A stretch of 64,000 nt of DNA from Cenococcum geophilum 1.58 (Eukaryota > Ascomycota > Dothideomycetes > Gloniales > Gloniaceae). Below the pieces are notes generated by a model. It saw only the letters and a list, made by a program, of their open reading frames with translations. It did not search any database and was not told where the DNA came from. Made by a program: the position numbers and the translations under genes. How positions within the stretch are numbered: position 1 is the stretch's first letter; each line of letters starts with the position of its first letter. This document shows, piece by piece, positions 1 to 64,000 of this stretch. The stretch lies in assembly GCA_001692895.1 (NCBI GenBank), contig KV748177.1, positions 3,882,130 to 3,946,129 on the forward strand, in the 5' to 3' direction.

Positions 1-3000
1 AGTAGTTCCTTATTATATATCTTATAGTTTAATTTAGTAGGGGTAAGTTTTTAGAAGAGGAAGGCTACTAGGCGCAGCTCGCCGTTTTTATTATATTGCA
101 ATAATACTCCTCCTAGTATATAGTTAGACGAGTTTATTTTAATAATATATTTAAGGTCTGGATTAAAGTAGGTAAGAATTAGAGTAGTTATAAAATAATA
201 TTTTAGGTTATTAAAAGCTTATTTATATTTAGTAGTCTATTTAAATCTTATATTCTTTTTTATTAAGTTTACTAATAGCTAAATAATTTTTAAGAAGTAA
301 TTAATAAATTAATAGTAGAAATTTACGAATCCTAGAAATCCTTAAATATTTTATATACTATTAGGACTTTCCTAGTTTATAATTATAGTAATTTTCTTAG
401 GGTCTATTTTAATTCCGTTGCGGGATATAATTAGGCCTAAGTATATAACTTTAGACGTATAGAACTTATATTTCTTAATATTGTATTATAAGCCCGCGTC
501 TTATAGGCGTTTAAGGACTATTTAAATGTGCTTTTAATACTTAGAAAGCAAAGATAAATAAATTAAGATATTATTAATATACGCGGTAATAAATATATTA
601 AGGAATTCGCGAAGCGTATTGTTAATATATTATTAAAACATACTAGGACCGTTCTTTATACTAAACGGTATTACTAGGTATTTAAAAAGTCCCTATTGTG
701 TACGGAAAGCAGTATACTTTTTATCTCCTTTGTAAATACGGATTTAATTAAAGGTAGTAACTATGTTAAGCTTTATAAAGTATTATACTTTTACTAAGTA
801 GTTAAGCGTTTCTTAAAGTAGAGGAATCGGATATTAGTTTTATATTATAATTATATTTAGGGCTTAATAATTAATATAGAATCTTAAGCCTTCTTTAGGT
901 TTCTTAATAAATAGTATAGGTAAGGCGAATAGTAATTAACTAGGGCAAATAAATCCTTTCTCTAGGTGCTCTTTAAGATATTATTATATTATAAGCAGCT
1001 CTTCTTGCGATATACCGTATAATGGGCTAAACTTTAGCGTTATACTAGGTTTAAGTTCTATCTTAAAATTATACTTATCTTAATATAGGGGTAGTTAGTT
1101 TACGAATTATTTCTTAAACGTATTAATTAGATTGTAATATTCTTTAGGTATAAGAGGTTGGGGGTTAATATATTACTTTAGTTCTAATGCCTTCTTAATA
1201 TCTTTTAGTGTTATAGTAAAGATCTTATAGTCTTATTTTCTTACTAACAAATAAAAGGGTACAGCTTATACTATATAAATTTTAAGGGGTTTTAGTATAT
1301 TATCTTTGCATTCTTTACCGCGATTAGTAGTTATAACTTTATTATATTAGTTTAAGGATTATAGCAAGGGTAATTTATATTATATTAAATTTAAATAGTC
1401 GTATGCATATTTATAGGGTAAGTAGTATTTTAAGTAATAACTTCGGTAGTAGGTTGTACGAAATTTTAGTATTTCTTTAATCTAGCTAATTAAAGGGTTA
1501 TATTATTTTAGCTATCCGTATCTAAGTATTACCTTATAATGCTTTAAGGGTATTATAAATAGGGAAATATATTTAAGGTGTTCGCCTATCTATATCTTTA
1601 TAAAAGCGTAGTATATAAGTTTACCGTATATTAAAGGCTTACTATTAAAGCCTTATAGGCCTTAGGGCTTATTAAGTTTCTTTAAATTTAAGCGTTAAGT
1701 TTTTACGTAGTTTATATTAATAAAGCCTATNCTAGTAGCTCNNCTNTCTATAAGGATTTNNACTTCCTTCNATTTTNTAAGTATTTAAATTTCGCTAAGT
1801 ATATTAAGGGAGTTATATTATATACTAGCGCTAAAACAGCCTAAATACTTATACTCTTCTACTTCTTATCTTAAGGCACGACTTAGCCCTAGGATAATTA
1901 ATTTTTTTTAAATTAACTAAAGGTAAGACGCTTTATAATAACTAAGTATAATTTATAAAATAAGTATAATTTGTGAAATAAGTATAACTTAAGGACTAAG
2001 AGGAGCTACGGCGGACCTTTTTAAAAGGGTAAGTTTAGCAATCCCTTTAAATATATCCCTTTTTTCTATATCTAAAACATTCTCTATTTACGGCTTATAT
2101 TCTTTATTTATTGGTTCCTAAGGGTGTATAGAATTAAGTAGTATTAAAGTCTATAGGGTTATATATAGGGCTTTTAGGTCTTAGAGACAGATCGCGCTTT
2201 AGGGTATATATTAGTTTTATAGAGTTTTAAATGTAAGATATAGTTAGCTTTAGAGAGCGGGTCTACTTATTATATTAGAAGTTTTTATTAATTCGTTAAC
2301 ATATTATAGCAAATTTAGGTAAATCCTTTAGTAGTTCTTTACCTACTAACTATGCTCTAATTTTATCTAAAATAGCTTAATAAAGAGTAGTAACTTTAGC
2401 GGCTTTATTCTAATCTAGTTTACTAATAAGGCCTAAAAATTCTAAAAAGAAGCTAGTAAAGTCTTAGTTCTATTATTATAGGTTTTTAAGTTTAGTAATA
2501 GCTATGTATTTATAGCTAGCGTTATTATATATTTATTTTAATAGAGAGATAAAGATTTTAAAATTAACGAAGGTGCTATTATAGAAGAATGGGTTTATAG
2601 TTTATATAGCGTCTTTACTTAAACGAGACATTCTATAGCTAATCTTACTAACTTTAGTAGGGTATTAGTTATAGTTTATTAAAAGTTTAATATGGAGCTT
2701 AGTTATAAAGGGACGTAGGTTATTTTAATTTCTATTAAATATTAGAGGGTTAGGGAGCTTTTTAGATTTTATAGTAGGTATTAGGTTTGTTATAGATACG
2801 GGTTAAACTGCTATTACTAGTTTAGGGTTTATATTTAATGGGTTAGGTTTATATACAGTTATTTTAATTTCGTTTATAGGTGTTACTATTAGGGTCTTTA
2901 ACGTAAGTACTTTAGCGTTATAGAGTTCTTTATATATTACTTTAATTAATTACTAATACTAAGCTTTTAGTATAGTTTATTACTGGGCTAAGGCATCTAT

Positions 3001-3413
3001 AAAGGACTATTGCATTATAGTTATTTATTCCCTAACTAGGGCTATAATAGTTAACGTGGCGGATTTAAGTTTGTTTACTATTTTAAGGGTATTAGTATTA
3101 ACGCAACGTAATATAAGGGCGCGGAGAGACTTTAGGAAGATTTAAAGAAATAATATAAATTCTATCTAAATCTAAGGGTATATAGCTCTTGGAAAGAATA
3201 TAACGTTATGTAAAGAAGAGAAAGGAATAACAAAAGAATTATATAATTAAATAGTTAGGGGCTTAGTGGTCGATGCGTGCGTATATACACACGCGGTCTT
3301 TAACGGACTTCGGTAATTTAATTAATTTGGCAGATTTTGGTCAAAGCGTCGGAATTTATCTATTGAGTGTTTTACTAAGACATTCCTACTATAACTGGAC
3401 TAGTCTCGTTACA
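1..3413 (-). mobile_element. Ty3/gypsy LTR retrotransposon, family A copy (5' part)
   Basis: Reads right to left and runs off the left edge of the window. It matches the plus-strand element that starts at 29299 through LTR, leader, gag, protease and reverse transcriptase. Parts on the minus strand: 5' LTR 3112-3413, gag about 3090-2050, protease about 1760-1650 (a DSGAT-type active-site stretch, in a zone with several N calls), reverse transcriptase about 1100-130, and the start of RNase H at the edge. It is inserted in element D, whose protease region begins straight after 3413. It is broken, with dozens of RIP-type stops, so an old fossil. Its leader keeps the sequence ACGTTGCGT two bases inside the LTR boundary, which helps to see the priming signal of this family. 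Confidence 0.85.
3112..3413 (-). repeat. 5' LTR of the minus-strand family A copy
   Basis: About 302 bp. It aligns with the LTRs at 29299-29603 and 48607-57149 and shares the GCGTGCGTATATACGCACGC-like palindromic stretch. On the minus strand it begins TGTAACG and its last bases match the end of the A LTR. The bases after it on the plus strand belong to element D. Confidence 0.8.
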
Positions 3414-4320
3414 ATTTTATTAAATACTTTAAATATTACAAACTCTAACTCTTAGGATTATAGTATAACCGTTAACTGCCGCCTATAGCAGAATAATTAA
3501 TAGGTTAATACTTAAGTCTTAATTAATATAGGAGCCAGCGATATAGGATTTATTAATAAGATCTTCGCGTAAAGTAATAGTTTACCCTAACCTCCCTTAA
3601 CTAGTATATTAATATATATAGATTTAATAGTAAACGCACCGTCTTAGGCCGTATTACCTATATAGTATTCCTAAAACTTTAATATCTAAACCATAAAGAA
3701 CTAATTAGACTTTTTATTATTACCCTAAATTACTTAGTAATCCTTAAATAACCCTAGATAAAGCTATATAAGATAACTATTAATTAGGATAACCTTAAGC
3801 TTTTATTTACCGCCTCCTATTATAAGCAGAAGTGCCTTATAACTTACTACTTAGGCCTAAAACCAAATTTAAAAAAATCTACTAAGATCTAAGAATTCCA
3901 CCAAATTCCACTAATATAAGACTTCTACTAATATCTATTAAGGATTCAAAAATTCTACTAAACCCTATAAATAGACCCTAAGTACTATACTACCCCGCGC
4001 TAAGTAAAAGCTTAAGCTTACTATATAAAAGTACTAGAAGGACTAGTACTCTACTATAAAAAGTATACTTAAAGAACACAAACCTAAATTTAATACTAAC
4101 TCTAAATTTAATACTAAACTTAAAGCTAAATAGGAAGCTATATAAGAAACTATAGCTAATCTAAATAACCTTAACACCCTAGATATCCGTATAATTAGAG
4201 CTACCCTACTAGTATAACTTACTAAGAAACCTAAGTATACAATTTTCGCTGTTATAATAGCCGATATTAAGAAGGCCTTAGTACTAAAGAAGTATACCAA
4301 CCCTGCTATAAAGGTACTAG

Positions 4321-4587
4321 TGCGGTGGTGTGATTTGGCCCCTAGATTTAATATCTAGATTAGGCATAGCTTTGGGAGAGCCTAGGCCTTCTATAAGTTA
4401 TATAGATCGGTTTAGAGCCTTTAGAGTCTTCAATAACTCGGATAGGTATAACGGACACACAATACACTCTTTTCTTCTCTTCTTACTAACTGCTTTCCTA
4501 TAGATTTTTACTGACTAACTATGACCGGCCGACCAACCTGACAGCACTGTAACTTCCTATCTAAGAGGGACCGCGTACACCACTACA
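4321..4587. mobile_element. Short TG...CA element H1 (solo LTR or MITE)
   Basis: About 267 bp, flanked on both sides by CTAG. Removing it restores the coding register of element D. Ends are near-inverted: TGCGGTGGTGT against TGTAGTGGTGT read from the other side. It shares the stretch TTACTGACTAACTA-like repeats and a CACTGTAACTTCCTATCT-type block with the element at 39469-39721, so the two are one family. It could be a solo LTR with a 4-bp duplication or a small inverted-repeat element. Confidence 0.65.
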
Positions 4588-5933
4588 CTAGTAGAGTATT
4601 ATTACTACCTAGATATATTTTTATAAAAGAAAGCTAATAAGCTACTAAAATACCAACTATATAATTATAAGATTATACTTAAAAAAGGAAAGTAGCCTAG
4701 ATTTAGACCCCTATACAGGATATCCTAAAATAAACTCTAAGTATTATAAAAGTATTTAGATAAGAACCTAAGTAAAGAATTTATTAAAGTAAGCTTATCG
4801 CCTATAGCCGTACTAGTAATCTTCGTTAAGAAACTTAACGGCGGTTTATACTTCTATATAGAATACTAAGCTCTTAACGCCGTTACTATTAAAAACTAAT
4901 ATCTAATCCCATTAATATAAGGGACGCTAAACTAACTAAGTAAGGCTCGCTACTATATAAAGCTTAATATTATCTCTATATTTAACCGTCTCTATATAGC
5001 AAAAGAAAATAAATAGCTTACTATATTTCGTACTTAGTATAAATTATTTAAATACTTAGTAACGCTATTTAGCCTTATAAATGCCCTAAGCTCGTTCTAA
5101 TATTATATAAATAACACCCTATATTCCTACCTAGACATTTTCTATACCGCTTATATTAATAATATCTTAATATATAGTAATAACCTAACTAAATACTAAA
5201 AATATATTAACCTTATTTTATAAGCCTTACACGGAGCTAGTCTATAATTAAACGTAGATAAATACAAGTTCTATAAAATGGAAGTCCTATACCTTAGACT
5301 TTTTATCTCTATAAACGGCATATAAATAGACTTAAAGAAAATTAAAGCAATTATAAACTAGTAAAAACCTAAGAACGTTAAGAATATAAGAGTCTTTATA
5401 GGATTTACTAATTTCTACTAACGGTTTATTAATAACTTCTTTGCTCTAGTTTTACCTTTTATAGCTTTAACTTAAAAGGACAAAGCCTTTATCTTTAATA
5501 AGGAATATAAGAAGGCCTTTACCTATCTAAAGGTTATATTTACTACTACGCTAGTACTCTAATACTTTAACCTAAACTAAATAAGTGTTATAGAAGCCAA
5601 CTTGTCTAACTATAGTATTAAAGGTATCCTATCTTAATATAATAAGGATAAAGTATTATACCCTATAGTATACTTCTTAAAATAACTAAGCCTAGTTAAA
5701 TATAACTACGAGATCTACGATAAGGAATTATTAGCTATTAAAGATATTTCAAATAATGGCGACCTAAACTAGAAGGCGCTAGATTTCTAATTAAGGTCCT
5801 TAGCAACTATAAGAACCTATAGTACTTTATAACTATAAAATAGCTAAGCTACTATTAGGCCCACTAGTTAGAATACTTATCTTATTATTAATTCTTAATT
5901 ATATACCGCTTAGGCGTTTAAGGCTAAAAGCCT

Positions 5934-6358
5934 TGTTACGGACGCTTTAAGTACAATGTTACAACTACTTGGAGAAGAGACGGAAGAAGCTAGTTAGTTG
6001 ATTTAGGCACGGTCTAGAATGGAGCCGATAGAACTATGTGATGAGGAATGGTAACTAAGGACACATAATATGCTACGTATTGAATAAGAGGAACGAGAGG
6101 AACTTACGTACCTTACGTATAAGACGTATATTACGTATAAGAAGGATTTTATAGGAGTACGGTTATGTATTTAAGGACCCTTAGTCCCTACCTAGATAGT
6201 TCCTTCTTTATAGTAATTCTTAGAATATAATTAGAGTTAATTTATTAGGCAACTACTCCACTAGTTGTTATTACGTTCTTAACTCTTATACTTGTATTTC
6301 CTATATACCTAGCCTAATAATAAGCCTATCGTAGTTCTTGCTATAAGGTTCCGTTATA
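5934..6358 (+). repeat. 5' LTR of element E
   Basis: It starts TGTTACGGACGC and ends CCGTTATA. It matches 13460-13884 over its full length and 17763-18188. The leader that follows (TAATTACTACCTAGTTATAG) is neither a TGG-type primer site nor complementary to the LTR, so the priming mode of this family is unclear to me. Confidence 0.9.
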
Positions 6359-7499
6359 TAATTACTACCTAGTTATAGTATTAATATAAGAAGTTGAATA
6401 ATATGCCACTAAAAGCAGCCACCACAACGCTATTAACGGCAGCAACTACTTTAAGGATAGGAGGTGATACTAGTATGGCAGATACTGACTTATAGTAACC
6501 TATGACGGTTAGACAGCTATAGGAAATAGTTAACTAGCTAATAGCTAATAATATAGTATTGGAAGAAAGACTTAATGGGATAGGAGCAGTAAAGATTAAG
6601 CTACTATTAATTAAGAGATTTATAGGAGAGAGGTTAAAGCTTAAAGGATTCCTTATATAAATGTACTTTAAGGTCTTATAGGAGGGAGCAAAGTTACCTA
6701 CACCTGTAGATCGGATAGCCTATGCAGGACTATTCTTATTAGGAAAAGCACTTAAGTAGTTTAAACCTTACCTTATAGAGATATAGGCAAATAGAATAAC
6801 GACTACTAACTAAGATATGTAATTTATATTCTTAAGTTAGGAAGGATTTATAGAACGACTTACGTAGATATTTAGAGACCTAAAAGAAACAACTATAGCG
6901 GAAAGAAAACTCCAGAACCTTGTATAACGAACTTTAGCAATTAAGTATATAATATAGTTCTAGACGCTAGCAATATAAGTAGAGTAGAATAATAGGGCGC
7001 TTATGGCATAGTATAAATAGGGACTTAAGGCTAAAGTCTAGGATATAATTATTCTAATAGAAGATACGGACACCCTAAGGGAACTAATAGATTAGGCGAT
7101 TAAGATTAATAATTAGATCTACTAAAGGGAATAGGCTAAGAAAGGCTAGAATAGAGTTCTATAGTTGTATAAGGCGTAGAATACGTAATAATAAAAGCTA
7201 AGTTAGAAACTATAGTATAGCGTAAAGCTAATAGACCTAAGTGGTACTAAAGAAGCCTATAAGAGATAAAGTAAACTATAGAAACCTAGAGGATAAGGAT
7301 TAAGTAATTAAAGGTCTAAGGAGCAAAGGCTAAATTAGGGATCTTAATAGCAGAAGATATTTAGGCGAACTCTATAGCAAGAGAAATAGTTTAAAGAAGG
7401 AGCTTATATAAATTGCGGAAAACAGGGTTATTATGTTAGAGACTATAGAAGTAGGTAGAGTTACTATACAGTAAAGGGTATAAGACTAGTAGACGATAT

Positions 7500-9460
7500 A
7501 TACGTATAGAGGGATGATAATATACTGCGAGGAACAAAAGAATATTTAATTAAAAGTTTTGCGTTTTGTTATAACAACATATACTAAATTTATAAGGACG
7601 CTAAGTATAGCGTAAGCTATTGGCTATAAGAGCTAGCACCTATAGGATATAGAGGAACCAATAAACCAGTTCGCAGATTAGATATTAAGGATAATAAATT
7701 TAACCTAAGCGAAATATTCTATAATAATAAGGCAATAAGGGCCGCTTACTAGGAGCGAGTAGACCTTAGAGATGTTATACTAGAGGTAGAGGATAATTCC
7801 ACTATAGAATAAGGAATATTAGTAGGGATTAAAACCCCACTAGATATAATGTCTATCGCTTTATAAGATATAAGAGAAGTAGAATAGTAAACCACTTTGG
7901 CACTTAATAAAGGTAAAAGGCTAAAGGCTTAAGATTCTTAAGACGAGATAAGAGACGACTAAGATTCTTAAGATAAGATAAGGCATACCCTAGGACCTAT
8001 AACGGACGAAAACTGATAAAGCAGGGCAGTAGCTTAGTTTAGAAATATATAAATAAGCTTGGGATAAAGTTTCCTATAGATATAAGACTCTTAAGACGAA
8101 ATAAGTAAGATTTAAAACTCTTAAGATAAGATAAGAACACTATGGACCCCTAGTTAGACTAAGGCGGGAGCTAAGCTTAAGTTAAAAGCAAGCTTAGGAT
8201 TAAAGAATCTAAGGGACTAAGATTTTAGAGTATAAATAAGGGCACTTATAGATAAAAGGTAAGGAGCTTCTTTATAGATTAGAAAATCTATAATATAAAT
8301 AGCAGTTAAACTGGGAGACAGATATATAGACCTAGAAGACTTACTAGGGGAACGTAGTATTTAGCCTAAAGATTAAAAGTTTAATACTAGGATTAAGAAG
8401 TAAGATAACTTTAAGGATTAGAGCGCAAGGCGTAAACTAAAAGAAACTATAGAAGAGTTTAGGTAAAGAATTATCGTATAGCAAGAACAGAAACTAGATA
8501 AGAGATCTAGCATATTAGGACGTATAAAGGATAGAACACTAGTATAAAGAATTACTAATAGGCCGAGAGCAGGTATACTAAGAGCTAAGTGGCTTATTAA
8601 ACTAGAAAGTAAAGAGGATCTAGGGATTCTAACTAGGTTTAAAAAACAATATATAAAGAGCTATTATAATATAGTAATAAGAAGATACTTCCTTACGGAT
8701 AGACCGTATATACTCTAGTAGCTATACTAAAAGTGGTATAGGCAAAGGCATAATAATAAGTAGGAAGATTTTTATATGTGGTTAAATAAAAAAGTTATCT
8801 AGGACTACCTAATTATAGAAAAGGCTATAACGCATATTAAAGGAGCCTTAATTATAACGTTAAAGGATCTAAAGGAACGTTTAGAGGACTAGAGAAGCGA
8901 GAGACGTATCTTAGTACCTGTAAATAAAGTCGTAACGTTTAAATCAGCATAATAAAGGTTTAAACTTAGGAATAAAAACGAGCTAAGAGTTAACCTAAAG
9001 CACCTAGCACACTATATATTATTATGGATTATATACATAGATAATATATATAAAATGCATAAGAATCCGAAGGAAAAGAATTGGAAATACCTTATAAGAA
9101 TATACTAGATAACGGACAAGTAATAGTATAGGAATGCTAAATATATATATAGATGGCATCTAGCAGAGGTCTAAGAGGAAGGAAGCGTAGTACTTTAACT
9201 AGGAAGATTCCTTATAGAAGAATACTTAGACGGATAATAGTAGTAGGAATGCCTAGAAAATATATATCTATGGTATATTAAAGATAAAAAGCGAACTAGG
9301 TATTGGCTAAAGAGTAAGCTAAGTGTATTAGGATTAAGCAGCTAATAGTTAAGAAAAGTAGAGGCCTACGGGACTAGAGGGAGCTAGTAGTAGAGCCTTA
9401 GACCCTTAAAGGAATTTAAGGACGACACCTAAATTTATAAATTAATTAGTAAGATTAGTA
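7500..9460 (+). other. Long extra coding segment between zinc knuckle and protease of E
   Basis: In most Ty3/gypsy elements the protease follows the Gag zinc knuckle within a few hundred bases. Here about 1.95 kb of coding-like sequence lies between them. The segment is rich in charged residues and holds repeats of the type DSQDEI / DSQDKI near 7930-8130. The fragment at 15884-16836 carries the same segment on the other strand, so it belongs to the family and is not a later insertion. I do not recognise a domain in it. Confidence 0.55.
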
Positions 9461-12400
9461 GTTTAAAGCGCTAATAGATAGTGGAGTAACGTAAAACTAT
9501 ATCTTACTAGCAATAGTTAAGAGAATAGGACTACCTTATAGATAAAAGGAGTAACCTTATCTATTAGTTACAATTTTAGGGGATTTAATAACCTATAGAG
9601 GAGGGATTATTAATCTTAAAACAGGACCTATTTAGATAACTATTAAAGGAAGATAAATTAAGATGTTTTTTAATATCCTACTATTAGGACGGGATAAGGT
9701 AGTATTAGGTATACCTTAGTTATAGGAATATAATCTAAGGATTAATTGGATTACAGGTTAGGTTAATATTAAAGATACTTAATGCCGTAAGATATAATAA
9801 TAAGCTAAGTTGGTATAGTATTAAGTAGGAGCAACCTATAAAAAAATAGAAAAAGGACTAAGTTATATACTAAAGAGATATTATAAGTATAGCAAAAAAC
9901 TATAGTTATCGGAAAGTAAAAAGCTATTAGAATATATAGTATAGGACTATAAGATAGAATTAGAACTAGGGATAAGTCTAAAGTTCTTTCTAATCTATAA
10001 GCTTACTAAAGAAGAAGGTAGAGCGCTAAAAGAGTTTATCTAGGAAAATCTATAAAAGGGATATATTAGACCATCGCAATTATTAGCGGGTTATCCAGTA
10101 CTATTTATACTAAAGAAAAATGGTAAACTAAGGCTGTGTATTAACTATAGACAGTTAAATAGTATTACTAGGAAGGATAGGTATTCTTTACCCTTAATTA
10201 GCGAAATCTAAGATAGGATAGGTAATACGCAAATCTTTATAAAGATAGATCTAAGATGGGCGTACTATTAAATTAGGATTAAGGAAGGCGATAAATAGAA
10301 GGTAGCCTTTAGGTTAAAGAAAGGACTATACAAACTATTAGTTATATAATTTAGGCTTATAAACGCACCAGCAATGTTCCAAAAACGTATTAATAATGTA
10401 TTAGGAGAATACTTAGATAAATTTATTATGGTATATCTTAACGATATTATTATCTACTTAATGACTAAGAAAGAATATGGGGAATACGTTAAATGGGTCT
10501 TAAAGAGACTATAGGAAGAATAGATGCTAGTAGCAATTAAGAAATGTGAGTTCTTTACTAGGAAGACCAATTTTATTAGATTTATTATTAAACTAGGCCA
10601 ATTTAGCATAGATCTAAAAAAGATTAAGGCTATAGTAAATTAGCAGGAACTAGAGAACATTATATAGTTAAGATCGTTTTTAGGGTTTTGTAATTACTGC
10701 AGAAGGTTTATAGCATAGTAGTTAAAGGATATTAAGCCATTTACGCGGTTAATAAAGAAAGAAGAACTATAGGCATAGGGAGAGGAGTAAAAAAAACTCT
10801 TTAAGAAAGTTAAAGAGTTGTTTACCTAGGAGCCAGTTCTTAAAATCTATTAACTAGGACTAGAGACGGTTGTAGAGATAGATATATTAGACTATATACT
10901 AGGGGCGTGCTTTATATAAAGGCATTAAGATAGATAGCACCTAGTAGTATACTATAGTTGGAAGATAACACTACTAGAGCTAAACTATAACATCTATAAT
11001 AAGGAGTTATTAGGTATAGTTATAGTATTAAAGAAATAGAGGGTATTCTTATAAGGCATAGAGAAACTATTTGTGGTTAAGATGGATTATAAGAACCTAA
11101 TAGGATTTTTAACAACAAAGGAACTTAACTAAAGATAGGTTAGATGGGTAGAGATACTTGCGGAATACTATTTTAAGATTTAGTATACTAAAGGTACAGA
11201 TAATACACGGGTAGATGCTCTAAGCTGTAAAGCTAAACTATAAAATAAGGAAAAGCCATTGGGGGCTTTATTGCGAAAAGATATAGATAGATTAATTAGG
11301 TATAATTATCCGAAAATTATAGTAACTTAAGAAGATAATAAACTAGAGAAAGTCTATAAGATACCAGAAAGCTTTTAGGTATAAAGAATTCTAGAAGTAT
11401 AGCTAGAAGATTTATAGACGGATATATACGAAAATTAAGAAGTAAAGTATATCCTAAGAAGTATAGCAAAGCAGTTTATAGAAGACTTTAATAAGGGACT
11501 AACTTAAGAACATAATAGGGCTACGGGCTTAGTGTCGAGACTCTAAAAGGAATACATTATTAATAAAATTTAGAAAATAGCTAGAAAAGTTATAAAGGAA
11601 TATCTAGATTGCTAAAGGAATAAACTAATAAGGCATAAGCTATATAGAGGGCTACAACCTATTAAAATACTAGAGAGACTATAGGAGGTTATATTATGGG
11701 ACTTTATTATTAAGTTACTAAAATTAAAGGACCCTATTACCGGATAAGATTATAACGCGATCTTAATAATAGTGGATAAGCTTATAAAGTAGGGATACTT
11801 TATAGTATATATAGAAGAAATCTCAGCAGAAGATATCGCTAGAATCTACGTTAAAGAAGTATTTATAAGATATAGAGCACTAAGTAAGATTATATTGGAT
11901 AGAGATCTAAGATTTATAGTAGTATTTTAGGAAGTGTTCTTAGCGGAGCAAGGAGTTTAAGCAGCAACTTCTACTATATATTATCTACAAACAGACGGTT
12001 AAACGGAAAGATTAAACTAGATACTAGAATAATATCTAAGGCATTATATTAATTATGTACAGAATAATTAGGTATCGCTATTACTAGTTATATAATTTGC
12101 GTATAATGCAACACCTTAAGAAGAAATAGGCATATTACTATTTAAGGCAAATTATAGATATAAGCTAAGAATATTATTGTTACTATAGCAAGTAAAGAAA
12201 ACGAGTAGTATAGCTAAAGAAAGAATAAAGGATTTAATAAATCTTTATATAGACCTTATAGAGACAGCTAAGGTAGTATAGCAGAGAATAAAAAGGTACT
12301 ATAATGCTAAGAGATCTAAGGGACTAGATCTTAAGGAGGGAGATAAAGTATAGCTACTATATAAAAATTTTAAGAGTTAATAACTAAGTAAGAAATTGGA

Positions 12401-12779
12401 CTATGTTAGACTAAGACCTTTTAAAATTATATAGAGGATTTTACTAGTTACGTTTAAGTTAAACCTACTAGCCAAAATAAAGATCTACCCTATATAGCAT
12501 ATTATAATACTAGAGCCAGTATATAGGAATATTAAGCCACCGGTCTATAAAGCAGATACGTATAGAGGATAAGAAGAAGACAAATGGCAAGTTTTGAAGA
12601 TTGTTAATTATAAGGACATTAATAATAAAATATAGTATAAGGTTAAGTGGATAGGCTATACTAAGACTACTTAGGAGCCACTAGAGAATTTAAAGAACGC
12701 TATAGGAAAGGTATAGGAGTATTAGAAGAGATTAGGTTAGGCAGTATTAATAAAGAAGAATCGCTAAAGAATAAGTTAC

Positions 12780-13440
12780 CTAAGGGGGACCTAAGAAGAG
12801 TAGTTACTAAACTACTTAGATCTGTTTCTTTTTCTATTAGAGGAGAATCCGTTCTTTTATTACCTAGTTCCTGTAGACCTTATTTTATAAGTTTTTACTT
12901 TTTAAAATAAACCTTCTTACGAACCTTCTTAAGACAAAGTAGATAAGCAGACGCCGCAATTTAAGTATTTAGGGCCTTCTGTTCCGCGTTACGGGAACGT
13001 TCCAACTTAGCAAGGGCTTATAATAGTTTACTATCTAGCCGCGCAGCAGTAGATTAAATATAAGATTCTAAAATAAATTAATTAGGGAACTAGATAACTA
13101 TTAAGAGTAATAGGTCGCGTATATTTAGTATTAGAAGTAGAGCGAACGTTATAGGACGAATAAATATTCGCTTTAGTATACTTTAAGTAAGAGGACGGTT
13201 GTTATAAAGATGGGTTTGCTAACGTAATATAAACTAACCCCTCTTTTAAATAATAAGAATATAGAGACGGTATAATCTCACTAAAAGATAATATTGCAGT
13301 AATAGTATAGGCACGACGTTGGGCGTATAAAGAAGAAATTGCTTTAGGTATAATAAGCAATAATATTAACTAAATTAATTAGACGGATATTATACCTCTA
13401 GTAAATAACTTAGAGATGTTTTAAATCTTTAAGGATAAAG
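12780..13440 (-). other. Possible antisense reading frame before the 3' LTR of E
   Basis: Between the chromodomain and the purine tract, the plus strand shows no pol domain. The minus strand has a longer coding-like frame from about 13400 down to about 12830, with stops only of the TAA/TAG kind that RIP produces elsewhere. I cannot name the product. It may be an antisense gene carried by the element or a chance frame in AT-rich sequence. Confidence 0.3.
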
Positions 13441-13459
13441 ATAAAGAGGAGGGAGATGG

Positions 13460-13884
13460 TGTTACGGACGCTTTAAGTATAATATTATAACTACTTAGAG
13501 AAGAGACGGAAGAAGCTAGTTAGTTAATTTAGGCATAGTCTAGGATAGAGCCAATAGAACTATATAACGAGGAATAGTAACTAAGGTTATATAATATGCT
13601 ACGTATTAAATAAGAGAAATAAGAGGAACTTATATACCTTATATATAAGACGTATATTATATATAAGAAGGATTTTATAGGAGTACGGTTATGTATTTAA
13701 GGACCCTTAATCCCTACCTAGATAGTTCCTTCTTTGTAGTGATTCTTAGAATATAATTAGAGTTAATCTATTAGGCAACTACTCCACCAGTTGTTATTAC
13801 GTTCTTGACTTTTGTACTTGCATTTCCTACACACCTAGCCTAATAACGAGCCTATCGTAGTTCTTGCTATAAGGTTCCGTTATA
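13460..13884 (+). repeat. 3' LTR of element E
   Basis: It directly follows the purine-rich tract at about 13442-13459 and is followed by the target duplication AGCCT. Same length as the 5' LTR. Differences between the two are mainly transitions of the RIP type. Confidence 0.9.
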
Positions 13885-15504
13885 AGCCTAATGCCCTAAC
13901 CTAACGCTTGCAAGACACGCTAGTACTAAAAAAAGCGCGCTTTTACTAAAATTAAACCCTACTTCACCCTAAACTATTTAACCCTCCTACTAAAGATATT
14001 ATAGTACACGTCCTTAAAATAACTAATTAATTAATTAAACGGATTATAACTAATAAATACCTAAATAATAAGTTTATTTAAGAGACGCTTAAGCTAATAT
14101 AAAATAGCATTAGACGCTTTAAAAGGATTTCTTTAAGTAAATATAAAGCCTATAGGAACCGCTTATACTACTAAAACCGCCTAGTTATACCTAACTATAA
14201 CAAACTTAAGCTTAAGCTCCTTAAATATATATACGACCTACTAATAGCTAGCCACCTAAGCTAAGGAAAAACCCTAAAGCTACTTTAATAGGAGTATTAC
14301 TGGCTAAATATATATAATATAATACAAAGATACGTCTTTAGCTGCTATATCTACTAATAAGCTAAAGCTTCGTATAAGACTTATAATAGCCTATTAAAGC
14401 CACTACCATTCTGGACTAAAGATAGAAGAATATCTTAATTAACTTTATTATTAACCTCCCCGTAAGTAAGGGCTGTATAAATATTATAGTAGTTATAGAC
14501 CAACTATCTAAAATAAGGTATTTAATCGCCTACCCTAATATATTAATACCTGCCGTCGCCTAACTATTCCTAGACTACGTATAGAAACTCTATAAACTTT
14601 CTAAAACGATTATCTCTAATAAAGGTAGCTAGTTTATCTCTATATTTTAAAAGGAACTAACTATCTAACTCCGCATTAAAGCACTATTATCTACTATATA
14701 CTACCTAGAAATGGATAGCTAAATAGAATATATAAATACTATAATGGAATAGTATATTTAGAGATATATATTATATTTATAGGATAACTAGATTAACTGG
14801 CTTGTATATACTAAGTTTACTATAAATAACTCCGTCTTAGAAACTATAAAGGTCTCCCTATTCCTGGCTAACTATAGCTAGCATTTATAAATAGGTTTTA
14901 AACCTTTTAGTAATGTTTCTTATCCTACTTATTACGCCTTATAAGTTGCAGAAGTAAATTAATTTACAAAAAAGATAGAGGAACTATAATAGTTCCTTAC
15001 TAATAAAATAATATAGGCCTAATTTATTTATAAAGCCGTAGTAAATAAGAAACGAACCCTAGTACTAGCCTATTAAAATAGTAACTTTGTCTAGCTAGAT
15101 ATAAGAAATCTAAATATAAAATAACCTACTAAGAAGGTTATCTCTTCTTACGCCTACTAACTAAAGCTCCCTAATATAGTTAAAATCGACCCTATATTCT
15201 ATATATCAGTCCTTTACCCTACTACCCTTATATTAAACGCCCTACTAGGATAAATATAAAACCCTCCCCTATTAATTAAAGTAGATAGTAAGAATAAGTA
15301 CTTTATTAAAAGAATTAATAACATTAAGTATAATAAATGGAAATGCTAATATATATCTCTTATAAAATAGAGAGGCTTTATTAAGCCCTTATAAAAACCT
15401 ATTAACTCTATAGGACTTATATAAGCCATAAAAGACTTTTATAAACTCTACCTAGAACTACTATAGCCCCATCTTATAAAAGCTTAAATTTAAAGGTGGG
15501 GTAC

Positions 15505-15883
15505 TATTATGGGATACCCCTATAATACCTTATACACACCTACCTGTTTCTACTATCTATAAGACCGTAATTTGCAGCGTCTTATAGCAATTTAATGGTA
15601 ATCTACTATATTCTGCTATATTCCACTAAGTTTTACTAAATTCTACTATATTTTGCTAAGTTTTATTAAATTCTATTAAGTTCTGCTAGGACTATATCCT
15701 AAATCCTATTTTACTCTATATATGTGTTAATTAAGCAACTAAGTTAATAATATATACCCTTTCTTCCCATTTTCCTACCTTCTTTCCTTATATAACATCT
15801 TAACTTTATTATATAGTTTATATATATAGCTTAATAATATCTACTCGTTATATATTATCGTCGCTTATACTTACCCCGTAATA
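15505..15883 (+). repeat. 3' LTR of element D
   Basis: It follows the purine tract AAATTTAAAGGTGGGG, starts TATTATGGGATAC and ends CCCCGTAATA, about 379 bp. A region near 15790 (TTATATAACATCTTAAC after a CT-rich run) sits where families A and C carry their presumed transcript start. The left LTR is outside the window, so the end is set by the inverted terminal bases and by the start of E-like sequence at 15884. Confidence 0.6.
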
Positions 15884-16836
15884 GATAATAAAAGATATCT
15901 TAATTTATCTCCCCTTAATAGTTATTTAAATAGGTCCTATTTTAAGATTAATAATACCTCCTCTATAGGTTATTAGATCTCTTAAAATTATAACTAATAG
16001 ATAAAAGTACTCCTTCTATTAATAAGGTAGTTCTATTCTTTTTACTACTACTAAAAAGATATAGTTCCTTATTACTCTACTATCTATTAGCGCTTTAAAC
16101 TATTAATCTTACTAATTAACTTATAAATTTAGGTGTTATCCTTAAATTCCTTTAAAGGTCTAAGGCTTTACTACTAGCTCCCTTTAGTTTTATAGGCCTC
16201 TCCTTTTCCTAACTATTAGCTACTTAATCCCGTTATATTTAGCTTACTCTTTAACTAATACCTAGTTCGCTTTTTATCCTTAATATGCTATAAATATATA
16301 TTCTTTAGATATTCTTACTACTATTATTTATTTAAGTATTCTTTTATAAGAAATCTTTTTAGTTAAAGTATTAAGTCTTCTAACCCCTAAACTTCTACTA
16401 AATACTATCTATATATATACTTGGTATTTTTATACTATTACTTATTTAACATCTAATATATCTTTATAGGGTACTTCTAATTTTTTTTCCTTTGGATTTT
16501 TATGTATATTATATATATATAATCTATATATATAATCTATACCAATATATAATACATTAGGTACTTTAGGTTAACTCTTAGCTCGTCTTTACTTATAAGT
16601 TTAAACCTTTATTTAGCTAATCTAAACGCTAGTCTTTTGTTTATAGGTACTATAATTTACTTCTTACTCCTTTAATCCTTTAATCTTTCTTCTAGATTTT
16701 TTAACGTTATAATTAATACTCCTTTAATATAACTTATACGTTTCTCTATAATTACTTAGTCTTAAACAACTTTTTTATCCATCTATATATAAAAATCTTC
16801 CTATTTATCGTTGTGTTGCTATTTATACTACTTTTA
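15884..16836 (-). mobile_element. Fragment of an element E copy, minus strand
   Basis: The reverse complement matches E from about 8730 to 9620, the end of the extra gag-side segment and the start of protease. It is bounded on the left by the end of D's 3' LTR and on the right by a C-family LTR, so D and the C copy both appear to have inserted into it. The rest of this copy is not in the window. It is broken and heavily RIP-altered. Confidence 0.75.
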
Positions 16837-17762
16837 TATCACGGAACCCTACCGCAGGGGCCTCTATAGGAGAGCCCCGTGCTCTTATATATACCTCGCG
16901 TACAGCTTATATTAGCTACGCGTAGGTATATTACCTCCTTACGCCCTCGACCCTTACGATTAATTGCGTAACGTCTTGTAGACTCCTTAAATACATACGC
17001 TCTATAGCCACTGCCCCCGTTCTATAACATTATATTACGCCTTTTTACTACTAACGCTTAGCCTATAACCAATTCTACGTCTCTATAATACTGCAGGCGC
17101 TACTAAAAGCAGCATATCTATAAATTACCTTACTTTATACTTTTAAGGAACCCATAATAGTAAGATAATATTTCTTAATAGCTACTATATTAAACCTAAA
17201 AAATAATCTAATACCTATACTTAACCTACAACGCCAATTAATCCTAAGAGAATTTGATTTATTAGCCCTAGCCTTAACCCCTAAGGAGATAAACACCGAT
17301 AATATCTTATCTTTTATTAACTATATAACTACGGACAAGTAAACGGAAGGGCTACTACCTATTAAAATTGAAATATAAGACGCTAAGACGTTTGCAAAAA
17401 TAGTAGTATAAAACTATAATAAATACTACCGCCTTCTATAGAACTACTACTACCTAAAGCTTATACGAGCTAAAATGCGTACTATTTAAGATTGCGATAT
17501 TATTTAAGACCTATAAGCTTATAAGGCGCTCGCCAATAATATATATTAAAAAACTAAAGACGACCTCCGTGTGTCTAAACGCGACGTTTAACAGTTAAAG
17601 AAGAATAAGATTGCACTAATTGCTATAGTTACTAAAAAAGAAGGCATAATTAAATACCTATAATCTTAGCTTAATAAGTACATTCATAATAATACTAGAT
17701 ACCTCTTTACTATATATAACGCTACCTAAGTCTTTACGCCCCCGGCAACTTTACCTACTTAA
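16837..17762 (+). mobile_element. 5' end of a family C Ty3/gypsy copy
   Basis: LTR 16837-17029 (193 bp) followed by gag, aligned with 30563-31490 of the complete C element. It is cut at 17762 by the LTR of an E copy. The target site matches C's CTACTTAACGC, which fits insertion of E into C here. The remainder of this C copy is absent. Broken and RIP-altered, more so than the C element at 30563. Confidence 0.8.
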
Positions 17763-19097
17763 TATTACGGACGCTTTAAGTACGATGTTACGACTACTTA
17801 GAGAGGAGTTAGAAGAAGCTAGTTAGTTAATTTAAACATAGTCTAGAATGGAGCCGATAGAGCTATATAATGAGGAGTAGTAACTAAGGTCACATAACGT
17901 AATCTATATAATCTATATAATCTATAAGATCTATAATAAAGTAGATAGAGTATATATATATATTACGTATAAGAAGGATTTTATAGAAGTACGGTTGTGT
18001 ATTTAAAGACCCTTAGTCCCTACCTAGATAGTTCCTTCCTTATAGTAATTCTTAGAATATAATTAGAGTTAATCTATTAGGCAACTACTCCACCAGTTAT
18101 TATTACGTTGTTAACTTTAATTTGTATTACCTATATACCTGGCCCAATAATAAGCCCACCGTAGTTCTTGCTATAAAGTTCTATTATATAATTACTACCT
18201 AGTTACGGTATTAAATATAGAAAGTCAAATAATATGCCACTAAAAGCAGCCACTATAACGCTATTGACGGCGGCAACTACTTTAAGGTCAGGTGATACTA
18301 GTATGGCAGATACTAACTTATAGTAACCTATGACGGTTAGATAACTATAAGAGATAGTTAACTAATTAATAATAAATAATACAGCGTTAAAAGAAAGGGT
18401 TAATAGAATAAAAGTAGTAAAGATTAAGCTACCATTAATTAAGAGGTACTTAGGAGAAAGATTAAAGCTTAAAGGATTCCTTACGTAAATGCACTTTAAA
18501 GTCACGCAAGAAGGAGTGAAACTACTAACACCTATAGATCGAATAGCCTATATAGGACTATTCCTATTAGGAAGGGCACTTAAATAGTTTAAGCCTTACC
18601 TTATAGAAATTTAGGTAAACGGAATAATAACTACTAATTAGGAGGTATAATTTATATTCTTAAGCTAGAAAGGGTTTACGGAGCGACTTATATAAATGTT
18701 TAGAGATCTAGAGGCAGCGACTATAGCGGAAAGAAAACTCTAGAATATTACGTAATAAACCTTAGCAATTAAGTATATAATATAGTTCTAGACGCTAGTA
18801 ATATAAGTTAAGTGGAATAATAAGGCGCTTATAGCATAGTATAAGTAAGGACTTAAGGCTAAAGTCTAGGATATAATTATCCTAATAGAAGATGTGGACA
18901 CCCTATAGGAACTAATAGATTAGGCAATTAAGATTAATAATTGGATTTACTAAAGGGAATAGACTAAGAGAGGTTAGGATAGAGTTCTATAATTATATAA
19001 GACGTAAAGTACGTAATAACTAAAGCTAAATTAAAAACTATAGTATGGCGCAGAGCTAATAGACCTAAGCGGTACTAAAGAAGCCTATAAGAGATAG
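17763..19097 (+). mobile_element. 5' end of a second element E copy (LTR plus gag)
   Basis: LTR 17763-18188, then gag aligned with 6359-7270 of E. Similarity stops abruptly near 19097, where an unrelated minus-strand gag begins, so the 3' part was lost by deletion or recombination. Broken; the stop of similarity is sharp and has no visible LTR or target duplication. Confidence 0.8.
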
Positions 19098-19571
19098 AGG
19101 TTACCGCGTCCGCGGTTATTAGTTCGCGTTATTTAATAGGGTAGTATTAGGACTCGGTTTACTATCTTAGCGGGGTTATAGGCGTCCTTTTAGTGGCCGG
19201 GTAGGCTATAGATAAGGTATAGTCTATTATTAACGTAGCGCTTACGCTCCGTATCTAAGATTCTATTAAGGTCTATAGGTTCTTTAGTTACTACTAAGGT
19301 TAGGGTTAATATAGGGGCAGAGGCTTAGGTAGGTAGGCGGTGGTTAGCTTTTTTTAAGGTTAGCTTAGTGTATATAATTCGCAAAGTTCTTAGCGAATAT
19401 ATCTATCTACTTACTCTAACCTATATAGTCGCTATTATTAATTTTATAGGTAAGTCTAAGTACCAGCTCTTCTATCTTTAGAGAGATAAACTTTTAAAGT
19501 AGGTTTACCTTCTATTTATCTATCTTCTTAGCGCGGATTATTAGCTTATTAAGCTCTCCCTTTTAGGACTA

Positions 19572-20004
19572 ACGTGTTTCACCACTCAGTGGCCCACCCC
19601 ACTCAGTGGCCCACTCTATTTCTCACCAAAAATCATAAAAATCACAGTATAATATCTCAACAACCACATAATAATAATTTCTAAAAATTTATATTTAAGC
19701 TTATATATATGTATTATTTTTCCTCTTTTAATTTTAAAGTAATTTATTTAGTAGTTATAGATATATAAAAATTTAAGTAGAATTTGCTGTTTAAAACTAT
19801 ATATCTCTAATATCTCTATAACTGCTTTATAGATTTATTTAAAATTAAAAGGAAAGAAGTATAGTATATATACAAGCTCAAATATAAAATTTTAGAAATT
19901 ATTATTAAGTGGTTGTCGAGATATTATACTGTAATTTTTACGATTTTTGGTGAGAAATAGAGTGGGCCACTGAGTGGGGTAGGCCACTGAGTGGTGAAAC
20001 ACGT
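19572..20004. mobile_element. Foldback MITE with ~200-bp inverted arms
   Basis: A 433-bp element flanked by TA on both sides. It starts ACGTGTTTCACCACTCAGTG and its end is the reverse complement of that. The arms remain complementary for about 200 bp each, leaving only a short central loop. Each arm carries two copies of CCACTCAGTGGCCCAC, itself a small palindrome. There is no coding capacity, so it must have been moved by a transposase from elsewhere; TA duplication points to Tc1/mariner-type enzymes. CpA-containing words are still plentiful in the arms (CACCA, CAACAACCACA), unlike the flanks, so it entered after most RIP had happened or escaped it. Confidence 0.85.
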
Positions 20005-20932
20005 TAGTAATTATGCTCGCCCTAGGGGAAATATTTAAGCTTATTTTTTATAACCTGGGTTATATTAAGGACCTTATAGAAGGTAGTAAGGTCTTTAAGC
20101 ATATCTTCCTTAGTAGGCCATTTCTATATAGATATATTGTTTAGGTTCTCGTGTATAAGCTCTAAGCCCTACTTAATAAACTTATAGGCCTTATCCTTTA
20201 GCATATTCAAGATATAAAGGATCTAAAACTAAACTGTGTTAAAGTAATCCTAGTCCTAGTTAAAGACTCCCTTAATCTTAATATACTAGGTCTTAAAATT
20301 AGCTTATTATTCTAATAGGGTGCCTTTTCCGCTAAATATTAGCGGGTTTTTAGATCTCTATTTTTTCTGCTAGGTTACTACCGTTATTATAGGGGTTAAT
20401 TATTTTAGAATAGCAATAGTCTTTACTTAGAAGTTAATAGTTCCTATCTAGAAAGCGATAAAGGCATTAAGGTTTTTGTTAACTTTTTTATTAGCGGTGT
20501 TTATATTATATATACACTATAGTCCTAATTTAATGTTATTAAGAAACTTATTAATATAGTTAATAAGGGTAAGGTAAGCTTTACTAGGCTTAAAGGTCTT
20601 AGGGTATAGTAGGGAGCGGCGGATTGTCTATGTAATATTAGGGTATATCTCTATAAAGAGGTCTACAAAAACGTCGCAGGGGTTTTAGGTTTTGGCCATT
20701 TTGGCGTTATTAGTGTTGCCTATTTAGGCACTAGGTAAAAACTAAGGATTATTTTAGAACTGTGCTAGGGACGTATTGGTTTCAGCATAGGCGTATATAG
20801 GTCGCGATTGCTCTAGGGCGGAGGTTAATTAGCTAGGGTATAAGGAATTAGTAATCGCGATGGGGCGCAGATTAAAGATACCATAAACTGTTATAGTGCT
20901 ATAATAAAGTAGACTAAATAACTACGTTATGG

Positions 20933-21075
20933 TGTAAAGAGGGGAAGAAGGTAAAAAGGGGGTATTATATATAAATAGTAGGGCTGGCCGCTAAGTCACT
21001 AGTGGTGGGCTAGCTAACAGTAGGAAATAGTACGAGACAGTATGAAATAGTATACGTCAGGTCAGTGCCGTGACA
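20933..21075 (-). repeat. Possible short LTR upstream of gag X
   Basis: On the minus strand it reads TGTCACGGCACTGACC to CCCCTCTTTACA and contains TATTTATATATAATA. Only one copy is present, so the ends rest on the TG...CA rule and position upstream of gag. Confidence 0.3.
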
Positions 21076-21129
21076 GCTTATTACTAAATGCAATTAGTTA
21101 GCGCAGGAGGGATACTATCTACTTTTTAA

Positions 21130-23805
21130 CATTTCCCTTTCTAAAGGCTTAAGGAATATAGTAACTTTAGACGATTACTAAGAGGACGATTAAAGCGCTA
21201 TATATAAGCTTAAGGATGGGCAACTAAGAGAGTACGGACTGTTTAACTATAAGAAATATAAGCGCCGGCCAGATAGGGTAAAGGACGTTACTTTCCTTAA
21301 TTTTCTACTCTATTTTAATTACTCTACTTATAAGTGTTAACTAAGAGTAAGGCCTTAAGTTATATTGTACTTTCCGCAATATAAAGGCGATCCTTCCTAT
21401 CTATAGTATTCTAAGTTCTGCTATATAAAGCTTATTCTTTATTATCCGTGGAGGGAGTATAAGGATATAGCTACTTATACTAATGGATTTAAGGCCCCTA
21501 ATTATATGGCTTCCTATTAGGCTTGCGTTAACTCTTATTAGCACCCGCCTAATTACTTTTATAATCAGAAACTAGAGGAAGGTCGCGAAACTGCTAATAA
21601 TATTAATAAGTTTAAGGGCGATTTCGCAAATAACTTAGAGCTATACTAGTCCTTTAAGGCCCTATATACCCGCGTTTAAAATACTAACGGAGTTAAAATT
21701 AAGGATTTTAACAGGCTTGGTAATAGGGAGCTTAATTATAACTACAACTAGAGTACGCATTAAGGTACGTATCTGCAGCTTAATAAGAGGACTTATTAGC
21801 AGGAAGTACGGCTATAGCCTTTACTATAGAGCCGCCTATCCTAAACAGCAACTCCGTCCTCCTTATAACTAGGTTAGCGTTATATCTATAACGCTGTAGT
21901 TAATCACTATAGGTAGATTTAAGTGGGCCTTAACCCCTCCCTACTACGGATTAACGTTAATAGAGAGGTAGGAACCAGTAAATTATATCTTATTACTATC
22001 CTCTCTGCTACGCTCTGTAATATAGTAAGGGCTAATAGTAAGCTAATACCATTAGCTTAAGCGGCCCCTACTAGGGTAGCTACCTTTAATATTAACGGCA
22101 GAACTATATACAATCTATTAAGGTTACTAGTAAATCGCCCGTTTAAGGAATTGCCTGCTACTAGTCTTACGTCTCTATAGTAGGCTTTTAAGGATATTTA
22201 CTATCTCGTCCTTAACGAGAAATCTATAATTAGGTAAGTATATCTGGCCTAAATTAATCGCCGCCTCTATTGGATCTACCCTAGTACGCATAACAACAAC
22301 TACTTTAGAGGCTTAAACATCTTACTAGTAAGCGATTTCTATTAGCTTCCCCCTGTAAATTAGGCGGCCTTATGCAGCAATCTACCTGCTAGGCCGTTAG
22401 AACTTGCTAGCTACGGAAAAGGAGCCTATAAGGTAATTAACCGAACTACTATCCTAGATTAAGTTATGCGGTAGGGCGGTAATAACGCTAAAAGCTTTAT
22501 ATTTAGGACCGCCCTTATAAAGCTACGTAGTAATTCTATAAGTAATTTAACCTAAAAGCTTCTTTTAACTAGGTGTAAGTAAGGCCTATCTACCAATAAG
22601 GTTACGGGCTTTAACAACGTAATTCGGCTATATAGCACACGCGCTGCTATAGGTAAGTATAACACTACTTAGCTTAGCAACCTTTTACAGCCAGTAGTAG
22701 CTATTAAGTTAGTTAATACTAGTATAGGTACGCGGAAAGTTACTCCTAATTAGTGCAATACTATAGATAATCTAGCCCTATATATTGGCGCGAAAGTAAT
22801 ACTAATATAGAATATCTAGGTTAAACTAGGCTTAGTAAACGGTACTATTAGTATAATTAAAGATGTTATATAGAAGGGACACGCAGATATTAAAAAGGAT
22901 TAGCCTTAGTTACTACTAATTATAGTAAATAGGTACAACGGACCTACCCTATTCACTCGGCAGGATAGTAAAAAAGTTATCCCTATATTTTCTATACTTT
23001 ATAAGTAGGAGGATATAAAAAGCTCTTACTTATGGCGTTAATTTCTAGTTACTCTAGCTTTTGCTCTTACTATATATAAAAGCTAGGGCCTAATACTTAA
23101 CTAGGTAGTTCTAGATATTAAGGAAAAGGATAAGATAGCCGGGCTAACCTATATAGCAATCTCACGAGTTAAGAAGCTTTTAGGGCTTATATTCGAACGT
23201 AGGTTTAATATAAAACGATTTCAGTTATCTATAAGTAAGACTAAAGAGGTATAATAAGAAGATTTTATACAAAGGTAGTAGCAACTACTCGTAAACAACT
23301 TTTCCTAATTAGGAAATCATATACTGGCTCGGAGGTAAGCGGAGAATGCGGCATTTGTCTTAGTTTTCCAACTTTTAAATAGCTTAACCACAAAATCCAA
23401 TTTTCTAAATTTTAACCCCCCTATCTATCCTACCTTTTTACCGCTTCTAGGGCTATTAGATATACATATAATGGTATATAAGGAGAATTGGCAGTATTAC
23501 CGGATTAATATTGCTGCTATCTATAGCGTTAATCGATTTTTGGAATTTTTTAAGTTTTTTTTAAAGGGCAGAAATGTCGCTTATATAAGGAGTTACGTGA
23601 CCTCTAAGAATATATACTAGTTAGGACCGTATATTAGCAGCCATGACTTCTCTACACTATAGTTAAGATTTTATATATACCGTACCTGGAGCTACTTAAA
23701 ATAACTATTACCTATAGATCTGCCGATTTATAAATTAAAAATTAGACGTAGTTAGAGCTATTAGTAGGGATTATTAATCGCGCTCCCTATAACAAAATCC
23801 GACTG
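21130..23805 (+). pseudogene. PIF1-type helicase of a Helitron-like transposon, RIP-damaged
   Basis: A plus-strand frame that can be followed for about 880 codons, interrupted by TAA/TAG codons at positions typical of RIP. Motifs in order: an N-terminal region KDVTFLNFLLYFNYS near 21280; a Walker A-like GTSKLYLITIL near 21975; a Walker B-like LVLNEKSII near 22210; LLVSDFYQLPPV near 22325; QVMRQGG near 22460; ALTIYKSQGL near 23060; YIAISRVKKL near 23155. These are the signatures of the PIF1/RRM3 superfamily as found in the helicase half of Helitron RepHel proteins. No Rep (HUH) nuclease is visible to the left, where gag X begins, so the front is missing. The frame runs on for about 190 codons past the last helicase motif, including PYISSHDFSTL and YRTWSYL. 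I do not recognise that tail. A dispersed host PIF1-like gene is the alternative. Confidence 0.7.
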
Positions 23806-24360
23806 ATAAACAAACTATTAAATTAAATTAAAATTTTAGAACGCCTAAATAAGGTTCTGCTAAGACGCTAGCTAAACCTTAACCTAGACCCTTCCTAACC
23901 TATTAAATTCTAAAAATAATAACCTCTACCGAATTAAAAATTAACCTTATCCTTAATAAGCCATATAATTAAATTTAATGGTTCTTTATTATCTAAGATA
24001 TGGCTAAAACTAACGAGGTATAGCAGTATATCCACCCATCTAAGAAGAAAGACAATCTTCTAAAGCTAGAACTACTAAGTCGGCCCATACCAAGGGACAT
24101 ACTACCTATAGCTATATTAATAGTAAAGCTAGACCCAAATTAGCTTACTGCCTATAACTAGCTCTACGCTAAATATAAGGATAATCTACGTGTACACTAG
24201 AAGCAAAAATAGGCTATAAACGATATTAACAACTATATCGTTTGCACTATATCAGTAGCCTACCTTTCACTTATTAACAGCCTCAGTAGTCGGTTATATT
24301 AAATATTTAAGGCGTCTCTATTACTATAGTAGCCACTATAGTAACAGAGACACCCTATAT
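23806..24360 (+). mobile_element. Gag-like remnant of a Ty1/copia element
   Basis: Plus-strand remnant with residues near 24000-24290 such as WLxxI...EVQQYIHP, LDPNQLTAYNQLYAKYKDN and INNYIVCTISVAYLSLI, the layout of fungal copia Gag (UBN2-like) proteins. No integrase or reverse transcriptase follows. It ends at about 24360, shortly before the 255-bp array. Broken, RIP-altered, partial. Confidence 0.45.
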
Positions 24361-24433
24361 TTTGGTAAGCAATTAAGCCCATCTTATACGAGAATCTCGT
24401 GCTATTAGCACTTACCAAATCACGTACTTATAG

Positions 24434-25165
24434 GGCCTCCTCCTATCTATAAATACTCTCTCCTCTATACCTTCCTCTCTTCTTTTCTTCTTCCCTATAA
24501 GAGCTAAAGGTGCTCTAATACTCCTCCCTAGTCCCCACTAAGGGATCTATTAGTCGACGTGGCAATATAAATAGCATTAGACGACAAGATGGGCGAGAGA
24601 CAACAGGAAGGACGAGGGAGCCTCCGGTATGTGTTAGTCGAGCAATATTACTGGCTATATTATAGCTGCCTAATCTCCTATACTTACAGGCCTCCTCCTA
24701 TCTATAAATACTCCCTCCTCTATACCTTCCTTTCTTTTTTTCTTCTTCCTTATAAGAGCTAGAGGTACTCTAATACTCCTCCCTAGTCCCCACTAAGGGA
24801 TCTATTAGTCGACGTAGCAATATAAATAGCATTAGACGACGAGATGGGCGAGAGACAACAGGAAGGACGAAGGAGCCTCCGGTATATATCAGTCGAGCAA
24901 CATTACTAGCTATATTATAGCTGCCTAATCTCCTATACTCGCAGGCCTCCTCCTATTTATAAATACTCCCTCCTCTATACCTTCCTTTCTTCTTTTCTTC
25001 TTCCTTATAAGAGCTAGAGGTGCTCTAATACTCCTCCTTAGTCCCTACTAAGGGATCTATTAGTTAATATAGTAATATAGATAGTATCTAATAAGGAGAC
25101 GGGTAAGAGAGGAGATAGGAAGGACGGAGGAACCTCTAGTAGGTATTAGTTAAGTAACATTAACG
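24434..25165. repeat. 255-bp tandem array, nearly three units
   Basis: Units start at 24434, 24689 and 24944, each at GGCCTCCTCCTAT, a constant 255-bp period. Every unit holds TATAAATACTCCCTCCTC followed by a CT-rich run, CCTCCCTAGTCCCCACTAAG or close variants, and AGAGACAACAGGAAGGACG. The first two units are nearly identical and little RIP-altered. The last part of the third is much more changed. The TATA box and CT tract recall an LTR promoter, and a TGT(T/C)AGTCGAGCAA word at about 24633 could be an LTR start, so a stack of LTRs is possible; a satellite is the alternative. Confidence 0.85.
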
Positions 25166-25813
25166 GCGGTTTTTATTACCTAAAAATTGCGTTATATAAT
25201 GATATTTAGGAACGTAAATATGTACCCCTATCCCATACTTACACCACTATTAAATATTCTAGATTTTATACTTAGAGCTACTTATAATAGGCATTCCTAG
25301 GAGATCTACTAGTTTAAAGCTCTATAATTAAACGTTATTAACGTTTTATATAGGGGTCGTTAATTAAACTCCCAGGATACAATTTTTAAAGTTTAACACT
25401 ACACTAATATTATAACCTTTTTGCAGTGGCCGAGCTACCCCCAATCTCCTCCCCCTCCTCCCCCCTCCCATTACTTGGCGCTAAGCTATTATATTATCGC
25501 TAAGCTATTGCGTTGTTATACGTCTAAACTAGGTGGGTAATAATATGGTTACTTAATTATATTAGACGTCTCTATATATAGTTATATCTCTTTTTATACG
25601 CATATTTAATTGAGTTGGGGTAGTAGACTTACTTTAATTCTAGCTATACGGCGATTTAGTTATTAGGCATTAAAAATATTTAGTATATAAAGCTTTAAAT
25701 TAGAATTATAATCTACTATATTAGATCCTACGTAGAGGGCTCTATATTAAAGCTCCGCAGTCTAAATATATACTAGATTCGTAACCAATATAATCCTTAA
25801 TCCCAGCTTAAGT

Positions 25814-25867
25814 AGGGCGCCTCGGTTAGTGTAGTAGATCCTTACCTAGCAGTAACTAAGGCGCCTT
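25814..25867. repeat. Inverted repeat with ~18-bp arms
   Basis: AGGGCGCCTCGGTTAGTG at 25814-25831 and AGTAACTAAGGCGCCTT at about 25851-25867 are near-complementary around an 18-base loop. They may be terminal repeats of a tiny lost element or part of a longer RNA fold. Confidence 0.5.
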
Positions 25868-26391
25868 AATCTTACTACTACTTCTAAATTAAGTAAAAGC
25901 TCTATGTAGGGGGGTCCCAGGGGGTCTCCCCCTAGAAAACCTTATCTCTATATATATTAATTAAAGTCTATATAATAAAGCTCTAAAATTAATTAGCTTA
26001 TTACTTATAAACTCGGGTTAAAATTTACGTTAGGGGATTAACGTTCCGCATGTTATATAGACTTCTTTATTAAGCGACAGCAATTAGGGGGGTAGTAGAG
26101 GACATAGTGGTGGTGTAGTAAAGGGGTATTTTAATTGAGAAGGAGGTGATTCAAATTAAGCGATCGGCAAAATGTCTTGGTGGGTAGCTAATACATTAAT
26201 CACTTCTCTAGTAGGTTTAATCGAGGCCTACGTATATAGATTTCCTTAAGTAACCTACCTACCTCCGGTTTATACCGGCAATGCGGCCCCTCCTAGGCCG
26301 ATCTTATATTACTTTCTTACATCTTATTAAAACCATACTTTGCATTACAGATTATATCTAATTATTTTCTAATAATTTATTAACTTTATTA

Positions 26392-26408
26392 GGCCACTAG
26401 TAGTGGCC
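26392..26408. repeat. Perfect hairpin GGCCACT-AGT-AGTGGCC
   Basis: Seven perfectly paired GC-rich bases around a 3-base loop in otherwise AT-rich sequence. Function unknown. Confidence 0.5.
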
Positions 26409-28599
26409 GTATATGATTAACTATGGTTAGCGTCTACTTCCAATGCGAGAAGGCAAAGGGAGATTATCCGCGGCATACCTAACCGGCATTTAGGACCTCT
26501 TAGCAGTCCTACTACTTCCTAATATTATATTAATACCGTCTATCCCTTACAGGAGATAGGATGCTAACTAATACCTAGGATGTTTGCTTCCATAATATAA
26601 TCTTATACCCTAGGCTAGGTATAGCTAACCCTTTTATAAGCACAGTGTAACGAAAACCGTTTATAGTACTAGCTAAGCCACCGCGGGAACCGGGGATATA
26701 TAATATAGGGACGGATTATCTTTAAGGAAGTAGATTTAAAAATCTAAGGTGTATATACAATGCCTAACCTAGTAGAAGATATAACGGCTAATACTATCGT
26801 CTTTTAGAGACTAACCTGTTTTATATCTTTGTTGCCAGAGCGTATTATTTTACCATTAGGTTTTAAAACGCCCTACTAAAGAAAATAATATATCCGCATA
26901 GCTCTCCTATATAGATAGAGCGCACTATATCTTAGATATACACCGAGATTATTCCTAGCATAAAGATTATAACAGATATCTAGGGTTCGCACTTCTACAC
27001 TTATAATTCTGCTTCTTTAATTGCTCTTATACCTTAGCTAATAGAAGATATTTATAATCCTCTAGTAAGCTAGACTATAAATTTTCTAAGGTATAAGCAC
27101 CTATAAGAACCCTACAGGCTAACCATAGAATAGAATTGGAGCTAATTTTAGAAGACTATTATACTTATCAACTAGGGTTGTTTCGTTATTATAAGCGTTA
27201 TTACGGCCCTTTCTATAGCCCCGCTTACCCTAATCTACATAGTTAAATAGAAGAAATCCTTAACATAAGTTGCCCTTCTTGTAAGTTTTATAACTAAGGG
27301 TTTCTCTCTAATAGCAAGCTAATCGCACCAGACCGGGGCTACTGTTATATCTCTTAGCTATACAAATTTTATTATTATTCTATATGCAGATATCTTTGGA
27401 AGACGTAATGGAATAACTAGGTTCTAAGAGCTACGAGTTTAATTTGGTTTAAGAAATAAGAAATTAAAGTATTATATATAGGAAAATAAAATAAAAAACA
27501 CAAAAAGGTTAGAATAGTTTTGCGAATATTAAATATTATATAATTAGCTATATGAACCATTTAATGGTAGAGAAAACTGTAATTATAAGTAAAGTACTTA
27601 TATACATTAGGAACGCTAAATAAGATCTATACTAAAGCTCCTTAGTATAAAGCTATTTATAGTTTTATTCTACTATTATTTATTAGGGCTAGTTATAGTA
27701 AGCTATATATAAGCCGCTCTCTACGGCCTTCTTATAAAAGCTCCTATTAGGTATATATAATAAGGATATAATATTTTTAGGATTACTACTACTTAGAAAG
27801 ACAATGCGAAGGATTTCTTACACTATAAGATTTTGAGGTTTATATCCCACCTAGAATTATAATCCTAAGTTAAAGCTATGTCGTATGCCTGTCTCTCCTA
27901 TAAGACTAACTTCTCTATTATAGGGCTTAGAAACATCCTTATAAAGCTATAATAAATATCTTAGTTTCTCTTTATTAGCTTACCGCGAATAAAGGGTTTA
28001 TAATATTTTAGTATACCTTAATTCTACGGCCTATTATTATGCCGTAAAATAACTAGAGATAGTGTTAGCCTATAAACTTAAACGCTATTTTAAATAAGAA
28101 CTTACGGTCTAATAATTACTAAATATCCCTTATACGGTATACCCCTTAAGTTAAAAGGGCACCCTAAACGTTCCCCAGGTAGTAAGCTATTACTATTACG
28201 CTATAGATCCTTTAAATCCTCTATTTATTTAAAGATAGAAATGCTAATAGTATTGGGTAATAAAGAAGTTACTCCTAAGGTCCTAAGTATAAATAGCGCG
28301 AGCCTAATTTATATATAAAGGTATAAGGTAGTATAAGCCTCTAAGGCTTTACACAGACTTTATATTTTTCTTTATATCGTACTTTATACACTTATAGTGT
28401 CTTAAATCCTATATAAGTGCTAATAATAATAAGAGATTATAGGCGGACGGCTTTAGCCGGCGGAGAGTATAAAATTGCGCCTTATTATTACGGTGGTACT
28501 ATTTTAAAGCAGAGCGTATTACCTAAATTATTTCTTCTTTAGGATATTTAGGCTGGTTTATTAGCATTTATTAATCTTGCTTAGTTGTTTTACATCTTT

Positions 28600-29293
28600 A
28601 TAGCGGTAATAAATCTATTATATATCTAATTAAATAAACTTTCCGGTATAGCTATAGTTTAAATAGATTTTTATACATTTAATAGGCGTTTTACGGCAAA
28701 CCCTATAGGGAGGTTATATAAAAAAGCTATCTATAAGCGGCCTGGAGAAAATCTGGAGAGATATTCCTAAATAGTTAGCTTAAAAGCTTATAGATATGGA
28801 CGCGGCTAAGCTAATACTGTCCCCCCTATAGTACTACTTCTATTATTCTATATATAATATAGAGGCTAATATTATATAGTATAGCAAAGGTTATAACTAA
28901 AATAAGGAAACCCTATTTAAGCTATTAAGTTTGCCTTTTTTTATATTAACTATATTTATTAACTATTAACTATAACTTCTAACTGTTACGTTAAAAGAGT
29001 TCCACCTCTAATATAAATAATTTATTTAATATATTTACCTTTATAGATTATATCTTTCTAGAATAGATTTAGGATCCCTTAATAGTAAACCCTAAAGATC
29101 TTATTCTTACTAAACCTAACCTAATATCCGGATCTTAGGAAGCTAATATTCTCTCTTCTTATATAGATAACTTCTAATATAATTACGGCTTAGATATAGC
29201 TATAGTTAAAACTATAAATATAGTCTCTAAAAATATAGACACTTCTATTAATAATATAGATATAGATAACGTCCTACTCCAGAATTTTCTATA
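28600..29293 (+). pseudogene. 5' part of an unrecognised protein, split by element A
   Basis: A coding-like plus-strand frame is visible from about 28600 to the insertion point of element A at 29294-29298 and resumes after 57154. Readable runs include GLEKI..DIPKQLAQKLIDM near 28740. TAA and TAG codons interrupt it in the RIP manner. Target duplication TAAGC on both sides of A shows the two halves were once joined. I do not recognise the family. It could be a transposon protein of an undescribed group or a host gene duplicated into this region. Confidence 0.4.
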
Positions 29294-29298
29294 TAAGC

Positions 29299-29603
29299 TG
29301 TAACGGGACTAGCCTAGTTATAGTAGGAATGTCTCGGTGAAACACTTAATAGATAAATTCCGACGCTTTAACCGAATTCTGCTAGATTAATCGAATTTTA
29401 CTAAAGTCTGTTAAAGACCGCGTGCGTATATACGCACGCATTAACTACTAAGCCCCTAACTATTTAATTATATAATTCTCTTGTTATTCCTTTCTCTTCT
29501 TTATATAACGTCTTGTTCTTAGCGAGAACTATATACCCTTAAATTTAGATAGAATTTATATTATTACTTTAAATCTTCCCTAAAGTCTCTCCGCGCCTTT
29601 ATA
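29299..29603 (+). repeat. 5' LTR of element A
   Basis: It starts TGTAACGGGACTAGCC and ends GCGCCTTTATA, about 305 bp. TATATAA near 29470 precedes a CT-rich run and then the presumed transcript start at about 29512. A palindrome around GCGTGCGTATATACGCACGC lies near 29426. The leader begins TTACGTT. Confidence 0.9.
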
Positions 29604-30562
29604 TTACGTTATATTAATACTACTACCCTTAAAATAGTAAACGAACTTAAATCCGCCACAATAACTATTATAGCCCTAGTTAGGGAATAAATAACTATAA
29701 TATAACAGTCCTTTATAGATGCCTTAGCCTAGTAATAAACTATACTAGAAGCTTAGTATTAGTAATTAATTAAAGCAATACGCAAAGAACTCTATAACGC
29801 TAAAGTACTCGCGTTAGAGACCCTAATAGCAACACCTATAAATAAAATTAAAATAACTATATGCGAACCTAACCTATTAAATATAAACCCTAAACTAGTA
29901 ATAGCAGCTTAACCTATACCTATAATGAACTTAGTACCTACTATAAAATCTAAAAAGCTTTTTAACCCTCTAATATTTAATAGAAATTAAAATAACCTAC
30001 ATCCCTTTATAACTAAGCTCCGTCTTAAACTTTTAATAAACTATAACTAATACCCTATTAAAGCTAGTAAGATTAGCTATGGAATATCTTATTTAAGTAA
30101 AGACGCTATATAAACTATAGACCTATTCTTCCGTAATGGCACCTTTATTAATTTTAGAATCTTTATCTCTCTACTAGAACGAATATATAATAATAGTAGC
30201 CGCAAATATATAGCTATTACTAAACTTAAAAACCTATAATAACGGAACCGAGACTTTACTAGCTTCTTTTTAGAATTTTTAGGCCTTATTAGTAAACTAG
30301 ATTAGAATAAAGCCGCTAAAGTTACTACCCTCTGTTAAGCTATTTTGGATAAAATTAAAGCATAGTTAGTAGGTAGAGAACTACTAAAGGACTTACCCGA
30401 ATTTGCTATAATATATTAACAAATTAATAAGGACCTTTAATATAATAAATAAACTTATTCCCTAAAGCCAACTATATCTTATGTTTAAAACTCTATAAAA
30501 CCAATATATACCCTAAAGCGCGATCCGTCTCTAAGACCTAAAAGCCCTATATATAACCCTAT

Positions 30563-30756
30563 TGTCACAGAACCCCACCGCAGAGGCCTCTATAGGAGAG
30601 CCCCGTGCTCTCGCATACACCTCGCGTACAGCTTATGTCAGCTACGCGTAGGTATATCACCTCCTTACGCCCTCGACCCTTACGATCGATCGCGTAACGT
30701 CTTGTAGACTCTTCGAATACATACGCTTTGTAGCCACTGCCCTACGTCCCGTAACA
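30563..30756 (+). repeat. 5' LTR of element C
   Basis: TGTCACAGAACCCC to CCCGTAACA, 194 bp, followed by the leader TTACGTTGCGCC. A GCGTAACGTCTTGTAG run at about 30692 lies some 39 bases after a TATATC box, and can pair with the leader. Confidence 0.9.
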
Positions 30757-33700
30757 TTACGTTGCGCCTTTTTTACCACCGACGCTTAGCCTACGACCAA
30801 TTCTACGTCTCTGCAATACTGTAGGCGCTGCTAGAAGCAGCGTATCTACGAATTACCTCACTTTATACTTTTAAGGAACCCATAATAGTAAGACAATATC
30901 CCTTACTAGCTACTATATTAAACCTAAAGAACAATCTAATACCTATACCTAACCTACAACGCCAATCAATCCCAGGAGAATTCGATTTATTAGCCCTAGC
31001 CTTAACCCCTAAGGAGACGGATACCGATAATGTCTTATCTTTTATTAACTATATAACCACGGACAAGCAAATGGAAGGGCTACTACCTATTAAAATCGAA
31101 ATACGAAACGCCGAGACGTTTGCAAAAATGGTAGCATAAGACCCTAATAAATACTACTGCCTTTTATAGAACTATTACCTAAAGCTTATATAAGCCGAGA
31201 TGCGTGTTGCCTAAGATCGCGATATTATCCAAGACCTACAAGCTCGTAAGGCGCTCGCCGATAACACACGTTAAGAAACCGAAGACGACCTCTGTGTGTC
31301 TAAACGCGACGTCCAACAGTTAAAGAAGGCTAAGATTGCACTAATTGCTACGGTTACTAAAAGAGAAGGCATAATTAAATACCTATAATCTTAGCTTAAT
31401 GAGCATATTTGTAATAACGCTAGATACCTCTTTACTATATATAACGCCACCTAAGTCTTTACGCCCCTGGCAACTTTACCTACTTAACGCTTAACGGAGG
31501 GCTAGTGCTAAGCAGCTTTACCTAATAGGAACCCCTACTAAAGCAGCGATAATAAAAGCTATAATAATCGGACCTAAACTGCTACCGTAGGGTCTAATAT
31601 ATACTACCCTAATCCCCTAGTCTTTTAGGGAGACCGTAAGGAATATAGCCACTAGAAGATGCAAATCCGCGAGAAACCAACTTAAAGCGCCTGCCCTTTT
31701 CTTATAGAAGACACTAAGATCGGCTATATTATCGGGCGAATAAAGGGTATACCGTTTAACAGACTCTTCGCCTAATAGAAGACTAGTAGCCCCTAGAAGT
31801 GGCAGTCCTATTAAAAAGTCCTTAATAATCTTAACCTAATATACCGCGACTATAACCTACTAGCCACTAACCGAGCTAAACTACGTGCCCTAAAGATAAG
31901 CACTATTGAATTATTTAACGAATTTTATGTTAAATTCTAGGAATATACTGGAGCCCTTGCCTAAGACGATACTAAAGACTAGAAGAACCTCCTTAAAAAA
32001 GTTACTTATCGCCTTAGTTACGTAGCCGCCAGCTACAACTACAACGATGTTTATAATATGGTAGTAGCTCTATAGAAGATCGAACGACAACTAAATTAGA
32101 TTACTACTGCTAACCCTTGCCCAAAGACCTCTCTATAGAAGCCCCCTAGGCCTACCAAACCTATATATACTAAGCCACCGACGCCTACTACCTTAAGTAC
32201 TACCGGAACTAATATCGATTTCTCTATACTAACCTTCCTATAGAAACTCCTAGATGGAGAGCGCGAGCTACTCCAGAAACTAGGACGCTGCTATAGATGC
32301 CGTTAAGAAGGCTGTTATCGCGATAACCTAAACTGCCTAATAGCTAGGTTTAGTAGCCGCTGCCTAATACCTAACTTAATACCCTAAATACTAAATACGT
32401 CGCTATGCGCTACTACCGTATAAGATAAAGACGTAGTAATAGCGGTAGAGTTAGATACGGAAACGGAAAACGCTAAGTTCTAGCCCTAAGTCGTGGGTTA
32501 GGACGCCCTGATAACGGAGGGATCTATATATTAGCTTACTTAATAGATGACTCTATAAAGATAAATAGATAGAAATAGATAGTTTTACCTATAATAGGAA
32601 CTACTGCTAAAAAACAATACAAAAGCCGTTCTATAATTAATTGCGGAGCTACTAATAAATTTATAGATACCTAATTCGTGCGTATTTATAACCTACCTAC
32701 CTTACCCCTTACTAAAGCCCGCGCCCTATAACTCGCTAACGGTAATTATACCGCATAGAAAATTACCTATATAGTATAACTCTACCTAGATATAAATAGG
32801 CACTAGGAAGAACTCTAGGCCTATATAATACCACTTGCTAACTACCCTATTATCCTTAAAATAAACTAGCTTAAATAATACAACCCCGCCATTAACTGGA
32901 ANAAAAAAGAAGTAACCTTTAACTCTAAATACTGTAGAGAGACTTGCCTAGGGTATAGCCTAGCCGCCTCTATTTACTCCCCAGGATATTAACCTAAGGA
33001 ACCCCTTATTACCCTACCTACAACTAACTGCCACTACGTAAGTGCCTTGGCCTTCTACCGCATAGCACGTAAGAAAGGCTAGATTATTGCTATAGCTTCC
33101 TAATTATAACTATATAAGCTTAATAAAGAATAGGACTATGTCCTCTANAGTAATAGNATAGATATAGTNAACCTTNTAGAANANGANGCCCCTNNNGAAC
33201 TCTACGGACTTTTACCTTTAGACTTTAAGAAGTTTATAAAGCTTAAAAAAGGACTTACTAACGAAGAACTCTATAAGCTCCTCCCTAAGAGGTACTATGA
33301 CTTTACTAATATATGCTTATAAAAGAGCGTAGATATACTCCCCCCACATCGACCTAATAACTATATCATTAACATTAAATAAGGAAAAATGCTACCTTAT
33401 AAGAGACCCTACCTAATATTAAAAGACAAGCTTCTAGTTATAAAAAAGTATATTAACAAGCACCTCGACAAAGGATTTATTCGTCCTAGCATATTACTAG
33501 CAGCCGCCCCTATCCTTCTCGTTAAGAAGCTAGGAGGAGGTATCTGATTCTATATTAACTATAGAGGACTTAACGCTATTATAATTAAAAACTAATACCC
33601 AGTACCGCTTATACGTGAGACCCTTAAGCGGCTTAGTTAAGCCAAAATCTATACTAAGCTTGATATTATCGCCGCCTTTAACTATTTCCGAATACAGGAA

Positions 33701-36540
33701 GGTAACGAATAGAAAACCGCATTTGCATTGCGCTTCGGCCAATTTAAATATACCATTATGCCCTTTAGCGTATATAACGGCCTAGGTACTTTTTAAAGCT
33801 ATATTAATAACGCCTTACGGGACTACCTTAACGACTTCTGCTCTGCGTACCTAGATAACATACTTATTTATAGCAATAACCCCTCTAAGCATACCGAACA
33901 CATTTAAAAGGTCCTATAGCGCCTTAGGGACGCAGGACTTTATATTAATTTAAAGAAATGCGAATTCTTAGTCATAGAAGTAAAATACCTTAAACTAATT
34001 ATTACTACTAAGGGTGTCTGTATGGACCCTAAGAAGGTACGTATAATTACCGAATAGTAAGCCCCTAACTGCATTAAGGACGTATAAGCCTTCCTTAGTT
34101 TCGCCAACTTCTATCGGAAATTTATATATAACTTCTTAGGCGTAATAGCACTACTTATAGTAATGATGCGAACGAAGGGCCTTTCTACAAAAGGAAGAAA
34201 AACGCACCTATACTTTACCTAGACGCCCGAATGCGAGAAGGCGTTCTAAGACCTTAAAAATGCCTTTACTAAAGCACCTGTCTTAGCTCACTTTATACTA
34301 GGACGACAACTCTACTTTAAAACCGACTCCTTAGACCACGTTAACGCAGGCATTCTCTCCTAGATAGGCAATGACGGTTTCCTTTACCTAGTCGCATTTT
34401 ACTCGTCTAAGCTTATACTATAAGAGTGTAACTATAAGATCTATAATAAAGAACTCCTTACAATTATATAAGCGTTTAAAGAATTCCGACTAGAACTCTC
34501 CTTAGTAGAGCCTAACTAGCTAACTAAAGTCCTTACAGACCATCGCAATCTTAAGTACTTTATAACTATAAAGTAGCTAAACTAACACTAAGTACGTTGG
34601 AATGAGTTCCTCTCTGGTTTTAACTTTAAAATTGTATATAGACTAGAAGTATAAGGTACTAAACCTAATAGCCTAATACGCCGCTCGTAAGACCTTCCTT
34701 AGTTTAAAGATAACCCCTATAATTAGTTCTAATAATAGACGATCTTAAAAGTACGAAATTTAGCCCTAGGTATACTACCTATAATAGAGCTAACTGTACC
34801 CTAGCTTCATACCATAGAACTAGAGTTACCTCCCGAAATTAACGAGCTTATTACTACGGTATATAACGCCTCTGTCGACCTATTACTGTATTAACTTATT
34901 ACCGCAAAGACCGCTAGCGCCTATACGCTGCCTACTAACCTCTAAAGCTTAGGCTAGATTAATATGGCAGCCTTAGAAGTAAAAGAGAATAGGCTCTATT
35001 ATAGAGGCCGCCTATTTATCCCTAATTTAGAAAATTTATAACGGCAACTAATCCAAATGGCCTATAACCTCTAATTAAGCGGCCACCTAGGCAGAGGAGG
35101 AACCTACGAGTTTCTTAGCCGATACTACTTCTAGCCAAAAATAATAGATTTAGTTAAACGCTTTATAGGCGCCTACTATAGTTATAAGCGCGCTAAGGCC
35201 TTTAATACAAAGTATTAAGGACTACTACACCCTCTACTAGTACCTATATAATGATGGGTAGATATCGCCATAGATTTCATTATTAACCTACTACCCTATA
35301 AACGACACGGCCGTACCTATAAGAATATCCTTATAATAATATGCCGACTTATAAAAGAGCGCCACTACGTCCTAACTAAAGGCGTAGCCGTTAGTGACGT
35401 TACTAACGCCTTCCTCTGCAAAGTTTACCAACTATATAGGCTACCTAACTCGATTACGTCCGACTAAGGCATATAATTTAACTCTAATATATAGAGACGA
35501 ATCTGCTAACGCCTTAGCATCTCCGTTAAGATATCTATATCCTTCCACTATAAAACTGCTGGGTAACCAGAAAACGCTAATGCCAGCATAAAAGCATACC
35601 TATAATAGGTAGTCGCCTATAGTTAAGATAACTAGGTAGATTACCTCCTACTAGGTAAATTCGTAGCAAATAACTATATCTTAACCACTATAGGACTTAC
35701 CCCGTTCTTCGCGAATAAGGGTTATTACCCCTAATCCGGTATAGAGCTACTAGAACCTATTAATAAGAAACTGCTATATAGAAAACGCCTTAAGATGCTA
35801 CTTACTAACTAGCATGCAGACCGTATAAAAAATCTACTTAACTACTATAAGGGAGAAATGGCCTAGGCTTAAGTAAAGTAGGCCTACTTTGCCGACTGTT
35901 ATAGAACGCCACCACTAGAGATGTGTGTTAGCGACTAAGTATAGCTAGATGCACGTAATATCTCTACGCAGAGGCCTATAAAGTCACTCGATTATAAAAA
36001 CCTCGGCCCCTATCTAATTAAACGAGTTATTAATAGGGGAGCCGTATATAAGCTAGAACTCTTACCTGCCCTAGCTACCCATAGGATATAGCCCGTATTT
36101 TACCTATAGCTACTATACCTCTATTAGCCCAACCCCTTACCGGGGCAGATATAGCCTAAACCCCTACTAGTACTAATCTAAAACAAGAACGAAGATAAGA
36201 ACTATGAGGAGTGGACCGTTAAACGAATTATTAACTCTAAATACTTTAGTAAAGGCAGAGGACGACGGCTCTACTATAGAGCTATATATATAGGATTCAA
36301 CATAGATTAGCCAGAATGGCAACTATAGGAAGACTTCAAAAATGCAAAGGATTTAATTAGCGACTTTTACTACGCAAACCTATAGAAACCGGGCCTAAGT
36401 AGAGACTTTATACCTAATCCTCTATAGGAGCCCTTATAGAGTTAAACCGTTATACATTACCACGTAAGGGTAAATTGCCGTTAGATTGCTGTTAGATTGC
36501 GGTAAAGTGCAATTACGTAACCGGAATATTATTAAGATGT

Positions 36541-36595
36541 TCAGGAACTTTAACCGGCGGTTAAAGTTATCTAATTAGTTAGATTCTTAGATGCC
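36541..36595 (+). repeat. Double-palindrome motif, copy in element C
   Basis: AGGAACTTTAACCGGCGGTT begins a pair of small palindromes: CTTTAACCG/CGGTTAAAG, then ATCTAA-TTAG-TTAGAT. It lies between chromodomain and 3' LTR. The same module recurs at 41796 and 48337 in two other families. Confidence 0.8.
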
Positions 36596-36733
36596 AAGCC
36601 CTATTATATAACGTTGTTTTAAGCCTTTAGCAATACCCCCCTTTTCTTCTTTTCTATACCTTAAGTGTCTCTTCTATATATATATAGTAACTACAGCGTC
36701 GCCAGAGCTCCGCCTCTATAAGAGGGGGGGTAG

Positions 36734-36927
36734 TATTACAGAACCCCACCGCAGGGGCCTCTATAGGAGAGCCCCGTACTTTTACGTACACCTCGCGTAT
36801 AGCTTATATCAGCTACGCGTAGGTATATCACCTCCTTACGCCCTCGACCCTTACGATCGATCGCGCAATGTCTTGTAGACTCCTCAAATACATACGCTTT
36901 GTAGCCACTGCCCCACGTCCCGTAACA
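36734..36927 (+). repeat. 3' LTR of element C
   Basis: Same 194-bp length as the 5' LTR, directly after a purine tract and followed by the duplicated CCTAT. Confidence 0.9.
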
Positions 36928-38246
36928 CCTATAGACCTTAACGCCACTTAATCCTATATACTCTTAGGAACTAATAAATAAAGAATATAAGCCGTAAATA
37001 GAGAATGTTCTAAATATAGAAAAAGGGGATATATTTAAAGGGATTGCTAAACTTACCCTTTTAAAAAGGTCTGCCGTAGCTCCTCTTAGTCCTTAAGTCG
37101 CACTTATTCTACAAATCGTACTCGTTTTATAAATTATACTTAGTTACTATAAAGCGTTTTACCTTTAGTTAATTTAGAAAACGAATTATTCTAGGGCTAA
37201 GTTATGCCTTAGAATAAGAAGTGAAAGAGTATAAGTATTTAGGCTCTTTTAGCGCTAATATATAATATAACTCCCTTAATATACTTAGTAAAATTTAAAT
37301 ACTTAGAAAATAGAAGAAAGTATAAATCCTTATAGATAGCGGAGCTACTAGTATAGGCTTTATTAATATAAACTACGCGAAAACTTAACGCTTAAATTTA
37401 AAGAAACTTAATAAGCTATAGGGCCTATAAGGCTTTAATAGTAAGCCTTTAATATATGGTAAACTAACGCACTACGCTCTTATAAAGATGTAGATAGGCA
37501 AATACTTTAAATATATTTCCCTATTTATAATACCCTTAAAGTATTATAAAGTAATACTTAAATATAGATAGCTAAAATAATATAACCCTTTAATTAGCTA
37601 GGTTAAAGAAATACTAAAATTCCGTATAATCTACTACTAAAGTTATTACTTAAAATACCACTTACCCTATAAATATACACATGACTATTTAAATTTAATA
37701 TAATATAAATTACCCTTACTATAAACCTTAAACTAATATAATAAAGTTATAACTGCTAATTATAGTAAAGAATGCGAAGATAATATAATAAAACCCTTTA
37801 AATTTCGTATAGTATAAGCCGCACCCTTTTATTTATTAGTAAGAAAACAAGACTATAAGATCTTTACTATAATACTAGAAGATATTAAAAAGGCATTAAA
37901 ACTGAAGTAATATATTAACCCCCGACCTCTTATACCTAAAAAATATCATAATCTAATTAATATATTTAAGAAATAATTCGTAAACTAACTACCCCCGCAT
38001 TAAAATAAGTACGATTTTAAGATAGAACTTAAACCTAGTATAACGCTAAAGTTTGGCCTGTTATACGGTATATTATAAGAAAAGCTGCTTATAATACGAT
38101 AATACCTTAAAGAGCACCTAGAGAAAGGATTTATTCGCCTTAGTTAATTACTATTTGCCTTACCTATACTATTTATTAAAAAACCTAGAGGAGGCTTAAG
38201 ATTCTATGTTAATTATTAAGCCCTAAATATAATTATAATTTAAAAC

Positions 38247-38476
38247 TGTCTGTACGAGCAGAGATTATAAATATCGTTACTAGATGCATAGCGTGGAGCG
38301 TATGCGGCAGGGACCGCATAGCGTAGCGTAGGTCACCTAACTACCTCGGCCCGATAGATAGCCCGACCTTTACTACCCCTTTCTCTCTCCTTAAGTAGAC
38401 AAAAGACAGAACACGAATGAATTAAGAACCAGTTACCTTATATTGCAATTGCAGTACTCCCTAGGTGATACCGACA
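38247..38476. repeat. Solo LTR (230 bp) in the reverse transcriptase of A
   Basis: TGTCTGTACGAGCAG to GTGATACCGACA, with AAAAC duplicated on both sides (38242-38246 and 38477-38481). Removing it restores the reading of A's reverse transcriptase. No internal region is present, so it is a solo LTR left by recombination between two LTRs. The parent family is not otherwise in the window. CpA and TpG words are still common in it, so it is younger than A's main RIP. Confidence 0.75.
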
Positions 38477-39468
38477 AAAACTAATATCTAATTTCTCTGC
38501 TTTAAGAAACGCTTAACTACTTAGTAAAAGTATAATACTTTACGAAGCTTAACGTAGTCGCTACCTTTAATTAAATCCGTGTTTATAAAGGAGATAAGAA
38601 GTATACGACTTTCTATGTATAATAGGGACTTTTTAAATAACTAGTAATGCTATTTAGTATAAAGAATTGTCTTGGTACGTTTTAGCAATATATTAATAAT
38701 ACGCTTTGTGAATTCCTTAATCTATTTATTACCGCATATATTAATAATATTTTAATCTATTTGTCTTTGCTTTCTAAGCATTGGAAGCACGTCTAAATAA
38801 TCCTTAAACGCCTGCAAGACGCGGGCTTATAATATAATATTAAGAAATGCAAGTTCTATATATCTAAAGTTATATACTTAGGCCTAATTATATCCTGTAA
38901 TGGAATTAAAATAGACCCTAAAAAAATCGCTGCAATTATAAACTAGGAAAGTCGTAGTATATAAGATATCTAAGGATTTCTAGGATTTGTAAATTTCTAC
39001 TATTGATTTATTAATCACTTCTTAAAAATTATTTAGCTATTAGTAAACTTAATAAGGAAGAGTATAAGATTTAAATAGACTACTGAATGTAAATAAGCTT
39101 TTAATGATCTAAAATATCGTTTTACGACTACTTTAATTCTTACTTACTTTAACCTAGACCTTAAATACATCGTTAAAATTAACTCGTTTAATTATGCACT
39201 AAAAGGAGTATTATTATAATATAATAAGAACGGCGAGCTGCGCCTAGTAGCCTTTCTCTTCCGGAAACTTATCTCTGCTAAATTAAACTATAAAATATAT
39301 AATAAGGAACTCCTTATAATTGTTAAATGCTTTAAATAATGGCGTCTAGAACTTAAAGAATTATTGTTTTTAATACGCGTATTAACGGAGTATAAAAACC
39401 TACAGTACTTTATAACTATAAAACAATTAATACAGCGCCAAATTCGTTAGGCTAAATACCTCTTATAA

Positions 39469-39721
39469 TGTGGTGGGGTAAAATGGGCTACTGCTTAGTG
39501 CCTTGGCATTTTCCTGTATATATCGAGCCTTCGGCTTCTCTCCTTCTCTCCATCACGACCGACCGGGAATACATTCTTTCCTTTCTTCTTACTGACTGCT
39601 TTCCTACTGATTGATTACGACTGACTGACCGACTGACCGACCGACCGACCGACCGACCGACCGACCGACAGACAGACAGCACTGTGACTTTCCTATCTGA
39701 GAGTGGTCGTACCCTCCCACA
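39469..39721. mobile_element. Short TG...CA element H2 with tetranucleotide repeat
   Basis: 253 bp, flanked by ATAA on both sides, in RNase H of A. Ends TGTGGTGGGGTA and TACCCTCCCACA are near-inverted. It contains a run of GACT, GACC and GACA repeats (about 39598-39680) and the block CACTGTGACTTTCCTATCTG. It shares ends, block and repeat type with the element at 4321. Little RIP alteration, so a late arrival. Solo LTR or MITE. Confidence 0.7.
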
Positions 39722-41413
39722 ATAATTTAACTTTAAGATTATATACTAACCTAGTAAACTTAATTAGAAGCCTAAATTATTAATATAATAATTATAGGAC
39801 TTACCTATAAACGCCTCTAATAAATAGATTATAAATTAATTACGAATTCTACTGCCCCCTAAACGCTTTAAGAAACTACGCCCTATATTTCTAAATGCGG
39901 AACTTAATAGGAATAAATTAGAAATTAATAAGTGGGATATAGAAATTAATAAATTAATAGAGTATAAATATAAAAATAACCGCTAGATAGTAAATATAAT
40001 AAAAGCGATTTAAATAGGGAAACGGTAATATAAGGATATTATACTCGCCAAATGCAAAATCCGTAATAATCGGTTATACTATTAATAGAAGATAGTAGTC
40101 CTAAATTCTAAACCCTTACGATTTAAGATACTTAAATTTGTATATAATTCCCCTATAGTAGGGCATCTTGGCCGTATAAAGACCTATAAGATTATTTAAT
40201 AAGTATATTACTGGCCTATAATGTATAACTATATATAAAAATATGTTTAAGTATATAGAATATGCGTATATAGGAAGACCTCTTATATAAAGAAATATGG
40301 AGTACTTTAACCATTGCTAATTCTAATATTAAGATAGCAAGATATCTTAATTAACTTTGTAGTTAACCTGCCTAATAGTAATAGGTTTATAAATATTATA
40401 GTAGTTATTAACTATTTTATAAAAATGCGACACATAATTCCTATAGACTTAATTAATATAATATTAGTAGCCAAATATTTTATTAAGTACGTCTTTAAGC
40501 TATACGGACTTCCTAATTTAATAATATCTAACTATAAAAGCTAGTTCGTTTTAGACTCTTAGTAAGCCTTATATAAATAATTAAGTATATAAATATAACT
40601 CTTAACCGTATTTTATCTAAAGATAGATAGTTAAACTAAAATTGCGAACGCGATTATAGAATAATACCTATAAATATACTACTCCTACCTATAAGACAAC
40701 TAGGAAAAGTAGCTACCTTTAGCTAAGTTTACTATAAATAATACGAGAAATGAATTAATAGGCGTAACGCTGTTCTATATAACCTACGGATAAGACCCTT
40801 AACTTAGGTTTAAACTATAATCCAAAATTAATATAATAGGCCTTATAATTAAGAGGATTTAACTAATTAATGTGTATAACTTTACTAATTAAATAAAGCA
40901 GTTAACGGAACTATTATAAAGTAAATTAGCGTATACTTAAACGGTATAGAAATAGCATATAAATAAAGAATAAGCTCCCGCGTAGGACTTTAAGGAAGGT
41001 AATATAGTTTACCTAAATATATAAAACCTAAAGACTTAATAACCCTTAAAGAAACTGGACTGGAAGTTTACGGGCTTATACTAAATTAAGAAGAAACTAA
41101 GCCTATACGCTTATAAGCTTAAACTGCTAACTAAGATAAAAATATATTTAATGTTTTACGTAAACTTATTATAACCCTTAAAGGGTAAACCTATAACTTA
41201 TAAAGTGCCACTACTACCTCCTATAATTATTAACAACGGTAACGGTTCTTACTTTATTAACTTAATTAACAATATATAATAAAAAATATAATCTAAATAA
41301 TTTAAACTCCTTATTAAATAGGAAAAATATAAAATATAAACTTTAGAAACCTATAACTAGATTAAGACCAACGCGCCTTCTCTAGTAAAAGAATTTTATA
41401 AAGACTATCCTTC

Positions 41414-41638
41414 TGTGAGGTAAGGATGTGGATAGGGAGTCCAATGATAGAATAATGGGTATATTGTATAGACAGAGACGAATCCTTAAGGGAAAAGGAG
41501 GAGTCTGTGTGCGAGGTAGGAAGGGTTTTCCCTAGGCATGTGTAGAGCACGTACCTCACGGGCGAGTTACCCCTGGGTTGCCCCAGGGTCGCCCGTACCT
41601 TGCGGCTATATAACTATCTACTTAGGTTTCACCTAACA
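41414..41638 (-). repeat. 3' LTR of element F
   Basis: 225 bp, TGTGAGGTAAGG to CACCTAACA on the plus strand. It differs from the other LTR at about nine positions, all transitions. A GC-rich hairpin (GGGCGA...CCTGGG-CCAGGG...TCGCCC) lies near 41562-41597. Confidence 0.9.
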
Positions 41639-41795
41639 ATGCCCCCCCCTTTAAAAAGGGTTGTCCCCAATCCTTTGTATGCTTAAGCCTTAATAAAACC
41701 CTATAAAAAACCTTAGTAAGGAAAAAATTTGGAGGGGAAAGAGCGTCTTAATTTTGCGTATAGAGAGACGGGTAGTACATATGCGCGGCGAAGAT

Positions 41796-41990
41796 GTTAA
41801 GGAACTTTAACCGGCGGTCAAAGTTGTCTAATTGGTTAGATTTGCCTTGCTAAGACTCCCCCGCATTTAACTAAGCCAGTAGTAATTTTGCATGCCTAGT
41901 ATGGAAAATCCTAATTGGTCCATTTAATAGGTAGAGCTAGTAGAGCTTAATACCGTCGCCTAAATTCGGTAGACCAGAAATATTCCAAAA
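41796..41990 (+). repeat. Double-palindrome motif, copy in element F
   Basis: AAGGAACTTTAACCGGCGGT, then GTCTAATTGGTTAGAT. Similarity to the copy at 48337 goes on for about 150 bases (GCTAAGAC, later GGAAAATCCTAATTGG). It reads on the plus strand although F is a minus-strand element. Confidence 0.8.
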
Positions 41991-42019
41991 GCTCGCTTGC
42001 GTAGGCAGGTCGCTAGTAC

Positions 42020-42265
42020 CTCGCGGGTCGGTTATAGGTTATTTATATGCAGTCAGATTTATAGACGGTAAGGCTGTATGCCTATTAAACCCGCCGCTGA
42101 CCCTACTTTAGCCTTACGCTATACCGGTATAGCGCCGTATATACTTTACGGGTAGGTTTATAGGTTACTTATATGCAGCCAGGTTTAGAACGGCAAGGCT
42201 ATATACCCGTTAAATCCGCTACTAACCTATGCTTTGGCCTTATACGTTATCTGCGTAGCATATAC
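42020..42265. repeat. Tandem duplication of ~124 bp in the 3' region of F
   Basis: The stretch from about 42025 (GGGTCGGTTATAGGTTA, TTTATATGCAG, CGGTAAGGCT) recurs from about 42149 (GGGTAGGTTTATAGGTTA, CTTATATGCAG, CGGCAAGGCT). The spacing is about 124 bp. It lies in F's non-coding part between chromodomain and 3' LTR. Confidence 0.75.
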
Positions 42266-45200
42266 GTAGAATAGTGTAAGTTGTCGGTATAGGTTACCAC
42301 TAGCGGGTTACTAGCAGGTTATGGACCTTAGTTAAATAGACCCCGGTTATAAACGGGCGTAGGATATTAATAAATTAAAACTTTACCCTGTATGTACGCC
42401 GCAGTTCTTATAGCAGTCGTTACTTATTCTTTAATCCCTTAGGACGTCCTCTACTCCGCTTTAATACAGGTTATATTTTAATAGCGGCGCTTGCTTTTCG
42501 CCTACGCTTTAACTATAAGGCTAGGGTGTCCCGCTTACGGTACTTATCTAGTAGTTGTTGATAATTCTTAAGTTCTATCTCGTATTTCTATTTATTATAC
42601 TTATTTAGCCATCCTAGCCATTTAATAAGGTACTACGGTTATCTAGTATAATCCTAGTAGGCGACGATTGCTTCTACTTCCCAGCTGCCTTCCTTGAGCT
42701 CTTTTACTACTAGGGGTTAAAACCTAGAGCGTGACCTGTAAGGCTCTAGTAGGGAGACATAGAAGACTAGGTAAAGCCGTGCTATAGTAGGTAGGAGCTC
42801 TAGCTTATATGCTTGCTGCCCTATACGCTCTAGGATCTAAAACGGTCCCATAAACTTATAGTTAAGCTTTTTATAAGGACGTTTCGTGTGGATGTTCTTA
42901 GAGGAGAGTAGGACTCGTTCACCAACGGCGAAATACTTGGCCAGATGGTGACGATTATAGTATTTTGCCTGAAGCTTTTAGGCATATATTATCGACGCCG
43001 CTACTACTTTACGTGTGAGGCGCAGGCGTTATAGGTGCGTCTCTGCGAGTTAGACATTCGTTAACTTAGACCCCTCCCCACCTTACTAGGCGTCTTAGAC
43101 GCTGTTTAGGACTCTGTCTAGGATGTTTAGTAGCTAGCTATAGGCGAGCTTAATAGGGGAACGCTTTGTTATAGCATAGACCTTAGAGTTATAGGTAAAG
43201 GCTGCTTCTTTAAGTAGGGAGGCCTAATTAGACTGTTCCCAGTTTGTAAATATACGCAGGTATGCCTTAAGCTCCTAGTTCTGACGCTCTATCTGCCTAT
43301 CTGTCTGCGGGTGGAATGTAGTGCTAAGTTTACGTTAAACGCGGAGATGGTAGTATATAGTGCTCTAGTACTTGCTCGTAAATACACTACCCCTATTAGA
43401 GACGATATTATCTAGAGGCCCTATTTGTATAAAGACTCTAAATAAGAGTTCTGCAAGTTGCGTAGCATTAATTATCTTATATACTGGATAGTAGCGCACT
43501 AGCTTTGTAAAACGGTCTATAAGGACAAGGACGGAGTTATACTCTACGCTATTAGGAGTCTTAGACTCTGGGAGATCCGTAATAAAGTTAAGTAAATAAT
43601 GCCGCTAGGCTTAGGTGGGGGCCTAGAGAGGCTGCAGCTCACTATAGGGTTTATAGCGGCGCGATTTGGAGCGTTAGCAGGCATCGCAATTATCTAGGTA
43701 TTTGCGAAGGTCCTAGGTAAGGCCGTTCTAAGCGTACTTCCGCGCAATTACCTTGAAGGTACGGTTAAAACTATAGTGGCCGCCCATAGGATTGTTATAA
43801 TTTTACTTAAGGATCTCCTATCGTAGTAGTGTGTAATTCAGCACCTAGACCTTATTGTTTTGCCTTAAGAGTCCTTGATTATTAAGGGTGTAGTCCTTAT
43901 TACCGGCAAAAACTCGTTCTTAGGTTAACTAATTATATATAGAGCGTATAAAGGCGTCCCTTTTTTATACTCCACGAATAAAATTAACTAGTGACTTAGG
44001 GGGTTGTTCTATAAACGCCGTTTCGGCTAAAGCAGCTACTACTACTTCTTGCCGTGGCACGAGACTCTGCGTAAAGTTAGTGCTAGTAAAGTAACGTATA
44101 ATACGTAGGTAACTCGCCAGGTTATCGCGGGGGACTATAGCCTGGGCTAAGGGGTCTTCCCTAGGGTTAAGCGCCATTAGGCCGGTTAAAGTGGTCTTAA
44201 AGAGAATGGTAGGACGCTTTAGTCCGCCGGCGCTAAGTTCGCAAGGGTTACTTACATACTGCACGCATGCTACTCGCTAGTATAGTGTAGTAGCACTAGG
44301 GCCGCCCATAAGGCCCATAACCTATAACTTTTGCTGCAATATAGGCAGCATAGCATTAAGGAGTGTCCTCTTGCTACCATCTTTAAAGCCTTTAGTATAA
44401 TCCGGGCGCCAGGATAGTATATTAGCAGGATTTATCTTGCCTAGCTTATATTTAATTTTAAAATTAAACTTAGTCAGTTCCTTGGCGTACCAGGCCTGGC
44501 GAGTAGATAAGCTCTTAGTGGTTATAAAGTACTAGAGATTGTTATAATCGCAGAGCACGCGCGTTATATGCGCGGCGTGTTTAAGGTAATAGCGCCACGT
44601 CTTAAAGCATTACACTATAGCGAGTAGTTCTTTGTTATGCGTATTATACCGTACTTCTAGGCTAGTAAGCTTCTAACTATAATAAGCGATCGGGTGCTAG
44701 TAGAGTTAATCTCCTTACCCTAAAGGCTATAGAAGTATACCGCTATAGGCATAGTCGGAAGCGTTAGTAATTACCATTAGGGGTAGATTAGGGTTAAAGT
44801 GGCGAAGTAGAGGAGCCTATATAAACGCAGCGCGTAGCTTACGGAACGCCTACTACGCGTCATTAGGCCAGGACCAGGGTTAATACCATTTAGTAGGCCC
44901 TTTTGACTTACGCTTCTTCTTCTTCTCCCCATTTAACGTTGGGTCGCGATATGCCTATATAAGATGTGCGTGCAGGGGGTATACGGTATCTAAGTAGTTC
45001 CAGATAAATCGCCTATAGAAGTTAGTAAAGCTAAGGAAGACCTAGATGTCCCTATAGGACTTAGGCTTAGGCCATTCCTTAATAGCTTTTACGCGGTCAG
45101 GGTCCATTATAATACCCCTAGGGGTAATAATAAAGCCTAGGAACTCAACGTTCTTAGTATAAAAGATGCATTTTAACAGTTTGGCGTATAGGCCCCAAGC

Positions 45201-47957
45201 GCGGAGCTATCGCAGTACCTACTTGACGTGCTCGACGTGCTTGTCCTTATTATTTAAGTAGATAAGAATATTATCTAGGTAGACTATATAGATAGTATCC
45301 ACTAGGGTTCCTAGAGCTTTATAAATGTAGCTCTGGAAAGTTATAGGGGCGTTGGTAAGACTAAAGGGCATTACTAGGTACTCGAAGTGACCGTAGCGTA
45401 TCTTAAATGCGGTCTTCTATTCGTCTCCCTTTTTAATGCGAATCCTATAGTACGCATTATAAAGATTTAGCTTTATAAATATCTTCGCATGGCTAAGCCT
45501 ATTAAAGAGTTCGCCGACTAGTAGTAGGGGGTACCGATTTTTAATCGTGATCTTGTTTAGGCGTCTATAGTCGACGTATAGCCGTATTATACCGTCTGCT
45601 TTCGGTATAAAGAGGATAGGCGCTTTAGTAGGCGACTTGCTAGGCCTAATCTAGCCCTTTTTGAGAGCACTGTCTAGGTACTCTTGTAAGATCTGCAACT
45701 CTTTCTATAAGAGGTTGTAGAGGGGCATTTGCGGTGGCGTCTTGCCTTCTTCTAAGTCGATTGCATGGTCGTACTCAGAGTTCTGCGGTAGCATGCTTGC
45801 TAGCTCATTAAAGAAGACATTAATTTCCTCCTTATATATATCTGGTAGGCCGGGGGCCACAGAGGTCGAAGCGACCATTACGTAGTAGTGTACTTCCGGG
45901 AGCCAGTGAAGAGAAGGGTGCGGCCGACATGCGTTTCGTAGGTATACTCGCACAGAAAATGCATACAGCTCTGCTGTAGTATACTTAATAGTTTTAGGGT
46001 TTTAATCACCTCCCCCTTACGTATAGGTGATCTGCGCCGGCACCAGAGGGTCTCTATAGGTACTCGCTGCCAGTGACGGCAGGTCCTCTATTATGTTTAT
46101 AACCGGTATCTCTACGTCCAAAGGGTCTGTACGGGTACTCGCTGCCAGTAATAACAGGTCCTCTATTATGTTTACGACCGGCGTAAAAAAGGAGTCTTCT
46201 GGCTATAGCGAATAGACTATTTCGCCAGCCTCGATGTCTACTAGGAGAGCGTTAAGGGTGACTATCTAGAGGCGTTTAGGGTCTGAAGTACCCTAGACGA
46301 ACTATCTAGAACGGAAGCTAATTAATAAATCTACTTCCGCGAGCCAATCCCATCCAAAAACTATATTGTAACCATTAAATAAGCCGCCCTAAAAGGTCTG
46401 CGGGCCAATAGTGTAAGGGGTACCCTAGGAGTCGCTAGTGGTGACCGTTAGATTATAAGTATCCCAGATTGTTATCTAGTTGCTATTAAGGAAACGTGCA
46501 ATAGGTTTACGTAAACGTAGCGCGTAGCGTATAGGTAGGTTAAACCTACGGACGACGTCTTAATTAATAAGGTTGATTTAGCACCTATTGTCGTATAAGG
46601 CATATAGGCGGACTTCGCCCTAGGGCGTATCTATTATAATGTATACCACAATGCGTTTCTTTTCTCCCTCTATATTAGGCCCTAGTTGTAGTTAAGAGAG
46701 ATACGCTACTAGGGCTTTGGGTTTTCCGAAGCCCAAGCTGACTTCTCTTTAGCCTACTTCCAGTGTTTCTTACGGTGGCCGCCTGCGGTCCTTTAACTCG
46801 CCTACGTAGCACCGGCGTCCGGGGGGTCCCCTAAGCCATCTGGCTTTTAGGTGGTCTCCCTAGGAGTTTGCTTAGAAAAGCGTTGCCCTTTTTAGGTTCT
46901 GTTCCCTAAGCCTAAGTTTATAGAGCCTATGCTACAACCGCGCTTCGTACGTAATAATTTGCCGCTGCCACTTACGCAATCTTCCGCGAGCTTCGTAGTA
47001 TCAAGCAATTACTCTATATAGCGGATTTCGTTAAAGAGGTCTTTAGCGGTTTTTACCCGTTAGGCGAAGTTCTGGCGGAAGAGCTCTGCTTATAGGTAGG
47101 CTAGAAGACGTGAAAACCAGAAGTCTACCTATTATTTAGGATTGATAAAAGGGGTATATAAGAAGAGGTCCTCTAAGCTACGCATACGGGCTAGGAAGAC
47201 GTTAAACCTCTAGTTCTCCTTTATAACAGCCGTATAGTACATTATAGCGTTATTAAAGCGTCTTACTATAGGGTTCCTAATCTAGTCTTGGACTATAGTC
47301 TTAAATTCGTCCCATAGTAAGGGACCCTTATCCTTAGTGCCTAACCGGCAATAAACCAGTTAGGTGATTGTCTTCTCTTTTACAAGACCTTTAATGGCCT
47401 AGCACGTGCGTCGCTTATAGTCGTAGTCAGCGTTATTAACCTCGAATTAGTTCTCAACTGCGGCAATCCACCGGTCGAAATACTATTAAGTAGTACCGCT
47501 AATATTAGGTAGTAACTTCTTAACCAGGGCGTTAAGATTTAATCGGCGTATACGTTCGCCACGTAACTCGTGCTCTTTACTAGAGAGGCAACGGGAGGGC
47601 TTTATCGAATCGATAATGCTCCATAAATTGGCTATTTTCTTGGCCAGCTTATCTAGCTCCTTTATATCAGCGGTATTAGGTAGGACGCTGGTAACCTTAC
47701 TAAGCTTCTATTAAGCCTAGGTATATAAGTCAAACTAGTCTCTAGCGTTTGTAAATATCTAATCGTTTTAGGATTTGGAGAATGGCTTAAATGCTGCTAG
47801 TGTGCTTCTAGTGGTTTTGTCTACACTAGATCCTAAGGCGTTCTATAGTCGCATCGCCAGCGTATTACCGTCAGGTGCAGGCGTTGGTTTTCTTTTTAGA
47901 GGCATCGTAGAAAAATTAAACCGGCTATCCTCCTAAGGGGATTGGTAAGGATTTAAA

Positions 47958-48182
47958 TGTGAGGTAAGGATGTAGATAGGGAGTCTAATAATAGAATAAT
48001 GGGTATATTATATAGACAGAGACGAATCCTTAAGGGAAAAGGAGGAGTCTGTGTGCGAGGTAGGAAGGGTTTTCCCTAGGCATGTGTAGAGCACGTGCCT
48101 TACGGGCGAGTCACCCCTAGGTTGCCCCAGGGTCGCCCGTACCTTGCGGCTATATAACTATCTACTTAGGTTTTACCTAACA
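47958..48182 (-). repeat. 5' LTR of element F
   Basis: Same length as the other LTR and followed on the plus strand by the duplicated CCTTC. Going inward on the minus strand, the leader starts TTTAAATCCTTACC; its AATCCTTA can pair with TAAGGATT inside the LTR (minus strand, 48025-48032). Confidence 0.9.
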
Positions 48183-48336
48183 CCTTCGCGGCCTACTTTA
48201 GCTGGATAGATATAATATAAAGGTAAATAACTGCTACCTAATATAAATACACGAAACATAATAGCAGGAAGCTTAAAATTAAAAAGAACTTAAAATATGT
48301 TATAACATTTATAATATAATTATATAATACGTAGGA

Positions 48337-48530
48337 TATTAAGGAACTTTAACCGCTAGTTAAAGTTATCTAATTAGTTAGATCTGCCTTACTAAGACCT
48401 ATTATAAAGATATTAGTTCTGCTTACCGCCTTAACCAAGCTAATAGCGATTTTTTATCCCGGGGATAGAAAATCCTAATTAGCCTATTTAACGATAGAAT
48501 TAGTAAAACTCTATACTACTATCTAACGCG
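48337..48530 (+). repeat. Double-palindrome motif, copy in element A
   Basis: TTAAGGAACTTTAACCGCTA followed by ATCTAATTAGTTAGAT, then GCCTTACTAAGAC and, about 90 bases on, GAAAATCCTAATTAGCC. Located between A's coding part and its 3' LTR. Confidence 0.8.
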
Positions 48531-48606
48531 AGAATATAATACGCGATAAGTTATAAGTCTTAACTAAAATTAAATTATTTAGACCTTTGGCTAAAAGGGG
48601 GGGTAC

Positions 48607-48845
48607 TATAATAGGACTAGCCTAGTTATAGTAAGAATGTCTTAGTAAAATACTTAATAGATAAATTCCGACGCTTTAACCAAATTCTGCTATATTAATT
48701 AAATTTTACTAAAGTCTATTAAAGACCGCGTGCGTATATACGCACGCATTAACTACTAAGCCTCTAACTATTTAATTATATAATTCTCTTATTATTCCTT
48801 TCTCTTCTTTACGCAACGTCTTGTTCTTAGCGAGAACTATATACC
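48607..48845 (+). repeat. 3' LTR of element A, first part
   Basis: It aligns with the first 240 bases of the 5' LTR and is preceded by a purine tract. It contains TATATAA about 35 bases before ACGCAACGT (48811-48819). It is interrupted at ATACC by the G plus B insertion and resumes at 57084. Confidence 0.9.
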
Positions 48846-49288
48846 TATAAGAGTATATATATTAGGTCCCGCCGCGCTTACAACAAGTTCGCAAGCACTC
48901 TTAGTCTTTTTGGCCGTATGGCGACGTGGAGGCGGGCCACGTTACAATTGTGCTTGCGAACTTACTGGGGCTAGGTATCGTGGGTTCGATTCCTATTGGT
49001 TACTTCGCTCTAGTACAGTCTAACGCGCATTTGTGTAATGAGGCGTTAGTGGAGATTCTAATCGCTTATATTACTGGGGACTAACTAATATGGTGATACT
49101 CTTGGCGTTTAATCCCTGTGGCGCGAACGGGCGTATAGAGGAATCCCTGCGAGCGCTCGAGGACGAGTGCGTAGAGGAGAGGGCAATTGTAAGAGTATAT
49201 ATATTAGGTCCCGCCGCGCTTACGACAAGTTCGCAAGCACTCTTAGTCTTTTTAGCCGTATGGTGACGTGGAGGCGGGCCACGTTATA
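48846..49288 (+). mobile_element. Miniature LTR element G (TRIM) with self-priming signal
   Basis: A 443-bp element made of two 101-bp direct repeats (48846-48946 and 49188-49288) around 241 bp of non-coding sequence. LTR ends are TGTAAGAG and CACGTTACA. In the LTR, TATATATAT is followed some 31 bases later by AAGTTCGCAAGCAC; three bases after the LTR the leader reads GTGCTTGCGAACTT, its exact 14-base complement. A purine tract, AGAGGAGAGGGCAAT, sits directly before the second LTR. These are the parts a retroelement needs in cis and nothing more, the definition of a TRIM. The two LTRs differ at about five sites, all transitions. The interior also has GGTTCGATTCC (48983-48993), a perfect Pol III B-box/T-arm word. 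It must have used proteins of another element. Confidence 0.75.
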
Positions 49289-49291
49289 AAT

Positions 49292-49669
49292 TGTAAGAGG
49301 CCAGCCTGACCAGAACGTATGATTATTTAATCGACAGTGTTACTAGTAAGTAGAAGGTAAGTCAAAGGTAAATAGAAGGTAAGTTAAAGGTAGAATAAGT
49401 TTTATATATTAAAGGACAAATGCTTCTAACTACTTCTATTTAGAGACTAATTGCTAGTTCTTCTTTAGAGGAGAACTAGCTCCCTATATAATCTTTCTAA
49501 GACGCTAGTAAAACCCTTTGCCCCTTATTTATTTAACTATATCTTCTAGGACGTAGATAGAATATAGGTAAGACCTTCTTTTGGAACATAGATGAGACCT
49601 CCTTCTAGAACATAGATAAGACCTCCTTTTATCTCATCTAATATATACCTTCTAGGGAATTCCGTTATA
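49292..49669 (-). repeat. 3' LTR of element B
   Basis: TGTAAGAGGCCAGCC to TTCCGTTATA on the plus strand, 378 bp, separated from G by AAT. It contains two copies of AGAAGGTAAGT(C/T)AAAGGTA. Confidence 0.9.
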
Positions 49670-50019
49670 ATTGCCTCCCCTTTAAGGGTCTTAGTCCTCT
49701 AAAACTTCGCCTCTACTAAGCTTTTATAGAGTTCTAGCTAAAACTACTAGGGAAATTCTTAGTAAAAAGGTACTCTATAATGCGGCTTATAGCTAGTTCT
49801 TTACTAGCGTAGAACCTTACTTTATCCTTAGTTCCTTTACTCTTTTCCTACTATAGTTCCCTATAATGCCTTTATAATGGAACTAAAATAATAATAATAA
49901 AAATTGGATGGGATTTACCTTTCTTATTATAAGAGTTTGTTATAAGTTAATCTAGAGGTTGTCCTATNTAACGNGTCNANNAGCTACNATCCCTATTTAC
50001 CTAAAATNGATTCTNATNA

Positions 50020-51640
50020 TAACGTCTTTATTTTAATTTTCTTTTAGTTTATAAGCTGTCGCCTCTTACGCGTCTTTTTATTAACAATACTATTTGTCTT
50101 ATCTTTTAGTAGACTATTTCCTCTATATCTCCGCTTTTAGCTTCCGTGTCTTTAGCTATTCTTTTATAGCTACTTTGTTCTCTTCTTATAATATATCTAT
50201 AAGTAATAGGATCCCCACCTTATCTTTTTATGACAATACTAACTTCTTAGAGTATTCTCTTATAATGGCTCGTGGTCCCTAGACTGGCGGCAGTATTATT
50301 AATCTCCTAGTGACGCCCTAGACAGCGTCTGTTGCTTCTACAGCAGTTTCCCTAAAATGCTATCGTTACTATATTTATGCTCTTATACAGGATCCTTCCT
50401 ACGTCTATAAGATGCCTTACTCCGGCGAAAACAAATCTAAATACTCCTATTATCGCAGTAGGAGAAAGACCTATATCCTAGTATTTCCCATTCTGTCCTA
50501 TTCTAAATTTCGCTAATTATACTAGATCCTTACTATTTATATATATAAGACTTATAGGCTCTAACGCGCTATTTAAGATTTCCGCTAATATCCTAATAGT
50601 AATAGGTGGGGATAGAAGGTATCTTCCCTTGCTTATAGACTCTTTAATTTTATAAGGGTTTCTACTGCTATAAAGATGTAACATTCTCGGATATATAGTA
50701 TCTAGGAGCGCATATACAAACAGCTCGTCTTTATTAATAATAATATTTATACTTTTACGCGGGCTACTCTAGCTAGGTAAGTTTCTCTAGTAACTTACTT
50801 AGGAACTATACTAACTCCTTTAGCTAATATCTCTCTAATCCCTGCTTAGACGCTAATTTAGAACCTAGGGATACTAAGGATAGCGATAAAGGTTAAGATA
50901 AACATTCTCCTCGCCAGTCTCCCGCCCGTGCTAGTCCTTTTAGTACCCGTCATTCTAAGAAGAATATTAGTAGAAGTGCTAATGCTTTTAGGGATAGAGG
51001 AGCTAATAATACCATTGATAATAACGTTAAGATAGAAGAGGAGGCTCCTATTGCTACTGCTGGTGTTTAAGTTATTACCTAGCTCTTTCTTTCTTATAGA
51101 ATAGCTTTATATAGTGCCTCTTAGGTGCCTCTAGGATGCCCTATTATTAGGAATTAACTTTATACTTTAGGGATGCCTTTATTCTAAGCTTTAGTAACAA
51201 TCTATATAAACACAGTATACTACTATAATCCCCATATATAATAAACGGGTGGTATTCCTATAGGTGCCTTATAATTCCTTAAAATTTCTAATTCTTTATA
51301 GGCTGTCCTTTTGCTCCTCTTCGTACTATTAACTCTACTACGTATCTCCGGTGCTAGGCTAGATACTCTCCTTTTATCCCTAAGGGATCTTACTAAATCC
51401 CCAAGGCCACTTCTTATAGTGCTACTACTCCTTCTTATATAGCGTCTTCTTTAAACAGTATCCCTAGTAGTTCTCCTATAGATCCCTATAGGCTTCCTCT
51501 TATAGGATTCTAGGATCCCTATTATAATAGCGAAACGTTTCCGTTCTTAATACCTATACTTAATCCTATGGTTTTAATTTACGGGGTCTTCCCTATTACT
51601 TCACCTATAGTATATCCGGAACCATTTCTAAGTCTTTACC
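50020..51640 (+). other. Antisense coding-like region before the 3' LTR of B
   Basis: Between B's chromodomain and its 3' LTR lie about 1.6 kb with no pol domain. The plus strand, antisense to B, has a coding-like frame from about 50270 to 50850 with runs such as LIQDPSYVYKMPYSGENK, interrupted by TAA/TAG codons as expected from RIP. I do not recognise the product. Either an accessory gene in opposite orientation or chance; element E has a similar situation. Confidence 0.35.
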
Positions 51641-54600
51641 TTTAGTTCTTAGGAAGGTTTTAATTACGGTGTCGCATCCCGGCCGAAGGTACTCCTTAGG
51701 TTCCCAACTATTATATACTTAGGAGTATCCTTCCTAACGAACTAAAAATTCGCGCTTCTTCTAGCGCCATCTTTAGTCTAGAATATCTTCTATATTCCAT
51801 TCTAGTTCCCTATTAATTTCGCTAGGTAGGGGCGGTTCCGCACTATCTTTTCTCCGGTATAGCTTTAGTAAGAAAATATAAAATATGGGATATATTAGAT
51901 AAGATTTCGGTAATTTTAATTTATAGGCTTAGTTTCCTTTAGTTTTCTTAACTATCTTAAAGGGTCTAAGCTACTAGTAATCCAGCTTCTTCTTAATGCG
52001 TTTTATTTGGATATTTTTTATAAATAGTAAGACTTCGTCTTCTATCTTAAATTCTTTCGGCATATGTTTTTTATTATAGTACCTTTTTTGCATAGTCTAG
52101 GCGTCTAGCAAGTGCTTTTCAAGTTCCTCTCTACGAATTCTCATTTACTTAATTCTTTTAGACGCCGCTAGTGCCTCTCTTTTAGGAACGATGTCCTTAA
52201 TATTCTAGGGGTTATTTACTTTTACCCCAAATAATGCTTTATAAGGGGTCATTTTTATACTACTATGGATGCTTATATTATATACGTGCTGCGCTAGAGC
52301 TAACCACAATGTCTAATTATCCTATTAATAATTGATATAGTAGCGGAGGTAGTGTTCTAATAATGTATTTAGATGCTCTATTTACCCGTCTATTTGTAGA
52401 TAAAAGGTAGTGCTTATCCTTTGCTATATTTTCAATAAGAGATAGAATAAAGACTAAAATATACTATTAAATACGGTGCCTCTGTTAGATATAATTCCCC
52501 TTAGCGTGCCAAATAAGAGCCACTATTCCAAAAACAGGTCTACCAGTTTTACTACTATAATTGTTATTATAACAGCAAAGTATTCTAAAAACTTTGTATA
52601 CCTGTTAACGATTACTAGAATAGCGTTAGCAACCTCTCTAGTTCTTATCTTGGTAGGGGGTAAGTCTATAATAAAATCTATTATTAATTCTGATATAGGT
52701 TTCTGCGGAATAGGAAGCACTAATAACTCGCTATATAGGCGATGCCTAGATATCTATATCCTTTGGCACGTATTATACCTCAATATATAGTCCTTAACCT
52801 CTTTAGATATTCCGTCCTAAAAGTATTTCCTTTAAATGGCCTTAAGGGTTCTATTAGCACCGTAGTAACCCCTAAAAGGGTTATTATGGAAGACCTTTAG
52901 AATTTCATCTTAAATTGCTTGGTCCTTTAGGATATATATAGTACCCTTAAAGTATAACAGACCCTTTTAGTCTTACTACTATAGCTTTTTAGTGATTTTA
53001 GCTAAGTTGGTCTCCACTATATCTTTCTACCTCTCCCTAGAGGCGAAGGCGTCCCTTTATTAAGCTTAAAGAAGAAGATCTAGAAAGGTTTTATACAGAT
53101 CGCTTACTTCCATTTCGCCTACTGCTATTGCAGACTTAAGGTATAGTATAAGACGTTTCGAACTATTAGTGCCAGCAGATTCTCCTACCGTTATGTAGTA
53201 TGCTACACTATAGATAGGCATCTTACCTATCCCCCTTAGATCCAAGAACTCGCAGCTAATACGCCGTCAAGTCGAAGGTGCCGCGACACCTCTAGTATAT
53301 CCTATAGAATTCTCGCTAATTCTAGGGTACGCCAACTTTATAATATCTGCTTAGTCTATAACCTAGTCTATAACTATATCCTACAGCTCTATAATTATGT
53401 CGCTTTGTAGCTATATTGCTAGGACCTCTACCCTGCTACGAAATTCTATAGTTCTAGAGAAAGAGTCTTCTTTCTTCCTAAGCAAATTTTGCAATATAGG
53501 GATTATTTCCCCTATACTGTCCTAGATCCTCCCTGTCTTATAATCCGAACGTCTTAATAACTTATTAGCAGGATTTATCTTTCCTAGGCGGTATATAATC
53601 TTAAAATCATACTATAATAGTGCCTCTGCCCACTTAGCTTATCGACTGCTTAATACCTTTATAGTCATAAAGTATTCTAGGTTGTTATGGTCTATAAGGA
53701 CTTTAATAGGATAATTACTTCCTATATAATAATATCGCCAGTACTTTATTACTGCGATTATTATAAGCAGCTTCTGGTTATGCGTTATATAACGCTATTT
53801 TATAAGGGTTATTTTCCTTAACCAAAACGCTATAGGATGCTATTTTCCGTCTTTTAATTGAGATATAATTGCCCCTAGGGTAAAGCCGGATGCATCTATT
53901 TTAAAGTATATACGTAGCTCCTAATAGAAGTGTATTAGGATAGGCGCCGACGTAAACAAATCCTTTAACCGGTTTATAGCCTACTTAGCAGCTTTCCTAA
54001 ATATAAAGGGTCCTAACTTCCTGCTATTCTTAGATCCTTTTAGTAGATTGGTAATTAGGAGTATTACTTATAAGTAGTAAATAATAAACGTTTAGTAGAA
54101 GTTCGCCGTGCCTAAAAAAACCTATACTTCTCTAAATATTATAGGGTAGGGCTATTTCCTAATAGCGTCCACCTAACTTTTCTCTATTAATATTTTATTA
54201 ACGCTAATAATAAAGCCTAAAAAATTAATGCTAGTAGTATAGAACGTGCACTTTTTTAGGTTTATATAGAGCTTATATTCCCGCAGTCTTTTTAGTACTA
54301 TTTATACATAGTATATATATGCTTTGTAGTTATTAGAGTAGACTACAATATTATTAAGGTAGACCACACATATTATATCCAATAGGCCCAATAATGCCTT
54401 ATTAATATAGGCCTAAAATATCACTAGTACGTTAGTGAGCCTAAATGGCATTACTAGGTACTCAAAGTGGCCGTACTATATTTAAAACGCTGTTTTCCAC
54501 TTATTGCCGGCTTTAATCCGGATTTAATGGTATATATCTTTTAGATCTAATTTTATAAATATCTTTACGCCTAACAGCCTATTAATAAGCTCCCCTATTA

Positions 54601-56700
54601 AGGGTAATAGGTAGTAATTCTTTATAGTAATCTTATTTAGCGCCTAATAGTCAATATAGAGGCAAAGGGTCCCGTCCTTTTTAGGTATAAATATAATCGG
54701 CGCCCTTGCTAGGCTTATAGAGGGCCAAATCCATCCTCTCTAAAAATTGTCTACTATATATTAACGTAGTACCGCCAGCTTATTTTCTAATAGGTTATAT
54801 AGCAGTCTAAAATAAGGTTGTTTGTCCCCTATATCTATCTTATACTTAACTAATATAGGGTCAGGTAAGGTTTGTGTAGCCTCTTTACTAGAAATATCCT
54901 CTAAGTCCGTATATTCCTATAGAATCTCTAGTTCCTTAACTACGTATAGCTGGATATCCAAAAATAAATATCCTATATCCCTGTTCTTAGTGTTAAGAGT
55001 AGCATATATAGCATATACCTACCCTTTTTCTTATACATAGTTTAAGAAAGTCTCTTAATCTTTAACTATAATACGCGGTTAAGACTTCCGATGTTAATAT
55101 AAGGCTAAAGGCCAATTAATATCCGGATTGACTTAGTGAAGCTATAGGTATCCTAAAATAAGGTTATACCCCTTAATTTCTACAGCATAGAAGCGCATCT
55201 CCTATATGTCCTATAGACTATCGCGGTCCTAGCTAGCCACGGAAAAAGCCTGTTCCCTATAGTATAGAATCCAGTGGCCTTTAATACTTTAAATAGTGCG
55301 CACCTGCAAGCCGTTAAGGTCCAAATCTAATTCTTTTACTAGTAATTAAGAAATAAACCCTATACTCGCGCCGCTGTCTATAAGGTAGTCTCGCGTTACC
55401 TATTTATTATTAACTTAAATAGAGATAGGAATAACTATATAGCAGTTTACTCCCTCTTTCTCTTGCTAGCCTAGTGTAAGGGAGTAAAGATTTACTAGGC
55501 TGTCTCTTTTTCTAATTAGGCCGACTCTTACTTCTTTTACTAGCAGAAGCGGCTTATATAGCCCTTCTTACCGCAGTTATAATAGGTATATATCTCCCGG
55601 TTCCCCTCCTATAGATTAGGTCTCTACCTATTGTTATTTTAAGGTTAACTAGCATTGCTCTAGGGCTGTAAGGCCTACTTATATTGTCCTTTTATAGAGC
55701 GGTTAGGTCGGAATCTACCCCTATTATTAAAGCTAGGTCTAGTCCTACGCTCTTTATTATTAGCGTCTTATTCCTTTCGCTTGCCTAAATAGTCTCTTTT
55801 AGCACTCTTAATCTAAGTAGCTTTAGAGATAAGCTTTTCTTAAAAGGTAGGAATTTTGCCCTTCTCTTATATAGCCTATTAAATCTTAGGTTGTAGCTTA
55901 GTAAGTAGCTAGTAAAGTTATATAGCGTTATCCTACAGATCTAAGTAGGGTATATTATCTTCTAGTTCTTCTAAGTAGTTTATAAACTGGACTATAGTCT
56001 AACTATCCCGCTATTTAGCATTATGGTATCGCTAGTTATAGTCCATCCCTTAATTAGTAGGGTTTTAGACCTAATTAACTAACCAGGTCCTAAGTTCGCT
56101 GAATTTAAGGGGTGTAGTAAGTTTCTTCTTGTAGCATGTCTATAAACTCTTAACGGTGCCACGCAGGAAGGTAGAAGCAATTAGTGTCTAATTATACTCG
56201 TTAGAGTAACGTTTTGGATCCAGCCGAAACTTAGTTTTATATTATCGGATAAAACAATTATAGTTCTAAAGACTATCACCATAGTACTCATTAGGTTCCT
56301 TTATGCGGAATTTAGGTTTTTCTGACGTTATAGTATAGTATGGCGTTACCCCTTTAAGTCCGCTTCGTGTCTGGGGTGTCTATACTTCCCCCAATTGTCC
56401 TTATAATTGTTCTTGGTAGTCTTAATATACTTATCTTAATTATATCTCCAACTCCTTTGTTTTTTATAGGGTCTTGTGTAGCGACCACTCTAATAACTCT
56501 CCAGCGGTAATCGTTCCTAAGGGTCTTATAAGGTTAGACGGACTAGCCGTGGCTTCTTTATAGGAAGAGGGAATGCGCTCCTCTAGGGAGACTCTTTAAG
56601 CCTCTTATGGTAAGGGCGTTGCTTTATAGGGTACAGGAGTATAGTTCGTTATTATTAATTAATAGCCATACGTTCCTAACGGATTGTAAGCGATTAGAAT

Positions 56701-57078
56701 TATAAGAGGCTAGCCTAACCGGAATGTATAATTATCTAATTGATAGTATCACCGGTAAGTAGAAGGTAAGTTAAAGGTAAATAGAAGGTAAGTTAAAGGT
56801 AGAATAAGTTTTATGTATTAAAGGACAAATGCTTCTAACTACTTCTATTTAGAGACTAATCGCTAGTTCTTCTCTAGAGGAGAACTAGCTCCCTATATAA
56901 TCTTTCTAAGACGCTAGTAAAACCCTTTGCCCCTTATCTGTCTAACCGTGTCTTCTAGGACGTATATAGAATATAGGTGAGACCTCCTTCTGGAATATAG
57001 ATGAGACCTCCTTCTGGAATATAGATGAGACCTCCTTCTGTCTTATCTGATATGTACCTTCTGGGGAATTCCGTTACA
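56701..57078 (-). repeat. 5' LTR of element B with internal short repeats
   Basis: 378 bp, ending CCGTTACA before ATACC. Near 56975-57045 it has GAGACCTCCTTCTG in three tandem copies with a 22-bp period, and near 56758 a doubled AGAAGGTAAGTTAAAGGTA. The leader inside reads, on the minus strand, ATTCTAATCGCTTACAATCC. Confidence 0.9.
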
Positions 57079-57083
57079 ATACC

Positions 57084-57149
57084 CTTAGATTTAGATAGAA
57101 TTTATATCGTTCCTTTAAATCTTCTTTAAAGTCTCTCCGCGCCCTTATA
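57084..57149 (+). repeat. 3' LTR of element A, last part
   Basis: CTTAGATTTAGATAG to GCGCCCTTATA matches the end of the 5' LTR at about 29550-29603. It is followed by TAAGC, the same five bases that precede the 5' LTR. Confidence 0.9.
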
Positions 57150-57154
57150 TAAGC

Positions 57155-58990
57155 CTACTTTTAGCGTAGACTACTTAAATCTAGAAGATTTTAAAGGTAA
57201 CTAGACCGATCCTAATCTAGCCTTCGCTCTATTTAATGAAATAATATAAGATCTAGACTAATATATTAGATTAGAGAAATCTATCTTAGATAACCTACCT
57301 AATGGTGTTAATATATTAGATAAAACCTTAGTGTTCTCTCCCTTAGGAGACTTCGTGTTAAATAAGCAGCTAGTAGAATAGGCTAATAAGTAGATTAATA
57401 AGCTACTAAACGAGTAGCTAGGTTAGTATAGAAATAAGTAATTAAGGGAGTAGCTGGACGAGTGGCTAAATAAGTAGCTAAACTAATACCTGGATAGTTA
57501 ATTAGATAAGCATCTAGATAAGTAACTAAGTAAGCAGTTAGATAAGTTCTTATATAAGTAGCTAGATAAGTCGCTAAAGGAGCAGCTAAATTAATACCTA
57601 AATAGCTAATTAAATAAGTAGCTAGATAAGCACTAGGATAAGTAACTAAGGGAAGAGCTAAATAATTAGACGAATGAGGAGGACGACTGGCACTTCTATA
57701 TAGAAGATATTAAGCCTTAGGAATAGCCCTAAAGCCTTTAAGAAGTATTAGACGATAAAAATCAGGGCCTAAAAAGATCCTTAGCTAGTATATAAAGTTA
57801 GGGATAGAGGAGATATGGAATGCGAGTAAACTAATAAATAGTAGATTTAATTATTATTAATAATGGGGTGGATTATTATATATATAAAATGCAGTCTATT
57901 TAATACTAAAGGTCTTTTTAAACTAGGAGGCAACTAATAACTTTAGATAATAATAAGATGCTATAATATAGTAATTAGTATAACTTAATAGCCCTAGCTA
58001 ATAAGGTTATATTAGAGTGGAAGTAAATATAGGCGGATTAGTTTAATATATTAGAGATTATTGGGAGATATTAGTACCTAGAAATTAAAGAGTTTTAAAA
58101 AATATATATAAGAAAAGGTTTTGGATATACGCTTATTATAGAGATCTAGGGTTTTTTTTAGTATAGGAAAGATACTTATAGACCTATAGAAGAGCTTTTA
58201 TATCCGTTTTAAGGGAAATAATAAGATTTCTAAAACTGCGCGGAGTTATATAGGCCTTTTAGATTAATTTGCTAAATATAAATATATACTGTATTTAAGA
58301 GAGTTATAAAGATAAGGTTATATAGAATATATAAGCTGCTTATAATATTAAATAAGTCCCCTATTTAATTCTAAGCGTAAAACTTAGCTTAGTTAGATTA
58401 TTAGCTTTAAGCAATAATTAATTATTAGGGCTACCCCTAAATACTAGTACGTAGAGCCCCTTATTTAGTTTTAAATAGAGTGGGAACTATATTCCTAAAC
58501 TTCTTCTTAATTACGGCAAAGCTGGCTAAATACGCCGCGGCTTTATCTCCTAACTTTTATTTATACTATATACCTTAGAAACTATAGTATAGCGCTTAAA
58601 AAGTGGTATTGCTTTTACCCACTTTATATAGATTTAGGCAGAAATATTAATCTTAGAGTAACTTCTCTAGCCGCTAAAATATATAGTGTTTATATAAGCT
58701 TCTTCGTGTTAATGCTAATAAGAGCTAAAAATACTACTAAATTACTTAGCTTTAAAATAGTTTAGTATAGGGTTATTAGTAAAATAGGTGTAGATTACTA
58801 AAAATAATAGATAAGTAAGTAGAGCTTTAGTTTTGGAATTGGTAAATTATTTTTATAGCTTTAACACAACTTTATTAAATAAAAGTGTACTATAGGAAAG
58901 TAAGATTAATATACTTATTACATAAACCGCAGTTATACGGTTTTTACGTATAGAAATTTAGAAGCTTTATAATATAGAGTAATAGTATTA
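57155..58990 (+). pseudogene. 3' part of the unrecognised protein split by A
   Basis: It continues the frame seen before 29293. After an acidic opening (LNLEDFKGN near 57180) comes a long four-residue repeat (57366-57670), then coding-like sequence with runs such as RRYGMRVN near 57800, IIINNGVDYYIYKMQ near 57860 and GFGYTLIIEI near 58120. Stops are almost all TAA/TAG. No known domain is clear to me. Readability fades after about 58700. It was already present before element A inserted, and the fact that it is RIP-altered on both sides implies it belonged to a repeated sequence or lay next to one. Confidence 0.4.
57366..57670. repeat. 12-bp coding repeat, about 25 units
   Basis: Units of four codons reading lysine/glutamate, variable, leucine, aspartate/asparagine (for example KHLDKQLSKQLDK). 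The leucine spacing of four would give an amphipathic helix with a continuous hydrophobic stripe. Units are imperfect, so old. Confidence 0.75.
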
Positions 58991-59004
58991 TAATTATATT
59001 ATAA

Positions 59005-59995
59005 GGCCGTCGAAAACGGACTCTGCACCTATACGTGGTGACGGCTACAAACCTAGGTCTTCGAAGTTCAGACCCAGAGCCAACGCAGAGACGTCGCACA
59101 GCGTGCGATACGACATGGTGGTGGTAGTTGCGAGTAGTGTGGGCGGTGGTGAAAAGTTTTCACATAGGATGGTGAGATCTCGAAAACCACCACTGTTGGT
59201 ACCCCCTTACGATAGCAGCTACTACACTACTATTCTCCTATCAGAAGACACCTATACGATCCAACATAGATGCACAGCATTCGATAGCATCCCCCGACCC
59301 CCAATAGAAAGCATCAACAACCTCTCACATCAACAAACGAGCGAATGCGACCGAGCAACAAGCAAATATACGGCCCCTCCTAACCCCCAGGGCGATCGCC
59401 CGCGGAGCATGCGGTCACTCGCCATCAACTATTAAGTGCTACCTAGCAGCCTGGATTACAACCCATGGTTTTCCTTATCTTCTTTTGACGGAGTGGTGAC
59501 CCTTAGAAAGGGCCTAGCTGGGGCCTAGGCATAAAAGATACCCAAAGCACACAATATATCCCGCTCGCCTTAGTATTATAGTAGTTAATAGATGAATCCC
59601 CCTTACGCCTTCAATAGGCCCTGGGGGGGGGGAGGCATGGCGTATATAGCAATGGTTAAACAAGAGATAGCACACAGGGGATGGCTAAGATATGGGAAAC
59701 AACAGTACAGCAATTAATTGGCAAGGCCTAGCTAGGACGTAGTAAACCCTAGCTGGGATAAGCTAGAGAAGGAAGCAGTGGTTCCCAAGGAGTTCGAACA
59801 TCCAAGGAGGACAGGACGTAGTTGTAGGCCCGCAGGGCCGCCGCTACGGACAGACATGGCAAAACGGGGTTTTTCATCCTACTGAGGTGGCTCATAGGGT
59901 TTTCTTCATGTAAATTACAAGTTTTCCCCCCTGCGACGGAGTAGTCTGCGTGGGCCAGTAGGATCCGTATCAGACGTTAATCAAAGAGTTACTAC
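59005..59995. mobile_element. Unmutated 991-bp insertion with 14-bp target duplications
   Basis: The sequence changes abruptly from TA-rich to balanced composition at 59005 and back at 59996. Exactly at these borders lies the same 14-base word TAATTATATTATAA (58991-59004 and 59996-60009). CpA and TpG are common inside, so it arrived after RIP of the surroundings. It starts GGCCGTCGAAAACGG and ends AAAGAGTTACTAC; there is no terminal repeat and no poly(A). Duplications of this length are typical of target-primed (LINE-type) retrotransposition, so a 5'-truncated LINE, a SINE-like element or a retroposed transcript are candidates. Capture of filler DNA at a break is the alternative. Confidence 0.65.
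59103..59435 (+). CDS. Open frame of 110 codons in the unmutated island, hypothetical
   Basis: It starts at ATG 59103 (MRYDMVVVVASSVGGG) and ends at TAA 59435. There is no recognisable domain, signal peptide or membrane segment; the second half is rich in serine, proline and arginine. Composition and lack of RIP-type stops match the island, not the flanks. It may be a fragment of a larger gene carried by the insertion or a chance frame. Confidence 0.25.
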   Translation: MRYDMVVVVASSVGGGEKFSHRMVRSRKPPLLVPPYDSSYYTTILLSEDTYTIQHRCTAFDSIPRPPIESINNLSHQQTSECDRATSKYTAPPNPQGDRPRSMRSLAINY

Positions 59996-60009
59996 TAATT
60001 ATATTATAA

Positions 60010-62890
60010 AAAGCTTAAATGCAATTAAAAGACTGTTATATTTTGGCTAAAAACTGGAAAATAGAGGTAATAGAGAAGGTACTTTTATTAATAGTTATAC
60101 TTCCTAATAGTTTTCTTATCTAACTAATTATATAGTATTAAAACCCTTAATAGAGGGTAAACTAATTTTAAAGCCCTAATTTAAGAAGCTTCTCCAAAAG
60201 AAAAGGGTAGTAATTAGAAAACTATTCTAGTAAGTATAGGTATAAAGTAGGTGCTAAGAAAGTACTAATAGTAGATATATAAAAACGAAAATAACTTTAA
60301 CCTTAAAGAACTAGAGAAATTCCTATAGGAAAAGCCCTATAAATTTGATAAAAAGTAGAAGTCCTATTATACTTCCTTTTAACCCTTTCCTATTACACTA
60401 ATAGAGGTATATAATCCTACTTAGTAAATTATAATAGATGGAATAAGCGCTAAAGAGTATATACTAGATATTATTCTTTAACTCTTTAATATATAAATCT
60501 ATAAGCCTACTAACCTTAAATACGACTAGTACTTACTTAGGATATAAGTATTTCAGCTTAAAAAGAAACTTATAGAGTTTAGAGTTATTATTATATATTA
60601 GTTGTCCTTTATTAGTAATATAGTAAATAAAATCTTCTGCCCGTATTAAGAGACCTAAGAGATTATTATAAATTTTATAAAGCTTAGAAGAGGTTAAGCT
60701 AAAAGAGATAAAAGTGGGGATTTTAAGACGTAGATAGACTACTAGGCGTTCTATAGACGTCCTATAATCTCTTATTAAATTTTTACCTTATTTTTCTATA
60801 TAGTATTGCACTTATAGAGTCTTGCCTATTAAATTATACTAAATCCTAAGTTCTCTACCGTTACCTAATAATCCGTTATCGCTACTCTGGCTTAGTTTAT
60901 TGATGTTAGTAGTATTAATTTGCCCTTTTACTAGGTTACTCTAGCGCAATCTATTAATAGAGTGGCTAGAATTCCGTAACTTATTACTATAGTCTAAAAC
61001 TACTATCTCTTTATTACTATCTTTATTACTATCCTCTTCCTATCCTTAATTATAAGGTGTAAAATATATAAAGCTAGGGCGGTATATAGGGATCGTTTTC
61101 TAAGCTCTTCCTATAGACCTATAAGAATTATTAGTAATCTAATTTAGGTTTATTTAAGGCACTATATATAATAGGACTTATTTAACAAGTATAGAAAAGA
61201 ATTATATTTTAGCGAAGCTTAATATTTAAAGAAAAGGTAGCTTAATTTAAGGATATTTTAGGGTAAGGCGAATGCCACCCCTATAATATTTCCTCTACTA
61301 CTTAGTAGAGCTAAGGCTAAGTTTAGAAAGGGAGATTAATATTACCTAAATAAGGCGAAGTATATTAGCGGCCCCTTTACCCTAAAGCTGGCGCATAATA
61401 TCCATTAGCTATAATTACTCCTTTCTTAGTATGCTATCTGCGCCTAAAAGTATAAGCTACTTAATTAAGTCTAACAGTGGCTGTTTAAATTAAAGGAGGC
61501 ATTGCTAGGGATAATTATTGGCTAAGCTATTACTAAATATAAATACCTGACTAAAATATATTATATTAGTACGGAAGAACTAACGTACTAGTCTTTAGCT
61601 TTATAAGTAGTGCTTAGCTACTATTGCTTATTGGATTATAAGTAGTCTTAATATACTACTAAAGTTTAGAAGTAGCTCTAAGTATAAAGCGCTAGGATTC
61701 TTCGCACCTATTATAATTTAGCGCTCCGTCACTCTTAGAGGTAGCTAAGTAAAATAGCGTTTAATAATAGCTTTATAGTAACACTTTAAGCCCCTTTAAC
61801 CGTTATAGATAAATTTATAAACGCCTTAGCTATAGTACGGGAAGCTACGGTCTAGGATATATAGATTAAGATCCTATTTAACTAAATCTCGGGATATTAG
61901 TAAGGCGGGCTTAGCTATATATAAGATACGGTTTAGCGTGTTAGAAAGAAAGTAATAATAGCCTCTTTTATATAATGCCTTACTTCTATAAAGGCGGAGT
62001 AAGCTTATGCGTTATTACTTATACGTTTTATATTAACCTAGGTAATAGGTATTGATTATACTGCTAGTAGGGTTTAAGGATCCGTCTAGCCTTGTATATA
62101 GGTAAAAAGGAGAATATAAAAGAACCTCATATCCCCTTGCTAGGAGCCTATATAAAACACTTTTTAAAAAATCTATAGTATATATTCCGTCCTAAAGTCA
62201 GCTAATTAAATATTAATAATAAAGGCTGTAAAAAGAATAATTAATATAAGTAATAGCGAAGTAATAAGTAATGGAGAAAGATATGCAGAGAGATCTAGAG
62301 TAAAGGGCGTGTCTATTAGGGGAAAGGCGCTTCTAAAGATAAGGAATGCTTCCTATGCTATAGTAGTAAGAGGCCTTACTAATAGGGCATTAGAGCTAAA
62401 GCTAAAACCGGAACTACTAAGGCTCTAAATTAAAGTGTAAGAGAGATTAACTTGGCGTTATAACTTAGAAGTTATTATAAGTATATAAATATATCGCAGT
62501 TAGGTTAGGATTTACCGTTTTAGATATTACTAATAATATATTTAATAGCAGTAATCCTAGTCATACTATTGCTCTATAGATAAGCTATTTACAGACTAAA
62601 AGTAAAATTAAAATACTAGAGAAGGCTAACTAGAAGTTAAAAAAGGAGGTAGTGTCTCTTAAAAGAAAAAGGGGAATTATAAATAAAATGTAGTAGGGAA
62701 AGCGTGGAGATACTGGCTTTAATAAGTATATTATACTTAAGGTAGAGGTATATCTAAGTAGTAATTAGGGTAAATACCTAATAATTCTTACGTAAAGGGT
62801 TAGTTTAATAGAAGTAAATAGATATCTAGCACGTGCGTATTTTATTTATAGGTAAGTAGGGTTAAAAATCTAGTGCCCTATGTAACTAAT
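60010..62890 (+). pseudogene. Unrecognised RIP-damaged coding region
   Basis: The plus strand reads as coding-like in long stretches, with TAA/TAG stops, from about 60280 to 62170 (for example KAKFRKGDQYYLNKAKYISG near 61310 and YISTEELTYQSLAL near 61565). Near 62345 comes a cysteine pair, ECFLCYSSKRPY, in a basic context, and near 62600 a predicted coiled coil (KIKILEKANQKLKKEVVSL) ending in KRKRG. A zinc-binding motif plus coiled coil would fit a DNA-binding or transposase protein, but I cannot name it, and frames change along the way. The first 250 bases after the island show nothing clear. Confidence 0.35.
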
Positions 62891-63149
62891 ACTAAATAAT
62901 ATCCTTATTAATACTATATTAGTTATTAATATAGCCCCTTAAGAGTAAATAGGGTACTTTTTATGCTTACTATATCTATTAAATAACCTAAAAGATTAAA
63001 AATAAAAAGCTAATAAAATTATTAGGCATACGGAATAGTAAACTATATTAAGTTTTTAGTCTAATATTGCCTATATAAATTCAACGCATTCCCTTTAGGC
63101 TCTTTTATAGTAGTACTATAAACTTATTCTAAGGTAGTCTTCCCTATAT

Positions 63150-63995
63150 TATCTTATAACGCCACCTTATTAATACTAATAGCTATATTATACATAGCTT
63201 AGATATTTTATATTGCTATTTAATTTTTATAATCCGTATCCGCGTATATATGGGTGGAGAGAATACTGGTTCTCGCTACCAGTAGAGTACTTAAAGGATT
63301 TCCTAAATTTCCTTAAGGATATAGTAAGAAATACTTATTATAAGAACTCTAATATTTAACTAAACTTATTATAAGTGCCACGGACCCCTAAATTTAAAGA
63401 TCTATCTATAATATATCTCCTTCCTCTTAATACTCGTGATAATAATATTCTTCTATCTATTAATCTTATATATAAAGATAGTTAATCGCAGCCTAATTAG
63501 ATAGTGGGAAGTCTAATATTATCTACCTATTCTAGTAGTACTTTACTGCTAATATACTAAGAGAATGGCTATATTACTCTGCTTAATTAAACGCCTAGTA
63601 AAATTTCTTTTAGAAATATCTTTGTCTATAGAACGGATTAGTCTTTATTATTAGATACTCTTAAGGGGATTTATAATATGTGGACGCCGGATAGTAGTAG
63701 TAGTAATACTAAAGGACGTCTTCTTAAAGAAGTATTATTTAATAATAGTACCTGCTACTAAATTAATAGTAGCCTAGAATTACGCCACCGGAGGGTTTTA
63801 CTATAGCGGCATTATAAGTCTTTTAAAGGGAACGATTTGTGGTATAGAATAGAAGTTACTCTCCCTAAAAATCTAGTTAGAGGAAGTCTCTATACATTAT
63901 ACTGGGTTTAGGATTAGCTAATAGTTATAAGCCCGCCTATATTACCAAAGGGTAAAATTAAAATATATACCACCTGCATAGATATATTAATTATT
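63150..63995 (+). pseudogene. RIP-damaged gene like fungal secreted DUF7492 proteins
   Basis: The plus strand resembles a family of secreted fungal proteins that I know as DUF7492. Seen here: a hydrophobic leader about 63150-63240 followed by SAYIWVERILVLAT, as in the family's signal peptide plus H-T/S-W-V-E; then KGFPKFP.GYSKKYLL; after a frame change near 63550, YQENGYITLL, FRNIFVYRTDQ, NMWTPDSSSSNTKGRLL, STCYQINSS, GNDLWYRIEVTLPKNL, GSLYTLYWV and KIYTTCIDI near 63975. The order and spacing fit the family from start to near its C terminus. At least a dozen TAA/TAG codons interrupt it, most where glutamine or tryptophan would be expected, which is what RIP does. The function of the family is unknown to me. 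The frame change may be an intron or an indel. Confidence 0.6.
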
Positions 63996-64000
63996 TAATA

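Follow-up and report, generated by a model that had tools for sequence, protein, structure and literature searches.

How might a retrotransposon of 443 bp with no coding frame prime its own reverse transcription? Element G, in the 64,000-nucleotide stretch of Cenococcum geophilum DNA analyzed here (the window), raises this question. The original prediction described G as two 101-bp LTRs, a leader, a short interior and a purine tract, and this layout proved correct to the base. It also placed the leader site three bases (ATT) past the LTR and made it the exact complement of a block within the LTR; we found both to be so, with 14 of 14 positions complementary. The features of G are listed below.

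48846-49288, plus strand: element G, TRIM-sized, 443 bp
48846-48946, plus strand: 5' LTR of G, 101 bp
48854-48862, plus strand: TATA-like run TATATATAT in the 5' LTR, putative in function
48885-48898, plus strand: self-primer block AAGTTCGCAAGCAC, with the RNA 5' end presumed at 48885 or 48886
48923-48943, plus strand: U5 hairpin of 7 pairs, between the primer block and the primer-binding site
48947-48949, plus strand: ATT spacer, with which the U5 side of unprocessed cDNA ends in the joints of loci L025, L035, L050 and L034
48950-48963, plus strand: primer-binding site GTGCTTGCGAACTT, exact complement of AAGTTCGCAAGCAC
49171-49187, plus strand: polypurine tract GTAGAGGAGAGGGC (49171-49184) and AAT spacer, directly before the 3' LTR
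49188-49288, plus strand: 3' LTR of G, 101 bp

The two LTRs are 96% identical over 100 nt, and the purine tract ends in GGGC, followed by AAT and the second LTR. We found no coding frame in the 443-bp window copy, the longest stop-free frame being 74 codons. The distance of about 31 bases predicted between the TATA-like run and the primer block holds when counted from the start of TATATATAT but not as a gap, which is 22 bases. The longest complement between LTR and leader is the 14-mer itself, a length that none of 5000 dinucleotide shuffles of the LTR reached (maximum, 11). When the 82 nt from the primer block to just beyond its complement were folded as RNA, the energy was −35.2 kcal/mol (z, −4.69), none of 200 shuffles was as low, and the 14-bp stem and the U5 hairpin both formed. 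Tf1 uses an 11-nt primer and needs a U5 stem-loop. The three-duplex “pretzel” around the primer-binding site of Tf1 has additional duplexes, whereas by eye we saw no conserved flanking duplexes, and no clear pair of this kind, beside the central duplex and hairpin of G. Rfam returned no match in the G region at an E value of 5 and none in the window at the gathering score.

Tf1 is an established case of self-priming, its primer-binding site being the complement of the 5' end of its own mRNA (PMC4600332), and the same has been proposed for Tj1 and others (PMC4600332, PMC10085805); Tf1/Tf2, Tj1, Cft-1, Maggy and Skippy are among the elements listed as self-priming in these two papers and in PMC6934838. 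Tf1-type elements resemble G in that the site past the LTR complements an LTR stretch at the presumed RNA 5' end. The corresponding arrangement in G is a primer-binding site that complements an LTR block past the TATA-like run at 14 of 14 positions. By analogy, the RNA of G would start near the AAGTTCGCAAGCAC block, and its 5' end would fold back onto the 14-nt site three bases past the LTR. RNase H would release a primer of 13 to 14 nt, as in Tf1, and minus-strand DNA would begin at the ATT spacer, a start point read from the joints described below. We consider it highly probable that G is a TRIM-sized element whose RNA primes itself at the LTR-complementary site, with reverse transcriptase and integrase supplied in trans, most likely by the neighboring element P, and that G and P inserted together, U5 to U5. 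G would thus be independent of host tRNA for priming.

The complementarity extends to other copies, as the original prediction had proposed to check. In the assembly behind our genome-wide counts (177 Mb in 162 contigs), the two 14-nt blocks, separated by a gap of 30 to 60, occur exactly at 77 places, while the reversed control gave 0. We read 69 further copies of G, 49 of them from 50 listed exact-pair places (the 50th being the window) and 20 found by similarity; because 49 came from exact-pair places, intact pairs are overrepresented in this sample, and the other 27 of the 77 places lie outside it. LTR matches were present at all 70 loci, window included, with two full-length LTRs in 67 by the script rule. 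A second LTR lies within the stretch at 48 of the 50 exact-pair places read, the exceptions being L032, which is a fold-back, and L051, which has no second LTR in the 699 bases past the first. Other single copies measure 418 to 472 bp, and tandems measure 778 and 785 bp.

Target duplications were scored at 68 loci (L032 and L051 being left out). They were exact over 5 bp in 56 copies and carried one mismatch in 2 more. The ten loci with no scored duplication comprise six joints, the tandem L054, and L011, L049 and L066. On reading, L011 has TTAAC on both sides, the script having misanchored this copy.

Compensatory changes between the two 14-mers, which the original prediction had offered as support, were sought, and none was found; the blocks hardly vary. 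The LTR ends and ATT could be read at 77 places, five of which are joints lacking a primer-binding site, leaving 72 block-site pairs. Of these, 57 are exact as listed and 2 more (L032 and L055) are exact after a shift; of the 22 pairs from copies that were found by similarity and not through the exact pattern, 9 are exact. Eleven of the 13 changed pairs differ by C-to-T or G-to-A only, as from repeat-induced mutation, with L072 and L073 changed otherwise. A C-to-T pattern that looks targeted was also seen in L067, L074, L076 and L077, whose left LTR alone has CGC changed to TAT within the primer block. The resulting AAGTTTATAAGCAC was considered as a subfamily mark and rejected, being absent from all their other LTRs; it is probably later damage.

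An alignment of 47 rows, 46 of them distinct, gave 98.1% pairing for the 14-bp helix. Nine of its 14 pairs are invariant, 4 vary on one side, 1 departs by unpaired cells only, and none changes on both sides, so the covariation test does not favor the primer helix. In the U5 hairpin, 11 sequences carry changes on both sides of one of the 7 pairs. Across the entire fold, this single both-side-changed pair is below the shuffle mean of 2.1, and 498 of 500 shuffles reach 1; the both-side-changed cells number 11 versus 5.0 in shuffles, and the covariation score is 0.080 versus 0.062. The covariation evidence for the U5 hairpin is at best mildly positive.

More can be learned from copies in which cDNA ends have been joined. 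In L025, the joint at the right LTR of G reads GTTACA-ATT-AAT-TGTAAGAGG, where ATT and AAT lie between this LTR and the end of another element, and L035 has the same with one base changed. The joint of L039 is ATT alone and that of G and P in the window is AAT alone, and in L050 ATTAAT connects the tail of G to the tail of another G-type LTR, the whole unit being flanked by ACGAG. A genome search for the exact joint palindrome TTACAATTAATTGTAA located it twice, in the joints of L025 and L050. The ATTAAT-type joints resemble unprocessed cDNA ends that were linked to each other, which puts the first minus-strand DNA base directly before the 14-nt site. In L034, a 564-bp unit flanked by GCTAG, a second, inverted LTR retains ATT, GTGCTTGCGAACT and a C at its U5 end; a genome search gave no second exact example of this joint elsewhere. 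In size, such an end fits plus-strand strong-stop DNA whose synthesis extended over a primer of 13 nt. The 13-nt primer copy is identical to the LTR block of G, and the last C, seen at this single locus, could have been copied from the cap.

Two exact fold-back joints at the 14-mer exist genome-wide. L032 is a 158-bp unit of the form U3-R-U5-ATT-GTGCTTGCGAACTT-rc(U3) with CCCTT on both sides, as if the primer-site end of strong-stop DNA had looped round to pair with its own LTR block, from where it was extended. In L079, an inverted dimer of 739 bp with TATAC on either flank, one end shows the fold-back at the exact 14-mer, and a second fold-back, inside the dimer, involves the first 10 nt of the 14-mer. 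By eye, the reverse complement of an LTR's R there runs through GTGCTTGCGA, next to which TATT stands in place of ACTT, like the site of L073, and continues into the interior. Since tRNA-primed elements lack pairing between primer site and LTR, fold-backs are a signature of this complementarity. They reveal DNA ends and not the identity of the priming RNA; they are also few, and any long inverted repeat pairing during DNA synthesis could yield them. Taken together, the perfect pair well placed past the TATA-like run, the cDNA joints, the primer copy of L034 and the fold-backs at the 14-mer support the self-priming that the original prediction had read into G.

The joints also bear on priming by a host RNA, in which a tRNA, whole or as a cut half as in copia-like elements, would prime at the leader and the LTR match would be a structure with another use, e.g., packaging. 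tRNAs serve most LTR elements, and for fungal Helenus TRIMs it is mostly sequence from the tRNA anticodon loop that is used (PMC10886601). In G, cDNA starts at ATT|GTGC, which leaves no room for a CCA end (the first TGG is at 48966), and genome-wide the 14-mer with a preceding A or G occurs at two places only, both of them copies of element G (one leader and one solo LTR). The primer copy of L034 is the LTR block. The original prediction named a better-matching tRNA as evidence against it. We found none among 11 tRNA-like loci over the cut-off (nine with an ARAGORN gene), whose matches to the 14-mer are at most 7 nt, the same as for shuffles; this set is small and the comparison partial, because 63 of 10103 candidates were scored. 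Longer matches to the 44-nt leader, of 12 nt at most, reflect its T-arm-like stretch read in the sense direction and not a primer-type complement. We regard host-RNA priming as very improbable.

If G primes itself, the primer could still be the cleaved 5' end of a different G RNA, acting in trans. By eye, the LTR parts of L079 belong to two subtypes and are united at the 14-mer. In addition, left and right LTR subtypes differ in 8 of the 67 two-LTR copies (L010, L011, L026, L034, L054, L055, L068 and L072, with a weak call for L055), as if strands had been exchanged between molecules. Mixed LTRs can also arise from later strand transfers, and the short distance and the U5 hairpin favor intramolecular folding; we consider priming in trans a rather unlikely variant. 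Folding of the RNA onto its own site is the reading we retain.

Next to G lies element P, with the features listed here.

48841-48845: left copy of the target duplication ATACC; the right copy, past P, is at 57079-57083
49289-49291: AAT, linking the U5 ends of G and P
49292-57078, minus strand: element P, probably Ty3/gypsy, co-inserted with G and broken by many stops
49292-49669, minus strand: 3' LTR of P, 378 bp
53642-53794, minus strand: RNase H piece of P (RT_RNaseH, E = 4.3e-07)
54176-54301, minus strand: reverse transcriptase piece of P (RVT_1, E = 8.4e-06), a short piece below the curated cut-off
56689-56697, minus strand: P site CTAATCGCT, past the LTR and ATT (56698-56700)
56701-57078, minus strand: 5' LTR of P, 378 bp
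56856-56864, minus strand: primer-like block AGCGATTAG of P, 35 nt past the start of TATATA

ATACC flanks G on the left and P on the right. Two target paralogues in the window have a single ATACC (at 29533-29537 in one of these empty sites) and contiguous flanks, the right flank being alike over 72 bases. From ATACC on both outer sides and the empty-site paralogues, we conclude that G and P entered together as one 8.2-kb insertion; since P is attached to the right end of G, a target duplication for G alone is lacking. The cDNAs of G and P would have been joined U5 end to U5 end and then integrated as one unit. The paralogues are contained in two of the long window repeats, which are direct and inverted with about 81 to 93% identity (1-3413, 16836-19099, 29298-31487 and 36734-39314); the window also has a local tandem at 24425-25162.

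Joints of G and P were found at 4 of the 70 G loci, all of them U5 to U5. Their outer target duplications are ATACC in the window, TATTA in L025, TTTAC in L035 and GTCTT in L039, and P is a solo LTR in L025 and L035. P and G have in common the cDNA ends AATTGTAA...TTACAATT and the polypurine tract end GGC-AAT, and beyond termini and spacers we saw no likeness. The machinery of Tf1-type elements is Ty3/gypsy, as it probably is in P. Pfam gave no match for the first five P pieces; nine further pieces gave four reverse transcriptase or RNase H matches, one weak SH3_Tf2-1 match (E = 0.015, below its cut-off), two chance-like names and two without a match. RVT_1 was matched at 2.5e-15 in P copy L152. 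Reverse transcriptase precedes RNase H on the minus strand, and the best PDB matches of a piece from L152 include Ty3 reverse transcriptase. The integrase-like pieces of P had no integrase match in Pfam, and integrase was recognized by eye only.

The coding pieces and polypurine tract put P on the minus strand. A reading of P on the plus strand with primer site GCCTCCCC was ruled out by the same two features. P might itself carry a self-primer: the AGCGATTAG/CTAATCGCT pair was readable in 15 of 22 stretches, being exact in 4, a matched variant in 1, and matched at 7 or 8 of 9 positions in 10. Since 60 of 5000 shuffles reach 9 or more, this 9-nt pair is suggestive only, and no exact fold-back joint of P was found. 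Other features of P include 24-bp tandem repeats in the LTR (49560-49631; copies L134, L142, L143 and L147), with LTR lengths from 354 to 424, and about 2 kb between the integrase-like region and the 3' LTR (49670-51776). The minus-strand frames at 51226-51450, 50861-51106 and 50520-50768 have look-alikes in L152 and no Pfam match.

P is likely the helper of G. The helper could also be another, unseen element with the same primer-binding site as G; this coding element would share the LTR ends and GTGCTTGCG site of G. Nonautonomous elements often have the primer-binding site of their helper, and this site and most of the LTR differ between G and P. A coding relative might also lie at L051, which shows no second LTR in the bases read, or among the 27 exact-pair places beyond the 50 that were read. 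All 4 joints of G with another element type across the 70 loci involve P, and the shared cDNA ends and GGC-AAT also tie G to P; at 48 of the 50 exact-pair places read, a second LTR closes the element, with L032 a fold-back and L051 open. We find an unseen helper rather improbable and keep P as the likely one.

To look for further self-primed families, 420 TTAYAATT sites on both strands of the loci read and the window were scanned. There were 47 distinct matches, versus 5 in the reversed control. Setting G aside leaves 8 matches, 4 in P and another 4 that are AT-rich or cut.

The leader of G further contains a tRNA-like stretch, and we examined how the RNA of G might be made. The relevant features are as follows.

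48907-48911: TTTTT in the LTR of G, by sequence reading
48911-48921, plus strand: A-box-like TGGCCGTATGG, a weak match present in 8 of 70 copies, with one mismatch to the A-box consensus TRGYNNARNNG
48979-48993, plus strand: T-arm-like stretch in sense orientation with an exact B box GGTTCGATTCC (48983-48993)

The L017 leader shares 17 identical nt with L164, which Rfam calls a tRNA (48.5 bits) and ARAGORN does not. Among the 70 copies, 32 have the exact B box GGTTCGANNCC, versus 22 of 14000 letter shuffles; a looser form allowing C-to-T and G-to-A is present in 63 of 70, the shuffle comparison applying to the exact form alone. Among six copies with strongly diverged interiors, the B box is exact in 3 and departs at a fixed position in 3. 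G could accordingly be pictured as a self-priming mini-retrotransposon with RNA made by RNA polymerase III. The TATA-like run would then lie at about −31, the A-box-like stretch at about +26 and the exact B box in the T-arm at about +98, and TTTTT would be a leaky terminator defining R. If true, G would need neither a host tRNA primer nor polymerase II, and SINE-like and LTR parasitism would be united in one element. We think this polymerase III reading unlikely.

G shares with TRIMs (of plants, an ant, cestodes and bivalves) a length of less than 1 kb, LTRs of about 100 bp, the positions of primer-binding site and polypurine tract, and the absence of coding sequence. Measured against the TRIM definition, it is under 1000 bp, has repeats within about 100 to 250 bp, is noncoding, and has integrase-type target duplications and a polypurine tract. 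TRIMs have been described with a tRNA-complementary primer-binding site (PMC6934838), and that paper raises self-priming only when discussing an absent site. The primer-binding site of TRIMs matches tRNA, whereas that of G complements its own LTR and matches tRNA by at most 7 nt in the partial set of 11 tRNA-like loci, making G TRIM-like and not a textbook TRIM. Conversely, Tf1-type elements encode proteins, whereas G has no coding frame, a 14-nt block and a 3-nt spacer. We classify G as a TRIM-like element whose priming mechanism resembles that of Tf1.

Two further groups invite comparison. Fungal Helenus shares a 5-bp target duplication with G. Helenus, Ajax and Cassandra (“TRIMp3”) carry polymerase III promoter pieces, as the leader of G has its T-arm-like stretch with a B box; in TRIMp3, the tRNA or 5S piece is inside the LTR and the primer-binding site matches tRNA, whereas the stretch in G is in the leader. 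According to PMC10886601, the tRNA-like LTR piece and the primer-binding site of TRIMp3 have no complementarity. The biv-TRIM of bivalves, like G, lacks a canonical tRNA primer-binding site, and its authors bring up self-priming elements; no self-primer was demonstrated there, while G has a perfect 14-nt pair. The original prediction knew of no described self-priming TRIM, and our literature search, with most subscription papers outside its reach, likewise found none.

If our reading of G is true, the self-priming of coding Tf1/sushi elements is also enough for a parasite of 443 bp, with primer, hairpin and primer site fitting in 79 nt carried by the element. The fossils of G (strong-stop-like DNA bearing a primer copy, primer-site fold-backs, joined unprocessed cDNA ends and a co-integrated helper) would make steps of reverse transcription readable in the genome. 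Fossil joints could likewise serve as a sequence-only test of primer choice and helper identity for TRIM families with a “missing” tRNA site.

Cassandra arrays consist of tandem copies with a common LTR, as do the tandems of G. These were seen at L068, L077 and L054, and the outer target duplications are exact in L068 and L077.
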